In this document: piece after piece, positions 1-64,000 of the stretch
Layout of the letters: each line of letters starts with the position of its first letter
Numbering within the stretch: the first letter of the stretch is position 1
Origin: Spirochaetia bacterium
Lineage (GTDB): Bacteria > Spirochaetota > UBA4802 > UBA5550
Assembly: GCA_009885955.1 (NCBI GenBank)
Contig: VFJS01000016.1
Location: 62,001-126,000 of the forward strand
Direction: 5' to 3'
DNA: 64,000 bases
The notes under the pieces: generated by a model
Databases searched by the model: none
What the model was told of the DNA's origin: nothing
The model's input: only the letters and a program-made list of their open reading frames with translations
Translations under genes and position numbers: made by a program

Positions 1-44
1 TCCGCCATTGCTATTTTTTTAAAAAAACCAGGTGTTCCCATCAT
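1..44 (-). CDS. 5' end of an unidentified gene, cut by the window edge
   Basis: Reading the minus strand, an AGAGGAA ribosome-binding site (about 50-57) precedes two adjacent ATG codons, and the frame stays open to the window edge. Only about 14 residues are visible (MMGTPGFFKKIAMA), too few to assign a family. It would be divergently transcribed from the radical SAM gene that starts at 411. Confidence 0.4.
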   Translation of the reverse strand, partial: MMGTPGFFKKIAMA

Positions 45-410
45 GTTTTTTTCCTCTGAAATAGAAAATAATAATATGAAGTTTCACTAATCATAGGGAA
101 AATGCGCAATAGTTTTTTTATGAGACATGAAATTTTTACCTTGTCCTGGGGAATAGGAATTTTTCATTATTTTTGCAGTTCAAGGGATCAGTCCACATTT
201 TTTGTGTAAGATATTGGGGATAGGGGGATGGAGGAGATAGGGAGATGGAAAAAATATTTATAATTAATAAGTCATTAATGCATACATTAGAAATTTCATG
301 TCTAACTTCCAGTACACTATTATTTATCCCCATATCTCTACCATCCCCCTATCCCCCTTTCTTATATTTTTGTTGGCAGAAGTGGGACTTATGAGAGAAG
401 GGTTCAGATA
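45..410. other. Divergent intergenic region with inverted G-rich/C-rich tracts
   Basis: No convincing gene. A G-rich tract (about 213-250) faces a C-rich tract (about 327-362), both built on 'ccatccccctatcccc' on one strand or the other. The same C-rich motif recurs beside the hairpin repeats at 44-48 kb, so this is probably a relic of that repeat family. The possible reading frames here are low-complexity. Confidence 0.5.
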
Positions 411-2078
411 ATGATAAAGGTTCTCCTTGCCGGCATAAATTCCAGGTTCTCCCATTCCAGCCTTGCCCTCTACTCCCTGCGCACCTATGCCGCAGATCCG
501 GGCCATGACATCAAAATTATAGAATTTACCATAAACCAGGAGATGAGCTATATTCTGCGTGAAATTAACAGGGAAGAGCCCAATGTATTGGGGCTCTCTG
601 TTTATATATGGAATGTGGAAATGGTAAAACTTTTGATTCCCGAAATAAGGAAAGAACTGAAAAGCTGCACTATTGTGCTTGGCGGACCTGAGGTGAGCTA
701 TGATCCCGCCTGGTGGATTGAAAACATCACCGGGATAGATTTCATCATCAAAGGCCCCGGCGAGGCCGGATTCAGAAATCTTCTTTTGAACCGGGGACTG
801 GTCACCGGCCCGGTAATTGAAACAGAGAATCCCCACTTCTCAAAAATTCCCTTTCCCTATATCGATTCTGATTTCCCCGGCCTCGTAAATAAGAATATCT
901 ATTATGAAGCAGGCAGGGGATGCCCCTTCAAGTGCACCTACTGCTTATCATCACGGCTCGACCAGAAACTGGAGTTCAGAGAACTTGACCAGGTGAAGAT
1001 GGAGCTGGATATCATCATAAGCCACAGGCCCCGCATTATTAAATTCGTTGACCGGACTTTTAATGCCAGGAAGTCCTTCTATCGGCCTGTATGGGAGCAT
1101 ATTGTAGACAGGCATTCAATGAGCGGCGCCAGGTTTCATTTCGAGATTTATCCCGGGCTTTTAAATGATGATGACTTTATTTTTCTTGCGAAATGCCCTG
1201 CCGGCCTTTTCCAGTTTGAAGTGGGCATACAAACCACATCACCCCGGTCACTGGCAGCAGTAAACAGGAATTCAGACTGGCAGGATATAAAACAGGCGGT
1301 AATCAGGCTGACTGCCATGAAAAACATTCCTGTCCATGTGGATCTCATCGCAGGGCTCCCCTTCGAGGACCGGGCTTCGTTGAAGGATTCCTTTAATGAA
1401 ATCCATTCCCTGAAGGCCGGGCACTTCCAGCTTGGCATTCTGAAAGTTCTGAAGGGGACGGGGATGTATGATGATGCCGGGACCTATGGAATAAGATACA
1501 GCGGCAGGGCCCCCTATGCCGTCATATCGAACCGGTGGTTGAGCGAAGGGGAGATGGGGAGGATAAAGGTCATTGCAAAGCTTGTGGACATGCTCTACAA
1601 CAGTCTCACCTTTGCCCGGACCCTTGAAATCCTTGAAGGCCATTTTGAATCAGGTTTTGATATGTATGATAATCTTGCAGAATTTATCATGGAGAGGTAT
1701 CCGGGCAGCAGGTCCAATTCATGGGAGGATAAGGCGGCAGGGATTCTTGAATTTGCCGGGCATCTGTTTCCCCTGGAGAGGGATTTTTTCCTTGATGCCC
1801 TGACCTGGGACTGGTGCGGATATACAAAGCTCAATTATTTCCCCCGGATCCTTGCCGGGGACGGGAATAAGAATATCAGGAAAACCGGCCGTAAATATTT
1901 TTATTCCTTTATGGATATGAGGATAATAAATTATAACGGCATTGAATTCAGTGAACATGAGCTGAAGAGGTCCCTGTTCATGATGCCTGCTTCCGCCAGG
2001 TTCAGAAGGGAATTCATGGACAATAGGGGAATGGCCCTTTTTCTGCCTGATAAAAGGGTGATCCTCTTCGATCCCTGA
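411..2078 (+). CDS. B12-binding domain radical SAM protein (DUF4080 type)
   Basis: The 555-residue protein opens with a Rossmann-like cobalamin-binding region (about 1-130, including LGLSVYIWN and LGGPEVS). The radical SAM CxxxCxxC motif follows as CPFKCTYC, with cysteines at 171, 175 and 178 binding a 4Fe-4S cluster that cleaves S-adenosylmethionine. The C-terminal third resembles the DUF4080 extension. Enzymes of this architecture do radical methylations or rearrangements, but the substrate cannot be told. The start is supported by an AGAAGGG sequence upstream. It is followed 56 bp later by a transporter on the same strand, with nothing tying them to one pathway. Confidence 0.85.
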   Translation: MIKVLLAGINSRFSHSSLALYSLRTYAADPGHDIKIIEFTINQEMSYILREINREEPNVLGLSVYIWNVEMVKLLIPEIRKELKSCTIVLGGPEVSYDPAWWIENITGIDFIIKGPGEAGFRNLLLNRGLVTGPVIETENPHFSKIPFPYIDSDFPGLVNKNIYYEAGRGCPFKCTYCLSSRLDQKLEFRELDQVKMELDIIISHRPRIIKFVDRTFNARKSFYRPVWEHIVDRHSMSGARFHFEIYPGLLNDDDFIFLAKCPAGLFQFEVGIQTTSPRSLAAVNRNSDWQDIKQAVIRLTAMKNIPVHVDLIAGLPFEDRASLKDSFNEIHSLKAGHFQLGILKVLKGTGMYDDAGTYGIRYSGRAPYAVISNRWLSEGEMGRIKVIAKLVDMLYNSLTFARTLEILEGHFESGFDMYDNLAEFIMERYPGSRSNSWEDKAAGILEFAGHLFPLERDFFLDALTWDWCGYTKLNYFPRILAGDGNKNIRKTGRKYFYSFMDMRIINYNGIEFSEHELKRSLFMMPASARFRREFMDNRGMALFLPDKRVILFDP

Positions 2079-2134
2079 TGTTCAGCCATTGGCCCGGGCA
2101 TGATGAGTCTGATATTTGATTGAGATGGTGAAAA

Positions 2135-3091
2135 ATGAATCGTGAGAAAATAATGAACGGGGAGCTTACTTTTGCCGCGGCAATGATGACCGCGCTCCTT
2201 TGCATGTTTTTCGGCACAAACACCGTGGCCATAAAGGTGGCGCTCAGGGGTTTCGGGCCCTTCACCATTGCCGGGCTCCGCTTCGCACTGGCATCGCTTG
2301 CCCTTTTCTGCTGGGCCATGGCATCGGGAAAAAAATTCAGGATCGCGAGGGCCCAGACAGTACCTCTGGTGATTCTTTCCATGGGATTTGTCATCCAGCT
2401 TTCCATATTTCATTTCGGCATGAGCCTCACCGACGCTTCGCGGGCATCGCTCATCATCAACCTCCAACCCTTCCTCGTCCTTCTCCTGGCCCATTTCTTC
2501 ATCCCCGGGGAAAGGGCCACTGTGAAAAAGGGGCTGGGGATGGTCCTGGGGTTCGCGGGAGTTTCCGTCATTTTCGCAGGATCAGCCGGTTCTCCATCAG
2601 GGGTCAGGAACGGTGATCTCCTGGTACTCTGCTCCACGGTGATCTGGGGCGTTGTCACAGTCTACACCAAGCGGGTGATCCATGGCTTTGACCCTTTTCA
2701 GATTGTATTTTATCCCATGGTTTTTTCCTTCCCGATATTTTTACTTGAAGGTTATCTCTGGGACCCGGTGATGGTCAGGGAGCCGGACCTGGCATCCCTG
2801 GTGTCCATGGTCTACCAGGGGCTGGTGACCGGGGCCTTCGGTTTCATCGCATGGAACACACTGCTGAAGAGATATGGCGCCGTTTCGATCCACTCCTTCA
2901 TCTTTCTTTCTCCCGTGGCCGGTGTGGGCTTCAGTGCGCTTCTCCTGGGAGAGAAGTTGTCGTCGGACCTCCTCCTGTCCCTGGCACTGGTGGCAGCTGG
3001 GATCATCATACCCTATCTGAGAACCGGAAAGTCTGTTGCAGATGAGCCAGAGGAGGAAGTCATCCAGGAGAGCGAGATCCCGGGGCCCTGA
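2135..3091 (+). CDS. EamA/DMT-family transporter
   Basis: A 318-residue, strongly hydrophobic protein with about ten membrane segments arranged as two EamA repeats (about 15-145 and 160-290). The N-terminal FFGTNTVAIKVALRGFGPF region is typical of drug/metabolite transporters, which move small metabolites, often amino acids, across the inner membrane. The tail after residue 300 is charged and probably cytoplasmic. The substrate is unknown. The gene is followed directly by a terminal-inverted-repeat element. Confidence 0.85.
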   Translation: MNREKIMNGELTFAAAMMTALLCMFFGTNTVAIKVALRGFGPFTIAGLRFALASLALFCWAMASGKKFRIARAQTVPLVILSMGFVIQLSIFHFGMSLTDASRASLIINLQPFLVLLLAHFFIPGERATVKKGLGMVLGFAGVSVIFAGSAGSPSGVRNGDLLVLCSTVIWGVVTVYTKRVIHGFDPFQIVFYPMVFSFPIFLLEGYLWDPVMVREPDLASLVSMVYQGLVTGAFGFIAWNTLLKRYGAVSIHSFIFLSPVAGVGFSALLLGEKLSSDLLLSLALVAAGIIIPYLRTGKSVADEPEEEVIQESEIPGP

Positions 3092-3130
3092 GGTACGGGC
3101 AGATCCATTGATGAGAAATACAAAGAATGT

Positions 3131-3347
3131 CACGCGGAGGCGCGGAGTTCGCGGAGGGGAGAGGGTGATTCAAAAAATTGTGTATAACCATATATCACCT
3201 GTGCCTCTGAGATCGGCGTAAAGCAGGAGGGTGAAGAAATGATAATATTAATTCAGTCTCCTGGATTTTGGCAAAACATTCCTTAAAAATGGAATTCAGC
3301 ATGTTGAGAATAACCTTACCCCCACCGCGCCTCCGCGCCTCCGCGTG
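3131..3347. repeat. Miniature terminal-inverted-repeat element A1 (217 bp)
   Basis: Perfect 17-bp inverted ends: CACGCGGAGGCGCGGAG at 3131-3147 and its exact complement at 3331-3347. The interior is closely similar to the copy at 5748-5963. The right interior (TTAAAAATGGAATT then a CCCCC run into the right end) matches the 3' end of the GxxExxY unit at 6227-6668, so A1 looks like an internally deleted, non-coding relative of that unit. Confidence 0.8.
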
Positions 3348-3488
3348 AACCTAAACTAAATTGAGCAGAAGATTTCCCCCCTGCTCAGAGTAAAGCTTCA
3401 TTCCATTGCTCAGAGCAGTGGGGCCGCTGGTCTCATCCCTTGCCCGGCGGCTGCGGGAATAATTAATCAATTCTGCAGCATTTAATGC

Positions 3489-3517
3489 TTGACGTTATTA
3501 ACGCTATACGTTATTAT
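3489..3517 (+). promoter_or_regulatory. Predicted higBA promoter and operator
   Basis: TTGACG (3489-3494), 17-bp spacer, TATTAT (3512-3517). An inverted repeat TAACG-N5-CGTTA (3499-3513) lies between the boxes, a usual place for an antitoxin operator. Transcription would begin almost at the ATG at 3526, so the mRNA may be leaderless; no ribosome-binding site is visible. Confidence 0.5.
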
Positions 3518-3525
3518 TCAACTAT

Positions 3526-3807
3526 ATGATTCGATCGTTTAAATGTAAGGAGACAGAAAAAATATGGAATCAGATCTATTCAAAAAGGTTTCCAGTTGAT
3601 ATTCAAAAAACAGCATTACGGAAACTTTTTATGATTCAGAGGGCAAAGGAATTAAAGGATCTAAAGATTCCGCCGGCTAACAGGCTTGAAAGACTGAAAG
3701 GCGATAGGAAAGATCAATATAGCATTCGAATCAATGACCAATACAGGGTATGTTTTATATGGAAAAATTCCATTGCCTCTGATGTTGAAATTGTTGATTA
3801 TCATTAA
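3526..3807 (+). CDS. higB: HigB-like toxin (RelE/ParE superfamily)
   Basis: A 93-residue basic protein with the HigB/'killer suppression' pattern: N-terminal IRSFKCKETEKIW, a central helix, then RLERLKGDRKDQYSIRINDQYRVCFIW and a C-terminal VEIVDYH. The family cleaves mRNA at the ribosome. Length is normal and the frame intact. The antitoxin gene starts 15 bp downstream, the toxin-first order typical of higBA. It lies inside a repeat-rich accessory patch, so horizontal acquisition is likely. Confidence 0.9.
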   Translation: MIRSFKCKETEKIWNQIYSKRFPVDIQKTALRKLFMIQRAKELKDLKIPPANRLERLKGDRKDQYSIRINDQYRVCFIWKNSIASDVEIVDYH

Positions 3808-3822
3808 CGGGGAGTTTGCACA

Positions 3823-4134
3823 TTGAAAAAAATACCTAATATACATCCCGGTGAAATATTAAAGGAAGAATTTTTAATTCCTTATAACATTTCTGCCTAT
3901 AAACTTGCCAGAGAGACTAAAACCCCTCCAACAAGAATATCTCAGATATTGAAAGGCCGAAGGAGCATTACAACTGATACGGCTCTGAGATTTTCCAGGT
4001 TTTTTGGAACAACCCCGGATTTCTGGCTTGGTTTGCAAATGGAGTATGATCTTCGGGAGGAATTAAGTCAAAAATCAATGGAGCTGAATACTATCAAACC
4101 ATTGGAATCCATTCATTCTGAATTTCCCGGTTAA
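3823..4134 (+). CDS. higA: HigA-like antitoxin (XRE helix-turn-helix)
   Basis: 103 residues with the HigA signature: IHPGEILKEEFL at the N terminus, a helix-turn-helix at about 22-60 (SAYKLARETKTPPTRISQILKG) and the FFGTTPDFWLGLQ segment. It neutralises HigB and represses the operon, probably through the inverted repeat at 3499-3513. The start is a TTG preceded by GGGGAG (about 3809-3814) at good spacing. It is intact and co-transcribed with higB. Confidence 0.9.
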   Translation: MKKIPNIHPGEILKEEFLIPYNISAYKLARETKTPPTRISQILKGRRSITTDTALRFSRFFGTTPDFWLGLQMEYDLREELSQKSMELNTIKPLESIHSEFPG

Positions 4135-4441
4135 CCGGCGCCTCTTCAAGCGAAACAATTAAATTCCTCTGCGTCTCCGCGCCTCCGCGTGAACCTAAAG
4201 GAAATGGAGCAAGAAATATCCCCTTGCTCAAAGTAAAGCCTCAATGAGTTGCTCTAAGTATCGGGGTTTGAACATTACCCCCTACAGGCCTCCGCGCGAA
4301 CCTAATTAATACTGAAAAGAAGTTAATCCATTGCTCAGAGTAAAACCTGTAAAACCTCAATAAGTTGCTCTGAGCAGAGGGTTTTGAACATTACACTCTC
4401 CGCGTCTCCACGCTTCCGCTTGAACCGACTATAAATTTAAC
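4135..4441. repeat. Fragments of GC-rich terminal repeats
   Basis: No gene. Three right-end-like pieces of the A-element family occur (about 4168-4196, 4279-4303 and 4396-4426), each a variant of 'ctccgcgcctccgcgtgaacc', separated by 'tgctcagagtaaa..cctcaataagttgctctgagcag' segments. The piece at 4318-4381 is exactly repeated at 5983-6046. This looks like decayed or nested repeats. Confidence 0.6.
4318..4381 (+). repeat. 64-bp exact direct repeat, copy 1
   Basis: Identical over 64 bp to 5983-6046, including the segment AGTTGCTCTGAGCAGAGGG. Degenerate relatives occur near 3362-3425 and 4203-4268. The two copies bracket the lipoprotein gene at 4527-5364 and A2, so recombination between them would delete about 1.7 kb including the lipoprotein. 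Confidence 0.8.
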
Positions 4442-4468
4442 TTGACATTTTCTGAAGGGGAATATGAT
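4442..4468 (+). promoter_or_regulatory. Predicted promoter of the YARHG lipoprotein
   Basis: TTGACA (4442-4447), a 15-bp spacer (short) and TATGAT (4463-4468), then a poly-T stretch and the GGAGG ribosome-binding site at 4516-4520. Confidence 0.4.
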
Positions 4469-4526
4469 TTTTTTTTTCCAATAGTCCAATAGAAAGAGGA
4501 CTTAATATTTTTTTGGAGGAAACTTT

Positions 4527-5364
<838 letters not shown>

Positions 5365-5747
5365 AACAGATCTGCCTAGGTGAGAAATATCATTTGATTT
5401 GCAATGAAAAAGAAAATTTATCAGACAAAATAGCTTGTTCTTCAGGATACTGCTAAATTATTTTTGTTTACATTAGTAAATATTCAACTTATTGTTTGCA
5501 AAACCCAATGTTCAGATAAATTTTTAAATAACTGCTCTGAGCATTGGGACTATTTGGCCAGTCCTTTCACTTGTTCTTCTAAATACTCTATTTTTTATAG
5601 TTGCTATATGAATCATCCAACTCCATTTCAGGATCAGGAAACTCTCACAAGCTAAATCCTGGGAAGAAATACCACAGGAGAGCGAAATCTGATGGCCCTT
5701 GTATTTAATATTTTTCCAAAGACATTTAAGCTGAATATAGAGAATGT
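5365..5747. other. Intergenic, no gene seen
   Basis: AT-rich sequence between the YARHG lipoprotein and repeat A2. Short reading frames here lack ribosome-binding sites and look like chance. Phrases around 5533-5545 (gctctgagcattggg) resemble the neighbouring repeat debris. Confidence 0.4.
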
Positions 5748-5963
5748 CACGCGGAGGCACGGAGTTCGCGGAGGGGAGAGGGTAATTAAAGAATTGTGTA
5801 TAACCATATATCACTTGCGTCTCTTAGATCCACGTAAAGCAGAAGGGGGAAGAAATAATAATATTAATTCAGTCTCATGGATTTTGGCAAAACATTCCTT
5901 TAAAATAGAATTCAGTATGTTGAGAATAACCATACACTCTCTGCGTCTCCGCGCCTCCGCGTG
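5748..5963. repeat. Miniature terminal-inverted-repeat element A2 (216 bp)
   Basis: Closely similar to A1 along its whole length, with ends CACGCGGAGGCACGGAG (5748-5764) and CTCCGCGCCTCCGCGTG (5947-5963), one mismatch between them. Both copies follow 'gaatgt'. Non-coding. Confidence 0.8.
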
Positions 5964-5982
5964 AACATAATGGATACTTAGA

Positions 5983-6046
5983 AGAAGTTAATCCATTGCT
6001 CAGAGTAAAACCTGTAAAACCTCAATAAGTTGCTCTGAGCAGAGGG
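5983..6046 (+). repeat. 64-bp exact direct repeat, copy 2
   Basis: Identical to 4318-4381. It lies 20 bp after the right end of A2. Confidence 0.8.
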
Positions 6047-6226
6047 GGCTCCTGACCTACTTTTGTCCCTTAGCCCTGGGCGGAGGTAAATATTACTTTT
6101 ACATCTCCCAGAAAAGGATGTACTATTAGAAAGCTCCTTAAGTTTCTGCTCTGTTGCCAATGTGATAAGTTTTGGTTTCATGATTTTTTTTAATTCTGAA
6201 TAACTTTCAATAGTATATATAGATGT

Positions 6227-6668
6227 CACGCAGAGACGCTGAGATCGCGGAGGGTAGAAGGGAATGGAAATTGATGATGTTACCGGAATAATAATTGATA
6301 CCGCCCTGGGTATCCATAAGGGATTAGGACCGGGTTTGCTGGAATCTGTTTATGAAATGGTTTTAGCAAACAAATTGGAACATAGAGGATTAACGGTTTA
6401 TCGGCAATATCCGGTAGATTTCGAGTATGAAGGAATAAGTTTTAAAGAAGGTTTTCGGCTGGATTTATTAATAGAAAATAAAGTTATTATTGAATTAAAA
6501 TCGGTTGAAAAACTGGCACCCGTTCATGGGAAACAATTATTGACCTATATGCGCTTATTAAAATTAGAAGTGGGTTTACTCATCAATTTTGGAGAAGCTT
6601 TTATTAAAAATGGAATTAAACGTGTAGTAAATAACTATACCCCCTCCGCGCCTCCGCGCCTTCGCGTG
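6227..6668 (+). mobile_element. GxxExxY gene unit bounded by terminal inverted repeats (A3)
   Basis: Left end CACGCAGAGACGCTGAG (6227-6243) and right end CTCCGCGCCTTCGCGTG (6652-6668) are imperfect versions of the A-family ends. They enclose the GxxExxY gene almost exactly; the last codons of the gene are formed by the right end itself. A1 and A2 share the ends and the 3' interior but lack the gene. The arrangement resembles an autonomous unit with non-autonomous derivatives, although no transposase is recognisable and mobility is inference. Confidence 0.55.
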
Positions 6669-6689
6669 AACCAAAATGATGAGAAGTAA
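6264..6689 (+). CDS. GxxExxY family protein (PD-(D/E)XK nuclease-like)
   Basis: 141 residues. The name-giving motif is GLLESVY, after 'IHKGLGPG', at about residues 26-32. Nuclease-fold residues follow: an acidic residue in RLDLLIENKV and ExK in IELKS (about 66-80), then KQLLTYMRLL and VGLLINFG. The family is assigned to the PD-(D/E)XK superfamily on sequence grounds; its function is unknown. The start follows GGAGGG at about 6248. The C terminus (TPSAPPRLRVNQ) is translated from the terminal repeat, as expected if gene and repeat move or evolve together. Confidence 0.9.
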   Translation: MEIDDVTGIIIDTALGIHKGLGPGLLESVYEMVLANKLEHRGLTVYRQYPVDFEYEGISFKEGFRLDLLIENKVIIELKSVEKLAPVHGKQLLTYMRLLKLEVGLLINFGEAFIKNGIKRVVNNYTPSAPPRLRVNQNDEK

Positions 6690-6723
6690 AGATATATGTA
6701 ATCCCTTCTTAATTAATCTGGCA

Positions 6724-6797
6724 ATACCTTCCTTAAAAATGGAATTAAACGTGTAGTAAATAACTATACCCCCTCCGCGCCTCCGCGCCTCCGCGTG
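6724..6797 (+). repeat. Second copy of the GxxExxY 3' end (A4)
   Basis: About 74 bp nearly identical to 6595-6668: TTAAAAATGGAATTAAACG, the CCCCC run and a 17-bp right end (6781-6797), followed by the same 'aaccaaaatgat' flank. It is a truncated tandem copy with no left end, lying just after A3. Confidence 0.75.
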
Positions 6798-6862
6798 AAC
6801 CAAAATGATAGGGAACAAAAAATATAAATATCCCTTGCTCCCTATCCCTCCGGAAAAAACCC

Positions 6863-8221
6863 TCACCTGGTACCCTTGAACACCATTACCTGGTAGGTCA
6901 ACTTTTTGCTGGACCTCTCCTTTAAATCAGGAAAGTACTTGATTGTATTAATATCAACTTTCTCAATTTTGAACTGCAGCCCCTGGACTTCGTGTTCGCC
7001 GCCAAACTGCCTTTCAATCTCGACCATGATGGGCCTGGGAAGTGAATTTATTATAACCTCCTCAAAAAAATATTTTTCGTAATAATTTTTAATGAATTTC
7101 TGACTATAAAAATTTTTTTCAATGGTGATATTCACTCGCCTGAAGTCTTTCAGGAGCCTGGTAATACGGATATCTTCCGTTTTTCCCGCAGGGAGTTTAA
7201 CCTTGTCCCCTGTGGCCACATATTTGCTGTTTATGGATGCCCTGAAGGTGAGGCTCTTATCCCGGTTCATGGTGAAGACCTGGTACAATCCATCGGGGAG
7301 CGGGGATTCCCCCAGCTGGCCTGTACCCTTTTTGTTATCCTGCCTGATATTTTTGAACTCATAGTGCTTTATTACTTCGCCCGCGGAAACCCTGTCTGAA
7401 ACCCTGTATATGGTTTCAAGGGTAATGTCATCGGCCTGGATCGATTTCAGCCTCTTCTGCCATCCGTTGGGAATGGACTCCCTACCGTCAATGGTGAAGA
7501 GGAAGTATTCCGAAATCCCTTCTTTTATTATTTTTTTCTCAGACGGCATGTCGTCTCCGGCAGCCGATTCAGACTCTTCCGCCCTCTGTACATATTCCTT
7601 GAATTTTCTCTGGGCTGATTTTTTCCTGCTTTCATCCATGGACGGGTATGCAACCTGGCCTTTCGCAAGGTCGGTAATTTTTTCCACCAGGTTTATTGTC
7701 CCCACAACCAGCCTCACCTCGGCGTTGGGGTAGTCTTCGCCGGAGTTATTGATCACTTTTACAAATCCCGTGAGGCTCATCTTATCCTCCTCCCCGCTTG
7801 TTATCCCTACATAATCAGCCTGCCATGTGAGGCCCGAGGTGAAATAGGTGAGCTCCACTGCGGCCGGCCCGTCAAACTCAGACTGGATATTCCACTGGAG
7901 CGCATCATTTCTTGCGGGCGGGAAGGTTGTGTCAAGGAGGTCCAGGCTGTCCTTGCCTGAGAGAAACCTGAGCCTCAGGGACGTGGGATCGATGAGTGTC
8001 CCGGCCCAGGAGAACTGGAGCCGGTTGAGGCCTTTTTTGAATGTGAGGGTGCGGGTCTCCCTTACCATGGTAATATCTGCTGAATTGTAGATCGTGAGCT
8101 GTACCGACTCCTTCGCGGGTACAGTGACGAGTTCGATTGAGGCCTCCTGCCCGGTGGGAAAGAGCACCAGGGCTGCTATTGAAAGTACCGCTGTTCTTAA
8201 GTATTTGTTTAGATATTTCAT
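6863..8221 (-). CDS. Secreted DUF4139-like protein (1)
   Basis: 452 residues. An N-terminal signal peptide (TAVLSIAALVLFPTGQEAS) is followed by a beta-rich domain: 'LTIYNSADITMVRETRTLTFKKGLNRLQ' style N terminus, then a YFTSGLTWQADYVG motif typical of DUF4139 and a C-terminal 'DIRITRLLKDFRRVNITIEKN' region. Likely periplasmic or surface, function unknown. It is the second gene of a two-gene minus-strand operon, starting 9 bp after the stop of the paralogue at 8231-9394. The coding sequence ends about 65 bp from the A4 repeat. Confidence 0.7.
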   Translation of the reverse strand: MKYLNKYLRTAVLSIAALVLFPTGQEASIELVTVPAKESVQLTIYNSADITMVRETRTLTFKKGLNRLQFSWAGTLIDPTSLRLRFLSGKDSLDLLDTTFPPARNDALQWNIQSEFDGPAAVELTYFTSGLTWQADYVGITSGEEDKMSLTGFVKVINNSGEDYPNAEVRLVVGTINLVEKITDLAKGQVAYPSMDESRKKSAQRKFKEYVQRAEESESAAGDDMPSEKKIIKEGISEYFLFTIDGRESIPNGWQKRLKSIQADDITLETIYRVSDRVSAGEVIKHYEFKNIRQDNKKGTGQLGESPLPDGLYQVFTMNRDKSLTFRASINSKYVATGDKVKLPAGKTEDIRITRLLKDFRRVNITIEKNFYSQKFIKNYYEKYFFEEVIINSLPRPIMVEIERQFGGEHEVQGLQFKIEKVDINTIKYFPDLKERSSKKLTYQVMVFKGTR

Positions 8222-8230
8222 ATTTTTCTC

Positions 8231-9394
8231 CTACCACCTGTTTTTCAGTATAATATGCGCGTACAGATTATATTTCTTATTCACGGAGACCGGCGTATTA
8301 AAAAGTATTTTAAAATTTTGTATGTCCTGCTTCTCGGTTTTTATATAATCTGACTGGGACAGGATCTGTTCCGATATTTTATCCCTTTCTCCTGTCTCCT
8401 CTTTGAGCTCAATTTTATCCAGCACCCATTCCCCGTCAAAATGGTCCATGATGGTGAGCGGTACAGAGTCCTTCTTGAAGTTTTCTACCCGGTATTTTAT
8501 CACCTGGTGTATATCTTTAAGAGGCCCGTCTATGATTTTTTCCGTATTTGAAAAGACAAACCTTTTCACGATAACCTCTTTCGCCTGTCCAAGGTAGACC
8601 GGCATGGTTTCGCCTACGGGGGTATATGCGGCCCAGTCTTCACCGAGGAATGCTTCGGTCCCTGCGGAGTCCTCCTGGAAAATCCGTATTTTCCCCCTTG
8701 GCAGGGGGAACCGTCCCAGGCCGGAGGTTTCGCTGTTTTTTATTTCGTAGAACATCCTTACATTCTCGCTGTCAATACCATGGTCAAAGATGTATTTTTT
8801 TGATATGGGGATTTTCATGAATTTTGCAGCGAGCATTTTTTTTGCCTCTCCGATTTCAAAACCTTTATGGAAGTCCTGTCCGAAATTCATCTCAAGGCGC
8901 GCATTTTCAAATTTTTCGCCGCTTAAATTTTTAAGGGTGAAATATGTTTTCAGGGACATGTTCTTTTCATTTTTGTCCGATATGGCCTCGTAGGATATAA
9001 ACCGTTCTATGTTTGAGATGAGGTATGATATCCTGAAAATCCCAGGGCCGGCTTTGGCAGAGGAGACTTCCCAGAAAAGGGCCGATTCATTGGGCGGATA
9101 ATTTACGTTGAGCACGGTCACCGGACCCGGGGCCTCGATGGTCCTGAACTGTATTGACTGCATGTCAATGAAGGTATTTGCCCATGCAAACTCAACCTGG
9201 TTGATCCCTTTTTGCAGATTTATTGCCCGCTCCTCCTCGACAAGGATGAACCCCTCGTTTTTCAGGTCCATCCGTATCTGGAGCCTGTTGGGGAGCGTGG
9301 TGAGTTTCGTCCTGGCATAAAGTTCCGGCCATGATACGAGGAACAGGAACATAATGATCAGGCAATTCCTGGTGAAATATGATTGTATTCTCAT
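8231..9394 (-). CDS. Secreted DUF4139-like protein (2)
   Basis: 387 residues with a signal peptide (NCLIIMFLFLVSWPELYA) and a layout like its neighbour: 'ERAINLQKGINQVEFAWANTFIDMQSIQFR' near the N terminus and ISYLISNIERFISYEAI where the other has TSGLTWQADYVG. The two are diverged paralogues translated from one operon, this one first. AGGAGAG lies just upstream of the ATG. They may form one surface or periplasmic assembly; no enzymatic motif is seen. Confidence 0.65.
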   Translation of the reverse strand: MRIQSYFTRNCLIIMFLFLVSWPELYARTKLTTLPNRLQIRMDLKNEGFILVEEERAINLQKGINQVEFAWANTFIDMQSIQFRTIEAPGPVTVLNVNYPPNESALFWEVSSAKAGPGIFRISYLISNIERFISYEAISDKNEKNMSLKTYFTLKNLSGEKFENARLEMNFGQDFHKGFEIGEAKKMLAAKFMKIPISKKYIFDHGIDSENVRMFYEIKNSETSGLGRFPLPRGKIRIFQEDSAGTEAFLGEDWAAYTPVGETMPVYLGQAKEVIVKRFVFSNTEKIIDGPLKDIHQVIKYRVENFKKDSVPLTIMDHFDGEWVLDKIELKEETGERDKISEQILSQSDYIKTEKQDIQNFKILFNTPVSVNKKYNLYAHIILKNRW

Positions 9395-9442
9395 CGGTTC
9401 TCTCCTTTTGTAAATAGGTGATGCTGCATTTAAAAAAAATTA

Positions 9443-9644
9443 GCCACGGAGGCACGGAGTATGGTTCAATAAATTGCTGTTTTTCAAGATTAAGATGCTA
9501 ATAGTTATTAATATCTCTGAAACATGACTTTTTACTTGATCCTGAATTTCTATGAATTTCAATTAAACAACCTGTTATAGGTAATATTTTCATATTAATA
9601 ATAAAATTATTTATTTAATCTCTGTGTCTCTGCGCCTCTGTGGC
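9443..9644. repeat. Degenerate terminal-inverted-repeat element (202 bp)
   Basis: Ends GCCACGGAGGCACGGAG (9443-9459) and CTCTGCGCCTCTGTGGC (9628-9644) pair over 17 bp with three mismatches. Size and end sequence are close to A1 and A2 but the interior is unrelated, so it is either a diverged member or a look-alike family. It fills most of the gap upstream of the lptE-like gene. Confidence 0.55.
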
Positions 9645-9758
9645 AAAATTTCTTATACTGACTATACTTGAATCATCACTTCAATATAACGAAGTAAATT
9701 GGAAAAAGTAACAAAAATTTTTTGTTGCAATATTTTAACCAGGTAAAATATATATGAT

Positions 9759-10340
9759 ATGATAAAATTATCTCTTTTGTTGATTTTACTGGCTCTGGCT
9801 CAAAGCTGTTCAACCACCGGTGAAAATGAAAAATCTTCCGTTTCTGATATATTAAATAATATACATGGTGAACCGGTAGTCCCACGGGAGGCTAATAAAA
9901 TCTACATAGAGCAGCCTGTTGAGAATTCACGCTTTTCAGAAATTGCTGAAAAAGTATTTATATTATTAAGGGAAAAGCTGAATATGAGCGGGAGGCTTAC
10001 TGTTGTCCCTGAAAAGGCCGGCGCTGACCTGATGCTCCACTATTCAATTGGGCAGTACCAGGTACAGGCGGTAAAGTTCGGCGACATGCGCCGTGCAGTG
10101 CAAAAGAGGATGAGGATAACGGCAGGCATGAAGCTTGTTGACGTGAGAAGGGACAGGATCATATTAATAGACCGTGAAATTCAGGCCTTCAGAGATTTTT
10201 CCGATATCATCCCCCCCATTGAATCGGAGTACCAGGTACTCAATGAAGTTCTGGGCAACCTTTCAAACAGGATTTTTGAAAAGACGCTTACCGGCTGGTA
10301 TACCGGGTACATGTCAAAGATCGAGAAAGGGAAAAAGTAG
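9759..10340 (+). CDS. lptE: LptE-like LPS-assembly lipoprotein
   Basis: 193 residues. A lipoprotein signal peptide ends in LAQSC (Cys 17). The mature part has the short alpha/beta LptE-like layout: FSEIAEKVFILLREKLNMSG, a beta strand with MLHYSIGQYQVQ, KRMRITAGMKLVDVRRDRIIL and a C-terminal helix. In other Gram-negatives LptE plugs LptD in the outer membrane for LPS export. Sequence identity to known LptE cannot be judged, so the call leans on fold pattern and on the immediately adjacent holA, the order seen in enterobacteria. Stop and next start abut. Confidence 0.6.
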   Translation: MIKLSLLLILLALAQSCSTTGENEKSSVSDILNNIHGEPVVPREANKIYIEQPVENSRFSEIAEKVFILLREKLNMSGRLTVVPEKAGADLMLHYSIGQYQVQAVKFGDMRRAVQKRMRITAGMKLVDVRRDRIILIDREIQAFRDFSDIIPPIESEYQVLNEVLGNLSNRIFEKTLTGWYTGYMSKIEKGKK

Positions 10341-11369
10341 TTGGCAGCCGTCAGTTCCATAAATTCCAAACAGCTCAAAAAAGAGCTCGGCAATAATAAG
10401 CCCGATCACGTGTATCTTTTCCTCGGTGAAGAAGAGGGGGAAAAGGATAAAATAATCTCGCGGATTATCAGTGCAATTTTCAAGGACGATGAAGATAGAC
10501 GGAATTCCGTAGGCAGGTTTTATGTTGAGGACCTGGATGGGTTTCTTTCCGCGGCAGGCCATGCGGTCTCTCCATCAATGTTTTCGGCTAACCTTGTCAC
10601 CATCATCAGAAATGTTGATAACATAAAATCATCAAAACTGAGCAAGGATGCGGCCGGGGACTTAATCAGGAACCTCCCGTCCTCCACAACGCTCATCATG
10701 ACCTCGGAAAAATACCAGCCCCCGGCAATTTTCGGCGCCGAAGAGCTTAAATTAATCAAGGTCGTGAAGTTCTGGAAATTTTTTGCAAATGAGCTGGCAG
10801 GCTATGCTTCGGAGTTTCTCGGCAGGTTCGGGATTTCGGCAGACCAGAGGGCCCTTGACAGGATACTTGAAATTTCCGGGCGCGACATCAGGAGGCTTGA
10901 CGAGATCCTTGAAAAACTGAGGTATTCAGGGATCAGGGGGTTGGCCACACCTGAGATGATCTCGGGCCTTATCCATGACAATGCAGAAACAACTATTTTT
11001 GAATTTATCGACCTCCTCTTCACAGGGGATACCAGCGCCCTGGAGGGGCTCCAGAGGGTTTTAAACGGCGGGATCCATGAGCTTGTAATACTCAGCAATA
11101 TAACCAGGCAGGCTGAAATGATTGAGAAGTATCACTGGCTTGTTAAGTCCGGCATGCCCGGAGATAAGGCAGCAGGTGAGTGCGGAGTTTTTGATAAAAA
11201 TAAGGACCTCTTTTTTAAAATGGCCTGCAAGTTTCCGGAGGAGAGGATACGAAAGATATTTCCGCTCATTTCCCGCACAGACCTTGAGCTGAAAAGCGGA
11301 GGGCAGAAAAAGAGTCTGTTGTCCAATCCGGTCTTTATTCTTGCCGGGGAGATCCTTTTTTCTATTTAA
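10341..11369 (+). CDS. holA: DNA polymerase III subunit delta
   Basis: 342 residues matching HolA: N-terminal VYLFLGEEEGEKDKII, central 'IIRNVDNIKSSKLSK' and TTLIMTSEKY, and a C-terminal helical part (RALDRILEISGRDIRRLDEILEKLR, ILSNITRQAEMI). The delta subunit opens the beta clamp in the clamp-loader complex. The start is TTG immediately after the lptE-like stop, with purine-rich GAGAAAGGGAAAAAG serving as ribosome-binding site; translational coupling is likely. Confidence 0.9.
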   Translation: MAAVSSINSKQLKKELGNNKPDHVYLFLGEEEGEKDKIISRIISAIFKDDEDRRNSVGRFYVEDLDGFLSAAGHAVSPSMFSANLVTIIRNVDNIKSSKLSKDAAGDLIRNLPSSTTLIMTSEKYQPPAIFGAEELKLIKVVKFWKFFANELAGYASEFLGRFGISADQRALDRILEISGRDIRRLDEILEKLRYSGIRGLATPEMISGLIHDNAETTIFEFIDLLFTGDTSALEGLQRVLNGGIHELVILSNITRQAEMIEKYHWLVKSGMPGDKAAGECGVFDKNKDLFFKMACKFPEERIRKIFPLISRTDLELKSGGQKKSLLSNPVFILAGEILFSI

Positions 11370-11392
11370 TGGAAATATCTCATTGCAGGTTT

Positions 11393-11408
11393 CCGGTTTT
11401 CAAACCGG
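11393..11408. terminator. Possible bidirectional terminator hairpin
   Basis: CCGGTTT-tc-AAACCGG followed by a TTTT run on the plus strand. It lies between convergent holA and the zinc-ribbon gene and overlaps the latter's stop codon. Confidence 0.45.
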
Positions 11409-12056
11409 TTTTCCCGGCTGATTTTTGTAATATCCCAGATACCATGGCATTACTTTTTTTACCGGGTGCAGCCTGAGCCAGAGGTCATCGGGGAGATAAA
11501 CCTTGCTGTCACAGAATTTGCAGGGAACAATCCGCTCGATGCCGTCAATTTTCATTCCTGAACCGCACATGGGACAGTTTAAGACAACACCCTCGATTGC
11601 GGGTTTTTCGGGCAAGCCGTCGGGTTCGTCAAACTGACCGCCGATTATTATATCGACATTGTGCTTGAGGACATGGCGGATGGATTCCGGCGCCCGGTGG
11701 ACCGGTGTGGCCTCATTGCAACCGGCGCAGGTGATTTCACTGGGAATGTTGTCCGGGTCCATTTCCAATACGGGAAATTGCTGCCGGCAGCGGCCGCAGA
11801 CAGGATATTCATTGTTTATGGAAATGGTAAGGGCATATCCTTTGGTCATTAATGAAAAATTCCGCCAGCCTTTTTTATCCTTTCTTTCAAAAAAGCTTTC
11901 AACAAGATTATAGATCAGGCCTTCCGGTAAAATGATTTCTGACTGGCAGTACCTGCAGAGGATTTTTTTTACCGGGCCGTTTATAAGCATCGGGTTCGCG
12001 CAGCGCGGACACGAGGTCCTGCATTCAACCATGCCGAATTTATATTTTACTGACAT
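11400..12056 (-). CDS. Zinc-ribbon protein with six CxxC motifs
   Basis: 218 residues with three pairs of CxxC knuckles: CPRC and CRYC (N-terminal), CGRC and CAGC (middle), CPMC and CKFC (C-terminal). The first and third ribbons resemble one another (CRYCQSEIILPE and CKFCDSKVYLPDDLW). No signal peptide or catalytic motif is seen. Probably a cytoplasmic structural-zinc protein; no function assigned. Convergent with holA. Confidence 0.65.
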   Translation of the reverse strand: MSVKYKFGMVECRTSCPRCANPMLINGPVKKILCRYCQSEIILPEGLIYNLVESFFERKDKKGWRNFSLMTKGYALTISINNEYPVCGRCRQQFPVLEMDPDNIPSEITCAGCNEATPVHRAPESIRHVLKHNVDIIIGGQFDEPDGLPEKPAIEGVVLNCPMCGSGMKIDGIERIVPCKFCDSKVYLPDDLWLRLHPVKKVMPWYLGYYKNQPGKPV

Positions 12057-12407
12057 TTCAGTAACCCTTTAACGTCTTTGTATTATAACCTGCTTTATTT
12101 TTTATGCCGGTATCAGCATAAATGGAAAAATGCTGATGTAATGCGCTTTTATTATCATCCAGCTGCATGGATTTTAAATTGCTTTTTTCTGTTTATTTAT
12201 ATAATAAAAAATTTAAATAATGTCAATTATTATTTTAAAAACCAGCCCGAAATCGTAAGGCTGGACCCCAATCTTTTCATGATTTTGAAGCCGCTCTGCA
12301 GCGACCAATATATAATTTTATTAGGAAAAGGCCTTCTGTCCATTGATGCCCGGGACGTATTTTTTTATACTCCCAGTGGATTACTTTTTTAAAAATTATT
12401 ATTAAAC
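12057..12407. other. AT-rich intergenic region
   Basis: About 350 bp. A 104-codon plus-strand frame exists (12078-12392) but lacks a ribosome-binding site and has aromatic-rich low-complexity composition, so it is not called. Nothing else is recognised before the arsR promoter. Confidence 0.5.
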
Positions 12408-12463
12408 TTGACAAATTAATTATCAATAATTACTTTGTAGTATATGCAAATAAACTTAAATAC
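12408..12463 (+). promoter_or_regulatory. arsR promoter and putative ArsR operator (copy 1)
   Basis: TTGACA (12408-12413), 17-bp spacer, TACTTT (12431-12436). The predicted start overlaps 12440-12463, GTATATGC then AATAAACTTAAATAC, which recurs in opposite orientation at 12807-12832 with 22 of 24 bases matching. A site shared by two promoters of one gene cluster is a good candidate for the regulator's binding site. Confidence 0.5.
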
Positions 12464-12474
12464 TCGGATATACC

Positions 12475-12765
12475 ATGAAGGATGATGCTGAATTATTTAA
12501 AATACTCTCAGTTGATAAGCGGATTGAAATTATTGAGCTTTTAAAATCAGAATCAATGATTGTGAATGCGATAGCTGAAAAATTAGGAATAACTCCATCG
12601 GCAACATCTCAACACCTTCGTGTGCTGAAAAATTTCAATTTAGTGTCTGATGAAAGACATGGATTTAATATTATATATACTTTAAACCGCGATTCATTAG
12701 AAAAATGCAGACAGCGCCTCAACAGAATATGTATCTGCGGATGCGCTAATGGAAATAAAAAATAA
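12475..12765 (+). CDS. ArsR-family metalloregulator
   Basis: 96 residues with the winged-helix ArsR pattern: ILSVDKRIEIIELL, then the recognition helix ITPSATSQHLRVLKN and the wing VSDERHGFNIIYTL. The C terminus carries CICGC (about residues 88-92), a thiol cluster that could sense metal, arsenic or sulfane sulfur; the canonical alpha-3 CxC motif is absent. It is followed by a tiny peptide ending in the similar CGCGC. Probably self-repressing through the repeated operator. Confidence 0.85.
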   Translation: MKDDAELFKILSVDKRIEIIELLKSESMIVNAIAEKLGITPSATSQHLRVLKNFNLVSDERHGFNIIYTLNRDSLEKCRQRLNRICICGCANGNKK

Positions 12766-12806
12766 TATATCTATTGTTAATGTAATATAGAGGGATGTTT
12801 TTTATG

Positions 12807-12832
12807 GCATATTTAAGTTTATATGCATATAC
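12807..12832 (-). promoter_or_regulatory. Putative ArsR operator (copy 2)
   Basis: Reverse complement of the 12440-12463 element, 25-50 bp upstream of the small cysteine peptide, suggesting that the peptide gene has its own ArsR-controlled promoter. Confidence 0.5.
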
Positions 12833-12856
12833 TAAATAACGAGGAGGTGATATTTC

Positions 12857-12958
12857 ATGGGAAAACCCACAAAGGAAACTAAAAAAGAGACGCAAGAAAA
12901 TGCTGCTGGTTCGCATACAGTAGATAAAAGCCCTTGCGGATGCGGTTGTAAAGGGTAA
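12857..12958 (+). CDS. 33-residue cysteine-rich peptide ending in CGCGCKG
   Basis: The ATG follows GAGGAGGTGAT (12841-12851), an almost perfect match to the 16S rRNA tail and among the strongest ribosome-binding sites in the window. The peptide is charged and low-complexity (MGKPTKETKKETQENAAG), then SPCGCGCKG, three cysteines in a CxCxC array. Inferred: a small metal- or persulfide-binding peptide produced abundantly when ArsR lets go. It could also be a leader peptide, but the well-placed cysteines argue for a real product. Confidence 0.7.
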   Translation: MGKPTKETKKETQENAAGSHTVDKSPCGCGCKG

Positions 12959-13033
12959 ATACAACCGAAAATTTTGAACAGGATGGGTTGCATATCCGCA
13001 ACCCATCCCATAATAATCTAACTTGAGGTAAAC

Positions 13034-13516
13034 ATGAAAGAAATAATAACAATTAGCATGTATTGGTTTCATCTATCAGCTACAGTAATATGGATTGGCG
13101 GTATATTCTTTTTGCTGTTCATTGCGATCCCGTCTACAAAAAAAATTCCAGCTCAGGAAGCGGGCATAATTATGGGTTACATCGCAAAAAAATTCACTCT
13201 TTTTGTGAATTATTCAATTGTTATTTTGTTTATGACAGGAATTATATTAACTATTTTCAATAAAAATTTTACCAGTATGGAAAATTTTTATAATCCATGG
13301 ATGATAATTCTATTCATCAAACATGTAATCGTTATATCAATGATTATCATTCATCTGTTCAGGCTTTTTGTATTATCCAATAAAATTGAAAAAGCCCCAT
13401 CCATGGGAAAGAAAACCGTTTTGCAGAAAAGATCCTTGCATCTGGTTAAAATAAATCTCGCCCTCGGAGTTACGGTATTGTTACTGAGCGGAATTACGTC
13501 AATTTTACGGGGATAA
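13034..13516 (+). CDS. CopD-like four-helix membrane protein
   Basis: 160 residues with four predicted membrane segments. The first carries WFHLSATVIWIGGIFF, the His plus WIGG pattern of the CopD/DUF4149 group; a second His lies in FIKHVIVISMIIIHLF. Relatives are associated with copper uptake or haem-like ligands. It probably belongs to the ArsR-controlled unit, lying 75 bp after the cysteine peptide on the same strand. Metal specificity is unknown. Confidence 0.7.
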   Translation: MKEIITISMYWFHLSATVIWIGGIFFLLFIAIPSTKKIPAQEAGIIMGYIAKKFTLFVNYSIVILFMTGIILTIFNKNFTSMENFYNPWMIILFIKHVIVISMIIIHLFRLFVLSNKIEKAPSMGKKTVLQKRSLHLVKINLALGVTVLLLSGITSILRG

Positions 13517-13585
13517 TCATGCGTTCCTGTGGGGGTATCCGAATATTAATTTGCACCTATATTTTAAAGCAAATTTTTAAAATAT

Positions 13586-13945
13586 CTAAACCCCTTTTTC
13601 ACTGCCTATCCATAATATTTTACCTGAACGAACGTCTACAATTTTAAACGATACTGAAATATTCTCTTTATTTAAATTTAATGTAATAAATAAAAAGACA
13701 TCAACGCCGATAATTTTACCGATTGTTGGTGCGGTAGTTTCATCTATCAATCCCGAACGATCAATTTCTTGTTCCCTGATGAGCGTTGAAATCTTTTTCC
13801 GGTCAACGAGAACCCTATTAAAATTTTTTCTAATCTTTGGCAAAACTACTGCATCGACGTCAACTTCATTAATTTTTGAATTGCCATAAGAGATTTCTCC
13901 AATGGCAATTTGTTTTATGGGTATGCGCTCATTTTGTATTTGCAC
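13586..13945 (-). pseudogene. CsgG-like domain fragment lacking its N terminus
   Basis: 119 codons from a GTG with no ribosome-binding site. The sequence NRVLVDRKKISTLIREQEIDRSGLIDE, GKIIGVDVFLFITL and VSFKIVDVRSGKILWIG matches the core of CsgG/curli-assembly-like lipoproteins, but the signal peptide and first strand are missing. Reading upstream in frame reaches a stop without an ATG, inside the end of the flavoprotein gene. A truncated remnant is the best reading; a short cytoplasmic homologue is possible. Confidence 0.5.
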
Positions 13946-13985
13946 AATAAGCTTGAGCGTTGCATTTTCAATAAGACCGCCTGAA

Positions 13986-15227
13986 TTATGAACCAGCCGG
14001 TACCCTTAAAATAGCCCCTCCAATTTTGATGATCAGCGCAAAGAAACGCTTCTTAATCCCAAATGATGAAAGCCACCATTTCTCGAACAGAATTTTTCCC
14101 CAGTGCCAGATTCTTGAAATGTTTCCAAGCCGCAGGCGGGGTGAAGGTTCCGCGTAAAAGTCTCCAGAAGCGAATCCGGCGCGTCCGCCGCCCGATTCAA
14201 TCATGCAGTAACCGTTCCCGGTAAAACCGCCTTTTGATGTTTCGCCATTAATGGCGTTGAATATCTGCTGTGCTGCGACTTCCCCATGGAAATGGGCGAA
14301 GACCCCGGCTTTTGGCAACATCATGGGGATATTCGGATCCCAGCGGCCCGGTATGCTGATCGAAGTAACATCACCGATAGCGAAAATGTTTTCAAATTTC
14401 GTTTTTAACGTGGCCCGATCCACAGGCACCCACCCTGCGTCATTTGTTAGCCCTGATTTACGGAGCAATTGGGCCGCCTGGTGCGGCGGAATTGCAATCA
14501 GCATATCATATTTGACAGGCTCATTTTCTTCAAAAACCAGCGTCTTTACTTTATAATTAACCGATTTAAGTTTATGTTTTGGATGATAGGCTATTCCCCT
14601 TTCTTGAAGCATCATCCTTATTGAGTCCCCCAATAAAGGGCCGGCCACGGGCATCGGCTGTGATTCCGGAGTCAGAATTTTAATATCCACAAGGTTTTCA
14701 GTCTTATATTTCTTAAAAAAATCAGCTATGAGCATGGCCCCCTCAGGCGGCGCACCGGGACATTTATACGGCAGCGAGCTAACTACGATCGATATAATAC
14801 CGCCCTTGAAGTCTCTCAGCGCCCGGTTAAGCCTTTCGGCGCCTTCGAGGGTATAGAATGTATGGGCTCCTTCGGCCAATCCGGGGATGCGATCAAAAAC
14901 AAGCTCGGCGCCGAGGGCAATAATTAAATAATCATAGGAGAGTTCATTATCTTTGGTAATAACCTTCATTTTGTCAGGTACGATTTCCAGGACCGTTCCA
15001 TGCACTACATCAATTCCTTTTCTTAAAAGGCCTTTAACCGGCCTTGTAACCTTATCGATGCTTCGATCTCCGTTCATAACCCACATGAATGACGCCGCAA
15101 AGGAATGGTCCTTTTCCTTTTCTACGATTGTAATTTTATGACTGGCAGGGAGTTTCCTGCGCAATTCATTGGCAGCGACAATCCCGCCAATACCGCCTCC
15201 AAGAATAAGTATATTTTTACTTTTCAT
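13986..15227 (-). CDS. SQR-like NAD(P)/FAD-dependent oxidoreductase
   Basis: 413 residues. The dinucleotide-binding GGGIGG motif is at residues 10-15 and the second FAD motif is FENIFAIGDVTSI near residue 290. A conserved-looking cysteine lies in LPYKCPGAPPEGA, the position of a redox Cys in sulfide:quinone oxidoreductase-like proteins. The hydrophobic, basic C terminus could dock to membrane. Substrate is likely sulfide or polysulfide, given the neighbouring cysteine desulfurase and DsrE protein. A GGAGG site precedes the ATG. Confidence 0.8.
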   Translation of the reverse strand: MKSKNILILGGGIGGIVAANELRRKLPASHKITIVEKEKDHSFAASFMWVMNGDRSIDKVTRPVKGLLRKGIDVVHGTVLEIVPDKMKVITKDNELSYDYLIIALGAELVFDRIPGLAEGAHTFYTLEGAERLNRALRDFKGGIISIVVSSLPYKCPGAPPEGAMLIADFFKKYKTENLVDIKILTPESQPMPVAGPLLGDSIRMMLQERGIAYHPKHKLKSVNYKVKTLVFEENEPVKYDMLIAIPPHQAAQLLRKSGLTNDAGWVPVDRATLKTKFENIFAIGDVTSISIPGRWDPNIPMMLPKAGVFAHFHGEVAAQQIFNAINGETSKGGFTGNGYCMIESGGGRAGFASGDFYAEPSPRLRLGNISRIWHWGKILFEKWWLSSFGIKKRFFALIIKIGGAILRVPAGS

Positions 15228-15289
15228 TATTTTCCTCCATACATATATCGTGATAATTGTGGCATATTATTGTTTTGTCTTCATACCGT

Positions 15290-16396
15290 TTATAAGTGTT
15301 TAAAGTTAGATAAAACCGAATCTATCTCATCCTTTGTAGTGAATCGCCCCAGGCTGAAACGCACCGCCCCTCTCGCCGCACGTTCCTTCGTTCCCATTGC
15401 CTTGAGTACCGGGGATATGCTCGTTAAACCCGAATGGCATGCCGAACCTGTTGATGCTGCCACGTCAAACAGTTTGTTGAGTATTGCAAATCCTTCATGG
15501 TCAAGAAAGCCGATGTTGAGGGTGTTCGGAAGCCTTTCAATCGGATGACCGTTGAGTGTTACCTTATCGCCGAAAAGGATCTTCAGATTATTGTAAAAAT
15601 ATTCTGTTAATTCCCGAACGATGCTGCTTTTGATTTCACTTTCCGATATTTCACAGGCTTTCCCCAGGGCGACCTCAAATATGACGTTTTCTGTACCAGC
15701 TCTCCTCCCCTGTTCGTGGCCTGCACCGTGTATGAGCGGCTCAATGTCAATGCCGCCCCTTACAAAGGCAGCTCCAATTCCCTTCGGCGCATAGAGTTTG
15801 TGCCCTGCAAGAGAGAGGAAATCGACCCCAAGCTCCTCCACCTTCACCGGGATTTTTCCGATCGATTGTGCCGCATCGGTATGAAGAAAAACGCCGTGTT
15901 TCCTGCATACATTCGATATTTCCCTGATGGGCTGTATCGTTCCTGTCTCATTATTGGAGTGCATAATTGTCACGAGGATTGTCCCGCTCGTGATAAGCCC
16001 TTCGATGGCGTCGGCACTCACCCTGCCATACCGGTCAACCGGCGCGAAGGATATTTTTACACCCAGTGATTCAAGATATCTGCAGGGGTTCAAAACCGAA
16101 GGATGCTCTATCGATGAGGTGATTATATGGTTCCCCTTTTTTTTGAAGGTGTGCGCGACTCCTTTCAATATGTAATTGTTTGATTCACTGCCGCCGCTGG
16201 TGAATACTATCTCTCCAGCTCTGCAGCCCAGAAGAGCGGCCACCTTCCCGCGCGCTTCTTCCACAGCGCATTTTGCCCGGACGCCCAGATCGTGGCCGCT
16301 CGACGGGTTCCCGTATTCGCTTCGGATAAACGGGATCATCGCCTCGGCAACGCGCGGATCTATGGGTGTGGTTGCGTTATAATCCAGATAAATCAT
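15290..16396 (-). CDS. Cysteine desulfurase (NifS/IscS family)
   Basis: 368 residues, full length. It begins MIYLDYNATTPIDPRV; the PLP lysine is in SLAGHKLYAPKG (about residue 200) and the catalytic cysteine loop is STGSACHSG (about 320). It converts cysteine to alanine with an enzyme-bound persulfide. The short active-site loop fits the NifS/IscS group rather than SufS. Located between DsrE and SQR-like genes, it may feed sulfane sulfur to them rather than to general Fe-S assembly; no iscU is in the window. Confidence 0.9.
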   Translation of the reverse strand: MIYLDYNATTPIDPRVAEAMIPFIRSEYGNPSSGHDLGVRAKCAVEEARGKVAALLGCRAGEIVFTSGGSESNNYILKGVAHTFKKKGNHIITSSIEHPSVLNPCRYLESLGVKISFAPVDRYGRVSADAIEGLITSGTILVTIMHSNNETGTIQPIREISNVCRKHGVFLHTDAAQSIGKIPVKVEELGVDFLSLAGHKLYAPKGIGAAFVRGGIDIEPLIHGAGHEQGRRAGTENVIFEVALGKACEISESEIKSSIVRELTEYFYNNLKILFGDKVTLNGHPIERLPNTLNIGFLDHEGFAILNKLFDVAASTGSACHSGLTSISPVLKAMGTKERAARGAVRFSLGRFTTKDEIDSVLSNFKHL

Positions 16397-16404
16397 GGCC
16401 TGCC

Positions 16405-16725
16405 TCAGAATGTAATTACTCTATCAGCCCACTCAACCATTTGAATGCAGTCGTTCATGGTTGATATGGGGCATGCTGTTGAATCTTCAAGCTTTCTCGA
16501 TCGTATACAGGTCCCGCACGCCAGAACTTCACCGCCTGAATCGACATACGTCTTCAGTTGTTCCGCTACATTGAATTTTTCATGGACCTGTGTTTCACAT
16601 TCCACAGCCTCTCCCATGAGAAATATTTTGATGATATGCCCGGCATTTTTTGACGCATTGGCGAATCTGAAGGCATTCCAGGCTTTCTCATATTCCTTTG
16701 TTTCAATTATTATCCCGAATTTCAT
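16405..16725 (-). CDS. DsrE-family sulfur-relay protein
   Basis: 106 residues with a DsrE/TusD-like fold: KFGIIIETKEYEKAWNAFRFANASKNAGH, FLMGEAVEC and LACGTCIRSRKLE, where the cysteines are candidate persulfide carriers. It ends 8 bp before the cysteine desulfurase start, so the two are surely co-transcribed and may be donor and acceptor. Confidence 0.8.
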   Translation of the reverse strand: MKFGIIIETKEYEKAWNAFRFANASKNAGHIIKIFLMGEAVECETQVHEKFNVAEQLKTYVDSGGEVLACGTCIRSRKLEDSTACPISTMNDCIQMVEWADRVITF

Positions 16726-16742
16726 ATTGTCCCCCTTGTATA

Positions 16743-16925
16743 TTAAATATTCAAAATTTTAGCTGTATTGTATATAATCTCCAATGCGTCTATGCTGCCG
16801 TCATGAACTCCCTTCTGGAAATCCCCCTCTACCTGCCCCATGGAATTGGTAAGATGCGCATAACAAACGATATTTTTCATTTTTTTCCCGGCAAAGGCAT
16901 ACAGTGCAGCGGCCTCCATTTCCAC
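16743..16925 (-). pseudogene. 3' remnant of a nucleoside phosphorylase gene
   Basis: Sixty residues beginning VEMEAAALYAFAG, the substrate-recognition motif near the C terminus of purine/uridine phosphorylases, running to a normal-looking end. The N-terminal three quarters are absent: reading upstream enters the end of the Fe-S gene with no start codon. A deletion relic. Confidence 0.7.
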
Positions 16926-16956
16926 GGCATTGTTCCCTTCATTAACCGCCTTAAAT

Positions 16957-17432
16957 TTATAATTGCAATGCTTTTTTCGGACAAACCGTGATGCAATTTT
17001 CGCATTTTATGCAGTCCCCGTTTTCAATTTTTTTTAATTCCCTGTAATCTCCGGCATATATTTCCATGGGACAATTTATTAAACATAAACTGCAGCTTGT
17101 GCATGACGGGCTGTCAATTTTAATCGATTCTTTATTTTTACCGATCCATGAACTCATAGTCCCGATGGGGCAGAACATGCACCATATTCTATCATTATAA
17201 TATGTGCCTAAGAGAATTCCTATTATAGTTGTAACAGTCAAAATCATCAACAGGCCGCTGCCGAAGAGATAAAAATTTCCAAACCGCACCAGTAACGGCC
17301 ACTGGAAATGGCAATTATTAAAGAAAGAAACATACATATCAAGATTGAATAACCTAATACCGGGAAATAAATTCCGGCAAAAATTATTAATGGAAGAAAG
17401 AGGGCTATCAGATATCGATAAGACTTGTTCAT
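16957..17432 (-). pseudogene. 4Fe-4S membrane protein with internal deletion and frameshift
   Basis: The start (17432) encodes two membrane segments ending in SGRYWCG, where the family continues with a CPRG cluster motif and about 50 more residues. Here the frame runs instead into a stop. The remainder continues in another frame from FGNFYLFGSGLL through CMFCPIG, CTSCSLCLINCP and CIKCENCITVCPKKAL, two ferredoxin-type clusters. The break falls where the missing segment should be, so one deletion probably caused both defects. NapH/NosR-like electron-transfer protein, inactive as sequenced. Confidence 0.7.
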
Positions 17433-17487
17433 TTTTTACCTGAAACTAGATTTTTTTAATAAATATTACAATTTACATAACATATTC

Positions 17488-17519
17488 AGATATAGAAAAC
17501 TTATACATGAGTATGTCAA
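17488..17519 (-). promoter_or_regulatory. Possible MerR-type promoter of the decayed Fe-S gene
   Basis: On the minus strand TTGACA (17519-17514) is followed by a dyad ACTCATG/TATAAGT (17512-17499) and TATATC about 19 bp after the -35 box. An over-long spacer holding a dyad is the hallmark of MerR-activated promoters, and a MerR gene lies immediately upstream. Confidence 0.35.
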
Positions 17520-17541
17520 GTAAATTTTAAAATTTTTTTGA

Positions 17542-17988
17542 TTATTCTTTAAAACACTTGGGTCCTATGGACTTCCCCTGAAAAATTTTCAGATTTTTAT
17601 GCATCTGCCTCACCAGGTATATGGGACAGCCTTTGCAGGTGCGGACATTGCAATTATCATTATTTTTTATTGCCTCCCAGCATTTTGCCCCGCAGTTGTG
17701 AAAGGCCGGGCACTTCGTTTGACCGCATTGTTTAATCTCCCAGCAAGGCGTGGCAAGGTAAAAGACTTTTAAGGCAGTTATTGTCATGCCGACTTCATCG
17801 AGATAAAACCGTATATTTTTTATAAACTGCAGATCATTATTGGAATACCGTCTTTTACCGTTTATCCTTGCCGGTTTAATAAAACCGGCCTTTTCATATT
17901 CGCGGAGCATGCGCGGACTCGTGCCTGAGAGGCTGCTCGCTATTTCAATGGTAAAGATCGGTTTGGAACTTTCAATGTCTAATTCCAT
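17542..17988 (-). CDS. MerR-family regulator with a cysteine-rich sensor tail
   Basis: 148 residues. The N-terminal helix-turn-helix is IASSLSGTSPRMLREYEKAGFIKPAR, followed by KRRYSNNDLQFIKNIRFYLDEVG. Instead of a usual effector domain, the C terminus is a compact eight-cysteine module: CWEIKQCGQTKCPAFHNC, then CWEA...C..C..C. Two CW motifs plus CPAF resemble 'two-CW' domains thought to bind Fe-S or zinc. Inferred role: redox or metal sensing for the adjacent sulfur genes. Confidence 0.75.
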   Translation of the reverse strand: MELDIESSKPIFTIEIASSLSGTSPRMLREYEKAGFIKPARINGKRRYSNNDLQFIKNIRFYLDEVGMTITALKVFYLATPCWEIKQCGQTKCPAFHNCGAKCWEAIKNNDNCNVRTCKGCPIYLVRQMHKNLKIFQGKSIGPKCFKE

Positions 17989-18238
17989 GTGTGTTATTCC
18001 TAAAATAAATTAATGTATTTCATGTCCAATAGTTTCCCTGTTACCGGATCCGGAAAGATAAATTACATATGAACTATAAGTGCAGATAATATAACAATAA
18101 GCATGTCAAGTTAAATATGAGCTATTATTGAATATATTTAAAACTAATTTCCACAAACTGCGGTCTCATATCATTCCTGTCCTTGGGCCACCAGTACTGC
18201 AACGCATTATTTTTTATTTTTACACCTCAATAATTTTT
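17989..18238. other. AT-rich intergenic, upstream of merR
   Basis: On the minus strand TTGACA occurs near 18109, probably part of the merR promoter, but no well-spaced -10 box could be chosen. Nothing else seen. Confidence 0.35.
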
Positions 18239-18838
18239 TTATTTCTGTTCATATGATGATATTCTTCTCAGTGTCTCTACCGATAATGCGAAGATGACAT
18301 CCATGGGGATGTGCATGGAAATTGACCTGTCGAAGAGGATTTTCGCATCAGGGCCGAATTCATCATCCCCCATCCACATGAGTACTGTTACCGGAACCCT
18401 CTTCAGAACTCTGAATATGAATGCCGCGTCGCCCATGTTCACTTCTTCGCCTCCGAGTGCGGTACAGGCCCTTTTAAAAGGTTCGATGTCATTGCCGAAC
18501 TTCCGGGTTATGAGGTGAGCAGGGATGGCATGGGGCCCGGTAAAAAAAGTCACGCCGCCGGGGATGTCTTTTTCTGAAATCCATTCCCCGGTGACCAGCA
18601 CTTCACGGGCCCTCATGAGATAAAAGAGTATCACCAGGCCGGTCTCAATATTGACCGTCATGCCTGCTGAATCCAGAATTTTTTTTGAATCCGGAGAAAC
18701 CAGGTAGGTTTCACCCCATGCCTCAACACTATACGATTTTTTCTCATCGTCATACCGGCATAATGTCCTTTGGCAGACATCATGAATGTTCATGCTGGCC
18801 AGATCCTCAAAAAATTTTCTGTCCAGTTCCATGCTCAT
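18239..18838 (-). CDS. DUF3786 protein
   Basis: 199 residues, no signal peptide. It shares with the C-terminal part of 37119-37949 the motifs GGVTFFTGPHAIPAH (there GGSALPAGKWVS), 'GGEEVNMGDAAFIFRVLKRVPVTVLMWMGDDEFGPDAKILFD' in pattern, and an H-rich end. The domain is common in anaerobes with corrinoid or Fe-S metabolism, but its function is not established. It stands alone and lacks the N-terminal Fe-S motif of its paralogue. Confidence 0.75.
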   Translation of the reverse strand: MSMELDRKFFEDLASMNIHDVCQRTLCRYDDEKKSYSVEAWGETYLVSPDSKKILDSAGMTVNIETGLVILFYLMRAREVLVTGEWISEKDIPGGVTFFTGPHAIPAHLITRKFGNDIEPFKRACTALGGEEVNMGDAAFIFRVLKRVPVTVLMWMGDDEFGPDAKILFDRSISMHIPMDVIFALSVETLRRISSYEQK

Positions 18839-18915
18839 ATTGACCTCGAAATAAATTTTATCTGAAACATTTAATTTTTTAATATTCCAAATGCAGATCT
18901 CATAATTAAAGAAGA

Positions 18916-18988
18916 TTAACCACGAAAGGCACGAACTACACGAAAAGAAATTTTTTTCTTTCGTCTCTTTCGAGTTTTTCGTGGTTAA
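18916..18988. repeat. Imperfect hairpin repeat (type C)
   Basis: TTAACCACGAAAGGCACGAA at the left faces ...TTTTTCGTGGTTAA at the right, with a T-rich centre. The left half recurs alone at 31569-31600 upstream of hisD. It could also serve as a terminator between the DUF3786 and PmbA genes. Confidence 0.6.
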
Positions 18989-19006
18989 TTTTTTTTCTTT
19001 TTCCCG

Positions 19007-20305
19007 TTACCCGGTATAGTTCACTGCCGGGAATAGTATCCATGGCACTGTTACCGAACCCCTGCGTTCCCGTTCACTGCTCAGGACCAGGTCGCCTGAG
19101 AAGAGCCTGAAAAGGTTGTCTGTAATCATGCTGTCCTTCACCCTGCCGGTGATCTCCCCGTTTTCAATGAGGTAAGCCAGGTCCAGGCCCGCGGAAAAAT
19201 CCCCGGTGAGCGTGTTCGACTGGCCGAGGCCGATAAACTGCTCGGCCATGATGCCGAGGCTGATGCCCTTAATCATTTCAGCAAACGGCCTGTCGCCTCC
19301 TGCCATAACCCTGTTGCTGAAAGACGGCGATGGCAGGTCTGCATAGCCCCTGGAGCCGTTACCCGTAGGAGGTATTCCCATCTTCCCGGCATATTTCAGG
19401 TCAGTAACAAACTGAGTGATCACTCCCTTTTCTATGAGCACCTTATCATATGCCTTTACTCCTTCATCATCAAAGGGGTAACTGTAAGGGGATCCGGGGA
19501 GGAGGGGCGAGTCATGTATGGTTACGGCTTCATTGAAAAATTTTTCACCGAGTTTTCCGGTAAAGGGAGATGTCCCCTTGAATACCGATTTTCCGTTAAG
19601 GCCCCCGGTGAGAATTCCGAGCATCGATGCGGCAGCTTTTGGCGGAAGGAGCAGCGGGATCCTTCCACTGCCGGTTTTTTTAATGATACGGGCCGATTCT
19701 ATTTTTTTTATCAGCATATCGGGGAGATAATCAAAACTTTCCGGCTCCAGGGATGAACTCCCTTCCCACACGTCGAGCTTCACGCTATCATCACTGATAA
19801 TGGTCACCGATGCGCTATAGGTATAGTAGGAATTTTTATAGGATATATCGGCACCGCTTGAGTTAATCAGCCTCATCCTGCCGGTTGACCTGCTGATGTC
19901 CAGGTCTATGGATGCCGCTGGGAATTTTTTTAAAATGGTATTGATGACTGAATGCCCTTTCTCCATCTCCTTGCTGATATCAAAGGTTACAATTGAATCG
20001 CTGTATGGCTCGAACAGAGGCCCGCTGACGCTGTATTCCGGTGGAGTGAAGTTTTCATCCTCGCCGTATCCGGCAAGGCTTACGGCCCTCGTGACCATAT
20101 CATCAAAACCTTCAATATCATTGGTGTATGAGAATCCGGTCCTCCCTTTCACGTTGACCCTGATACCGTAACCCCTGCTCTCCCTGCTGTTTATTGAATG
20201 AATCCTGCTGTTTTTAAAGGAAATGGGAATGCTTTCGCCCTGGAGCTCTATGATATCGAACCACTGCGCATCATGCCTGCCGATTATTTCCCGGATCCTG
20301 TCCAT
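19007..20305 (-). CDS. PmbA/TldE-like metalloprotease partner
   Basis: 432 residues of the TldD/PmbA superfamily without the zinc motif: N-terminal VNVKGRTGFSYTNDI, central ESARIIKKTGSGRIPLLLPPKA and the C-terminal ENGEITGRVKDSMITDN loop. In E. coli TldE forms a heterodimer with TldD that degrades unfolded peptides and matures microcins. It overlaps the last base of the upstream tldD gene, so the two are coupled. Confidence 0.85.
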   Translation of the reverse strand: MDRIREIIGRHDAQWFDIIELQGESIPISFKNSRIHSINSRESRGYGIRVNVKGRTGFSYTNDIEGFDDMVTRAVSLAGYGEDENFTPPEYSVSGPLFEPYSDSIVTFDISKEMEKGHSVINTILKKFPAASIDLDISRSTGRMRLINSSGADISYKNSYYTYSASVTIISDDSVKLDVWEGSSSLEPESFDYLPDMLIKKIESARIIKKTGSGRIPLLLPPKAAASMLGILTGGLNGKSVFKGTSPFTGKLGEKFFNEAVTIHDSPLLPGSPYSYPFDDEGVKAYDKVLIEKGVITQFVTDLKYAGKMGIPPTGNGSRGYADLPSPSFSNRVMAGGDRPFAEMIKGISLGIMAEQFIGLGQSNTLTGDFSAGLDLAYLIENGEITGRVKDSMITDNLFRLFSGDLVLSSERERRGSVTVPWILFPAVNYTG

Positions 20306-21696
20306 TACTGGCTCCCGCCGATAAGTACATCATTGATGAGCATGTGCGGGCCGCCGAAAGATACCGGAAGCGGCGACTGCCCCCCTTTGCCGCAGCCCCC
20401 CAGGCCGCCGAACATGGCCCTGTCATCGGCAAGCATGCTGATGTTCATGAGGGTATTGAAAACATTGCCCGAAAGGACGATGTCCCTGTAGAGTTTCCCC
20501 TTTTTTCCGTTTTTGATTCCGTAGCCGTATCCCGATGTGAATGTGAACATTTCGAGGTTTGTCTGCCCGCCGATGTAATCCAGGGCGTAGATGCCGCTGT
20601 CCATGCTGTCGAACAGGTCCTTCCTTGTATTCACCCCGTTTTCAATGTATGTATTGGTCATCCGTACAATTGGGGTACTCATGGCGCTGATTGCCCTGGC
20701 GTTGCCCGTGGGCTCTTCTCCCATTTTTCCGGCGGTCTCCCTGGAATGGAGCCTTCCTGAAAGGAGCCCGTTCCCGATGAGATACGTCTTCCCCGGGAGT
20801 ACGCCGTTATCGTCGAAGGGGATAAATCCCGACAGGCCTGCGAGGGTCCCGTCATCGATGACGTTCAGATTATCCGGGCCGAACCTTCTCCCGAGGACCA
20901 TAATTTTTTTCATATCGTCATTTTCATGGATGCCGTCAGCTTCCGACAGGTGGCCGAAAGCTTCATGGATGAAGACACCGGCCAGTTTCTGGTTTACGAT
21001 GACACTGTATCTCCCGCCGGGCAGGGATTCCGCCTTCAAAAGATCGGTAGCCATCCTGGCAATGTCCTGCGCCATTTCACCGCGGTTTCGTGCAATCTCA
21101 AACCCCCCGTGCCCGGAGACAGAATTGTGGAAGGGCTGTATCACCGAACCGTCCCGTGCGACTGAAGAGAGGGAGACGCCGCAGTAGCATTTATCGTATT
21201 TCAGTTCCGAGCCTTCGCTGTTGAAGTAATAGTATGAAGATTTGACATCCCGGTACATGGCGCTGGTGGTCTGTATAAGGCTTGATGAATTGAGTAATTC
21301 ATTATACCCTCTGATGAGACTGAACTTTTCATCAAAGGGAATTGAGGTAAAATCCTCAGCCATGGTATCGCTGTAGGAGCCAGTCAGCGGGCCTGCAGGT
21401 TTTATTGCGCTTCTCTCTCCGGGGCCGGCATGGATCATGGAGGCCATTTCAAGGCACCTCCGGGCTGAACTTTCCATGACGCTGATATCATTGAATGACA
21501 CGAATCCCCAGGCGCCGTTTTTAAGCACCCTCACTGAACCGCCCGAGGATCCTCCCGACTTCACCGAGTCGACAGTCTTCCCGGAAAAGAGTATTGAAGT
21601 GCCGGCGCCGGAAGAAAACCTTATTTCTGCATAGTCGCATTTTAATGAGGATATAATTTTACCCGGATGGGGCCGGATGTTATCAAATTTTTTCAT
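20305..21696 (-). CDS. tldD: TldD-like zinc metalloprotease
   Basis: 463 residues. The zinc-binding HEAFGH motif is at 244-249 (HExxxH form), followed by the acidic EADG segment; the glycine-rich C-terminal half contains TGNARAISAMSTPIVRM and LGGCGKGGQ. First gene of the tldD-pmbA pair. Cytoplasmic. No peptide substrate gene was found nearby, so a general peptide-degradation role is likeliest. Confidence 0.9.
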   Translation of the reverse strand: MKKFDNIRPHPGKIISSLKCDYAEIRFSSGAGTSILFSGKTVDSVKSGGSSGGSVRVLKNGAWGFVSFNDISVMESSARRCLEMASMIHAGPGERSAIKPAGPLTGSYSDTMAEDFTSIPFDEKFSLIRGYNELLNSSSLIQTTSAMYRDVKSSYYYFNSEGSELKYDKCYCGVSLSSVARDGSVIQPFHNSVSGHGGFEIARNRGEMAQDIARMATDLLKAESLPGGRYSVIVNQKLAGVFIHEAFGHLSEADGIHENDDMKKIMVLGRRFGPDNLNVIDDGTLAGLSGFIPFDDNGVLPGKTYLIGNGLLSGRLHSRETAGKMGEEPTGNARAISAMSTPIVRMTNTYIENGVNTRKDLFDSMDSGIYALDYIGGQTNLEMFTFTSGYGYGIKNGKKGKLYRDIVLSGNVFNTLMNISMLADDRAMFGGLGGCGKGGQSPLPVSFGGPHMLINDVLIGGSQ

Positions 21697-21711
21697 GAAA
21701 TGGAGTTGTAC

Positions 21712-22473
21712 TCAGGAATTTTCATCAAGCCCTTTCTGTATAATGTTTTTTGATTTCTCAATAAGTTTATCCAGGTTGTCGTGGGTCCAGCCTTCGATTT
21801 TTATCGGTTCATGGATAACAAGCTTCACATGCCCCGGGAACAGACTGAGGGTGTTGTTCGGGACAATCTCCTTTGTACCAACAAGGGTACAGGGGAGGAT
21901 AGGGAGCCCCATGTCCACTGCCATCCTGAACGCGCCCTTTTTGAAATTCAGGAGTTTGCCGTCATTGCTCCTGGTACCTTCGGCAAAAAAGATTATCGAT
22001 GTACCGGAGTGAATTTTTTTCTTGGCTTCATTTATGGAGGCAAGGGCCGATTCCCTGTCCTTCCTGTTGACAAAAATATGCCCCATCTTGAGGCAGCTGA
22101 ATCCCAGAACCGGCGTATTCCTGAGCTCCATTTTCATTACCCACCGGAAGTCTATGGATATCCATCCATACATTACCAGGATGTCGAAGAGGCTCTGATG
22201 ATTCGATATTATCACGTAGGACTGGTTTATGTCAATATTCTCCTTCCCTGAAACTTCAACGGAAATGGGTGTGATATATGAGTTGAACCTGCCCCAGAAA
22301 ACCCCGAATTTTGATCCTATCCTTTCATTGAAGAGAAAGGATGTTAGTGCTCCCATAAGTCCGGAGAAAGTTGTTGAAATGCCGAACAGCGGGAAAATAA
22401 CAATAAATTTATATATCTGGTATAAATAAAAAAGAGGTTTTATATCTTTAGCTTTTTTTTTCATAACATTCAT
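21712..22473 (-). CDS. plsC: 1-acyl-sn-glycerol-3-phosphate acyltransferase
   Basis: 253 residues. The acyltransferase block I is NHQSLFD (91-97, NHx4D) and block III is FFAEGTRS (163-169, EGTR at 165-168); PVLGFSCLKMGHIFVNR forms block II and 'LPILPCTLVGT' block IV. N-terminal hydrophobic stretches anchor it at the inner membrane, where it makes phosphatidic acid. It lies 15 bp upstream of tldD and may share its transcript. Confidence 0.9.
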   Translation of the reverse strand: MNVMKKKAKDIKPLFYLYQIYKFIVIFPLFGISTTFSGLMGALTSFLFNERIGSKFGVFWGRFNSYITPISVEVSGKENIDINQSYVIISNHQSLFDILVMYGWISIDFRWVMKMELRNTPVLGFSCLKMGHIFVNRKDRESALASINEAKKKIHSGTSIIFFAEGTRSNDGKLLNFKKGAFRMAVDMGLPILPCTLVGTKEIVPNNTLSLFPGHVKLVIHEPIKIEGWTHDNLDKLIEKSKNIIQKGLDENS

Positions 22474-22687
22474 TTTATAGCAGCTGAATTTCTGTCTGCA
22501 TATTTTAATTATTATGATTATTTATCAATAAAAAATTAAAATAATTTTTTAAACTATAAAATTTTGTATACTTGAAATTTTTATCATTCATCCCTAAAAT
22601 ATTGAAAAGTCTGTTATAATATAATTAAATTTGCCGATAATGTAATTAGAATGAATCAATATTTTTTAGTAATATGGAGGTTTTAAC

Positions 22688-22936
22688 ATGTTTGCAAATA
22701 TATCAAACAACTTAATATCTCCAATAGTCTTAAAAACGGATGCTGAAAAAACAAAAAAAATTGTAAATCCGGATATTGGAGAAGCAGTTAATAACACAGC
22801 GAGTCAAAAATTTGTTGAAGATTCACTGATGGATCTCAGGGACGTACAGGAATTCCTGTTTTCCATGATTGGGGCTAAAATTAAAGAAGAAAAGGGGAAA
22901 TTAACCCACAACAGGGGAGTTAATTTTCTTGTTTAA
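22688..22936 (+). CDS. Small protein of unknown function (82 aa)
   Basis: The ATG follows ATGGAGG at good spacing. The protein is polar with a central helix (QKFVEDSLMDLRDVQEFLFSMIGAKIKEEKGK) and no signal peptide or cysteine. I do not recognise it. It stands alone after about 210 bp of very AT-rich sequence, suggesting its own promoter. Confidence 0.6.
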   Translation: MFANISNNLISPIVLKTDAEKTKKIVNPDIGEAVNNTASQKFVEDSLMDLRDVQEFLFSMIGAKIKEEKGKLTHNRGVNFLV

Positions 22937-23188
22937 TCAGGGTTTCATCTTATTGAAGATATAATAGTATTTTCACAAATATTCTATTATCAAATTTCTC
23001 ATCTTTTTTAAAAATCCGTACATTTTTTTATGAAAAATTGTTGACCCGTATAATGCGGTTCTTATTCTATACAAATATTAGTGAATAATAAAAAAAAAAT
23101 ATATATCATTAAATTTTGACAGATTATCTATCAATAGTTTTAATTTTATCCGATTTTAAGAAAAGAAATATTAAAACATGAGAAGTCT

Positions 23189-23305
23189 ATGAGCAAGGAA
23201 ATTCAGGAACGGGCAGATAAAATTATCAGGGAATTGAAAGAAGCAATCATACCAATCAAAGAAGAGCTGAACAGACTTAAAGGTTCATCAGGTAACAGAA
23301 TATAA
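23189..23305 (+). CDS. Possible 38-residue helical peptide
   Basis: ATG at 23189 encodes MSKEIQERADKIIRELKEAI followed by IPIKEELNRLKGSSGNRI and a stop. The heptad-like spacing suggests a short amphipathic helix or coiled coil. A weak purine stretch (gagaag) precedes it. It ends 43 bp before the tetR-type gene, so it may be part of that transcript. The short length makes chance possible. Confidence 0.35.
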   Translation: MSKEIQERADKIIRELKEAIIPIKEELNRLKGSSGNRI

Positions 23306-23348
23306 GGTAACTTCAAATTGTTGAATAATTAATAAAGGGGTAAGGTAT

Positions 23349-23960
23349 ATGCCACCAAAGGGAGAGAGAAGAAGACAGCAGATAATCAATACTGCTAAAG
23401 AAATGTTTCTCGAAAAGGGATTTCAAAGCACCCATATAGGCCAGGTTTGTGAAAAACTGAATATCGCCAGGGGGACAGTATACCAGTATTTCAGTAATAA
23501 AAAGGAGATCCTGTTCAACCTTTTTAATTCCGTCATTGAAGAGATAGAGGATATTCTCGACATAGATGAAATAAAGGAGATAATGAAAAAGGAGCCGACA
23601 AAAACAAAAATAGAAGAGCTCATAAATGAAAGGATATCTAAAAGCCTCACAATTATAATCAAGGAGCCGATAATAATAAAGTTGATTTTTAATGAAATCG
23701 ATGGAATTGACAATGAAATTTCTCAGAAAGTTTATGAAGCAATTAGAAACATCAGGGACATTATCGCGGCTGAAATTGAAGAGATAAAAAAATGGGGGAT
23801 CTATAAAAATGATCTTAACCCGAAAATAACCGCCTCCATGCTCATTGGCGGAATAATGATGATGGTTCATGAACATTCAAAAAATGAAATTAATATTGTA
23901 AATGAACATGTGGTCAGATCGATTGTAAACCAGTATCTTTACGGTACTCTTAATAAATAG
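23349..23960 (+). CDS. TetR/AcrR-family regulator
   Basis: 203 residues. The N-terminal helix-turn-helix (about 8-55) reads RRRQQIINTAKEMFLEKGF then VCEKLNIARGTVYQYFSNKKEIL, a standard TetR DNA-binding domain. The C-terminal ligand domain is helical, with IRNIRDIIAAEIEEIKKWG. Ribosome-binding site AAGGGG lies upstream. The target is unknown; the HEAT-repeat gene follows 70 bp later. Confidence 0.9.
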   Translation: MPPKGERRRQQIINTAKEMFLEKGFQSTHIGQVCEKLNIARGTVYQYFSNKKEILFNLFNSVIEEIEDILDIDEIKEIMKKEPTKTKIEELINERISKSLTIIIKEPIIIKLIFNEIDGIDNEISQKVYEAIRNIRDIIAAEIEEIKKWGIYKNDLNPKITASMLIGGIMMMVHEHSKNEINIVNEHVVRSIVNQYLYGTLNK

Positions 23961-24030
23961 TTCAATATCCCGGCAGACAGATCTGTTCAAATGGTTCTGA
24001 TGCCCGGCAATCAATAAAATCCGGTAAAGA

Positions 24031-25359
24031 ATGAAATTTCTTCTATTCACTTCTTTCGCAATTATACTTGTTATCGAATTCAATTTCTCCAGCCCTGCAT
24101 ATTCCGAAGAGAATAAAAAAAACGGTGAAGAGCATGCATTGTCGGATCTTGCCGGCGGAAGCCCGGAAAAGGTGCGCAGAGCGCTGGAGCTGATTAATTC
24201 CCGGAAACCCGTCCCCCTTATCCCGGGGCTTGTAAAACTTTTCCTTGAATCGGAAGACCGGCCTGCCAGGGAGGCGGCATACACTGCAATAAAATTTTTC
24301 AACAAAAAAGAAATTCTTCTTTCGTGGATTGATATGCTTGAGAAGACCAATTCCTTTGCATTGAAGCTTGATATCATTGATTATATATCCGACCTGGATG
24401 ACAAGAGAATGATTATCCCTCTGACGAAGGAACTGGCCGCTCCTTTTTATCTTCTTCGAAAAAAATCCGCATCCCTGCTTAAAAAAATAGGGGATGACAG
24501 AATGTATCCATTCATTCTCGCCATGGCGGAAAACCAGAGCCCCGTTACCAGGATTTATGCGCTGGAGGCTCTTTTTTATCTTTATGATAAAAGATTCAAT
24601 CCGGTACTATTAGATTTTATAAAGGACGGAAACAAATCGGTCCGGATATATACGATCAACTGCATACAGAAGAATGACCTTGCTGAGATGATCCCCAATG
24701 TCAGGGAACTTGCCTTGAATGATTCCGTCATGGATGTAAGGGTACATGCCATACAGGCCCTTGCAAACTTCAATGACAGGAATTCCCTGTATATTTTTCT
24801 CGGGCTCCTGTCCCATGCCGATGTGAATGTCAGGAGGGCAAGCATAGATGCCATAGTTAAACTCGGTGTTAAAAGCACGGCCTACCAGCTCTCCATTCAG
24901 CTTCAGAATGAAAATGATGAAGAGAACAGGTTCACCATTATTGATACCCTGATAAAATTCAGAAGCCCCTCGGAAGTTGCGGGACTCAGGAAAATTCTCC
25001 TGGGCGATGCAAATTCCAGGCTGAGGATCATGTCCGCCCATGCCCTGGGGGTTTTAAGGGATGACAGGGTGCCGGGAATATTAAAAGAGTGCCTGGGTGA
25101 CAGGGATCTCCGGGTAAGGGGTGAAATCGCAGCATCCCTGGGAATGTATAATCCCGGCATTGTTTCAGAGATGCTCATTGAGATTATAAAGGGGGACAGG
25201 TCCCGTTACGTTAGATCTGCCGCCCTCTATTCACTGAAAAGGCTTTATTTCAGAAAATCCCTTCTCCCGTTATTCAGCATCTACTCTGAAGAGAAGGATC
25301 CGATCTTTGCAGACATGGTGAAAAAAGTGATCATTGATTTTATCAGCAGGTTTGTCTGA
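24031..25359 (+). CDS. Secreted HEAT-repeat protein
   Basis: 442 residues. A signal peptide (FLLFTSFAIILVIEFNFSSPAYS) is followed by about ten tandem alpha-helical HEAT repeats of roughly 31-37 residues, visible as LDFIKDGNKSVRIYTINCI, DSVMDVRVHAIQALANF, HADVNVRRASIDAIVKLG, DANSRLRIMSAHALGVL and GDRDLRVRGEIAASLGMY. Such solenoids are protein-binding scaffolds. Probably periplasmic; the partner is unknown. Confidence 0.75.
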   Translation: MKFLLFTSFAIILVIEFNFSSPAYSEENKKNGEEHALSDLAGGSPEKVRRALELINSRKPVPLIPGLVKLFLESEDRPAREAAYTAIKFFNKKEILLSWIDMLEKTNSFALKLDIIDYISDLDDKRMIIPLTKELAAPFYLLRKKSASLLKKIGDDRMYPFILAMAENQSPVTRIYALEALFYLYDKRFNPVLLDFIKDGNKSVRIYTINCIQKNDLAEMIPNVRELALNDSVMDVRVHAIQALANFNDRNSLYIFLGLLSHADVNVRRASIDAIVKLGVKSTAYQLSIQLQNENDEENRFTIIDTLIKFRSPSEVAGLRKILLGDANSRLRIMSAHALGVLRDDRVPGILKECLGDRDLRVRGEIAASLGMYNPGIVSEMLIEIIKGDRSRYVRSAALYSLKRLYFRKSLLPLFSIYSEEKDPIFADMVKKVIIDFISRFV

Positions 25360-25382
25360 TAAGTTTTTTTATACAAAAATTT

Positions 25383-26576
25383 TCAGTTTCTGAAACTTTT
25401 TCTTTTCTGAAATGATCTCCTCGGGGCCTGTTCATTATCAGTTGATTTTTTCGGCGCATTATAATTAAATCCTTCAATTGACCTGCGCTTAATTTTTTCC
25501 CCAAGTTGTTTTTCCAGTAATCGCACGGTGTCATTATCTTCACTCGTCACAAAGCTGAAGGCGTCTCCGGAACGCTCTGCCCTCCCGGTCCGTCCAATGC
25601 GGTGTGTATAGGCATCAGCCGTATCGGGCATATCGTAATTGATTACGTGTGATATGAGCGATACATCAATACCGCGGGCAGCAATGTCGGTGGCGACCAT
25701 AATCTGGAAGGTGCCCTTACGAAATCCGTCCAGGGCTTCCTGCCGCCGGTTCTGGGACAGGTTGCCCTGCAATGAAGTTGCACGGTAGCCTTTCTGCTGC
25801 AGCTTCCGATCCAGTGCCTTGGCCCGGTGCTTGGTCCGGGTAAAAATAAGTATGGAATTTGTATCTGTCGATTTAAGCAGTTCGAACAGCAGCTCCGTTT
25901 TAAGATGCTGTGCAACGGGGAACAGGGCATGTTCAATCGCATCAATGGGCGCCTTGTGATCGATTTCAATATGACATGGATTTTTTAAAATTTCATTGGC
26001 CAGTTTTTGAATGTCCTTCGGCATGGTTGCTGAAAATAACAGTGTCTGCTTTCTCAGGGAGGCAAATTTAAGGATTTTGCGGATATCCGGAAGGAAACCC
26101 ATGTCGAACATGTGATCGGCTTCATCGAGCACCAGTATATCCAGGTGCGATAAGTTGATTATTTTAGTTTTCAGATGGTCAAGAAGGCGTCCCGGGCAGG
26201 CGACCACGATATCGGCGCCGCGATTTAATTTTTTCACCTGGCCATGGGCGTTCACTCCTCCATAGATAGCAATACTTGTTAATCCCGTTTTTTTGCCCAT
26301 GGATATAATCGCATTATTGATTTGCTCGGCCAGTTCCCTTGTCGGGGCCACGATAAGCGCCCTGATCCGCCCCCTCGTTCCCGAAGATAATTTATCCAGG
26401 ATGGGCAGGGCAAAGGCCGCCGTTTTTCCAGTGCCCGTCTGGGCCAGCCCCATTACATCTCTCCCCTGCATCACTACGGGAATTGCCATTTTCTGGATTG
26501 GCGTAGGGATCTGAAAGCCCAGGACTTCAATCTGGGATAAAATCTCTTTGCTGAAATTAAATTCTTTAAAACTCAT
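25383..26576 (-). CDS. rhlE: DEAD-box RNA helicase, RhlE-like
   Basis: 397 residues with all core motifs: Q motif FQIPTPIQ, Walker A AQTGTGKTA (45-53), PTRELA, DEAD (151-154), SAT (FSATMP), and the C-terminal VATDIAARGIDV and HRIGRTGRA. A short basic tail (RRSFQKRKSFRN) follows. The length and core fit RhlE, which acts in ribosome maturation and RNA turnover, often in cold. Convergent with the HEAT-repeat gene. Confidence 0.9.
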   Translation of the reverse strand: MSFKEFNFSKEILSQIEVLGFQIPTPIQKMAIPVVMQGRDVMGLAQTGTGKTAAFALPILDKLSSGTRGRIRALIVAPTRELAEQINNAIISMGKKTGLTSIAIYGGVNAHGQVKKLNRGADIVVACPGRLLDHLKTKIINLSHLDILVLDEADHMFDMGFLPDIRKILKFASLRKQTLLFSATMPKDIQKLANEILKNPCHIEIDHKAPIDAIEHALFPVAQHLKTELLFELLKSTDTNSILIFTRTKHRAKALDRKLQQKGYRATSLQGNLSQNRRQEALDGFRKGTFQIMVATDIAARGIDVSLISHVINYDMPDTADAYTHRIGRTGRAERSGDAFSFVTSEDNDTVRLLEKQLGEKIKRRSIEGFNYNAPKKSTDNEQAPRRSFQKRKSFRN

Positions 26577-26841
26577 TACTGCTCCTTTTTTATTTACAAC
26601 ACCATAGCTGTACCTGTCATACAGCCTGGATTGCTTTAATTCTTGATTGATTACGAATGCTATTAACCGGTAAAAAACAACTGCGTATTGCAGATAAACT
26701 GGTATTCAACGCGGATGCCGGACCCAATCAGCCGCACAGGGGCGAGGCATAGAGTTAATGCAAAAACCAATCTCTTCCCGGCATTAATTCTGATCACGTA
26801 TTAGATGACTGGATTGAGGGGAATGAAATGCGGACATTTGC

Positions 26842-26876
26842 CATGAATATAATGCATTCTTTTAATCTTTGGTACA
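26842..26876 (+). repeat. 35-bp direct repeat R1, copy 1
   Basis: Identical to 28820-28854, beginning CATGAATATAATGCATTC. The two copies bracket the beta-barrel protein gene (27275-28510), 1,978 bp apart. Confidence 0.75.
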
Positions 26877-26980
26877 AAAGTATTTATGCAGTACATTATG
26901 TCAATGATAATTTGGCAATCCCCTGAGTCAATATACTGAAGATGTAGAGATTTAAATCTATGGATGGTTTTCTTAAAGCA

Positions 26981-27027
26981 TTCTGCTATTATTATGTGGC
27001 AATTTTTACCACATAATAATAGCAGAA
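26981..27027. repeat. Perfect 19-bp inverted repeat, 9-base loop
   Basis: TTCTGCTATTATTATGTGG (26981-26999) and its exact complement (27009-27027) enclose caattttta. It is flanked by A-rather than T-rich sequence on the right, so a plus-strand terminator role is doubtful. It is 250 bp upstream of the beta-barrel gene. Confidence 0.85.
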
Positions 27028-27200
27028 AAAACCACAATCCTGTGGGTTAAAGAGCTATTGCATTTATCTGATATATCGATTACTTTTACTGCAATAATTT
27101 TATAAATTTTTTGATATATGAAATATTATTTTAAGAGAAATATGAAATTATATCAAAATAAACAATTTTTATTGACAAAAAAAGTAACATGGATTCTATA

Positions 27201-27260
27201 TAAAAAGTTACATAAAGTTACAAAAAGTTACAAAAAGTTACAAAAAGTTACAAAAAATCA
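27201..27260 (+). repeat. 10-bp tandem repeat just upstream of a ribosome-binding site
   Basis: Six units of CAAAAAGTTA: three perfect (27221-27250) and three with one to three changes on the outside. The array ends one base before AAGGAG (27262-27267 area) of the beta-barrel gene, so copy-number change would alter promoter-to-gene or mRNA leader spacing. Confidence 0.9.
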
Positions 27261-27274
27261 TAAGGAGATTTTAC

Positions 27275-28510
27275 ATGAATCTGAAAACATCAAGAACTAC
27301 TGCATTACTATTCGTTTGTGCGGTAATGGCCGCAGGGATTCAAACATCCTTTGCATCCGGGACAAGAATGAAGTCCCTGGGTATGACCTCAGATACCTAC
27401 TGGATGCTGCAGAAGGATACGGCATATGCGAATTTTAATCCTTCGTACTATGTACAGTTCCCCGGCAGAGCCACTTTCAATGAAACTTCTGCAGGGGTAT
27501 CCACCGCCGGTGTATGGGTGAAGCCGGTGGATGAACTGATCATAGTTCTTAATGCCAATGGAGCATCACTGTCGATAGGCGACGCCGGTACAACGGCATA
27601 CGGCCAGTTTCAGCAGTTACCTCCTGCATTGAACTCGACAAACATGGCGGTAAGGGAGAATTACAACGTAAACGCTGCATACAAAATGGGACCTATGAGC
27701 GTAGGCTTCAGGTACGGGACTGCTGACAGGATGGACAAAAATGTGTCAGCCAATACAACGAATCAAAAAGCTGTTGATACATACCAGGCAGGCTTCTTCA
27801 TGGATCTGGGCGGCGGAATGGATTTCGACGTAGCATACAAAATGACCAGCTATACCATCGATCAGAAAGGTACTGCAGTTGCCGGAAGCGAATATAAGGC
27901 AGCCACGTCCGATAACGACATCACTGCCCGTTTCGACATGGCTACAAGCCAGACTAACAGCATACATGTATGGTTAAGGTATAACTTATTAGACAGGACC
28001 GATAAACTCGGGACGAACAAATTAAAATATAACATAGACAGGCTCATCCTTGGTTTGTCTGATGAAATAAAATTCGCAGGAAATGCCTTTGCCTATTTCG
28101 GTTTTCAATATGAGATGATCTCTGAAGAGAAAAAAATTACCGGTTCAAAAACTACTATCGATACAAACAACCTGGGATTCACCATGGGCGCACAGGCCAA
28201 CCTTACAACAAACCTGTCAATGGCCCTTGGAGCAAACAGGATTTGGGATAAGAGCATAACAACCAAAGCAACCGGTCAGGCTAAAAAAGAGGAATTGAAG
28301 GATTCCGGCGCTGCCAATGGAAACGCCAATGGTACTTTCGGTCTTCAGTACAAAATGGGTCACTGGTCACTGGAAGCCCTGGTACAGAGAGGCTTCCTGA
28401 CAAACGGGCCCTTCCTGATAACCGGCAACTCAACAGCCAGCTGGGCAGCGGAAGCTAATATCACCTATGTCTTTGGAACAGAAGCAAAATTTGATGACGG
28501 GAAGAAATAA
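27275..28510 (+). CDS. Outer-membrane beta-barrel (porin-like) protein
   Basis: 411 residues. A clear signal peptide (TTALLFVCAVMAAGIQTSFA) precedes alternating-hydrophobicity strands such as YNVNAAYKMGPMSVGFRYG, YQAGFFMDLGGGMDFDVAYKM and AYFGFQYEMISEEKK, and the protein ends in AEANITYVFGTEAKF with charged residues after. Gly/Asn/Thr-rich loops fit surface exposure. I cannot name a family. Strong ribosome-binding site AAGGAG; possible length-variable control by the upstream tandem repeat. A rho-independent terminator follows. Confidence 0.7.
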   Translation: MNLKTSRTTALLFVCAVMAAGIQTSFASGTRMKSLGMTSDTYWMLQKDTAYANFNPSYYVQFPGRATFNETSAGVSTAGVWVKPVDELIIVLNANGASLSIGDAGTTAYGQFQQLPPALNSTNMAVRENYNVNAAYKMGPMSVGFRYGTADRMDKNVSANTTNQKAVDTYQAGFFMDLGGGMDFDVAYKMTSYTIDQKGTAVAGSEYKAATSDNDITARFDMATSQTNSIHVWLRYNLLDRTDKLGTNKLKYNIDRLILGLSDEIKFAGNAFAYFGFQYEMISEEKKITGSKTTIDTNNLGFTMGAQANLTTNLSMALGANRIWDKSITTKATGQAKKEELKDSGAANGNANGTFGLQYKMGHWSLEALVQRGFLTNGPFLITGNSTASWAAEANITYVFGTEAKFDDGKK

Positions 28511-28561
28511 CCCCATCCCTCCATTTACCACAGCATAAATTCTTAAAGAACAATATCAGTG

Positions 28562-28597
28562 CCTTCTTCCGCATTGCGCGGGAGAAGGTTTTTTTTT
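28562..28597 (+). terminator. Rho-independent terminator
   Basis: CCTTCTTCCGC pairs with GCGGGAGAAGG (one G-T pair) around a short loop, followed by nine T residues. It ends the beta-barrel gene transcript. Confidence 0.85.
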
Positions 28598-28712
28598 GTG
28601 TCCGGGAAATTGAGTAAATAAATGAGAAAAACTATCCCCGGTTGATGTGCCCCCGTTTTGTATATCTATCGATGAGGTACAATTTCATGCTATTTTTTAT
28701 AATTTTAAAAGT

Positions 28713-28820
28713 ATATAATATCAGCAAAAGAATTGACGGCATAACCGGGAATAATTATGATACAGTGGAAACTGAAGTATACGCACTACGGGGACTGGAA
28801 GATGATTAAAATAACAAAGC
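28713..28820 (+). repeat. Truncated duplicate of the hisD 5' end
   Basis: 95 of 100 bases at 28721-28820 match 31635-31734, covering the hisD leader and its first codons (MIQWKLKYTHYGDWKMIKI versus MIQRKLKYTHYGDWKMIKI). Similarity ends abruptly at 28820, where the R1 repeat begins. The remaining frame runs only a few more codons to a stop. Confidence 0.9.
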
Positions 28821-28854
28821 ATGAATATAATGCATTCTTTTAATCTTTGGTACA
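28820..28854 (+). repeat. 35-bp direct repeat R1, copy 2
   Basis: Identical to 26842-26876; it starts exactly where the hisD duplicate ends, marking a recombination junction. Confidence 0.75.
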
Positions 28855-29174
28855 TTGGATTTATGGGGCGCATTATGTCAATGATAAATTTATATCGGGG
28901 GAATTGTAAATCTTTAGTGAGAAAAACAGCCCCGGGAAATCGTTAAAAAACAGAAAGAATTTGTTTCACCCTCTATGTATGGGTCAAATAGTATCTTTCA
29001 AAAATTATTGGTGTGACAGATGAAAAGATTTATGGGGCCTGTATTATTATTTGTTGCTGGATATTTCTGGATTGGTACATCCTTCTGTATTATGAATAGA
29101 ACAGTGTCGGAATCTGATGATTTCCGGTTTTAACATGTATCGAAAGCCAGAGAGGTAATCGGGCCATCTGATTT
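28855..29174. other. Junction sequence downstream of the histidine kinase gene
   Basis: No firm gene. A 37-codon frame (29020-29133) encodes a short hydrophobic peptide but lacks a ribosome-binding site. A phrase near 28922-28955 (gaaaaacagccccgggaaat...) is similar to one near 31370-31405 on the other side of the kinase gene. Confidence 0.4.
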
Positions 29175-31322
29175 TTATGTTTCGTGAGCCCCGGAATCAA
29201 GAACCGCACGGATGCGTATCGCAAGGTCCCTCGTTGAATAGGGTTTCTGTATGAGCGCCACGCCCTCATCAAGTATCCCGTGGTGGGCGATGATGTTGGC
29301 CGTGTATCCCGAGGTGTAAAGCACTTTCGTTTCTGGATGCAACTGCTTTAACTGTCCGGCGAGCTGCCGTCCGTTGAGGCCCGGGAGGACCACATCGGTG
29401 AGAAGTAGTTGGATAGGCTCCTTATGCTCACGCGCCAGATCGATCGCCGCCTCGGCGCTGGCGGCGGCGAGAACCGAGTAACCGAGAGTGGGCAAGAATT
29501 GTGCGGTGAAGTTGCGGACCTGGATCTCGTCTTCCACCAGCAATATGGTTTCCGTCCCGGTCTGTAGCGCCGGCAACCCGGAAGGCTCATCAGCCGGGCA
29601 GTCCTGCGCATCGGCGCGCGGGAAATAGATTTTAAAGGTTGTTCCGTGGCCCAATTCGGAATAAATCTCTATGGTACCGCCGCACTGGCTGATAGCACCA
29701 TAGGACGTCGCCAGACCAAGCCCGGTTCCCTGCCCGACAGGCTTGGTGGAATAGAACGGTTCAAAAAGATGCTGTTTGGTCTCTGCAGACATGCCCTCGC
29801 CGTCATCGCTGACCGTGACCATTACATAGCGACCGGGCCGTGTGAGGGGGTGGGAAGCTGAGTATTCGCGATCGAGGATGGTGTTCTGGGTTTCGATCAT
29901 GAGGCGACCGCCTCGCGGCATCGCGTCGCGGGCATTGATAGCGAGGTTGACAATGACTTGCTCGATGACCGAGGGATCGACCATGACGAGTCCAATCTTT
30001 TCCTCGAACCTGGTGTTCAAGGCAACATCCTCACCCAGCAGCCTTCCGATCATCTTATGAATATGGCCGATGAGCTCGTTGAGGTTACACAACCTGGGTT
30101 CGATAATTTCCTTGCGCGAGAATGCCAGGAGCTGACGGGTGAGACCTGCCGCACTTATGGCCGCCTTGCGGATCTCGTCCAGCGCTCCGGACATCGAGGC
30201 GGCATTCCCGGGACTCAGCGCAGCCATGTCCACGTTGCCCAGAATAACCGTTAACAGGTTGTTGAAGTCGTGCGCCACACCGCCGGCCATCCTTCCTAAA
30301 GACTCCATTTTCATCGCCTGCTGCAGCTGTTGTTCGAATGCTTTTTTCTCTTTGGCCACGCGCCGGCGTTCCGATATATCACGCGACACACCCAGGTAAG
30401 CCCCCTGGCCATGATAATTCGTTGCTGAAACAGTCAGTTCAACAGGCAGCATTATTCCATCCTGGCGGCTGTGGGATGTTTCGAGTTGTAGTATACCCCT
30501 GGAATGCACCAAGTCCGCGGTTCCTTTCCAGCTTCCGGGAGGACCGCTGATATCGTCAAAGGACATTGTTAACAGCTGCTCACGACTATAGCCCAGTTGC
30601 GTGCAGGCTGCCGAATTGACTTCAAGAAGACGACCTTTGCCGGAAACAATAAAAATACCGTCTACTACATTTTCAAAAAGGTGTCGATAATTGAGTTCGC
30701 TCGTTTGCAGGGCCTCCAGGCGGATATGCTCCAGAAGACCGAGAAAATACTTGAACACGATAACCAGGATGGAGGTCACGAAGACAACGACAAGAGCAGT
30801 TACGCCGGTGACAAAAACCCGCGGCGACATCGGAGTGATCACGAGCTGCAGTATTGCCAGACTGACCACGGCCAGGATTACCACACCCAGCCAACGGTAG
30901 CTGAACACCATGGCGGTAAGCAGCACCGGGATGATGGCCGTTCCCAGCAGCACCATCTCCGAATTGGTTTTTACAACAAAGGGCGCGGTAAGCGCCACCC
31001 CGGCGGTGACTGCGATATAGAGCCAGATTCCCGGCAGGAAATAGCCGGAGCGGAGGAATAGCAGGGCAACGGCAATCAATCCAACACCGGCCAGTATCAC
31101 AGTGAAATCGTTGCCGGTCATCATTGTCGTGCCCAGCCATACTCGAAACACGAAGTCGGTCACCCCGATGCCGATCAACACCATTATGATATGAACAAGC
31201 ATGATCGAAGCGAAAAGTCGCGCCGCATGTCGATCCTCGCTATCCGCGATTCGAGGATTCGGCCCGAGCAAGTAGCCGAGCCATCGCCCGGCAGGTTTTG
31301 GTTTGGAGTCTTTGGTCGTCAT
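29175..31322 (-). CDS. Membrane PAS hybrid sensor histidine kinase
   Basis: 715 residues from ATG 31322, preferred over an upstream in-frame ATG (31406) because GGAG lies at correct distance and the extra residues come from AT-rich flank. Order: five or six membrane segments (about 35-195), PAS (about 210-320, SELNYRHLFENVVDGIF), HisKA with VAHDFNN (phospho-acceptor His near 351), HATPase (DDGEGM, GQGTGLGLATSYG) and a C-terminal receiver (LLLTDVVLPGLNGRQLAGQ). GC content and codon use are visibly higher than around it, and it lies between two hisD 5' copies, so recent acquisition is likely. No partner regulator is adjacent. Confidence 0.9.
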   Translation of the reverse strand: MTTKDSKPKPAGRWLGYLLGPNPRIADSEDRHAARLFASIMLVHIIMVLIGIGVTDFVFRVWLGTTMMTGNDFTVILAGVGLIAVALLFLRSGYFLPGIWLYIAVTAGVALTAPFVVKTNSEMVLLGTAIIPVLLTAMVFSYRWLGVVILAVVSLAILQLVITPMSPRVFVTGVTALVVVFVTSILVIVFKYFLGLLEHIRLEALQTSELNYRHLFENVVDGIFIVSGKGRLLEVNSAACTQLGYSREQLLTMSFDDISGPPGSWKGTADLVHSRGILQLETSHSRQDGIMLPVELTVSATNYHGQGAYLGVSRDISERRRVAKEKKAFEQQLQQAMKMESLGRMAGGVAHDFNNLLTVILGNVDMAALSPGNAASMSGALDEIRKAAISAAGLTRQLLAFSRKEIIEPRLCNLNELIGHIHKMIGRLLGEDVALNTRFEEKIGLVMVDPSVIEQVIVNLAINARDAMPRGGRLMIETQNTILDREYSASHPLTRPGRYVMVTVSDDGEGMSAETKQHLFEPFYSTKPVGQGTGLGLATSYGAISQCGGTIEIYSELGHGTTFKIYFPRADAQDCPADEPSGLPALQTGTETILLVEDEIQVRNFTAQFLPTLGYSVLAAASAEAAIDLAREHKEPIQLLLTDVVLPGLNGRQLAGQLKQLHPETKVLYTSGYTANIIAHHGILDEGVALIQKPYSTRDLAIRIRAVLDSGAHET

Positions 31323-31568
31323 TGCGTTACTCCGATCCATTAATTTCAAGGAATCTGCAGAAATATATGAAAAGAACAGGCCCCGGTAATCTTTTAAAAA
31401 AAACATACTATTTTTGTATGCTTTTATATTACAATATATTTTATTAATGTCAACATTTTTTGCTAATGTATAAACCCGAATATTTCAGTTATGGAGGTAT
31501 TGAATATTTTTAATGCCAAAAAATCATCGGGAATCCTGGCTTTTTTACGAATCCATTTAAAAAAAAGA

Positions 31569-31600
31569 TTAACCACGAAAGGCACGAACAGCACGAAAAG
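31569..31600 (+). repeat. Half copy of hairpin repeat type C
   Basis: TTAACCACGAAAGGCACGAA and following bases match the left half of 18916-18988; the complementary right half is missing. Confidence 0.55.
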
Positions 31601-31626
31601 TAATTTTTTTGTATAATCTTCCTAAA

Positions 31627-31734
31627 ATATAATTTCAGCAAAAGAATTGACGGCATAACGGGGAATTATTATGATACAGCGGAAACTGAAGTATACGCAC
31701 TACGGGGACTGGAAGATGATTAAAATTAAAAAGC
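31627..31734 (+). repeat. Intact partner of the hisD 5' duplication
   Basis: Original copy of the segment at 28713-28820, spanning the hisD leader and first codons. The two are 2,914 bp apart and enclose the histidine kinase gene. Confidence 0.9.
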
Positions 31735-33026
31735 TTGAGGACATAACCGGAAAGGAACTCCATGGCCTCTTTAACCGTTTCGGTGAGGACTTCAGTTCCA
31801 TAATAACCGGGACGGTAATGCCTATTGTCAAAGGCGTAAGGGAAGGCGGCGACAGGGCGGTTCTGGATTATACGGAAAAATTTGACGGTGTACGGCTGAA
31901 CTGCACAACGGCATCGGAAGAGGAAATTGAAAGGGGCTGGCGTGATACCCCCGGCGATGTTTTAAAGGCATTCCTCAGCGCCGGTGAAAATATCCATGAA
32001 TTCCATTCAAGGCAGAAGCGGGATAATATCTCCTATACCAGGAGTGACGGCATAACCCTGGGCATTATGTATCAGCCTATAGAAAACGCCGCTATTTATG
32101 TTCCCGGAGGAAAGGCCTCCTATCCTTCATCAGCGCTCATGGGGATCATTCCGGCACAGATTGCAGGCTGTAAAAATATCACAATCATTACCCCTCCTGA
32201 CAGGGATGGAAATATTTCCAATGTACTCCTTGCCATCTGCAGGGAGTTGAACATACACAGGATAATAAAAGCAGGCGGCGCCCAGGGGATTGCGGCAGCT
32301 GCACTGGGGACAGAGACCATCGCGAGGTCGGAGATCATTGTGGGCCCGGGGAATGTGTATGTCACCGCTGCCAAGACCTATCTCTTCAGCCTCGGCATCA
32401 TCCAGATCGATTCCATGGCCGGGCCCAGCGAGGTCCTCATCATTGCCGATGAAAAGTCTGACCCGAAATGGATTGCCTATGATCTTCTTTCCCAGGCCGA
32501 GCATGAAGAGAATGCCACCGCCATTTTACTCACCCCATCGGAGTCCCTTGCCGGCAGGGTGGCTGAAGAGATTGAAAAGGATCTGGATTCCGGAAGTGGA
32601 CGGCATGAAATAAAAAGAAAGTCCATCGAAGGGAGGGGGATGATAATACTCACCGGTACCATGGACAAGGCGATATCATTTTCAAATTCCTACGCCCCGG
32701 AGCATATGGAACTCATGGTGGATAACCCCCTTGATTACCTGGATAAAATTAAAAATGCCGGTTCCCTGTTCCTGGGGAGATATGCACCGGTTTCAATAGG
32801 CGATTATTATTCAGGGACAAATCATATCCTTCCCACCGGAGGGGCGGCGCGGTTTTCTTCAGGGACCTCGGTGGAAACCTTCCTCCGCAGAATGACCTTC
32901 CAGCTCCCGTCGAAGGACTTTCTCCGGAAATCGAAAGGGCCCGTGGGAACAATGTCCGGGATAGAAGGTTTTGATGATAAGCACGGAGGATCCATTGACG
33001 TGAGGTTTGAGGATGAGAACAGATGA
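31671..33026 (+). CDS. hisD: Histidinol dehydrogenase
   Basis: Full-length HisD: PIVKGVREGGDRAVLDYTEKFDG, AAIYVPGGKASYPSS, GGAQGIAAAALGTETI, IVGPGNVYVTAAK, the zinc/catalytic region AEHEENATAIL and C-terminal GDYYSGTNHILPTGG. It performs the last two steps of histidine synthesis (histidinol to histidine). The start is ambiguous: ATG 31671 (451 aa, after GGGGAA) or ATG 31716 (436 aa, closer to usual length and alignment). No other his gene is in the window. Confidence 0.92.
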   Translation: MIQRKLKYTHYGDWKMIKIKKLEDITGKELHGLFNRFGEDFSSIITGTVMPIVKGVREGGDRAVLDYTEKFDGVRLNCTTASEEEIERGWRDTPGDVLKAFLSAGENIHEFHSRQKRDNISYTRSDGITLGIMYQPIENAAIYVPGGKASYPSSALMGIIPAQIAGCKNITIITPPDRDGNISNVLLAICRELNIHRIIKAGGAQGIAAAALGTETIARSEIIVGPGNVYVTAAKTYLFSLGIIQIDSMAGPSEVLIIADEKSDPKWIAYDLLSQAEHEENATAILLTPSESLAGRVAEEIEKDLDSGSGRHEIKRKSIEGRGMIILTGTMDKAISFSNSYAPEHMELMVDNPLDYLDKIKNAGSLFLGRYAPVSIGDYYSGTNHILPTGGAARFSSGTSVETFLRRMTFQLPSKDFLRKSKGPVGTMSGIEGFDDKHGGSIDVRFEDENR

Positions 33027-33244
33027 TACGGCAGAAGTGTTCCCATTATAACCGGGATACATTCACCGGGCTATCAGGAAAAAACCGTTCAGGTCATAAC
33101 ACGGTAACATGCTTCGATGCAGTTTTTTGAATAGTGTATGATATAAAAATATCAAATAAATCCGTGAATATCCGAGCCAATCCGTGAGCAATTATTTATT
33201 GATGAACAGTTGCAAGGATATCATAATAATAAAGGAGTATAACA

Positions 33245-34270
33245 ATGGCTATCCCGGGAAATCTTTTGACCACAGCTATGGGTGTCATGCCTCACAATGA
33301 TGCAGACCGCGCGCTTGAAATGGCTTTGTCCCTTGATATACCCTACTGGCCCCAGCTTCCAAACCTGAATTATTATGAGGACATGTATGTGCAGGCCTCG
33401 GAGCATTTTCCCGGCATAATTGTGGACATGGAGAAAAAAACCATCGCCTTCTCCTTTGACAGGTTTATGGAGGAATTTGAAGAGACAACCCTCCACATGG
33501 AGGAACCGGCCTATTTTGACATCAGCGACAAATATTCCGCCGTGTATAAAAAATTCCTTGAAATGGATCTTTCCCGATATGCCGCCATACGGGGCCAGCT
33601 CGAAGGGCCAATAAGCTTCGGCTTTAACATCCTGGGACAGGACAAGCGGCCCATCCTTTTCGATGACAACGTGAGGCCCTTCATGTACGAGTTCATGGCC
33701 AGGAGGTCAAATATCCAGCTTGCCCGGCTGAAGAATAAAAATCCCAATGCCTTCATGTTCATTGATGAGCCCGGTCTGCAGTTCCTCTTCAGCGCAATGT
33801 CGGGCTACGATAACATCGCGGCAAAAAATGACATGGACTATTTTTATTCCCTGCTGGACAGGCCTCGGGGAGTTCACCTGTGCGGCAACCCTGACTGGGA
33901 TTTTCTGCTGTCCGCAGACCTGGACATAATCTCCCTTGATGCCTTTACAAATTCTGAAATATTAACGTCCTATGCCTCATCAATCAAGAAGTTCATTGAA
34001 AGGGGGGGGGTGATTATCTGGGGAATTGTCCCCACGAATTATGAGCCCTTTGACAGTGAAAGCATGGACTCGCTCACTGCCAGGCTTGACGGCATATGGA
34101 ACTCCCTGACAGAAAAAAAAATGGACTTCGGCCTTCTCATGTCAAGGAGCCTCCTGTCTCCGGCCACATGCTGTCTCATCAATCCCGACAGGGAGAAAAC
34201 AGTTGAAAAGGCCTTTGTCATGATGAATCAATTATCAGCGAAGTTGAGGGAAAAATACCGGCTATTCTGA
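33245..34270 (+). CDS. UROD/MetE-like zinc methyltransferase-fold protein
   Basis: 341 residues with a TIM-barrel pattern related to cobalamin-independent methionine synthase and uroporphyrinogen decarboxylase. Candidate zinc ligands are HLCG (about residue 217) and the C-terminal SPATCCL; FIDEPGLQF is the conserved acidic segment. Short single-domain members act with methylated corrinoid or other methyl donors. It lacks the N-terminal half of MetE. AAGGAG precedes the ATG. A cupin and an Fe-S membrane protein follow on the same strand. Confidence 0.7.
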   Translation: MAIPGNLLTTAMGVMPHNDADRALEMALSLDIPYWPQLPNLNYYEDMYVQASEHFPGIIVDMEKKTIAFSFDRFMEEFEETTLHMEEPAYFDISDKYSAVYKKFLEMDLSRYAAIRGQLEGPISFGFNILGQDKRPILFDDNVRPFMYEFMARRSNIQLARLKNKNPNAFMFIDEPGLQFLFSAMSGYDNIAAKNDMDYFYSLLDRPRGVHLCGNPDWDFLLSADLDIISLDAFTNSEILTSYASSIKKFIERGGVIIWGIVPTNYEPFDSESMDSLTARLDGIWNSLTEKKMDFGLLMSRSLLSPATCCLINPDREKTVEKAFVMMNQLSAKLREKYRLF

Positions 34271-34357
34271 ATCCAGGGAATTACGATATTCAGATGCATC
34301 CATGTTCATAGTAAAGATGACGAAAATCTATTCTAACATCCGAGGAGAAAAAAATAT

Positions 34358-34708
34358 ATGGCAAATAAAATTAACGCGCCGGTAGGCCTTCCATTCAACC
34401 TGCTGGAACATGTCGATTACTCCGGCGGTTCAGTAGTGAGCAGGACCCTTATCGATAAAAAGATAGGCAATATTACCCTCTTCTCCTTTGATATGGGGCA
34501 GGGGCTCAGCGAGCATACGTCCCCCTATGACGCCGTTGTTCACGTGATCGACGGGTCTGCTGAAATTACCATTAACAAAGACACGAGCACTGTAAGGGCG
34601 GGGGAGATGATCATAATGCCGTCGAATATCCCGCATTCACTTCACGCTGCCGAGAGGTTTAAGATGCTCCTTATCATGATACGTGAGAAAAGTGGGAGCG
34701 CAGAATAG
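34358..34708 (+). CDS. Single-domain cupin protein
   Basis: 116 residues with both cupin motifs: DMGQGLSEHTSPYDAVVHVIDG (His and Glu-like ligands) and AGEMIIMPSNIPHSLHA (His). The barrel probably binds one divalent metal. Relatives are small sensors or isomerases of unknown substrate. It begins 87 bp after the MetE-like gene with GAGGAG upstream. Confidence 0.85.
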   Translation: MANKINAPVGLPFNLLEHVDYSGGSVVSRTLIDKKIGNITLFSFDMGQGLSEHTSPYDAVVHVIDGSAEITINKDTSTVRAGEMIIMPSNIPHSLHAAERFKMLLIMIREKSGSAE

Positions 34709-34729
34709 GTTTTTCAGGATAATGGTTAA

Positions 34730-36040
34730 ATGAATATTTCCATGTATGTCCTCTCCATTTTCAGCTTTCTTTTCCTGGCTGCTCACTTCCTTCGCGTCTG
34801 GGACCTGGGCACTGCTGCGGTATGGCTCATGTTCCCGTTATTTTTTACCGAGAGGAAAGGCTGGGTGAGGCTTGTTCTTGCCCTTTCCCTCCTTGCCGGG
34901 GGAGCGATCTGGATCCACACAGGGTATACCCTTGTTGCCGGCAGGATTATTCAGGGAGCCCCATGGGCAAGGCTCCTGGCCATAATAATGATTATTGTCT
35001 CCATCTCGGTAATTGCTTCGATTATGCTTATGGGCGGCATGGCCAGGAAGGCTTTTTCAGAATCGCAGGAAACCGCCATACCCCAGGCCGTTGTATTTTT
35101 TTCTGTATTTGTTATTCTGGAATTCATCAGGCAGATAGTCCCGCTTAATGTAATTATAGCGGATCGTTTCCTTCCTGGTGCGGGAAGGTTCGAGATATTC
35201 CTCCTTTCAGTATATGCTGCATGGCTTGCAGAAAAGATGCTCGATCCCGGTCTTTCACCAAAGTACCGGCCGAAGCTGTGGATCTTTTTCTCCATGATAT
35301 TTTTTCTGCAGCTTGCCCTGGGACTTGCGGGATTTGAAAAATTTCTCATGACAGGAAAGCTCCACCTCCCGGTCCCTGCGCTCATAATCTCAGGCCCCAT
35401 ATACCGGCTGAGCAGTTTTTTCATGCCGGTTCTCTTCATCTCCACGATCCTTCTCGCAGGGCCCGCATGGTGCAGTTACCTCTGTTACATGGGTTCATGG
35501 GATGCCCTTTTATCAGTCCAGCACAAAGGAAAGGTAAAGGCAGCGCCATATTGGACGCGGAAAAGCCGGATAATAATATTAATCCTGGCAGTGATAATTC
35601 CCCTTACCCTCAGGTATTCCGGGATTGGCCCTGATGCCGGGCTTGTCATGGCCCTGGCCTTCGGGATCGGAGGGGTTATCATCATGATGGTATTTTCAAG
35701 GAAGATGGGGCTCATGATCCATTGCACAAGCTATTGCCCTGTGGGTCTTGCTGCAGGCTTATTAGGGAAGATCTCCCCATGGAGAATTACCATTGGAAAG
35801 GAGTGCAACAGCTGCATGGCCTGTACCAGGGCCTGCAGGTACGGGGCACTGGAAAAGGTAAACCTGAAAAACAGGAAACCCGGAATCACATGCGCACTCT
35901 GCGGCGACTGTATCCCTTCATGTAAAAACAGCCATATACAATTTCATTTCCCGGGGATTTCCGGGAGCAGGGCAAGGGTCGTTTTTATATCGGTTGTAAT
36001 AATAATTCATGCCATTTTTCTCGGTGTTGCCAGAATATGA
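34730..36040 (+). CDS. NapH/NosR-like 4Fe-4S membrane protein
   Basis: 436 residues. About eight membrane segments precede AWCSYLCYMGSWD and HCTSYCPVGLAAG, the CxxxC..P motifs of NapH-type proteins, and two ferredoxin-like clusters CNSCMACTRACRYGAL and CALCGDCIPSCKN near the C terminus, with a last membrane helix. It likely passes electrons from the quinone pool to a partner; none is obvious nearby. It starts 21 bp after the cupin stop, so they are co-transcribed. Confidence 0.8.
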   Translation: MNISMYVLSIFSFLFLAAHFLRVWDLGTAAVWLMFPLFFTERKGWVRLVLALSLLAGGAIWIHTGYTLVAGRIIQGAPWARLLAIIMIIVSISVIASIMLMGGMARKAFSESQETAIPQAVVFFSVFVILEFIRQIVPLNVIIADRFLPGAGRFEIFLLSVYAAWLAEKMLDPGLSPKYRPKLWIFFSMIFFLQLALGLAGFEKFLMTGKLHLPVPALIISGPIYRLSSFFMPVLFISTILLAGPAWCSYLCYMGSWDALLSVQHKGKVKAAPYWTRKSRIIILILAVIIPLTLRYSGIGPDAGLVMALAFGIGGVIIMMVFSRKMGLMIHCTSYCPVGLAAGLLGKISPWRITIGKECNSCMACTRACRYGALEKVNLKNRKPGITCALCGDCIPSCKNSHIQFHFPGISGSRARVVFISVVIIIHAIFLGVARI

Positions 36041-36286
36041 TTTCATATTGTTAGAGAAACTTTTGTATATTGCCTAATAAGAATTGACTTTATGATAATA
36101 GGAGACTATATTATTTTAACATGGATAATTAAATGAAGTCAGTAATTTTTTTTTCTAATTATATCAGCCGCAACAAAACTTATGGAACAGACATGAAAGA
36201 TAAGATAATAGATAACAGGATGATAGATGACCTGGGAAAATTATCGGAATTGTTTATCACGAAGGTGATTATGAGTATGATGAGGG

Positions 36287-36907
36287 TTATAAATCCTTCT
36301 GCCGGCAGTAATCGATCCGGTAATCCAACAGGGCGGCTTCGATAACCTTTGCCGCAATGGCAAATCCGTAAATTTCCTCGATCGTTACTGGGTCTTTTTC
36401 TCCCGGCCGCAGCTTGTACGTAGAGAAATAATGCCGGAGCCGGGTGATGAGGCTTTCGGGCACGTCACCGAGTTCCGAGGCTTCTGCCCAGATGGGGTCT
36501 TTCTCCAGCACGGAGATTATCTTATCGTCGGCCTCTCCGTTGTCCACCATGCGAAGGCCCCCGATTACGCGGGCGTTCACGATGATTTCCGCACGGTTGA
36601 TCGGGCGTTCGCTCAGGACGCAGATATCCAGGGGGTCGCCGTCTGCTCGTTTCGCAGATTTCGATAGGGCCGCGACCCTTGTGCCGCAATAGGTACGTGG
36701 GATGAATCCGTACAGGGTCGGAGGCAGCGACGATGTCAGCTGGGGCCGGTCAACGCGCAGGTACCCGCTTACCTTGTCCACCTCGTATTTTACGCCGTCA
36801 AAGGGGGTGATCTCTATGAAAGCATGGACAATCCGCGGCGGATTCGGTCCTGTTGAAAGTCCGTGCCACGGGTGGGGCCGCCACTGGCTGAAATCACTGT
36901 CTGTCAT
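36287..36907 (-). CDS. ppa: Inorganic pyrophosphatase (family I)
   Basis: 206 residues. Conserved metal/pyrophosphate residues are in [25 protein letters not shown] and [11 protein letters not shown], with [26 protein letters not shown] after. It hydrolyses pyrophosphate in the cytoplasm. The ribosome-binding site GAAGG lies upstream. GC content is higher than in the flanks. The preceding 245 bp holds only a weak frame (from 36194) with no good start signal. Confidence 0.9.
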
Positions 36908-37118
36908 TTCTTCACCTTCTTTGATGGATGAATATATAATAAGGAATGAATACTAAATTATCATTGTTTAAAAGTCAATGTTTTATTTCTGCAAAGAAAC
37001 GGGAGAGGCTGGTGGAGGTTACCTATCACCGGTCATTTGTGGTTGACAAAAATGTTTAGACCGTGCACCTATACATGCCGTTAATTTTTATCCGGCAATT
37101 CACCGATGGAGGGGACCT

Positions 37119-37949
37119 ATGCCGATTACCGTGATGGAACTCTACAGGGACGTGCTCCCGAAAACAAACTGCGGTGATTGCGGCCATCCCACCTGCCTGG
37201 CCTTTGCCACTCTTGTCATTGTGGAGAAATTCCCTCTGGCCAACTGCCCCCATATCGACGAAGGCCTTCTGACGCGTTACCGGGACAGGCTCGTGGAACA
37301 GCAGTCCGGGGGCGCAAGTGTGAAAAAAGATGTGGCCGGCGACGCCCGGGAATGGGCGAAGGAGCGCGGCTCCAGCATGAGGTTCGAGGACCTTCCAGCA
37401 CGGATCGGCGGGAAACTGGTGGAATCGGATGGCATGCCCGCACTGGAGCTCCCTTACTTGAATGATTTCATCTTGATAACCCGGGACACTATCAGGAAAA
37501 AAACCGGCGGGGAACTGGGCCACTACCAGCAGGTATTCATATATAATCATATCGCCATGGGCGGGAGTGCCCTCCCCGCAGGGAAGTGGGTGAGCCTGAA
37601 GGAGGTGCCCCATTCCGGCCCCAAGCTCAGGTCCATGAAGGCCCATGTGGAGGATCACCTGGTGCGCCGCTTCCAGGGGAAGCCCGGCGAGCTGGCCGTT
37701 GAAGCGGCAGCAATCGGTGGAGAGCCGATGATCGGCTTCGATCACTCCGCTGACGCCGCTTTCCTGTTCCGGGTGATGCCCCGGATCCCGGTCATGCTAC
37801 TCTTCTGGGACGGGGACCCGGCGGACGGATTTGACGCAGAGGTCCGTTTCCTTTTTGATGAGACAATCAACCGGCATCTGGACATCGAATCGATCATGTT
37901 CCTCTGTGAGCTCATCCGTGAGCTCCTTTGCGGCGGGGAAGAAAAATAA
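37119..37949 (+). CDS. Fe-S motif protein fused to DUF3786
   Basis: 276 residues. The N terminus carries CGDCGHPTCLAFATLVIVEK then NCPHI, the four-cysteine motif of the corrinoid-protein/CO-dehydrogenase-like Fe-S domain. The rest (about 80-276) is a DUF3786 domain with GGSALPAGKWVSLKEV and DAAFLFRVMPRIPVMLLFWDGD, clearly paralogous to 18239-18838. GGAGGGGA precedes the ATG. Likely an anaerobic redox or corrinoid-linked protein; convergent with tesB, 2 bp apart. Confidence 0.8.
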   Translation: MPITVMELYRDVLPKTNCGDCGHPTCLAFATLVIVEKFPLANCPHIDEGLLTRYRDRLVEQQSGGASVKKDVAGDAREWAKERGSSMRFEDLPARIGGKLVESDGMPALELPYLNDFILITRDTIRKKTGGELGHYQQVFIYNHIAMGGSALPAGKWVSLKEVPHSGPKLRSMKAHVEDHLVRRFQGKPGELAVEAAAIGGEPMIGFDHSADAAFLFRVMPRIPVMLLFWDGDPADGFDAEVRFLFDETINRHLDIESIMFLCELIRELLCGGEEK

Positions 37950-37951
37950 TA

Positions 37952-38821
37952 TTATGTATTTTTTTTATGATACCGTATCAGCCCTTCCTGGATCGTTGAC
38001 GCCACGAGAGTCCCGCCCTTTGAAAAAATGGTTCCGCGGTTCAGGCCCCTTGCCGAGCAGGCGCTCGGGCTGTCCATGACATAGAGAAGCCAGTCATCCA
38101 TCCTGAAGTCCCGGTGAAACCACATGGCATGGTCCAGGCTTGCCACCTGGAGTTCGGGCTCCCAGAAGGTATGGCCATGGGGGTAGAGGGCCGTTCCAAC
38201 AAGCCCGTAATCCGAGGCATAGGCAAGGAGGTATTTGTGTATGGAAAGGTCATCGGGCATTTTATGGATTGTTTTGAACCATATGTACCTCAGTGGTTCC
38301 ATCTTTTCCGGGGCAAAGGGGTTTACAGGATTCACATGTCTGAATTCTATGGGCCTTTCTCGGATGAGCTTTTCTCTTATATTTACCGGGATCAAATGTT
38401 TTATACTTTCCAGCCGTTCGCTTTCCGACATGATCCCGTCAGGACCCGGCACAGCGGGCATTTCAGTCTGATGGTCGAACCCCTCTTCGCTCAACTGAAA
38501 TGAAGCCTCCAGTGTCAGGATTGCGCTCCCCTTCTGTATTGCCTTCACCCTGCGTGTTGTGAAACTTTTTCCGTCTCTTACCGGATCTACTTCATAAATA
38601 ATAGGAAGATTGGCGTCGCCGGGCTTGATGAAATAGGCATGGAGCGAGTGGGCACTTCTGCTGTCATCAACGGTATATGATGCCGCAGATAGGGCCTGCC
38701 CCAGGACCTGGCCGCCATAGAGATTTCCAAAACCGATATCCTGGCTTTTCCCCCTGAAGAAGTTCTCCTCGATCTTTTCGAGTTTTAAGATATCCAGCAG
38801 TTCATTTAATACATCGCCCAA
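37952..38821 (-). CDS. tesB: Acyl-CoA thioesterase II
   Basis: 289 residues with a double hot-dog layout: GNLYGGQVLGQALSAA and AHSLHAYFIKPGD in the first half, HAMWFHRDFRMDDWLLYVMDSPSACSARGLNRG in the second, including the catalytic Asp/Ser/Gln-type residues. It hydrolyses acyl-CoA to free acid and CoA. The start is TTG, supported by GGAGG seven bases upstream. It may serve the acyl-CoA pathway also represented at 55-59 kb. Confidence 0.9.
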   Translation of the reverse strand: MGDVLNELLDILKLEKIEENFFRGKSQDIGFGNLYGGQVLGQALSAASYTVDDSRSAHSLHAYFIKPGDANLPIIYEVDPVRDGKSFTTRRVKAIQKGSAILTLEASFQLSEEGFDHQTEMPAVPGPDGIMSESERLESIKHLIPVNIREKLIRERPIEFRHVNPVNPFAPEKMEPLRYIWFKTIHKMPDDLSIHKYLLAYASDYGLVGTALYPHGHTFWEPELQVASLDHAMWFHRDFRMDDWLLYVMDSPSACSARGLNRGTIFSKGGTLVASTIQEGLIRYHKKNT

Positions 38822-38918
38822 TGGTGCCTCCAGAAATTTATAATATAGAAAAAGTCAAAATAAATGAGAAATATCAGGTACCGGTAACCGGAAAAAATCT
38901 GAATATATTCATGCTGTT

Positions 38919-39233
38919 TCACTCCACTGCTTTTCGTACAGCAGCAGCGCATATAATATCAAATTCTTTTTTCTTCAGAGGCATTTGCAATTGATTCAAA
39001 TATGTTTTTTATTGTGATGTTATCATCATTTTTTTTTAGGCTGTACTAAATTTAACTTCAATTTTTAATTTGTTTTTATCATCATATAAATCGTGAGCCA
39101 AATCTTTACCCCAATCAACATTAATCAGGATTTTTATTAGAATTTCTGCTACTTTACCTAACCTTCTAGTTCTTAGACTAAATATTCCATTTCTTAGTTC
39201 TTCTGCAGTAAAATTTAATTCTTCAAATGCCAT
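38919..39233 (-). pseudogene. Decayed type II restriction endonuclease partner
   Basis: ATG 39233 overlaps the methyltransferase stop (TAATG). The first 65 codons are intact and contain LGKVAEILIKI and the PD-(D/E)XK-like end DDKNKLKIEVKFSTA, then TAA. Coding-like sequence resumes in a second frame (LKKNDDNITIKNIFESIANA) and a third (KKEFDIICAAAVRKAVE) before a final stop at 38919-38921. At least two frameshifts in A-rich runs and probable truncation indicate an inactive nuclease gene. Confidence 0.6.
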
Positions 39234-41188
39234 TACTTTACCATCTTGTTTATATATTTTCTTTCTTCATCGGTAATTGAAAAAAAATCAAATAGAAATT
39301 TGTCTATCATCTCTTCTGATTTTTTGTTCTGTAAAACATCATTTACCATATTTAATATTAAATTCTCTTGGTTTTTAGTAAATATTGGTAATGGTAATGC
39401 TTCTAATTGGCTTCTTAAAATTTTTATTGATGCGAATAACTTTTGGTATAAAAACTGATACAATTCAGAGTTAAATAAGGCTAATATTATTTTTATTGGA
39501 TAATTTTTTATCTCAGGAATTATTATATTCGCACTATTTAGGGTTAATACTTGCTTGTTATCATAGGCAAATATTAAATTCTTTGATATAAATTTATAAA
39601 TTAATTTCTCACTGGATCTATATTTTTGTATAGGAGCAACTTGTTGGAAATTATTAGGCTCATAATTGATATATTTACTAGCTATACATAAGTTGTATTT
39701 TTTAACATCTTTACCAGTGTAAATTGGTTCCAAATCCGGTTCAGGTTCACTTTTAATATATTTCCCATTGTTACCGGTTACGATACCAAGAGCCCAATCT
39801 GCATTATTCTTCAATGTTACATGTTCGAAGTTATAAACTCTTTTAATTATTTCTTGATCTATTTTTGAAGCATGTATATTAAAAATGTAATCTTGATTAT
39901 TTTTATATTTAATCTGACAGATTTGATATGATACAGTTTCGGTGGTTATTTTGATTTCATTATTATCATCAAGTTGCACAGGATTGTTTAAATCAATTCT
40001 TATTACTGGTGTAAAAACATTTGTAAACACACGATTTAGAAATTTTATCTTCTTAATATGAGTATTTGTTAGAATAATTTTTCTAATATCTTTGTGGACT
40101 TTAACGTTTAGTATTGATTCAGGTAATATGAATGACAAATTTCCATTTTCATTTAAAAGATTGATACATTTGTTTAATATGTATGAATATGATTCTTGAG
40201 ATATTATTTCAGGATAGATTTCTTTTAGATTTTCTAAATCACTTTTTGAAAAATGCAAACCCCATGGTGGATTTGTAATAATTAAATCAAAGTTTCCAAG
40301 TTTATCATTACCAAATAAGTTATCAGAATTAAAATCCAACAAAACATTATTATTATATATTTTCGGTACAAAATCTGTAGTTTTATACGCCACAATTAAA
40401 TTTATTCGAGCAATTCGCACTGCGATACTATCAATATCAATTCCATAAATATTTTTTGGATCTTTGATAATTCTAGCGGCAGTAAGTAAAAATTGTCCTG
40501 TTCCACAACATGGATCCAATATTTTATGACGTTCATTTAAATAATCATTAATTACTTCTTCTGCAATAAAATTAGGGGTATAATATGAACCTTTTACTGC
40601 TTTTTCACCCTCTAACATTATTGATTGATATATAATTCCTAGAATATCAATTTCATTTGGAAGTTCAAAATCAAGCAAATCTTTATATTTTTCTAATTTC
40701 AAATTATTTTTAATTGAATTAAACCAATTGTATAATTCTTTTTCTAATTGCTTAATTAGAATAGAATATGCTTTAAAATCAAAAATATTTACTTTTTTTT
40801 CTGTTTTTTGAAGAATAAGTACATCTTCAATTATCCCAAAGGATATACTTAATAAATATAATGAGGTAGATATATCTAATTTGTTATCAATAATATAATT
40901 AACTATTGTTTCTATTAAAATTGAATTATCTTTATTTAATAAATATTCTTCAGGAATAAAGCTTCTACTAGCTTTCTTTTTATTAGCCCTGCTTGTCAAT
41001 CTATTGATATTTCCATTACTAATGTCTGATTTTAGTTTTCGTACATCTTCATGCTTATAAAATACTTTATTATCAATTTTAATAGGATTTAAATAACCAT
41101 GAGTTATCCAATTTCTTACTGAAGCATTAGAAATCCCTAATTTAATTGCGACTTGATCAATATTTAACAATTTATCGACTATTGCCAT
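39233..41188 (-). CDS. N6-adenine DNA methyltransferase with N-terminal helix-turn-helix
   Basis: 651 residues. A MerR/excisionase-like helix-turn-helix (LNIDQVAIKLGISNASVRNWITHGYL) at about 8-35 is followed by a helical region, the SAM-binding motif LDPCCGTGQF (224-233), and catalytic NPPWG (306-310), diagnostic of adenine methylases, with a C-terminal target-recognition part. The whole coding region is very AT-rich compared with neighbours, suggesting transfer. It is coupled to the decayed nuclease gene, so it now probably acts as an orphan methylase; the fused DNA-binding motif might self-regulate. Confidence 0.85.
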   Translation of the reverse strand: MAIVDKLLNIDQVAIKLGISNASVRNWITHGYLNPIKIDNKVFYKHEDVRKLKSDISNGNINRLTSRANKKKASRSFIPEEYLLNKDNSILIETIVNYIIDNKLDISTSLYLLSISFGIIEDVLILQKTEKKVNIFDFKAYSILIKQLEKELYNWFNSIKNNLKLEKYKDLLDFELPNEIDILGIIYQSIMLEGEKAVKGSYYTPNFIAEEVINDYLNERHKILDPCCGTGQFLLTAARIIKDPKNIYGIDIDSIAVRIARINLIVAYKTTDFVPKIYNNNVLLDFNSDNLFGNDKLGNFDLIITNPPWGLHFSKSDLENLKEIYPEIISQESYSYILNKCINLLNENGNLSFILPESILNVKVHKDIRKIILTNTHIKKIKFLNRVFTNVFTPVIRIDLNNPVQLDDNNEIKITTETVSYQICQIKYKNNQDYIFNIHASKIDQEIIKRVYNFEHVTLKNNADWALGIVTGNNGKYIKSEPEPDLEPIYTGKDVKKYNLCIASKYINYEPNNFQQVAPIQKYRSSEKLIYKFISKNLIFAYDNKQVLTLNSANIIIPEIKNYPIKIILALFNSELYQFLYQKLFASIKILRSQLEALPLPIFTKNQENLILNMVNDVLQNKKSEEMIDKFLFDFFSITDEERKYINKMVK

Positions 41189-41361
41189 ACACCTGCTCTT
41201 TTTTTAATAATAATACTATATTGAATAATTATTGAAAGAACAAATTGAAAAAAATCTTGATACATAACTACTTATACTCGAACTTCCTCATTTGTCAAAA
41301 TAAAAATTATTAGTTTCACCGTGAGGAAACAGAATAACAACCAGCGATGAACAAATGTAAA

Positions 41362-42258
41362 TCATTCTCCACCCGCCGCATAACGCCCCTTATCCATGAC
41401 AAGGAAGCCTTCATCGGCAAGTTCGTGAAGAATTTCCCGTGCAGAGGCAGTTTTAATGCTGCAGAGCCTGGCAAGATATGCTGCCGTACTTCCCGGGTTC
41501 TGCAGAACCTTTCGTAAAAGCCCGGCACGAAGCTGCCTCCGGGACCCTTCAAAGGGAGACTGCAGCGCATAATGACGGCTCCTCCGGTTGGGATTCGTTA
41601 CCTCCTTTTTCAGAACAGCTCCGTAGTCCATGAGTGCGTAATACCAGGAGCGAGGATCCTTCCGGTCTGCTGTTTTTTCAACAAGGGGGAGGATTTCACT
41701 GTCGCTTACCGAGGTCTCTCCGGGGAAAAAAAAGTGAAGAAATACGCGCCGTATGTTTGTTTCGATGAATACCGCCGGTATATTGAAGGCAAAGGCGCCT
41801 ACTGCCCCGGCCGTGTAGGGGCCGATACCCGGAAGTTCCATGAGCATATCCCTGTCTCCGGGAAGGATGCCGCCGTGTTCCTTTACAACCTGCTGCGCCA
41901 GCCGGTGAAGCATAAGTGCGCGGCGGTTATACCCAAGTCCCTGCCATTCCTCGAGGACTGATCTGAGCGTTGCGCCGGCAAGGGAATGAAAATCGGGAAA
42001 CCGGATGATGAACCGGTTATACTTTTCCTCAACCCGTGCTGCCTGGGTCTGCTGGAGCATGATCTCGGAAACCAGTACCCGGTAGGGATCATGAGTCTCG
42101 CGCCAGGGCTGCAGGCGGCCGGCTTTCCGGAAGTGGCCGCGGATTATTTTACGGAACAGGCGGATAACCTGCCCTGACATTCCCTCTTCCCTGTACAGGT
42201 TGCAAAGACGTTCTGCCGGGTCAGGGGATTCGGGAGATGGTTTTTGCGGGTGTTTCAT
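41362..42258 (-). CDS. mutY: MutY-like adenine glycosylase without Fe-S cluster
   Basis: 298 residues. HhH-GPD features: PWRETHDPYRVLVSEIMLQQT (catalytic-type Glu 65), LPGIGPYTAGAVGAFAF (142-158). The expected catalytic Asp of LDGNV is Glu 166 in FIETNIRRV. After MDYGA the four cluster cysteines of MutY are absent (KKEVTNPNRRSRHY), and the C terminus is a winged-helix-like segment (AYLARLCSIKTASAREILHELADEGF) rather than the NUDIX-like domain. Clusterless MutY enzymes are known in several lineages; A:8-oxoG repair remains likely but unproven. Confidence 0.75.
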   Translation of the reverse strand: MKHPQKPSPESPDPAERLCNLYREEGMSGQVIRLFRKIIRGHFRKAGRLQPWRETHDPYRVLVSEIMLQQTQAARVEEKYNRFIIRFPDFHSLAGATLRSVLEEWQGLGYNRRALMLHRLAQQVVKEHGGILPGDRDMLMELPGIGPYTAGAVGAFAFNIPAVFIETNIRRVFLHFFFPGETSVSDSEILPLVEKTADRKDPRSWYYALMDYGAVLKKEVTNPNRRSRHYALQSPFEGSRRQLRAGLLRKVLQNPGSTAAYLARLCSIKTASAREILHELADEGFLVMDKGRYAAGGE

Positions 42259-42428
42259 CGTGTTGTAACTTTTATCTGAATTGGATATTAAATTTTATAA
42301 AAAAGAATGATAACATATGATTTTTATTTACAAGGTCAATCAATAAATTGTTATTTAAATTTATGTGACAAATATCCTGTCCAGGTGTGAATAATTTGAA
42401 ATGAATGAATGGGCGTAACATATTCAAC

Positions 42429-42449
42429 TTGACATTGTATATACAATGT
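42429..42449. promoter_or_regulatory. Perfect 18-bp palindrome overlapping a TTGACA box
   Basis: ACATTGTATATACAATGT (42432-42449) is a perfect palindrome, shared with the end of TTGACA (42429-42434), five bases before the toxin ATG. Probable operator for the ribbon-helix-helix antitoxin. Confidence 0.6.
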
Positions 42450-42453
42450 ATGT

Positions 42454-42741
42454 ATGGAAATCAATTGGAATAAAAATTAAAATGATGTACTAATAAAAGA
42501 GAGAGGTATATCTTTTAATGATATTGAAACTGCAATCAGTAACAATAAAATAATAGAAATTTATAAGCACCCGAACAGTAAAAAATATCCGGACCAGTCG
42601 ATTATGGCAGTGGAAATAAATGATTATATCTATCTTGTCCCGTTTGTTATCAAGGGAGATGAGATTTTCTTGAAAACCATAATTCCCGGCAGGAAGGCAA
42701 CAAAAAAGTACTCAGGAGGAAATGATGATGAAAAAGATTAA
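42454..42741 (+). pseudogene. BrnT-like toxin gene with a nonsense codon
   Basis: ATG 42454 starts MEINWNKN, then TAA at 42478-42480, after which the same frame continues without interruption: NDVLIKERGISFNDIE, HPNSKKYPDQSIMAVEINDY, YLVPFVIKGDEIFLKTIIPGRKATKKY, the typical body of a BrnT-like toxin. A single substitution explains the loss. No good internal start exists. It overlaps the intact antitoxin gene by 20 bp. Losing the toxin while keeping the antitoxin is a common end state. Confidence 0.75.
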
Positions 42742-43003
42742 ATTAAATAAAGACGAAATGGATATTCTAAAAGCATTTGAGGCCGGCACATTGAAACCTG
42801 TTAAAGATGGCCAATTAAAAGATACCATTATCCAGGCGGCAAAAAGAAAAATTGCTAAAACAAAAAGTATTAATATCAGAATTTCAGAAAATGATCTAAA
42901 TAAAATTAAGGAAAAAGCTGTTGAAACCGGAATTCCCTATCAGACATTAATAGGTTCAGTTCTTCATCAGTATGCTGAGGATAAAATAAAAGTGTCCATA
43001 TAG
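42722..43003 (+). CDS. BrnA-like ribbon-helix-helix antitoxin
   Basis: 93 residues: N-terminal KDEMDILKAFEAGTLKPVK, then a RHH DNA-binding region with INIRISENDLNKIKEKAVETG and IPYQTLIGSVLHQYAED, standard for antitoxins paired with BrnT-like toxins. AGGAGGA (42714-42720) precedes three successive ATGs. Intact, while the toxin partner has a stop codon. It likely represses its own operon at the 42432-42449 palindrome. Confidence 0.85.
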   Translation: MMMKKIKLNKDEMDILKAFEAGTLKPVKDGQLKDTIIQAAKRKIAKTKSINIRISENDLNKIKEKAVETGIPYQTLIGSVLHQYAEDKIKVSI

Positions 43004-43065
43004 GAGATGGGTTGTGAATGTTAATTTTTCTTTCAAAAGAAAGTCCCCCGGCTTCCAAATTTTCA

Positions 43066-43093
43066 TTGACATTGTAATAGCAGTAGTTACATT
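43066..43093 (+). promoter_or_regulatory. Promoter of TC-repeat locus 2
   Basis: TTGACA (43066-43071), 16-bp spacer, TACATT (43088-43093). The surrounding 110 bp is closely similar to that upstream of locus 3 (45667-45694). Confidence 0.6.
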
Positions 43094-43136
43094 CATTCAG
43101 TAAAAAAAATATTTCATTATACCGGAGGAAAAATAA

Positions 43137-43942
43137 ATGAAGAGGATATTCTTTCGTTTATCTGATCTTTTAATCAGAAAAAACTTCTCTCTCTCTCTCT
43201 CCTGCTTATAGCATTACTGACAATTAATTGCGGCAAATCAGACAAGGCCGGCAGCGCCAAGGCGGAAACCAAAAAAACTGGTAGCGATGTATTTACAGCA
43301 AAAAAGGCACTTGTTACCGGAACCAGTCTCAGGGTGAGGAACAATCCGGACCTGGAAGGGAAAGTCCTGTTTGAGATAGAGCGTGGAACAGAGGTAGAAG
43401 TTATTGCTGAATCTGAAAAGGAAATGGCCATAGACAAGATGAACGCCAAGTGGTTCAAAATAAAATGGGACCAGAAAGAAGGATGGGCATATGGTGGTTT
43501 CATCGCATTTGCATATTATGTAAATTCCGGTAGAGACATTAAGGTGTGGAAAGACTTTCCAGACAACAGGGCGATTAATGTATATTATCTTAAAAATAAA
43601 AAATTTGTCACATTCCCCCTTGAAGGCTACTCACTCCGCGGCCTTGAATTTCCGGCAAGCTTTACCTATGTATCAGTGAACAATCAGACTGATATAACCG
43701 GGCATCTTTATATTTACCAGTTGGATAATGGAAAAAAATTATATGATTCGCCTCATGCTGGATTTAAATGGGAAGGTGAGAGGCTTTCCATCAATCAGCC
43801 TGTCGAGCAGCTGGTCGGTTGTGGCAGATGGACAGAAGTCATATTCGAAAACGGAAATGTAGCTTTAGGATCAAAAACAGGTATTCATGGCAGCCATAGG
43901 GACAATAGAGAAATTGATCCAAGGTGCAAAGGGGTCTATTAA
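43137..43942 (+). CDS. SH3-domain lipoprotein, TC-repeat locus 2 (out of frame as sequenced)
   Basis: GGAGGA precedes ATG 43137, encoding MKRIFFRLSDLLIRKN and then eight TC units (43186-43201). This frame ends at TAG 43209-43211. In the body frame the tract gives SLSLS, then LLLIALLTINC (lipobox, Cys at 43229), a Lys/Ala/Thr-rich linker, an SH3b-like domain (TGTSLRVRNNPDLEGKVLFEIERGTEVEVIAESE, WFKIKWDQKEGWAYGGF) and a 100-residue beta-rich tail. No start codon exists upstream in the body frame. Loss of one TC or gain of two restores the fusion. Paralogous to locus 3 in promoter, leader and lipobox. Confidence 0.75.
43186..43201 (+). repeat. TC dinucleotide tract, 8 units, inside a coding sequence
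   Basis: Same position in the signal peptide as the tracts at 4575 and 45788. Confidence 0.95.
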
Positions 43943-44106
43943 ATATTGAATGTTTCAGATGGTCGTGTTTGTTGCTTAACCCACCATTCACGGCCATCAT
44001 CATTAATTATTCCCCATCCCTCCATCTCGACCATCCCCCCATCCCCTTTCAAATCTCTTCTTTAACAATTAACGGTAGAATCAGCATATAGAATGTCAAA
44101 TTAAAC

Positions 44107-44196
44107 CTCCGCGTTCTCCGCGTCTCTGCGTGAGAAAAGAGAAAGCTCAGGAGCATGGAACATCTGTTTGCACGCAGAGGCGCAGAGTTCGCGGAG
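44107..44196. repeat. B hairpin 1
   Basis: Arms CTCCGCGTTCTCCGCGTCTC (start of 44107-44132) and CACGCAGAGGCGCAGAGTTC (start of 44171-44196) pair over 26 bp with four mismatches, loop about 38 bases. Confidence 0.85.
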
Positions 44197-44395
44197 AAGT
44201 AATTGCTCTGAACATTTCGTAAACAGCTATAAGACCAATAAAAAAAGTAAAAGCGTGCCTGCTCAGAGTAATAACATAATTATCCATAAGTATTTTTCAT
44301 CCCCATCTCTCCCATCTCTTATCCCCCTATCCCCTTTCATATTCTCTTCTATAACAATTAACGGTAGAATCAGCATATAGAATGTCAAATTAAAC

Positions 44396-44485
44396 CTCCG
44401 CGTTCTCCGCGTCTCTGCGTGAGAAAAGAGAAAGCTCAGGAGCATGGAACATCGGGTTTCACGCAGAGGCGCAGAGTTCGCGGAG
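44396..44485. repeat. B hairpin 2
   Basis: Arms at 44396-44421 and 44460-44485, nearly identical to hairpin 1; the flanks are also duplicated, giving the tandem arrangement. Confidence 0.85.
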
Positions 44486-44848
44486 AAGTACATGCTCTGA
44501 ACATTGCGTAAACACTTATAAGGCCGATAAAAAAGTGAAAGCGTGCCTGCTCAGAGTAATAACATAATTATCCATAAGTATTTTTTATCCCCCACCTCTC
44601 CCATCCCTTATCCCCCCATCCCCCTTTCTTAGACCCATGGGCAGCAATCCTCCAGGCTGAAAATCAGCCGCACTTGTAGTACACAAATTTTTTATCCCTC
44701 ATATGTATTTTTGTAAATTGTATTTTTATTTCTAAAAATATTTTATTATGGATATATTTCAGAAGTTCATGTAAAATTTTAATACAATGAAATTGTTTAA
44801 CAGACATAGCAGCAATCAACCTGTGAAGATAAACTGAATAAATTAAAC

Positions 44849-44879
44849 TTGACAGAAATAATTTTATCAACAATTATAT
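44849..44879 (+). promoter_or_regulatory. Predicted promoter of the HEPN/MNT pair
   Basis: TTGACA (44849-44854) and an AT-rich -10 (ATTATA/TTATAT, 44873-44879) place the start of transcription close to the ATG at 44884, suggesting a leaderless mRNA. Confidence 0.45.
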
Positions 44880-44883
44880 AAAT

Positions 44884-45276
44884 ATGGATACAACAGGTTC
44901 AATAAATTATTGGCTCGAAACCTCAAAGCATGATTATGATGCGTGCTTTGACCTGTTAAAAAATACCGAGAGATATGACTGGGCATTATTTATCGCGCAT
45001 CTCTCTTTAGAAAAATTATTAAAAGCAGCCTGGATAAAAAATAATAACAGTAATCAGCCTCCCATGATTCACAATCTGCTGAAACTATCGAATGATGCAG
45101 GTTTGAACCTCACCGACGAACAGAAAATTGTATTGGCCGAATTTAACGATTTTAATATAGAAACAAGGTACCCCGATTATCAATTACATTTCTACCGGTT
45201 GTGTACTAAGGATTTTACTGAAAAGAAATTAATCCAGTTAAAGGATGTCTATCAATGCATACTCGCGAAGATGTAA
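44884..45276 (+). CDS. HEPN-domain toxin
   Basis: 130 residues, all-helical. HEPN features are YWLETSKHDYDACFDLL, DWALFIAHLSLEKLLKAAWI and FNDFNIETRYPDYQLHFYRLC near the C-terminal side. With the downstream MNT gene it forms a HEPN/MNT (type VII) toxin-antitoxin pair, in which the HEPN RNase is AMPylated by its partner. The usual RX4-6H motif is only weakly matched (R159-like R in TRYPDYQLH). It overlaps the MNT gene by 22 bp. Confidence 0.8.
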   Translation: MDTTGSINYWLETSKHDYDACFDLLKNTERYDWALFIAHLSLEKLLKAAWIKNNNSNQPPMIHNLLKLSNDAGLNLTDEQKIVLAEFNDFNIETRYPDYQLHFYRLCTKDFTEKKLIQLKDVYQCILAKM

Positions 45277-45569
45277 ATGATATCATTTCAAAATTTATAG
45301 AACTTGCAGGAAAGGAAATAAAGATCAAGCATGTTTTCCTTTTCGGGTCCCATGCCAGGGGAACCAATACGGAATATTCCGATATTGATGTTGCCATCAT
45401 ATCCGATGATTTCGAGGGAAGGCCGTACTATGACCGTCAAAGGCTGATAAAATTTATTTTGAAAACATCCGATAGCCTGGAGCTGCATCCCTTTAAAACT
45501 GAGGAATTCTCCCCGGAAATTAATCCCTTCGTCGAAGAAATAATCAAAAATGGTATTATAATTGTTTAG
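45255..45569 (+). CDS. MNT-type nucleotidyltransferase antitoxin
   Basis: 104 residues with the minimal nucleotidyltransferase signature FLFGSHARGTNTEYSDIDVAI (GSxxRG then SDID) at about 29-49. Known MNT partners transfer AMP to a tyrosine near the HEPN active site. Translationally coupled to the HEPN gene. Intact and compact. Confidence 0.88.
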   Translation: MHTREDVNDIISKFIELAGKEIKIKHVFLFGSHARGTNTEYSDIDVAIISDDFEGRPYYDRQRLIKFILKTSDSLELHPFKTEEFSPEINPFVEEIIKNGIIIV

Positions 45570-45666
45570 GATTTTTTTTGGAACTCCGGTTTACACCAGA
45601 AAAATATACAAAAATTTCATGCTGTTTCTATTTAAAAAAGAAAGTCCCCTGGCTTCTAAATTTTCA

Positions 45667-45694
45667 TTGACACTGTAATAGCAGCGGTTACATT
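45667..45694 (+). promoter_or_regulatory. Promoter of TC-repeat locus 3
   Basis: TTGACA (45667-45672), 16-bp spacer, TACATT (45689-45694); duplicated relative of 43066-43093. Confidence 0.6.
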
Positions 45695-45735
45695 CATTCA
45701 GAAAAAAAATATAAAATTACTCCGGAGGAAACAAT

Positions 45736-46619
45736 ATGAAGAGGACATGCATTCGTTTATCTGATTTTTTTATCAGAATGAAACCCCTCTCTCTCTCTCT
45801 CTCTCTCTCCTGCTCATAACATCACTATCAATTAATTGCGGTAAATCAGACAAGGCCGGCAGTGCCCCATCGGATAGTAAAAAAGCTGAAACATCCGACA
45901 GCAAGGCAAGGATCATCTCTGCCCAAGGGGGCCTGAACCTGCGCGACAAGCCCGACTCATCCGGTGAAAAAATTGCCCTCCTCCCCGACGGCGAAAAGGT
46001 GGAGCTCCTTGAAGAGACCGGGAGCGATATGACTATTTCCGGTTCCACGGGAAAATGGAGCAGGATAAAATGGAATGATAAGAGCGGCTGGGTCTTCGGA
46101 GGATTCTTAAAGAGAGTAACCGGGAACGATAGCACTCTTTCTGTTGTCAACGGATGCTACCAGTTAAATGACAGCAACTTTCCTTCTAAAATTACAGAGG
46201 GGAATATGAGCGGTTGCGGATCAATTACTTTATATCCGGATGGGAAGGTCACTGTCCCCGGCGGTATTTCCTGCGGCACAATTGACGGCGGATCATGGAC
46301 AAAGGAAGGTAAATTCATTATCATTAAGATTGAAAATAAAGAAGACGGTAAATGTGATTTTACAAGCCAAATGGCATCACCTGAGGGGCGTGACAATTAT
46401 ATTAAAAAATGTGAAAATGAATTTATGGCACAATATGGCAAGCTTGAGACTACAGTCAAGAGAATCTATAAACTGTCGCTCATGGATAATGGTGAAATCA
46501 ATGTTTTAGGAAGCGGAATTGACTCCAGTCCTGTCCCAGGCAAGGGTGTTATTAAATATGACTATTCCAATAGTTTCAAGTGCATGGGGCCGATTCCTGA
46601 CCATGTCCGAAAAAAATAA
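45736..46619 (+). CDS. SH3-domain lipoprotein, TC-repeat locus 3 (out of frame as sequenced)
   Basis: GGAGGA precedes ATG 45736 (MKRTCIRLSDFFIRMK), followed by 11 TC units (45788-45809); this frame stops at TAA 45817-45819. The body frame reads LSLSLLLITSLSINC (lipobox), a Ser/Lys/Asp-rich linker, an SH3b domain (GGLNLRDKPDSSGEKIALL, VELLEETGSD, WSRIKWNDKSGWVFGGFLKR) and a C-terminal domain with paired cysteines (NGCYQ, SGCGSIT, ISCGTI, KCMGPIP). No start codon lies upstream in the body frame. Loss of one TC or gain of two would switch it ON. A terminator follows. Confidence 0.75.
45788..45809 (+). repeat. TC dinucleotide tract, 11 units, inside a coding sequence
   Basis: Uninterrupted; same position as in loci 1 and 2. 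Confidence 0.95.
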
Positions 46620-46634
46620 CAATTAATATTTCTT

Positions 46635-46681
46635 GCTGTCATTCATTGGACGTTCAGCCCCATGAATGACGGCATTTTTTT
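46635..46681 (+). terminator. Rho-independent terminator of locus 3
   Basis: GTCATTCAT pairs with ATGAATGAC, followed by ggca and seven T residues. Confidence 0.75.
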
Positions 46682-46781
46682 ATTCCTCATCCCCCCCATC
46701 TCGACCATCCCCTTATCCCCTTTCATATTCTCTTCTAAAGTAATTAATGGTTGAATTAGCACATATAACGCCATAGAAAAC

Positions 46782-46871
46782 CTCCGCGTTCTCCGCGTCT
46801 CAGCGTGAGAAAAGAGAAAGCTCAGGAGCATGGAACATCGGTTTGCACGCAGAGGCGCAGAGTTCGCGGAG
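46782..46871. repeat. B hairpin 3
   Basis: Arms at 46782-46807 and 46846-46871. The flanks match the 44-kb copies on both sides: the C-rich tract about 46685-46725 before, and 'gtgaaagcgggcctgctcagagtaata' phrase after, ending in 'tagacccatgggcagcaat' near 47020. Confidence 0.85.
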
Positions 46872-47112
46872 AAGAACATGTTCTGAACATTGCGAAAACA
46901 CTTATAAGGCCGATAAAAAAGTGAAAGCGGGCCTGCTCAGAGTAATAATAAAATTATCCATAAGTATTTTTTTATCCCCATCTCTCCCATCTCTTATCCC
47001 CCCATCCCCCTTTCCTAGACCCATGGGCAGCAATCCTCCCGGTTGTAACTCAGTCGAACGTACAGTATAAGCTATTAAAATTATCACTCTCTCTTTTTTG
47101 TTGAAAAAATAC

Positions 47113-47142
47113 TTGACTATGGTACTAAAAAATAGTACCATA
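47113..47142 (+). promoter_or_regulatory. hicAB promoter with a perfect inverted-repeat operator
   Basis: TTGACT (47113-47118), 17-bp spacer, TACCAT (47136-47141). The arms TATGGTACTA (47118-47127) and TAGTACCATA (47133-47142) are perfectly complementary around AAAAA and span both boxes: a clear operator for the HicB ribbon-helix-helix domain. A half site TAGTACCAT recurs at the hicB stop codon (47739-47747). Confidence 0.7.
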
Positions 47143-47148
47143 CTATTA

Positions 47149-47403
47149 ATGAATTCAAAAAATAGAAGGACTTTACAGAATATAATCGAAAAACCTGTAT
47201 CATCATCTATTTTATGGAAAGATATTGAAGCTTTATTATTGTCCCTGGGAGCAGAAATAAGCAAAGGAAACGGCTCAAGAATTCGAATCAAACTGAATCA
47301 TGTTCGAGCAGTATTTCATAGGCCCGATCCTCAAAAAGAAACAGATAAAGGTGCAGCAGCATCGGTGAAAAGATTTTTAGAAAATGCAGGTATAAAACCA
47401 TGA
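47149..47403 (+). CDS. hicA: HicA-like mRNA interferase toxin
   Basis: 84 residues from ATG 47149; an earlier in-frame TTG (47098) would place promoter and operator inside the gene and is rejected. HicA features: ILWKDIEALLLSLGAEI, the RNA-binding GNGSRIRIKLNHVRAVFHRPDP with the catalytic-type His, and VKRFLENAGIKP. There is no ribosome-binding site, and the -10 box ends eight bases before the ATG, so the message is probably leaderless. It overlaps hicB by 4 bp. Confidence 0.85.
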   Translation: MNSKNRRTLQNIIEKPVSSSILWKDIEALLLSLGAEISKGNGSRIRIKLNHVRAVFHRPDPQKETDKGAAASVKRFLENAGIKP

Positions 47404-47741
47404 TGGAATATAAAGGGTATATGGGTACAGTAACCTATGATTCTGATGCCAGGGTTTTTCATGGTGATGTTGTAAATACCAGGGATGTTATCACCTTTCA
47501 GGGGAAAACCGTGGATGATATTGAAAAGGCATTTAAAGAATCAGTAGATGATTATATGAATTGGTGCAGGGATGAAGGTGTTGAACCGGAGAAGCCTTAC
47601 TCCGGAAAATTCAACTTAAGGATATCTCCTGAATTACATCGGGAGATTTCAATAGCTTCTATTAAAATGAATATGTCATTGAATAAATTTGTAGAAAAAG
47701 CATTAATTGATGAATTATCGCAATTTGAGATAAAATATTAG
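47400..47741 (+). CDS. hicB: HicB-like antitoxin
   Basis: 113 residues: a degraded RNase-H-like domain (YKGYMGTVTYDSDARVFHGDVVN, TFQGKTVDDIEKAFKESVDDY) and a C-terminal ribbon-helix-helix (KFNLRISPELHREISIASIKMNMSLNKFVEKAL). It sequesters HicA and represses the operon via the 47118-47142 inverted repeat. The stop codon region carries an operator half site, which might let HicB also sense downstream read-through. Confidence 0.9.
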   Translation: MMEYKGYMGTVTYDSDARVFHGDVVNTRDVITFQGKTVDDIEKAFKESVDDYMNWCRDEGVEPEKPYSGKFNLRISPELHREISIASIKMNMSLNKFVEKALIDELSQFEIKY

Positions 47742-47850
47742 TACCATCACCCTTAATTATTCCTCATCCCCCCATCTCGGCCATCCCCCTTCCCTATTCT
47801 CTTCTCTATCAATCAATGGTTGAAACAGTACTTATAATCTCATAGAAAAC

Positions 47851-47938
47851 CTCCGCGTTCTCCGCGTCTCCGCGTGATTATAAAAAGTTAGGAAACATAT
47901 AGTATAGGTTTTCACGCAGAGGCGCAGAGTTCGCGGAG
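47851..47938. repeat. B hairpin 4
   Basis: Arms at 47851-47876 and 47913-47938, with the C-rich tract (about 47763-47800) before and the 'gcgtgcctgctcagagtaataac' tail after. The loop differs from copies 1-3, so this is the most diverged member. Confidence 0.8.
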
Positions 47939-48138
47939 TAGTGCATGTTCTGAACATTTCGTAAACAGCTATAAGACCAATAAAAAAGTGAAAGCGTGCC
48001 TGCTCAGAGTAATAACAAAATTTTCATAAACCTTAGGCCGGCGGATTATCCAGATACCATTGTGAACTTTATTGTTTGACATATACAGTCACTATTTTAC
48101 TTTTTCTGAAAAGTACCCTTTATGAAGAAAAAACAAAA

Positions 48139-48864
48139 ATGAAACCCTACACAGAACTCGCAGAGTCCTATGACTATCTCCTCCGGCATGTGGATTACGA
48201 CCAGTGGTATTTCTACATCTCGTCGCTCATGATCCGCTACGTGAACGATCCCCGCACCGTGCTGGAGCTGGGGTGCGGCACCGGGAAGTTCGGGCCGAAG
48301 TTTTCAGCCGAGGAATTTATCATTTACGGAATCGACAACTCCCTTGACATGCTCAGGGTGGCAAAGATCCGGGCCTTTAAAAATTTCCGCGTCATCTGCG
48401 CCGACATGAAAAATTTTGCCCTTTCAAAAAAAATTGATTTTATATTTTCAGTCCATGACACCATGAATTATTTTCTCACCTACAGCGATTTGAAGAGTGT
48501 GTTGAGATCAGTACGGGGTGTGATGCACGACAAAAGCATATTCATGTTCGATATAACAACCAGCCATAACATTGATAAAAATTTTGACGGCAAGACAACG
48601 GAGTATCATTTCAGGGGCAGCTCGATAGAATGGAGCAATACCTTTGACAGGAAGAAGTCCCTTGTAAAGTCCACCCTTACATTTACTACGCCCGAGGGTG
48701 CCAGTACTACTGAAACCCACTTCCAGAGAATTTACCGGATAAACCAAATAAAAAAAATCCTTGCATCTGAAAAATTTATCATCCTTGATATTTTCGGGGA
48801 TTACGGTTTTAGTGATCCCGATGATAAAACCGTTATGATCAATTTTATTACAAGGAAATCATAG
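48139..48864 (+). CDS. SAM-dependent methyltransferase (class I)
   Basis: 241 residues from ATG 48139 (MKPYTELAESYDYLL), the natural domain start; an in-frame TTG further upstream is less likely. SAM-binding motif I is VLELGCGTGKFGP, followed by YGIDNSLDMLRVA and FIFSVHDTMNYFLT. The fold is like small-molecule methyltransferases; substrate unknown. The next gene begins 1 bp after its stop. Confidence 0.8.
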   Translation: MKPYTELAESYDYLLRHVDYDQWYFYISSLMIRYVNDPRTVLELGCGTGKFGPKFSAEEFIIYGIDNSLDMLRVAKIRAFKNFRVICADMKNFALSKKIDFIFSVHDTMNYFLTYSDLKSVLRSVRGVMHDKSIFMFDITTSHNIDKNFDGKTTEYHFRGSSIEWSNTFDRKKSLVKSTLTFTTPEGASTTETHFQRIYRINQIKKILASEKFIILDIFGDYGFSDPDDKTVMINFITRKS

Positions 48865-48865
48865 C

Positions 48866-49240
48866 TTGTCCTTTTTTATTTACATATTCGGCCTCCTCCT
48901 GGGGATTGCACTCTTTTTATATTTTCTTTCCATATACCGGTCAGGGAGGGAGAAGCTTTCGGGCCTGGGGAAAAAAAACAGTGCGGGAATGAACGGTAAT
49001 AAGGGTAATAATGCTAAAGAAGAGAGTATTAAGAATGATGATGATACTGAAATCAGCCCTGAAAAAATCGGGTTCCGAAGCCTCTCGGCAATACCGCCGG
49101 GGTCCAGGATGTGCCCGCTATGCAGGGCGCCCCTGACAAAATTCGAACCTCTCTATGCCAAAGAGACCGGCACCGGTTCCGGAAAAAAAATCATCATCTA
49201 CGGTTGCTGCCACTGCTGGAAGGATAAAAGGGAGAGGTAG
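48866..49240 (+). CDS. Membrane-anchored zinc-ribbon protein
   Basis: 124 residues from a TTG start that abuts the methyltransferase stop. One N-terminal membrane helix (FFIYIFGLLLGIALFLYFLSIY), a low-complexity Lys/Asn/Glu linker, then MCPLCRAPL...YGCCHCWKDKRER, a C-x2-C plus C-x2-C zinc ribbon. Function unknown; probably co-translated with the methyltransferase. Confidence 0.6.
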   Translation: MSFFIYIFGLLLGIALFLYFLSIYRSGREKLSGLGKKNSAGMNGNKGNNAKEESIKNDDDTEISPEKIGFRSLSAIPPGSRMCPLCRAPLTKFEPLYAKETGTGSGKKIIIYGCCHCWKDKRER

Positions 49241-49252
49241 GGGGCGGTATTA

Positions 49253-49933
49253 CTAATCAATAAAATATCCATCCACCTGGTCTTCCCATCCGTATGCCCC
49301 GCGGATTGACGGATAAAGGCAGAGTTCATGGAACTTTATGCATTCAAGAGCATGTTCCGGTACAGGAGACTGTATGTTTCTGAATACTGCAATTTGCTGC
49401 TGTGCCGGGTGGCCCATGGGAAAAACAGCAAGCCCGTCAGCCCTCAGGGTATCAAGGACATTGAGCGGCCTGGTGATGCATCCTGCAAAGATTATCGCTG
49501 CATCAAAATCCTCAAATCCATCAAGATTCTCATAGAGCGTACCGTCTCCGGTAAAATGTTTTATATTTCTGAATCCCTCCCGTGAAAGGGTGCTTTTGGC
49601 TTTCCGGGCAAGTTCATCGTGTAATTCAATGGTCATAACCTCATGCGCCAGGGATGCAATGACGGCAGTGGAATAGCCGGAGCCTGTGCCAATCTCCAGC
49701 ACCCTGGACTTTTTATTCAGTCCCATGAACCTGATCATTCTGAGCAGAGTCGCCGGGTCATCACCGGTTTCTCCACAGCCGATGAATAGAGGTTCAAAAG
49801 AATAAACGGAGTCAATGAACAGCGGATCGAAAAAATTTTCCCTCTCAATTCCATTCACGGCATGCATAAGTTTTTTATCGAACCCGCCGGATTTTTTCAG
49901 TTCATTAATAAATTTTACTTTTTTCTTGAGCAT
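49253..49933 (-). CDS. pcm: Protein-L-isoaspartate O-methyltransferase
   Basis: 226 residues. SAM-binding motif VLEIGTGSGYSTAVIASL, then TIELHDELARKAK and the pcm-specific IIFAGCITRPLNVLDTLRADG region. It repairs isoaspartyl residues. N-terminal GGFDKKLMHAVNGIERENFFDP matches the family; the usual 'G' of the GQTISQP motif is altered (FIGCGETGDD). First downstream of mlaE with 24 bp spacing, at the end of the large minus-strand operon. Confidence 0.8.
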   Translation of the reverse strand: MLKKKVKFINELKKSGGFDKKLMHAVNGIERENFFDPLFIDSVYSFEPLFIGCGETGDDPATLLRMIRFMGLNKKSRVLEIGTGSGYSTAVIASLAHEVMTIELHDELARKAKSTLSREGFRNIKHFTGDGTLYENLDGFEDFDAAIIFAGCITRPLNVLDTLRADGLAVFPMGHPAQQQIAVFRNIQSPVPEHALECIKFHELCLYPSIRGAYGWEDQVDGYFID

Positions 49934-49957
49934 ATACCGGCCGCGGTTATCTGTTTT

Positions 49958-50740
49958 CTATCTCTCTATAAACTGGAGAAGGTAAGTCAGGAAATAATCG
50001 GATATAAGAATGGCCATGGATGATTTTACAACAGCCTGTATTGTGGATTTTCCCACCCCTTCGGCACCGCCCTCGGTACGGAACCCCTGGTAACATGAGA
50101 TAATCGCAATTTCCATTCCGAAGAATACCGATTTAATCAGGCCGGTGGTAAAATCCGAAACCCGTATGTATTGAAGAATATTCTCCACATATTTATCCAG
50201 GGTTATTTCAAGGGAAATATAGGCAATGGCTGCCCCGCCCAGAACGCCGACAAGGTCAGTAATGATGGTAAGGATAGGGGTCATCATGAGGCAGCCCAGG
50301 AACCTAGGAACTCCGAGGTACTGAATCGGGTTGGCCCACAGTGTCCTCAGAGCGTCGATCTGCTCCGTCACCTTCATCGTCCCAATTTCCGCGGCGATCG
50401 ATGAGCCGACCCTTCCGGCAAGGAGGAGCGCCGTGAGGACAGGGCAGAGTTCCCTGAAGAGTGATATGGTAACGGCGCTTCCTATGAATATGGATGATCC
50501 TGACATGAGCGCATCCATGGATCTGCCTATCTGATATGCCATTACCATGCCGGTGAAAAAAAGTGTTATCGCTGTGACGGGAAGGGATTTATAGCCTATC
50601 TCAATCATCTGGTTGACAATGCTTCTGCTGTCAAAGGGGGGCCTGAAGGTCCATTTTATTGTATCTTTAAAAAAAATAAAATACCCCCCGATCTCTTCCA
50701 TGAAAATCAGGATAGGACTCCTGGTATCAATGGAATTCAT
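49958..50740 (-). CDS. mlaE: MlaE-type ABC transporter permease
   Basis: 260 residues, five or six membrane segments. Signature MlaE/YrbE residues are SLPVTAITLFFTGMVMAYQIG, VLTALLLAGRVGSSIAAEIGTMKVTEQIDAL and VGKSTIQAVVKSSMAILISDYFLTYLL. The complex moves phospholipids between inner and outer membranes. Its start overlaps the 3' end of dnaB by 14 bp. The ATPase and MCE genes are not in the window. Confidence 0.9.
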   Translation of the reverse strand: MNSIDTRSPILIFMEEIGGYFIFFKDTIKWTFRPPFDSRSIVNQMIEIGYKSLPVTAITLFFTGMVMAYQIGRSMDALMSGSSIFIGSAVTISLFRELCPVLTALLLAGRVGSSIAAEIGTMKVTEQIDALRTLWANPIQYLGVPRFLGCLMMTPILTIITDLVGVLGGAAIAYISLEITLDKYVENILQYIRVSDFTTGLIKSVFFGMEIAIISCYQGFRTEGGAEGVGKSTIQAVVKSSMAILISDYFLTYLLQFIER

Positions 50741-52085
50741 CGGAAGGGTTTGCCTCGCTGTAGGAATGGGTCTTTGAGAGGTTGCTGAACTTGGTGTACT
50801 GTTCCCAGAATTTCAGGGATATTGTACCGGTGGGGCCGTTTCTCTGCTTCGCTATTATTATATCTGCGATCCCCTTTTTTTCCGATTCCTTCTTAACCTT
50901 TTCCTCCCGGTAAATGAACATAACCACATCGGCGTCCTGTTCAATAGCCCCCGATTCCCTGAGGTCGGAAAGGTTGGGGATTTGATCCACCCTTGTTTCA
51001 ACGGCCCTTGAGAGCTGAGACAGGGCAATGACAGGTATGGAAAGTTCCCTGGCGAGCTGTTTCAGCATTCGCGATATCTCGGCAATCTGCTGGTGCCTCT
51101 CAGCCTTGAGCATACTCGTTATGAGCTGAAGATAATCGACTACCACGATGCCAAGGGGGATCTTCATGGCAAGTCTGCGGGCCTTGTGCATAATCTGCAG
51201 TATGGTCATGGACGGCGTATCATCAATATACATGGGGGAGGCTGAAAGGATGTTTGATACCCTGAATATCTCCTCGAGCTGCTCCTTGCTGGTGTATCCG
51301 GTTCTCACAAGCTGGGAATCCACCATGGCTTCAATGCAGAGCATCCTCATGCCCAGCTGAATCGCCGGCATTTCGAGCGAGAAGAAAAGGACAGGCTTTT
51401 TTTCCTGAATTGCCACGGTGTTCATAATGTTCAGGGCAAGGGCCGTTTTCCCCATTCCGGGCCTGGATGCGATTATGATGAGTTCGGAGCCGTGAAATCC
51501 GGTAAGCTTGTCATCAATGTCCTTGAATCCGGAGGAAATCCCGGTGACCAGGTTTTTTGTAGTATTCCATTTTATAATATTTTTAAGTGTTTCATCGATT
51601 ACAACATCAATCGGCTTGTAGTCCGATGTGATTCTTTTTTCGGTGATCTGGAAGATATCCCTTTCAACCTCATCGATGAGTTCATCTGTGTCTCTTGCCA
51701 TGTCGTGGCATTTTTCCACGGCATTCGTTGCAGCCTCAATGAGTTTTCTCCTGAGGCTGATATTTTTAATTCTCCTGGCGTAATATTCCGCATTGGCCGA
51801 GGTCGATGCCGACTGGTAAAGCTCAACAAGTGAGGCCTCTCCGCCAATTGAATCAAAAAGGCCCTTGTCTTCAATCCTTTTCTTTAAAGTAGTAAGATCA
51901 ACCGGGAGGTTCTTCTTTTCCAGTTCCAGGATAGCATCGAAGATAATACGGTGCTTATCAAGATAGAAATCCTCCGGATGGAGGATTTCTGAAACTTTAA
52001 AAAGTGCCTCCCTGCTGAGCAGTGCTGAAGCAAGGCAGGCCATTTCGGTGTCGACGTCCTGTGGAGGAAGTCTGTCTATTGCCAT
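50727..52085 (-). CDS. dnaB: Replicative DNA helicase
   Basis: 452 residues, full length. An N-terminal primase-interaction domain (about 5-120), then the RecA-like core with Walker A SRPGMGKTA (207-215), Walker B region GIVVVDYLQLI and the C-terminal KQRNGPTGTISLKF. Hexameric helicase that unwinds DNA at the fork. Separated from rplI by 3 bp. No intein is present. Confidence 0.96.
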   Translation of the reverse strand: MAIDRLPPQDVDTEMACLASALLSREALFKVSEILHPEDFYLDKHRIIFDAILELEKKNLPVDLTTLKKRIEDKGLFDSIGGEASLVELYQSASTSANAEYYARRIKNISLRRKLIEAATNAVEKCHDMARDTDELIDEVERDIFQITEKRITSDYKPIDVVIDETLKNIIKWNTTKNLVTGISSGFKDIDDKLTGFHGSELIIIASRPGMGKTALALNIMNTVAIQEKKPVLFFSLEMPAIQLGMRMLCIEAMVDSQLVRTGYTSKEQLEEIFRVSNILSASPMYIDDTPSMTILQIMHKARRLAMKIPLGIVVVDYLQLITSMLKAERHQQIAEISRMLKQLARELSIPVIALSQLSRAVETRVDQIPNLSDLRESGAIEQDADVVMFIYREEKVKKESEKKGIADIIIAKQRNGPTGTISLKFWEQYTKFSNLSKTHSYSEANPSDEFH

Positions 52086-52088
52086 TGA

Positions 52089-52532
52089 TTATTCCTTGTC
52101 TACTATGACCTTTATTATTGCAGTGAATCCTTCATGGAGCTTTACAGGTATTTCATACTCACCAGCCTGCTTTATCGGTGCTTCAAGTACGATCTTCCTT
52201 TTGTCTATATCAAAGCCCTTTTCATTGAGCTTTTTGGCGATATCCATGGATGTGACAGAGCCGAAGAGTTTTCCTTCCTCTCCTGTCTGAACGATTATTT
52301 TGATCTCCACATTCTTCAGTTCTTCGGCATATTTTTCAACCTTCTTTTTCCGCTTATCCTTTTTCAGCTTTATGAGCTTTTTCTGGTGCTCTATCACTCT
52401 TTTGCTGCTGTCGCTGGCCGGGATGACAAGCTTTTTGGGAAGAAGAAAATTTCTTGCATAGCCTTCAGCTACTTCCTTTATGTCTCCGGCATCGCCGAGG
52501 TTTTTAATGTCCTGCTGCAGTATGACTTTCAT
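52089..52532 (-). CDS. rplI: 50S ribosomal protein L9
   Basis: 147 residues: N-terminal MKVILQQDIKNLGDAGDI and GYARNFLLPK, the long connecting helix with KKLIKLKKDKRKKKVEK, and a C-terminal domain ending IKVIVDKE. Normal length. Ribosome-binding site AGGAG lies upstream. Confidence 0.96.
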   Translation of the reverse strand: MKVILQQDIKNLGDAGDIKEVAEGYARNFLLPKKLVIPASDSSKRVIEHQKKLIKLKKDKRKKKVEKYAEELKNVEIKIIVQTGEEGKLFGSVTSMDIAKKLNEKGFDIDKRKIVLEAPIKQAGEYEIPVKLHEGFTAIIKVIVDKE

Positions 52533-52627
52533 AACAGACTCCTGGGTATTAGTTTTAATTAATTTAATTTCATGTTACCTAATTTATTTACTGGCTGAAA
52601 TCCGGCCTTTCAGGTTTGATCTATTTT

Positions 52628-53491
52628 TTATTCAGCCGGTTTTTTATTCAGCTTTCTGAAATCCGCCCATAGATCAAGGGCTCCAAAACCGGTTAATAGT
52701 ATTAATATGAATAATATCATTTCCATGCCTGAAAATAGTAAGATGGCAATCAGGAAATAAAACATAGCTGTGGACCAGCCCTTTTTTAATAAGAAAAATT
52801 TTATTACTCCTAATGCCTGAACCAGGTAGAGGAATGAAGATATGAGCGCCGTGTTAATTCCGGCGAGGTATATAAAATAAAATTTTACTTTATCGGCAAG
52901 GAGAAAGGCCCCCCATCCTGATATCAGGGCAAAAATCAGGTAGTCGTTGAGCTGGAAATATTCCAGCCCGTTTACCGTTGCATTAAAACGGAGCATGAAA
53001 ATCCTTATCATAATAAATGAAAATGCCGCAAGTATCAGAGAGTAAAAAAAGGAACTGAATGGCACCAGGTCGTATGCTATTGTTATATACCTGTCATAAT
53101 CATTTTTTAACAGGCTCATTTTATCTTCCGGAACATTGTAGCTTTTCAGCATATCCAGCATTATTTTTTTTGAATCTTCCAGTATATCAACATTCATATT
53201 AAACTTGAGAAAATAGAAGTTGCCTGTGAAGAGTATGGTCAGCACCAGGGTTGATGCCAGTAAATAAAATTTCAAAGATCTCATTGCCCTGAAGGTTATT
53301 CCCCCAAGGCTCCCCAGAATCAACGGGGCAATCAGGGAAGGAAAATCCCTCCCGTAACCTCCCTTTATGAAGGGGATTGACAGAATCGGCATGAAGATTA
53401 CTGCTCCCTTCCATCCCCATTTATAGAAGATAAAGGTCGATGTAATTAAAAATACCGCTCCGATTATTGCTGCAGTAAAAAGTGAATCCAC
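52628..53491 (-). CDS. DUF2232 membrane protein
   Basis: 287 residues from GTG, with seven or eight predicted membrane segments (e.g. AAIIGAVFLITSTFIFYKWGWKG, LYSLILAAFSFIMIRIFML). Proteins of this type sit between rpsR and rplI in many Gram-negative and Gram-positive genomes; molecular role not established. The position and topology are the basis for the name. Confidence 0.7.
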   Translation of the reverse strand: MDSLFTAAIIGAVFLITSTFIFYKWGWKGAVIFMPILSIPFIKGGYGRDFPSLIAPLILGSLGGITFRAMRSLKFYLLASTLVLTILFTGNFYFLKFNMNVDILEDSKKIMLDMLKSYNVPEDKMSLLKNDYDRYITIAYDLVPFSSFFYSLILAAFSFIMIRIFMLRFNATVNGLEYFQLNDYLIFALISGWGAFLLADKVKFYFIYLAGINTALISSFLYLVQALGVIKFFLLKKGWSTAMFYFLIAILLFSGMEMILFILILLTGFGALDLWADFRKLNKKPAE

Positions 53492-53497
53492 ACCCTT

Positions 53498-54001
53498 TTA
53501 TTTTTCTAAATACGGGATTAAAGCAATATGTCTTGCCCTTTTGATGGCTGCTGACAGCTCCCTCTGATGGTTCGCGCATGTTCCTGTAACTCTGCGGGGT
53601 AGAATCTTGCCCCTGTCGGTTATAAACCTTCCAACTATTTCAGAGCTTTTATAATCAATTTTAAGCGTTTTATCCAGGCAGAATCTGCACATTTTTTTCT
53701 TGAACTTGGACATTCTGGGCATCATGTCGGGCTTCTCCATTCTTCTGTGCCCGGTTGTTTCCTTGGCGCTGGTTGAGGAATCATCAGAACTGTGCTTTAC
53801 ATAATGTCTTTTCTCAGTTTTTTCAAATCTCGGTTTTCTATCATATCCTTCTGATGTATTGGGCCTTTTCTTCTCGCCCTGTTCTCCGCTGGTCTGCTGT
53901 ACCGGGGCGCCCTCTACTTTAATCGGCTCCACAACCGGCTCCGGTTTCTGCTCACCTGTATTTATCGTATTATCTTCTGTTTTGTTAATTTCTGAACTCA
54001 T
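53498..54001 (-). CDS. rpsR: 30S ribosomal protein S18 with a long N-terminal extension
   Basis: The last 75-80 residues are a normal S18 core (KFKKKMCRFC, IDYKSSEIVGRFITDRGKILPRRVTGTCANHQRELSAAIKRARHIALIPY). The first about 85 residues are an unusual acidic-then-basic disordered extension (KTEDNTINTGEQKPEPVVEP..., YDRKPRFEKTEKRHYVKH); total 167 against the usual 75-90. The core cysteines CRFC/C suggest the zinc-type S18. Confidence 0.95.
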   Translation of the reverse strand: MSSEINKTEDNTINTGEQKPEPVVEPIKVEGAPVQQTSGEQGEKKRPNTSEGYDRKPRFEKTEKRHYVKHSSDDSSTSAKETTGHRRMEKPDMMPRMSKFKKKMCRFCLDKTLKIDYKSSEIVGRFITDRGKILPRRVTGTCANHQRELSAAIKRARHIALIPYLEK

Positions 54002-54025
54002 TTTCTACCCCGTTCTATATAATAA

Positions 54026-54466
54026 TTAAAATGGTATATCGTCATCTGAAAAAGGTTTTTCTTCACTAGCTCCTGGCTCATGGTATTCATTTGATGTCAC
54101 AGCTTCACCATGATAGTCCGCCCCGTCCGACTGCGACTTGGGCGATAGAAACTGAAAATTATCAATTACAACCTCTATGGAGGAACGTTTTTTTCCATCG
54201 GGATCATCCCATGAATGCTGTTTCAGCCTGCCGTCAACTCCGATCCGCTGGCCTTTTTTACAATACTGGGCAATCACATCGGCAGCCTTGCTCCATGCCG
54301 TGCATTTAATGAAGGATACCTCCTCCTTTTTCTCGCCCGCAATAGCATAGGTCCTGTTCGTAGCAATGGTGAAATCCGTTACCGAAGTCCCATTGGGAGT
54401 ATGCCGCAATTCCGGATCCTTAACCAACCGGCCTATCAAAATTACTTTATTAATATCGCCTGCCAT
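54026..54466 (-). CDS. ssb: Single-stranded DNA-binding protein
   Basis: 146 residues: OB fold (NKVILIGRLVKDPELRHTPNGTSVTDFTIATNR, WSKAADVIAQYCKKGQRIGVDGRLKQHSW) and the C-terminal acidic tail ending EEKPFSDDDIPF, which docks partner proteins. Lies between rpsF and rpsR, the order typical of many bacteria. Confidence 0.95.
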   Translation of the reverse strand: MAGDINKVILIGRLVKDPELRHTPNGTSVTDFTIATNRTYAIAGEKKEEVSFIKCTAWSKAADVIAQYCKKGQRIGVDGRLKQHSWDDPDGKKRSSIEVVIDNFQFLSPKSQSDGADYHGEAVTSNEYHEPGASEEKPFSDDDIPF

Positions 54467-54481
54467 TTATCTATCCCTTCC

Positions 54482-54775
54482 TTACGCGGTTTTTTTGGCG
54501 TTGATCTTGATAAAGAGGTAGCGAAGAATGTCGGCCTGCAGATTAAAATCGTTTTTCATCTTTTTAATCGTTTCCGGTCCGGCCTCTATGTTATAATAGA
54601 AGTAATAAGCGTTGGTTTCCCTGTCGATATGGTAGGCGAGTTTTCTTAACCCCCAGGGTTCATCCAGGATGATATTTACCTTGTTTTTGCTGAAAATATC
54701 CTTAACTTTTTCTTTTAAAGGATCAATGTCCTTGTTCCTTAAAATCATAACTAATTCATAATTCACCATTCTCAT
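54482..54775 (-). CDS. rpsF: 30S ribosomal protein S6
   Basis: 97 residues: NYELVMILRNKDIDPLKEKVKDIF, WGLRKLAYHIDRETNAYYFYYNIEAGPETIKKM. First gene of the minus-strand rpsF-ssb-rpsR-DUF2232-rplI-dnaB-mlaE-pcm run. GGAAGGAG precedes the ATG. Confidence 0.95.
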   Translation of the reverse strand: MRMVNYELVMILRNKDIDPLKEKVKDIFSKNKVNIILDEPWGLRKLAYHIDRETNAYYFYYNIEAGPETIKKMKNDFNLQADILRYLFIKINAKKTA

Positions 54776-54902
54776 CTCCTTCCTGTGGTATTAGCTGCTA
54801 AAATACATAAAGTAGTTTTTAGCAGAAAGGTTATGCAATATTTAATTAAGCCCTTTTTTTTTCAACAAAATTTCTATAATATTAAAATTTTAAATAAAAT
54901 AC

Positions 54903-54962
54903 TTGACATGTTTGTAAATATTTAGTTATTGTAAATATTGATAAATACAAAATATTTTGTAT
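54903..54962. promoter_or_regulatory. Repeats and a perfect palindrome upstream of the XRE-cupin gene
   Basis: TTGACA (54903-54908) is followed by two direct copies of TGTAAATATT (about 54913 and 54930) and by ATACAAAATATTTTGTAT (54945-54962), a perfect 18-bp palindrome. These are candidate operators for the regulator starting at 55049, in the divergent gap shared with rpsF. Confidence 0.5.
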
Positions 54963-55048
54963 GGAAGGCTTAAATAACTTATTTTGTACATATAATTATT
55001 AATAAGCAATAAAATTTCAATCAGATTTTATATTCAGGAATTTTTTTT

Positions 55049-55591
55049 ATGAATCTTGGAAATATTTTGAAAAAACACCGGAAAAGCAACAGGCTTACAT
55101 TGAAAATTGTTGCTGATCGGGCAGGAATATCGGAAGGATTTTTAAGCCAGATAGAAAATAATGTAAATTCTCCTTCAGTGGAAACCTTGATGAACATCTG
55201 CGGTGCCATAGGCGTTAATGCCGGAGATATCCTCACCCAGGTGGAAAGTCAGGAAAAGCTTTCCCTGATAAAAAAAAGTGAATGGGAAGATATCGAAATT
55301 CCCCCTTCAGGATTTGCAACAAGAAGATTTTTCCCCCCTGAAAACAGGTCTGAAATTGACAGCGCAATAATTATCTTTGAGCCCGGAAAGAACATCCCGG
55401 GCAGGAAAAATGTTAAAAACAGCCAGGAGATACTCTGTGTACTTAAGGGGAGTATTCAATTTTTATATGGCGAAAAAGTTCTAAATTTAACTGAAGGCGA
55501 TTCTTTTCATTATTGGACATACCCGGAAAAACAGATGATCAGCAATAACAGCTCTTCTAACGCTGTGGTGCTATGGATTGGAACAATATAG
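55049..55591 (+). CDS. XRE-family regulator with cupin sensor
   Basis: 180 residues. Helix-turn-helix LGNILKKHRKSNRLTLKIVADRAGISEGFLSQIENNVNSPSVETL at about 3-50, then a cupin barrel (FEPGKNIPGRKNVKNSQEILCVLKGSIQFLYG, LTEGDSFHYWTYPEKQ). Such proteins sense small acids or amines. Gene order suggests control of the acyl-CoA operon that follows 62 bp downstream. Confidence 0.85.
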   Translation: MNLGNILKKHRKSNRLTLKIVADRAGISEGFLSQIENNVNSPSVETLMNICGAIGVNAGDILTQVESQEKLSLIKKSEWEDIEIPPSGFATRRFFPPENRSEIDSAIIIFEPGKNIPGRKNVKNSQEILCVLKGSIQFLYGEKVLNLTEGDSFHYWTYPEKQMISNNSSSNAVVLWIGTI

Positions 55592-55612
55592 TTATTATGT
55601 TTTAATAACTAT
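55588..55612 (+). promoter_or_regulatory. 10-bp inverted repeat at the regulator stop codon
   Basis: ATAGTTATTA and TAATAACTAT pair perfectly around TGTTT, overlapping the stop. AT-only arms without a following T-run favour an operator over a terminator. Confidence 0.45.
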
Positions 55613-55653
55613 TATATATTAAAACGTATTTACGAGTTAAAGAGGTACTTTTT

Positions 55654-57090
55654 ATGATTAAATTCAGCAAGGAACAGCTTAAAGCGCCAAGATTTCTCAG
55701 ACCGGTTTACCTTGTTACTGCCGGCCAGTCAAAATTTGACAGGGCAATGCCGGATAAACGGACTGAGGAGATTTGTGTCGATGCCCTCACTATGGCCGCG
55801 GAGTTGATAAATGTATCACCGGCAGAATTAAAAAGCTACATACATTCCTGTTACTATGGACATTTTGCTGATCATTTCGGCGACCAGCTTCTTGGAGAGG
55901 CTTTAATCCATGACAGGCTCGGCCTGGATCCGCTGGGCAATGTCGGAGTTAAGACAGGCGGGGCCACAGGCGGATCAACACTCTGGGAGGCCGCGAAGGC
56001 CGTGGCTTCCGGATATTCCGACTGCGTCCTTGCCATGGGATGGGAAAGGATGGACGAGGTTCCAACTGATGAAGGGAACTTCCTTATATCCTGCGCTGCG
56101 GATAAGGACTGGGAGAGCCCCCTTGGCCATATCTATACAGGGTACTATGCGGTTATGGCACAGAGATACTGGCAGATATTCGGCAAGGCCGAAGATTCTT
56201 TCAGGAGAACCCTGGCCGAGATTTCTGTTAAGCACCATGGATATGCCAGGATGAACCCCTGGGCGCAGGCCCCCATGAAAATTACCGTGGATGATGTACT
56301 GAATTCACCGGTAGTGGCATATCCCCTCAGGGCGCTGGACTGCTGTCTCATGAGTGTGGGCGCTGCCTGCGCGATTATCTGTGATGAAGAGACTGCTATG
56401 AAGCTTTCAAAAAATTCGCCCCATAAACCGCTGAGGATATGGGTCACAGCTGGATCGCATTCACTCCGCCCTGCTGACAGGTTAAACATGGAGATACCGC
56501 TGCTGCCAAATGAAACAGCAGAACAGTATAAAGACATGGAAAAAAGATTTCCAGGAGCCGACAGGTATCCGGGATTCACCGGGTTTCTGGGCGCGCGGAT
56601 GTGCGCGCATTACGCCTATGGTATGACAGGGATAAAGGACCCCACTGAAGACCTTGATGTCATAGAACTTCACGATGCCTTTACCATAAGCGATGTTCAG
56701 TCCTATGAGGACATTGGAATCAGGCCCTATGGCCAGGGGAGGACATATGTTGAATCCGGTGACTGCTATCATACAAATCCAAAGACGGGAAAACCGGGGA
56801 AGCTCCCTTCAAACCTCTCCGGAGGCCTCATCGGGTGCATGCATGCTGTTGGAGCAACGGGTATCATGCAGGCCTTTGAAGTGGCATCTCACCTCTGGAA
56901 CAGGTGGGCTGAATTTCACGGAGATGAGAAGAGATGGAAAAAGTTTGACCGCCAGAAGCCAGCCGACTGGACCGATTTACAGGTAAAGGGCGCGAAAAGA
57001 GGGCTGGCCATCAGCCATGCAGGAGTGGGATCCCATGTTACATGCACCGTGTTAATGGATCCTGATCATGTGATAAAAAAAGACGCATAA
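55654..57090 (+). CDS. Thiolase-superfamily protein lacking the nucleophilic cysteine
   Basis: 478 residues of the SCP-x/lipid-transfer thiolase group. The nucleophile-loop position reads VKTGGATGGSTLWEA, with Gly/Ala/Thr where active thiolases have Cys. Other elements remain: ELHDAFTISDVQSYEDIG and SGGLIGCMHAVGATGIMQ (catalytic-type His). The next gene is a DUF35 OB-fold protein; thiolase-like/DUF35 pairs include aldolases that need no cysteine. Predicted to act on a CoA thioester, perhaps as a retro-aldolase. Confidence 0.75.
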   Translation: MIKFSKEQLKAPRFLRPVYLVTAGQSKFDRAMPDKRTEEICVDALTMAAELINVSPAELKSYIHSCYYGHFADHFGDQLLGEALIHDRLGLDPLGNVGVKTGGATGGSTLWEAAKAVASGYSDCVLAMGWERMDEVPTDEGNFLISCAADKDWESPLGHIYTGYYAVMAQRYWQIFGKAEDSFRRTLAEISVKHHGYARMNPWAQAPMKITVDDVLNSPVVAYPLRALDCCLMSVGAACAIICDEETAMKLSKNSPHKPLRIWVTAGSHSLRPADRLNMEIPLLPNETAEQYKDMEKRFPGADRYPGFTGFLGARMCAHYAYGMTGIKDPTEDLDVIELHDAFTISDVQSYEDIGIRPYGQGRTYVESGDCYHTNPKTGKPGKLPSNLSGGLIGCMHAVGATGIMQAFEVASHLWNRWAEFHGDEKRWKKFDRQKPADWTDLQVKGAKRGLAISHAGVGSHVTCTVLMDPDHVIKKDA

Positions 57091-57109
57091 TGAACAAAGG
57101 AGAATTGTC

Positions 57110-57700
57110 ATGAGCAGATTTGCAGATGTTTATGTAAAAAATAATAAGTACAGGATCAATGGTGATTTCCATCATATGACACCTAACCTCCCCATCAGGG
57201 ATGCTGACAACGGTATGAAACTTCTTGGAGTGACAAATCCCAGGGAGATGACATACATACATTCATACGGCGGCGAAGCGGTTTTTTTTGAGTCGTTGAG
57301 TCAGGGAAAATTGATGGCAACAAGATGCGACAGCAAAAACTGCGACAGCAAAGGGGTCATTTATCAGCCCTTCAGGATCCATTGCCCCGACTGTCTCGGA
57401 AAAAATACCATCTTTGATATGACTGATATCGCAAAAAAGACATCAAAGATTTATACATTCATGGTATGTGAGCGTTCCGGGGCATTCAACATTCTTGAAA
57501 AGCCTATCAAGTTTATCAATATTGAATTTGAAGGTGTCCCGACTATTTTGATGAGCTACATGTCACTGGGCGAGCCTAAGTTTGGTTTGAAAGTGGTGCC
57601 TATCTTCAAGAAACAGGACCCGTCTTATACAATTGTAGACCTTTCCTGGGTACCGGCAGGGACGGATAAAAAAGATCTTCCCAACGGTTTCAGTTTCTAG
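57110..57700 (+). CDS. DUF35 zinc-ribbon/OB-fold partner protein
   Basis: 196 residues. A zinc ribbon with cysteines in RCDSKNCDSKG and HCPDCLGK (about residues 71-102) precedes an OB-fold (KTSKIYTFMVCERSGAFN, FINIEFEGVPTILMSYMSLG). It associates stably with thiolase-like proteins. Begins 19 bp after the thiolase homologue. Confidence 0.85.
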   Translation: MSRFADVYVKNNKYRINGDFHHMTPNLPIRDADNGMKLLGVTNPREMTYIHSYGGEAVFFESLSQGKLMATRCDSKNCDSKGVIYQPFRIHCPDCLGKNTIFDMTDIAKKTSKIYTFMVCERSGAFNILEKPIKFINIEFEGVPTILMSYMSLGEPKFGLKVVPIFKKQDPSYTIVDLSWVPAGTDKKDLPNGFSF

Positions 57701-57722
57701 TAAAAAAATATTGAGGGTTGAT

Positions 57723-58883
57723 ATGCTCGATTTTGGTTTATCAGATGAACAGAGAATTTTAAGGTATAGCGTAAGGGAATTTGCTGAAAAAAACATTGTC
57801 CCCTATGCCACGGAGCTTGATGAAAAAGAGGAATTTTCCATCGACATAACCAAGAAGATGGCGAAACTGGGCCTTTTCGGAATTTATGTGGATGATAAAT
57901 ACGGCGGAGCAGGGATGGATTACCTGTCCTACATAATCGCTGTTGAAGAGATTGCCCGTGTTGACGGCTCACAGGCAGCAACCGTTGCCGCGGGAAATTC
58001 CCTTGGCATCGGGCCTATATTTTATTACGGAAGTGAAAAACAGAAGGAGTACTGGCTTCCGAAGCTCTGCAGCGGAAAAATTCTGGCATCCTTCGGCCTC
58101 ACTGAGCCCGATGCCGGATCGGATGCAGGTGCAAGCCGTACAACTGCCACACTGGACAGGGATGAGTGGGTTATCAACGGGAGTAAGATTTTCATAACAA
58201 ATTCCACATCATCCCTTGCAGGTGTCTGCACGGTACAGGCGACAACGGGTTACAAGACAGACGGCAAAAAGGAGATGTCCTGCATCATTGTCCCTAACGG
58301 CACTCCCGGATTTGAGACCAAGACAATGAAGAGGAAGATGATGTGGCGCTCCAGCGATACCGGGGAACTCTACTTCACCGACTGCAGGGTCCCCAGGGAG
58401 AATCTTCTCGGTGACAGGGGGGAAGGATTTCATCAGATGCTTAAAACTCTGGATAACGGCAGGCTTGCCATAGCTGCCATGGGCCTTGGCGGGGCACAGG
58501 GATCCTATGATCTGGCCCTCAAATATGCCAAGGAAAGGAAACAGTTCGGCCAGCCTATTTCCACCTTTCAATCTGTATCATTCATGTTGTCCGATATGGC
58601 AACAGAAATCGAGGCTGCCAGGAGGCTTCTCTACCATGCCTGCAGGCTCAGGGACTCACATCTCCCATTTTCTACCGAGGCGGCAATGGCAAAGCTCTAT
58701 TGCTCTGAGGTATTCGGCAGGGTAGTTGATAATGCCGTTCAGATTCATGGCGGCTACGGGTTGATGAAAGAGTTCAAAATAGAGCGTTTCTACAGGGATC
58801 AGAAGCTGTTGACAATCGGAGAGGGGACTTCAGAAATTCAGAGAATTGTCATATCAAGAAAAATCGGCTGTTACAGCAATTAG
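57723..58883 (+). CDS. Acyl-CoA dehydrogenase
   Basis: 386 residues from ATG 57723 (GAGGG at good distance; a TTG four codons earlier is rejected). FAD/substrate motifs: FGLTEPDAGSDAGASRT, IFITNSTSSL, and YRDQKLLTIGEGTSEIQRIVISRKIG with the late-position Glu of the catalytic loop. It introduces an alpha-beta double bond, passing electrons to ETF. With the thiolase-like/DUF35 pair it forms a short beta-oxidation-like module. Confidence 0.92.
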   Translation: MLDFGLSDEQRILRYSVREFAEKNIVPYATELDEKEEFSIDITKKMAKLGLFGIYVDDKYGGAGMDYLSYIIAVEEIARVDGSQAATVAAGNSLGIGPIFYYGSEKQKEYWLPKLCSGKILASFGLTEPDAGSDAGASRTTATLDRDEWVINGSKIFITNSTSSLAGVCTVQATTGYKTDGKKEMSCIIVPNGTPGFETKTMKRKMMWRSSDTGELYFTDCRVPRENLLGDRGEGFHQMLKTLDNGRLAIAAMGLGGAQGSYDLALKYAKERKQFGQPISTFQSVSFMLSDMATEIEAARRLLYHACRLRDSHLPFSTEAAMAKLYCSEVFGRVVDNAVQIHGGYGLMKEFKIERFYRDQKLLTIGEGTSEIQRIVISRKIGCYSN

Positions 58884-58917
58884 TATATCCCATTAGTTTT
58901 ATAGTAATAGAATTTCG

Positions 58918-58957
58918 ACAGGCTGTTTCAATAAACATGAGGCAGCCTGTTTTTTTT
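58918..58957 (+). terminator. Rho-independent terminator
   Basis: ACAGGCTG pairs with CAGCCTGT (58943-58950) and is followed by eight T residues. Ends the acyl-CoA operon. Confidence 0.85.
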
Positions 58958-59219
58958 ATCATGTATAATGGGTTTTCCATTTTATCAGTTTGTTCAGGTA
59001 ATAATAAAAAGCTTGACTTTGAAAAAATGATGGTCAATAGTAACAGCATAAGTGGAAATCAATGTATTTTGATTGATAAATCCGGCAGCTTCAGTAAGAG
59101 TTTTATAAATAACAGTATTGCCATTTTAAGGAAAATATTTTTTTCCAATTTTTGTGCCTTTAGGGGGACCGCGTATTTTAATTACTCCAGGTTTCCTTAA
59201 AACATATAGGGATGAAACT

Positions 59220-60026
59220 ATGGGACTTTCAAAATTTGAAGTAGACAAGCTTATCGAAAAGTTGAGAAATGATTACAGGGATTATTCTGCCAGGTATAAT
59301 CCAAAATGGTTCAATTTGAGGGCCTACGAGGAAAGATTTTTAATGGCAATTGAAAATAAAATGAACCTTGAAGGGTTCGTTCTTGCTGAAATTGAAAATT
59401 TTGAAAAAATCAAGGAAAAATTTGAAAGCAGGAGGATTGTTAAGGAGCCGGTAAAAAAGTTCAGTGAAAAGGTTGACTCAATCATAGAAGAAAATCTTTC
59501 GCGTATAAAAAAATATCCCTTCATGCCCCTTCATGAATCTGCAGGCGTGGAAATATCGCATTTTTACGGCGCAATAAAGGACTTTACCATACATTATTAT
59601 TCGGTACTCTGGATAATTTCCACGGAACAGAGGCAGAAAATGGCCCTTGACAGGTTCGATGGAAAATTAAATGATCTTGCTTTGCCAAGGGGAGACCACC
59701 CTCCGAAAAGGCTTCAGGACCATATTAATATCATATCCAGGCCTTATTCAAAAGAAATTGATGTAGAAAAGGATAAAAACGAGTACCTCAAAGAATCTGC
59801 ATTTATCCTTCATGATATCATTGAATATTGCGACCAGCTCCTGGCCAAAAGGGATTCATCAATGGAACTCCCTCTCAATTTTGAAAAGCTCTATGTTGAG
59901 GACAATAAGCGTGTTAAAATTATTGAAAATTTTTCAGAACTGACCGTAATAAATGCCATACAGAAAGTTAAGGCTTATGCTCTGGGAATTATTGAGGCTT
60001 TCAGACTTAAGGCATTTAAGAAATAA
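59220..60026 (+). CDS. Uncharacterised helical protein
   Basis: 268 residues from ATG 59220; an earlier GTG-type start would use low-quality leader sequence. Composition is charged and helical (KLIEKLRNDYRDYSARYNPKWF, NFEKIKEKFESRRIVKEPVKKF, FILHDIIEYCDQLLAKR) with no signal peptide or enzymatic motif. The repeated NPKWFNLRAYEERF-type aromatic clusters suggest a folded, not purely coiled-coil, protein. Family not recognised. Convergent with the BrkB gene. Confidence 0.65.
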   Translation: MGLSKFEVDKLIEKLRNDYRDYSARYNPKWFNLRAYEERFLMAIENKMNLEGFVLAEIENFEKIKEKFESRRIVKEPVKKFSEKVDSIIEENLSRIKKYPFMPLHESAGVEISHFYGAIKDFTIHYYSVLWIISTEQRQKMALDRFDGKLNDLALPRGDHPPKRLQDHINIISRPYSKEIDVEKDKNEYLKESAFILHDIIEYCDQLLAKRDSSMELPLNFEKLYVEDNKRVKIIENFSELTVINAIQKVKAYALGIIEAFRLKAFKK

Positions 60027-60032
60027 CAGCGG

Positions 60033-60956
60033 TCACAATTTTTTTACGCTTTTCTCATGAAATATCCATGCCATTTCCGCTCCGGCAACAAATAAAAAAC
60101 AGGTAAACCATATCCATATCATCAACATTACAACCGACGAGAGTGATCCGAATATTGAACTGTAGTCGTTGATTTCTGTAATGTAATAGGAAAAGAGCGT
60201 TTTGACAAGGAGGTAACTGATTGATGCGAAGATGGTCCCTTTAATGATGGATCCATTGCTCATTGTCCTGGGAGGGACAAACCGGTAAATGATAAACAGG
60301 AGAAAAGCATTTGTGAATATTGCAGTTAATGATTTCATCAGTGACGGTATATTCATAATAAAATCTGTTATGAATGTGAAAATGTTTGAGTCATTCAGGA
60401 TCTGATTAAGCAGTTGAGCAACTTTTGTATTCTGAACCAGGGCCAGTATATTCGACAGGACTATGAAGGCCAGAACAATTATCCCTATCCCGAGGATAAT
60501 GATGAAGTGCCTGATTTTTGCCTTAAAGTATTTCCTGCTCTCTTTTATCCTGAACGCTTTTTCAAGAATCCTTTCGATTACATCGAAGATAAGGCTTCCC
60601 CACCAGAACAGGAAGGGTACCCAGAATAAAGCAATATACCTTTTTTTATAGATAATCCTGTCTATGATATTTATGAGATCGTCAATATTAATTGCCGGGA
60701 GCTGGTTCTTAATCTCATTCAGGTAAAAATTAGCCATGCTCTCCGATTTATAAAAAAAACTGAGTATTGAGATTATCACAAGCGACGCGGGTATGAATGA
60801 AATAAGCGTATAGAATGCAAGGGCGCATATGGAAAGCTCGCTGTCATGCTCGATAAAACTCCGGATGAGTTTTTTTAAATCAACAGTAATGAATTCCTTT
60901 ATGAACCTTAAAGGGACAAGTACCTTTTCCGCTATTGGCTTGAAGTTTGTTTTCAT
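60033..60956 (-). CDS. YihY/BrkB-family inner-membrane protein
   Basis: 307 residues from ATG 60956; a longer start at 61040 would overlap the protease gene and adds an unlikely leader. Six or so membrane segments; conserved pieces include ALAFYTLISFIPASLVIISIL, KRYIALFWVPFLFWWGSLIF and YITEINDYSSIFGSLSSVVMLMIWIWFTCFLFVAGAEM. Role in cell-envelope function is general; no transport substrate known. Confidence 0.85.
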   Translation of the reverse strand: MKTNFKPIAEKVLVPLRFIKEFITVDLKKLIRSFIEHDSELSICALAFYTLISFIPASLVIISILSFFYKSESMANFYLNEIKNQLPAINIDDLINIIDRIIYKKRYIALFWVPFLFWWGSLIFDVIERILEKAFRIKESRKYFKAKIRHFIIILGIGIIVLAFIVLSNILALVQNTKVAQLLNQILNDSNIFTFITDFIMNIPSLMKSLTAIFTNAFLLFIIYRFVPPRTMSNGSIIKGTIFASISYLLVKTLFSYYITEINDYSSIFGSLSSVVMLMIWIWFTCFLFVAGAEMAWIFHEKSVKKL

Positions 60957-61020
60957 GATTATTCTGTTTTTAAAGTAACGGCAGGGCCCGGAGAGGGCCC
61001 TGCCGGGGATTAGCGCAATA

Positions 61021-61716
61021 TCAATCATCCCTTCGGCCAAGAAATCCGGCCCTGAGAAGGAAATAGATGAGTGTTACAATGGATGAAACAGCTGCCGCCA
61101 CATAGGTCAATGCAGCTGCTGATAAAACTTTTTGAACACCGGCAAGCTCTGCCTGAGAAACAATCCCGTAGGAGGATAGAATCTCCTTTGCCCTGCCCGA
61201 TGCATTGAATTCAACCGGCAGAGTGATAAGCTGGAAGAATACAACAGCGCTGAAAAGAATGATCCCCAGGGTTATCAGGTTCATCATATTAAGCATAAAA
61301 CCGGCCATCATGACAATCCATGACAGGCCGGAACCGATTGAGGCCACTGGAACAAAAGTGTTCCGGAGCATCAGCGGCCCATAGGATTTTGCATGCTGAA
61401 TAGCATGCCCTGTTTCATGGGCGGCAACCCCCAGCGCGGAAATGGAATTGCCGTTAAAGACATCGGGCGATAGCCTTACAACCCGTTTTATGGGGTCGTA
61501 ATGATCAGTTAAGAAACCGGTTGTCTCCGTTACGGAAACATTGGAGAGGCCGTTTCTGCTCAATATTTCGCCTGCTACCTGAGCCCCGGTTTTTCCGGAT
61601 CTGGAGCTCACTTTTGCATATTTGTTAAAGGTGCTTTTCACCTTAAACGATGCAGCCATTGATAGGATGAAAACGGGTATCATCATCATCCAGTATAAGG
61701 GGTCAATTCCCAGCAT
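61021..61716 (-). CDS. YugP-type membrane zinc metallopeptidase
   Basis: 231 residues. Zinc motif HETGH in LGVAAHETGHAIQHAKSY (about residue 110), with membrane segments on both sides (MMMIPVFILSMAASF, SGLSWIVMMAGFMLNMMNLITLGIILF) and conserved NGLSNVSVTETTGFLTDHYDP near the N terminus. A neutral zinc peptidase of the inner membrane; substrates unknown. Located just upstream of the BrkB gene on the same strand. Confidence 0.85.
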   Translation of the reverse strand: MLGIDPLYWMMMIPVFILSMAASFKVKSTFNKYAKVSSRSGKTGAQVAGEILSRNGLSNVSVTETTGFLTDHYDPIKRVVRLSPDVFNGNSISALGVAAHETGHAIQHAKSYGPLMLRNTFVPVASIGSGLSWIVMMAGFMLNMMNLITLGIILFSAVVFFQLITLPVEFNASGRAKEILSSYGIVSQAELAGVQKVLSAAALTYVAAAVSSIVTLIYFLLRAGFLGRRDD

Positions 61717-62206
61717 AGGTACCTCCAGAGGTATTATATATTTAATTAAATATTGAAATAATGCAAGAAAATAATAATCATTTATTTCAAAAAATTAAGG
61801 ATAAAAGTAAACCGGTTTTTCTCAATTAATTTAAACAGGATAACCTCAAATAATTGGATTAAGCTGTTCCATATGAAAGCGCTAATATTAGGAAATTCTT
61901 ATTTTTAGAAATGCCTGTAATATTGTACATGTGTAAATGAAATAGACTTTTAGTTACGCCTTTTATTTTCAACGAAATACTGTGGGATTGAGAAATTGCC
62001 GGCCTTAGGGACCGATCAGGAATTCTATTCTGTTGGACATACAGGTATTGGAATAATGTATCAGATGTATTCATGAATAAATCTGACAATGATACATGGA
62101 TTGCTTATATAACATTCATATGATTTAAACAATATGATTTGACATTTTTTTGTTTAAGAAATATCTTTACAATAATACATAAGATTTGAGGCTGGAAGTA
62201 ATAAAG
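61717..62206. other. Divergent intergenic region, no gene seen
   Basis: About 490 bp, AT-rich. Contains the start signals of the YugP-type gene (minus strand) and of the TPR lipoprotein (plus strand, TTTACAATAATACAT near 62166). The frames present are short and lack ribosome-binding sites. Confidence 0.4.
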
Positions 62207-64000
62207 ATGAAAAAATGTCTGTTTTTAATAATAATCATTTCCCTGGCCGGCTGCAGTTCGATATTGAAGAGAGGGGATAAAGACCCCATGAAAAAAGTCC
62301 TATCCGGGCCGGATATGGAAATCTATAAAATAACTGAAAAAAATGACTGGGCTGCTTTTAGCTACGGACTTTTTTATAAGAATCTTGGCATTGAATCCGG
62401 GAATGCGCAGGACGGGAACAAATATCTGAACCAGGCCGTTGTATATTTTTTAGAGTCCGCAGGGTATGGCATAAACCTGGACCGGATATATTTTCAGCTC
62501 TCAGAAACCTATTACTATTTAAAGGAACTTGATAAATCGCTTGATTATGCAAAAAAAGCCATCCAGATAGACAAAACCAATCTGACCGCGTATAGTAGAA
62601 TTTTCAATATATATAATGACCTTGAAATGTACGCCAAGGCAGTAGAAATATATGAGGATTTTTTAAAAATAGATCCTGACGCCATTCATATTTACTTTGT
62701 ACTCGGGGAATATTATTATAAAAAACTGAATGATTTTAAAAAAGCCGAAATGTCCTTTCAAAAGGTCATTGAAATATCCGGCAGAACATCTGTAGAAGAT
62801 TACTACAGGGAAAATTCATATTTTTCAATGGGCTACATGGCATACAGGTCGAAAAACAGTGTAGCATCAATAGAGTATTTCACTAAAGTAAGGGATATGA
62901 ATCATAATAATATCAATGCTGCCTACATGCTTGCGGTACTTTACATGGATGTCTATGACCTGAAAAAAAGCGAGGAGAATGCAGAAATTTATTTAAAAAA
63001 AATTCCTGACAATCTTATTATGAATTCCATTATGGGAAGGATAAAGTATATAAATGACAGCGGTGATACGATCCGCTACCTCAGAGCAGTAAGAAACGAT
63101 AAATCCTTCGAAGGGCTCCTTGCAAGCGGTCTTTACAGTGAAATAATGATGAAGGATGATGAAGCTGAAAAGTATCTCCGCGCCCTTATCAAATACAGAA
63201 ACGACTATTTATCCCCGCATGTAGCCCTGGCAAAAATTGAGATGAGAAAAAGCAACACCAAAGGCGCATTGGCTGAATATATTACCTCGGGTGTTATTGC
63301 TTATAGAAACAAGCTCTATGCAAAGGCAAGGGAATATTTCAATGAAGCCTTGAAAATAGACGATACCCTTCCTGAACTTTACTTTTATCTTGGCAGGTCC
63401 TACGAGGAACTGGATAACCTGTCCCTGGCGATTCTGAATTATAAGAAGGTAAATGATATAAAGCCGAGTATAGACCTGCTTATACAGATCGGGTATCTTT
63501 ACTTCAAAAAGAATGACTTTGACCTGTCATTTAAATATTTTGACAGGGCGATTGAGATGGAGCCGGAAAATTCCAAACCCTATTTTTTAAAGGGCCTGAG
63601 TATGTTGAGGGCAAACAAATATCTTTATGCTGAAGTGAACATAAAAAAGGCCATCTCCCTTAATGAAAAAAATGAAGACTTTTATTTTTATCTGGCCATT
63701 GTCCTGGAAAAGCAGGAGAAGCTTGATGAGGCGATACAGACCCTGGAAAAGGCCATTATCCAGGATCCAAAGAGCGCCCGATCATACAACTATCTTGGCT
63801 ATATCTATGCTGACAGAAATATAAAGATAGACCGGTCATTCATACTTATCCGGAAGGCCCTTGAAATTGAGCCCAAAAACGGCGCTTTTCTTGATTCTCT
63901 GGGGTGGGTATATTTCAGAAAAGGTGAATTCAAACTGGCACTGGAAAAACTTCTCGAGGCCGAGAAGGAACTTAATTTAAGCAAGTCGCCGGACCCTGTA
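62207..64000 (+). CDS. TPR-repeat lipoprotein, 3' end beyond the window
   Basis: 598 codons, still open at the window end. A lipoprotein signal peptide (KKCLFLIIIISLAGCSS, Cys 16) is followed by about 14 TPR-like repeats of roughly 34 residues, such as FQLSETYYYLKELDKSLDYA, PELYFYLGRSYEELDNLSLA and YLAIVLEKQEKLDEAIQTL. Probably an outer-membrane-anchored scaffold. The last codons (KSPDPV) look like the start of another repeat, so little may be missing. Confidence 0.85.
   Translation, partial: MKKCLFLIIIISLAGCSSILKRGDKDPMKKVLSGPDMEIYKITEKNDWAAFSYGLFYKNLGIESGNAQDGNKYLNQAVVYFLESAGYGINLDRIYFQLSETYYYLKELDKSLDYAKKAIQIDKTNLTAYSRIFNIYNDLEMYAKAVEIYEDFLKIDPDAIHIYFVLGEYYYKKLNDFKKAEMSFQKVIEISGRTSVEDYYRENSYFSMGYMAYRSKNSVASIEYFTKVRDMNHNNINAAYMLAVLYMDVYDLKKSEENAEIYLKKIPDNLIMNSIMGRIKYINDSGDTIRYLRAVRNDKSFEGLLASGLYSEIMMKDDEAEKYLRALIKYRNDYLSPHVALAKIEMRKSNTKGALAEYITSGVIAYRNKLYAKAREYFNEALKIDDTLPELYFYLGRSYEELDNLSLAILNYKKVNDIKPSIDLLIQIGYLYFKKNDFDLSFKYFDRAIEMEPENSKPYFLKGLSMLRANKYLYAEVNIKKAISLNEKNEDFYFYLAIVLEKQEKLDEAIQTLEKAIIQDPKSARSYNYLGYIYADRNIKIDRSFILIRKALEIEPKNGAFLDSLGWVYFRKGEFKLALEKLLEAEKELNLSKSPDPV

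Follow-up and report, generated by a model that had tools for sequence, protein, structure and literature searches.

Two copies of the hisD start in an uncultured spirochaete: probable scar of an old tandem duplication, with a histidine kinase gene among dispersed repeats

In an uncultured spirochaete, the two copies of the hisD start on either side of a hybrid histidine kinase gene were probably left by a tandem duplication long ago, and one of its halves today carries the kinase between the genome's own scattered repeats. The genome is a 4.77-Mb draft in 117 contigs, and the positions given here are those of the window, the whole 64,000-nucleotide stretch that was analysed (C25:62001-126000, C25 being a contig of 168 kb). 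The features that frame the argument are as follows:

26842-26913, plus strand: R2a, the upstream end of the proposed duplicated unit in what would be its original place (88% match to 28820-28890)
27275-28510, plus strand: porin-like gene of copy 1 (beta-barrel-like, no Pfam match; domain search and genome search)
28693-28824, plus strand: truncated hisD copy with promoter, leader and first 8 codons (repeat D1; promoter-like pair 28733-28761)
28820-28824, no strand assigned: novel junction, where the hisD 5' and R2 homologies meet (three sites side by side; D1/R2 overlap)
28820-28890, plus strand: R2b, second copy of 26842-26913 (repeat comparison, shuffle-tested alignment)
31607-31738, plus strand: presumed original hisD promoter, leader and first 8 codons (repeat D1; promoter-like pair 31647-31675)
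31716-33026, plus strand: hisD, histidinol dehydrogenase, intact (PF00815, E = 4.9e-144; start from relatives)

The two hisD starts form a direct repeat, D1, that is 132 nt long and 89% identical (local alignment scored 197, whereas shuffled sequence never exceeded 27), and a genome-wide BLAST search with both flanks found these two copies and no third. The initial annotation had seen the core of this repeat as a 100-bp match (28721-28820 against 31635-31734), and its claim that the 5' end of hisD is directly repeated holds over the greater length. D1 comprises about 109 bp of hisD promoter and leader, ribosome-binding site included, plus the first 8 codons, and a TTGACG-17-TATGAT promoter-like pair is kept in both copies. 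Comparison with relatives places the hisD start codon at 31716 (MIKIKKLEDI...); the longer frame of the left copy stops after 28 codons.

What had gone unseen is that the left hisD start passes directly into a second direct repeat, R2b, whose only other copy in a genome-wide search, R2a, sits between a DEAD-box helicase gene and the porin-like gene. The two homologies overlap at the junction by five bases (hisD AAAGCTTGAG, junction AAAGCATGAA, R2a TTGCCATGAA), and the order along the window is R2a, left hisD 5' end fused to R2b, and right hisD, all in direct orientation. This fusion is the main evidence for a tandem duplication, since joining the hisD 5' end to position 26842 is what duplication of the stretch from 26842 to hisD codon 8 must create, and insertion at hisD would not give it. 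The divergence of the two repeats is alike (89% identity for D1 and 88% for R2), as expected from one event. The ends of the unit thus stand in the start-end, start-end order of a direct duplication, with a downstream-to-upstream junction between them. The interiors of copy 1 and copy 2 gave no significant match to each other, and since they share no detectable sequence, one or both must have been replaced, which implies a further event that the sequence does not show directly. Upstream in copy 1, at 26981-27027, lies an inverted repeat of 22 bp that is near-perfect and has a loop of 3 bases (TTCTGCTATTATTATGTGGCAA), and downstream of it five 10-bp direct repeats (27199-27268) stand just before the porin-like gene, whose two paralogues (83% and 70%) lie at other places in the genome.

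The likely course of events can be outlined as follows. Illegitimate recombination at a few matching bases would have joined hisD codon 8 to position 26842, about 4.9 kb upstream, and the product would have been a tandem duplication of R2, the interior, and the hisD promoter and start, in which the complete hisD stayed in the downstream copy and the upstream copy ended in a truncated hisD start. The two interiors may then have diverged by loss and by insertion among the genome's own repeats, to leave the porin-like gene in copy 1 and, in copy 2, the hybrid histidine kinase between a full repeat A and a relic A'-B-C (below). The event is of an ordinary, common kind: spontaneous tandem duplications with short-homology junctions and one decayed copy likewise have direct copies, a downstream end fused to an upstream end and only a few matching bases at the junction. 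The locus differs from them in that its interiors no longer match and only the two unit ends betray the duplication. Papers on such duplications include PMC12607827 and PMC3161906. The locus shows that what looks like a gene that has entered a duplicated target can be a tandem-duplication scar, recognizable where the truncated start of a gene is joined to sequence derived from the opposite end of the duplicated unit.

The initial annotation had instead proposed that the kinase came in on a mobile element, whose integration at the 5' end of hisD duplicated or rebuilt the hisD start; we now consider this very unlikely. The kinase is indeed GC-rich for this genome (0.55, the 94th percentile among 195 genes), is placed between repeats and lies directly upstream of hisD, and the part of the proposal that describes a duplicated hisD start with a repeat-bounded kinase beside it stands; integration that duplicates or rebuilds hisD is not supported, given the R2b fusion and the intact gene. 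The kinase segment is not bounded by two hisD copies, as had been supposed, since the 71 bp of R2b, a piece of duplicated chromosome, lie between the left copy and the segment, and att-like repeats at both segment boundaries are for the same reason absent. On the right, hisD is whole and has a promoter of its own, so that no target gene was restored. Codon bias of the kinase, earlier described as foreign-looking, is ordinary (55th percentile among the same 195 genes), and the hisD-start copies differ by 11%. A PF00589 search found no tyrosine recombinase on the 168-kb contig, in agreement with the earlier remark that no integrase is seen, and the R2b repeat together with the recombinase-free contig led us to reject integrase-type target restoration. 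Site-specific elements that restore their target resemble this locus in that one end of a gene is partly repeated close to an additional segment; here, however, there is no integrase, the partial copy lies off the segment boundary and is a 5' end with a promoter, and a second, unrelated repeat is attached to it. An assembly artefact is extremely improbable: the genome is a draft, and many of its contigs break within A elements, but the copies have diverged by 11-12% and stand deep within a contig of 168 kb, and diverged copies are not something an assembler creates.

The segment between R2b and the right hisD start (28891-31606) consists, in order, of A, about 115 bp without a match, the kinase gene, A', B and C:

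28898-29059, plus strand: element A, full copy (nhmmer 105.9 bits, model positions 3-167; 88.2 bits with model R1)
29175-31323, minus strand: hybrid histidine kinase of about 715 aa (PAS, HisKA, HATPase_c and receiver domain matches)
31348-31405, plus strand: A', truncated element A (nhmmer 35.5 bits, model positions 3-58)
31398-31503, plus strand: B, a non-coding end found after IS91-like transposase genes (genome repeat search)
31556-31606, plus strand: C, short dispersed repeat (ACCACGAAAGGCACGAA...; more than 25 copies in the genome)

The kinase frame is unbroken, with a start codon assumed near 31323 (the open frame could begin at 31406) and an N-terminal membrane region judged by eye; its best relatives within the order are 39-53% identical. 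Elsewhere in the window, a 651-aa open frame on the minus strand (39233-41188) has 24% GC, against an average of about 46% for the sampled genes, and extreme codon bias. On the minus strand of B a TTGACA-16-TAATAT pair (31453-31426) points to the kinase and may drive it, and the relic A'-B-C would probably supply the kinase promoter too. On contig C52 (L171, 1-1188) B and A come after a gene that matches the IS91 transposase, and B, C and a short reading frame recur together elsewhere in the genome, so that B-C is most readily taken as what remains of an IS91-like end. The likeness to the end of an IS91-family rolling-circle insertion sequence lies in B itself and in the arrangement on C52; the difference is that the window segment holds only the non-coding relic. 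No Y2 transposase was found in the kinase segment, the PF04986 matches being confined to C68 and C52. On the minus strand of C68 (L178) an IS91-like transposase (563-1123) adjoins a XerA-type tyrosine recombinase (1596-2405). Repeat C is also present at 18908-18957 of the window, and its copies occur in both orientations, often near B.

In a further reading, which we regard as unlikely, nothing was inserted: the duplicated unit would have held both porin and kinase, copy 1 then losing the kinase and copy 2 the porin. The model has the attraction of symmetry, kinase relatives occur throughout the order, the codon bias is ordinary, and a weak A-like stretch beside the left hisD start (28603-28641) could match A' on the right. 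That stretch is not significant in direct comparison, however, and direct comparison of the interiors found neither a porin remnant in copy 2 nor a kinase remnant in copy 1. The tandem duplication itself is symmetric in this respect, as either interior, that of the porin or that of the kinase, may have been in the ancestral unit, or the two together, or neither, and the kinase may have been inserted into copy 2 or been part of the unit duplicated. Among 15 relatives, hisD surroundings of up to 20 kb contained none of the window's hisD-adjacent genes; the nearest genomes compared belong to different genera of this family, in which the genes around hisD keep no common order. The hisD/R2 chimera had no match in plasmids.

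A different history for copy 2, compatible with the duplication, is that recombination among A elements brought the kinase into it as a unit flanked by A, which is possible, though we do not favor it. The sole two A matches on the 168-kb contig flank the kinase in the same orientation, and A is on that ground likely to be linked to the kinase's presence, whatever the mechanism. Elsewhere in the genome, A pairs 0.7-2.8 kb apart bracket varied genes. Among the copies of A, linkage is present within the left part and within the right part but nearly missing between the two, a pattern that suggests that copies have exchanged sequence, with no sharply defined point of crossover; saturation may also explain it. 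Against this, A' is truncated, no known recombinase is tied to A, and, taking all copies together, the neighboring genes point the same way in only about 60%. By inspection the agreement is clearly higher in the dense array contigs, so that A may still be a strict cassette site by gene direction.

The arrays of A, which run in one direction, are odd, and the repeats around the kinase deserve a separate look. A is a dispersed repeat of about 165 bp with 112 matches in the genome, 97 of them of at least 30 bits, to a sequence-only model built from 29 copies; 78 relatives held no strong match, only weak and partial ones, and A had no match in IMG/VR contigs or plasmids. The flanks and element A gave only chance-level matches to Rfam families. 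Orientation is shared within contigs in 83 of 84 copies, and in all nine cases where neighboring A clusters are more than 10 kb apart. The copies are clustered (40 gaps shorter than 3 kb, 5.7 expected), and the genes between them are varied: nitroreductase, lipocalin, PIN, Band 7, ankyrin and unknown proteins. Copies were found on C93, C11, C6, C66, C99, C39, C94 and C10 (L165, L166, L167, L069, L181, L182, L075 and L074). We also considered A as a promoter unit, an idea that was dropped with an opposite-strand promoter-like pair in only 11 of 44 copies.

Clusters of sites in one orientation with varied genes between them are characteristic of integron gene-cassette arrays and CALINs, and A shares this with them, as well as a putative group II intron whose insertion point in the repeat is fixed (below); attC sites are known to carry group IIC introns (PMC7923331). 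A differs in lacking their tested hallmarks. No integron integrase scored above the 265-bit cut-off of profile TIGR02249 anywhere in the genome, the nearest reaching about 210 bits with a gap at profile positions 175-230. The attC R box (GTTRRRY or RYYYAAC) stood at a fixed column in 0 and 1 of 44 A copies, respectively, and A has no consensus pairs of an attC hairpin (fold z mostly 0.8 to -2.2). A as an attC site is rejected by these structure and motif tests and, with no integrase over the cut-off either, we do not call it an integron. It is quite unlikely that this spirochaete has a gene-capture system, so far undescribed, whose sites are the A elements of about 165 bp, devoid of attC structure and exchanged between copies, and that the kinase is a single cassette of it away from the arrays; if so, A-bracketed genes would be spreading through the chromosome in one orientation. 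The wider value of the locus is as a lead to some 100 oriented, clustered 165-bp repeats that bracket diverse genes as integron sites do.

Many A copies are themselves interrupted. An insertion recurs at A position 67|68 and was seen from one end in six copies and from the other in three; its GTGCG 5' end and domain V-like 3' end suggest, in our reading, a group II intron. The 3' side is found at L072:155-219, L102:98-163, L166:98-160, L168:5638-5704, L172:8734-8797 and L174:80-147, and the 5' side at L068:3912-4009, L070:6352-6445 and L168:1888-1984. Many contigs end inside this insertion, and two other elements are inserted in A at 70-72 and at 85.
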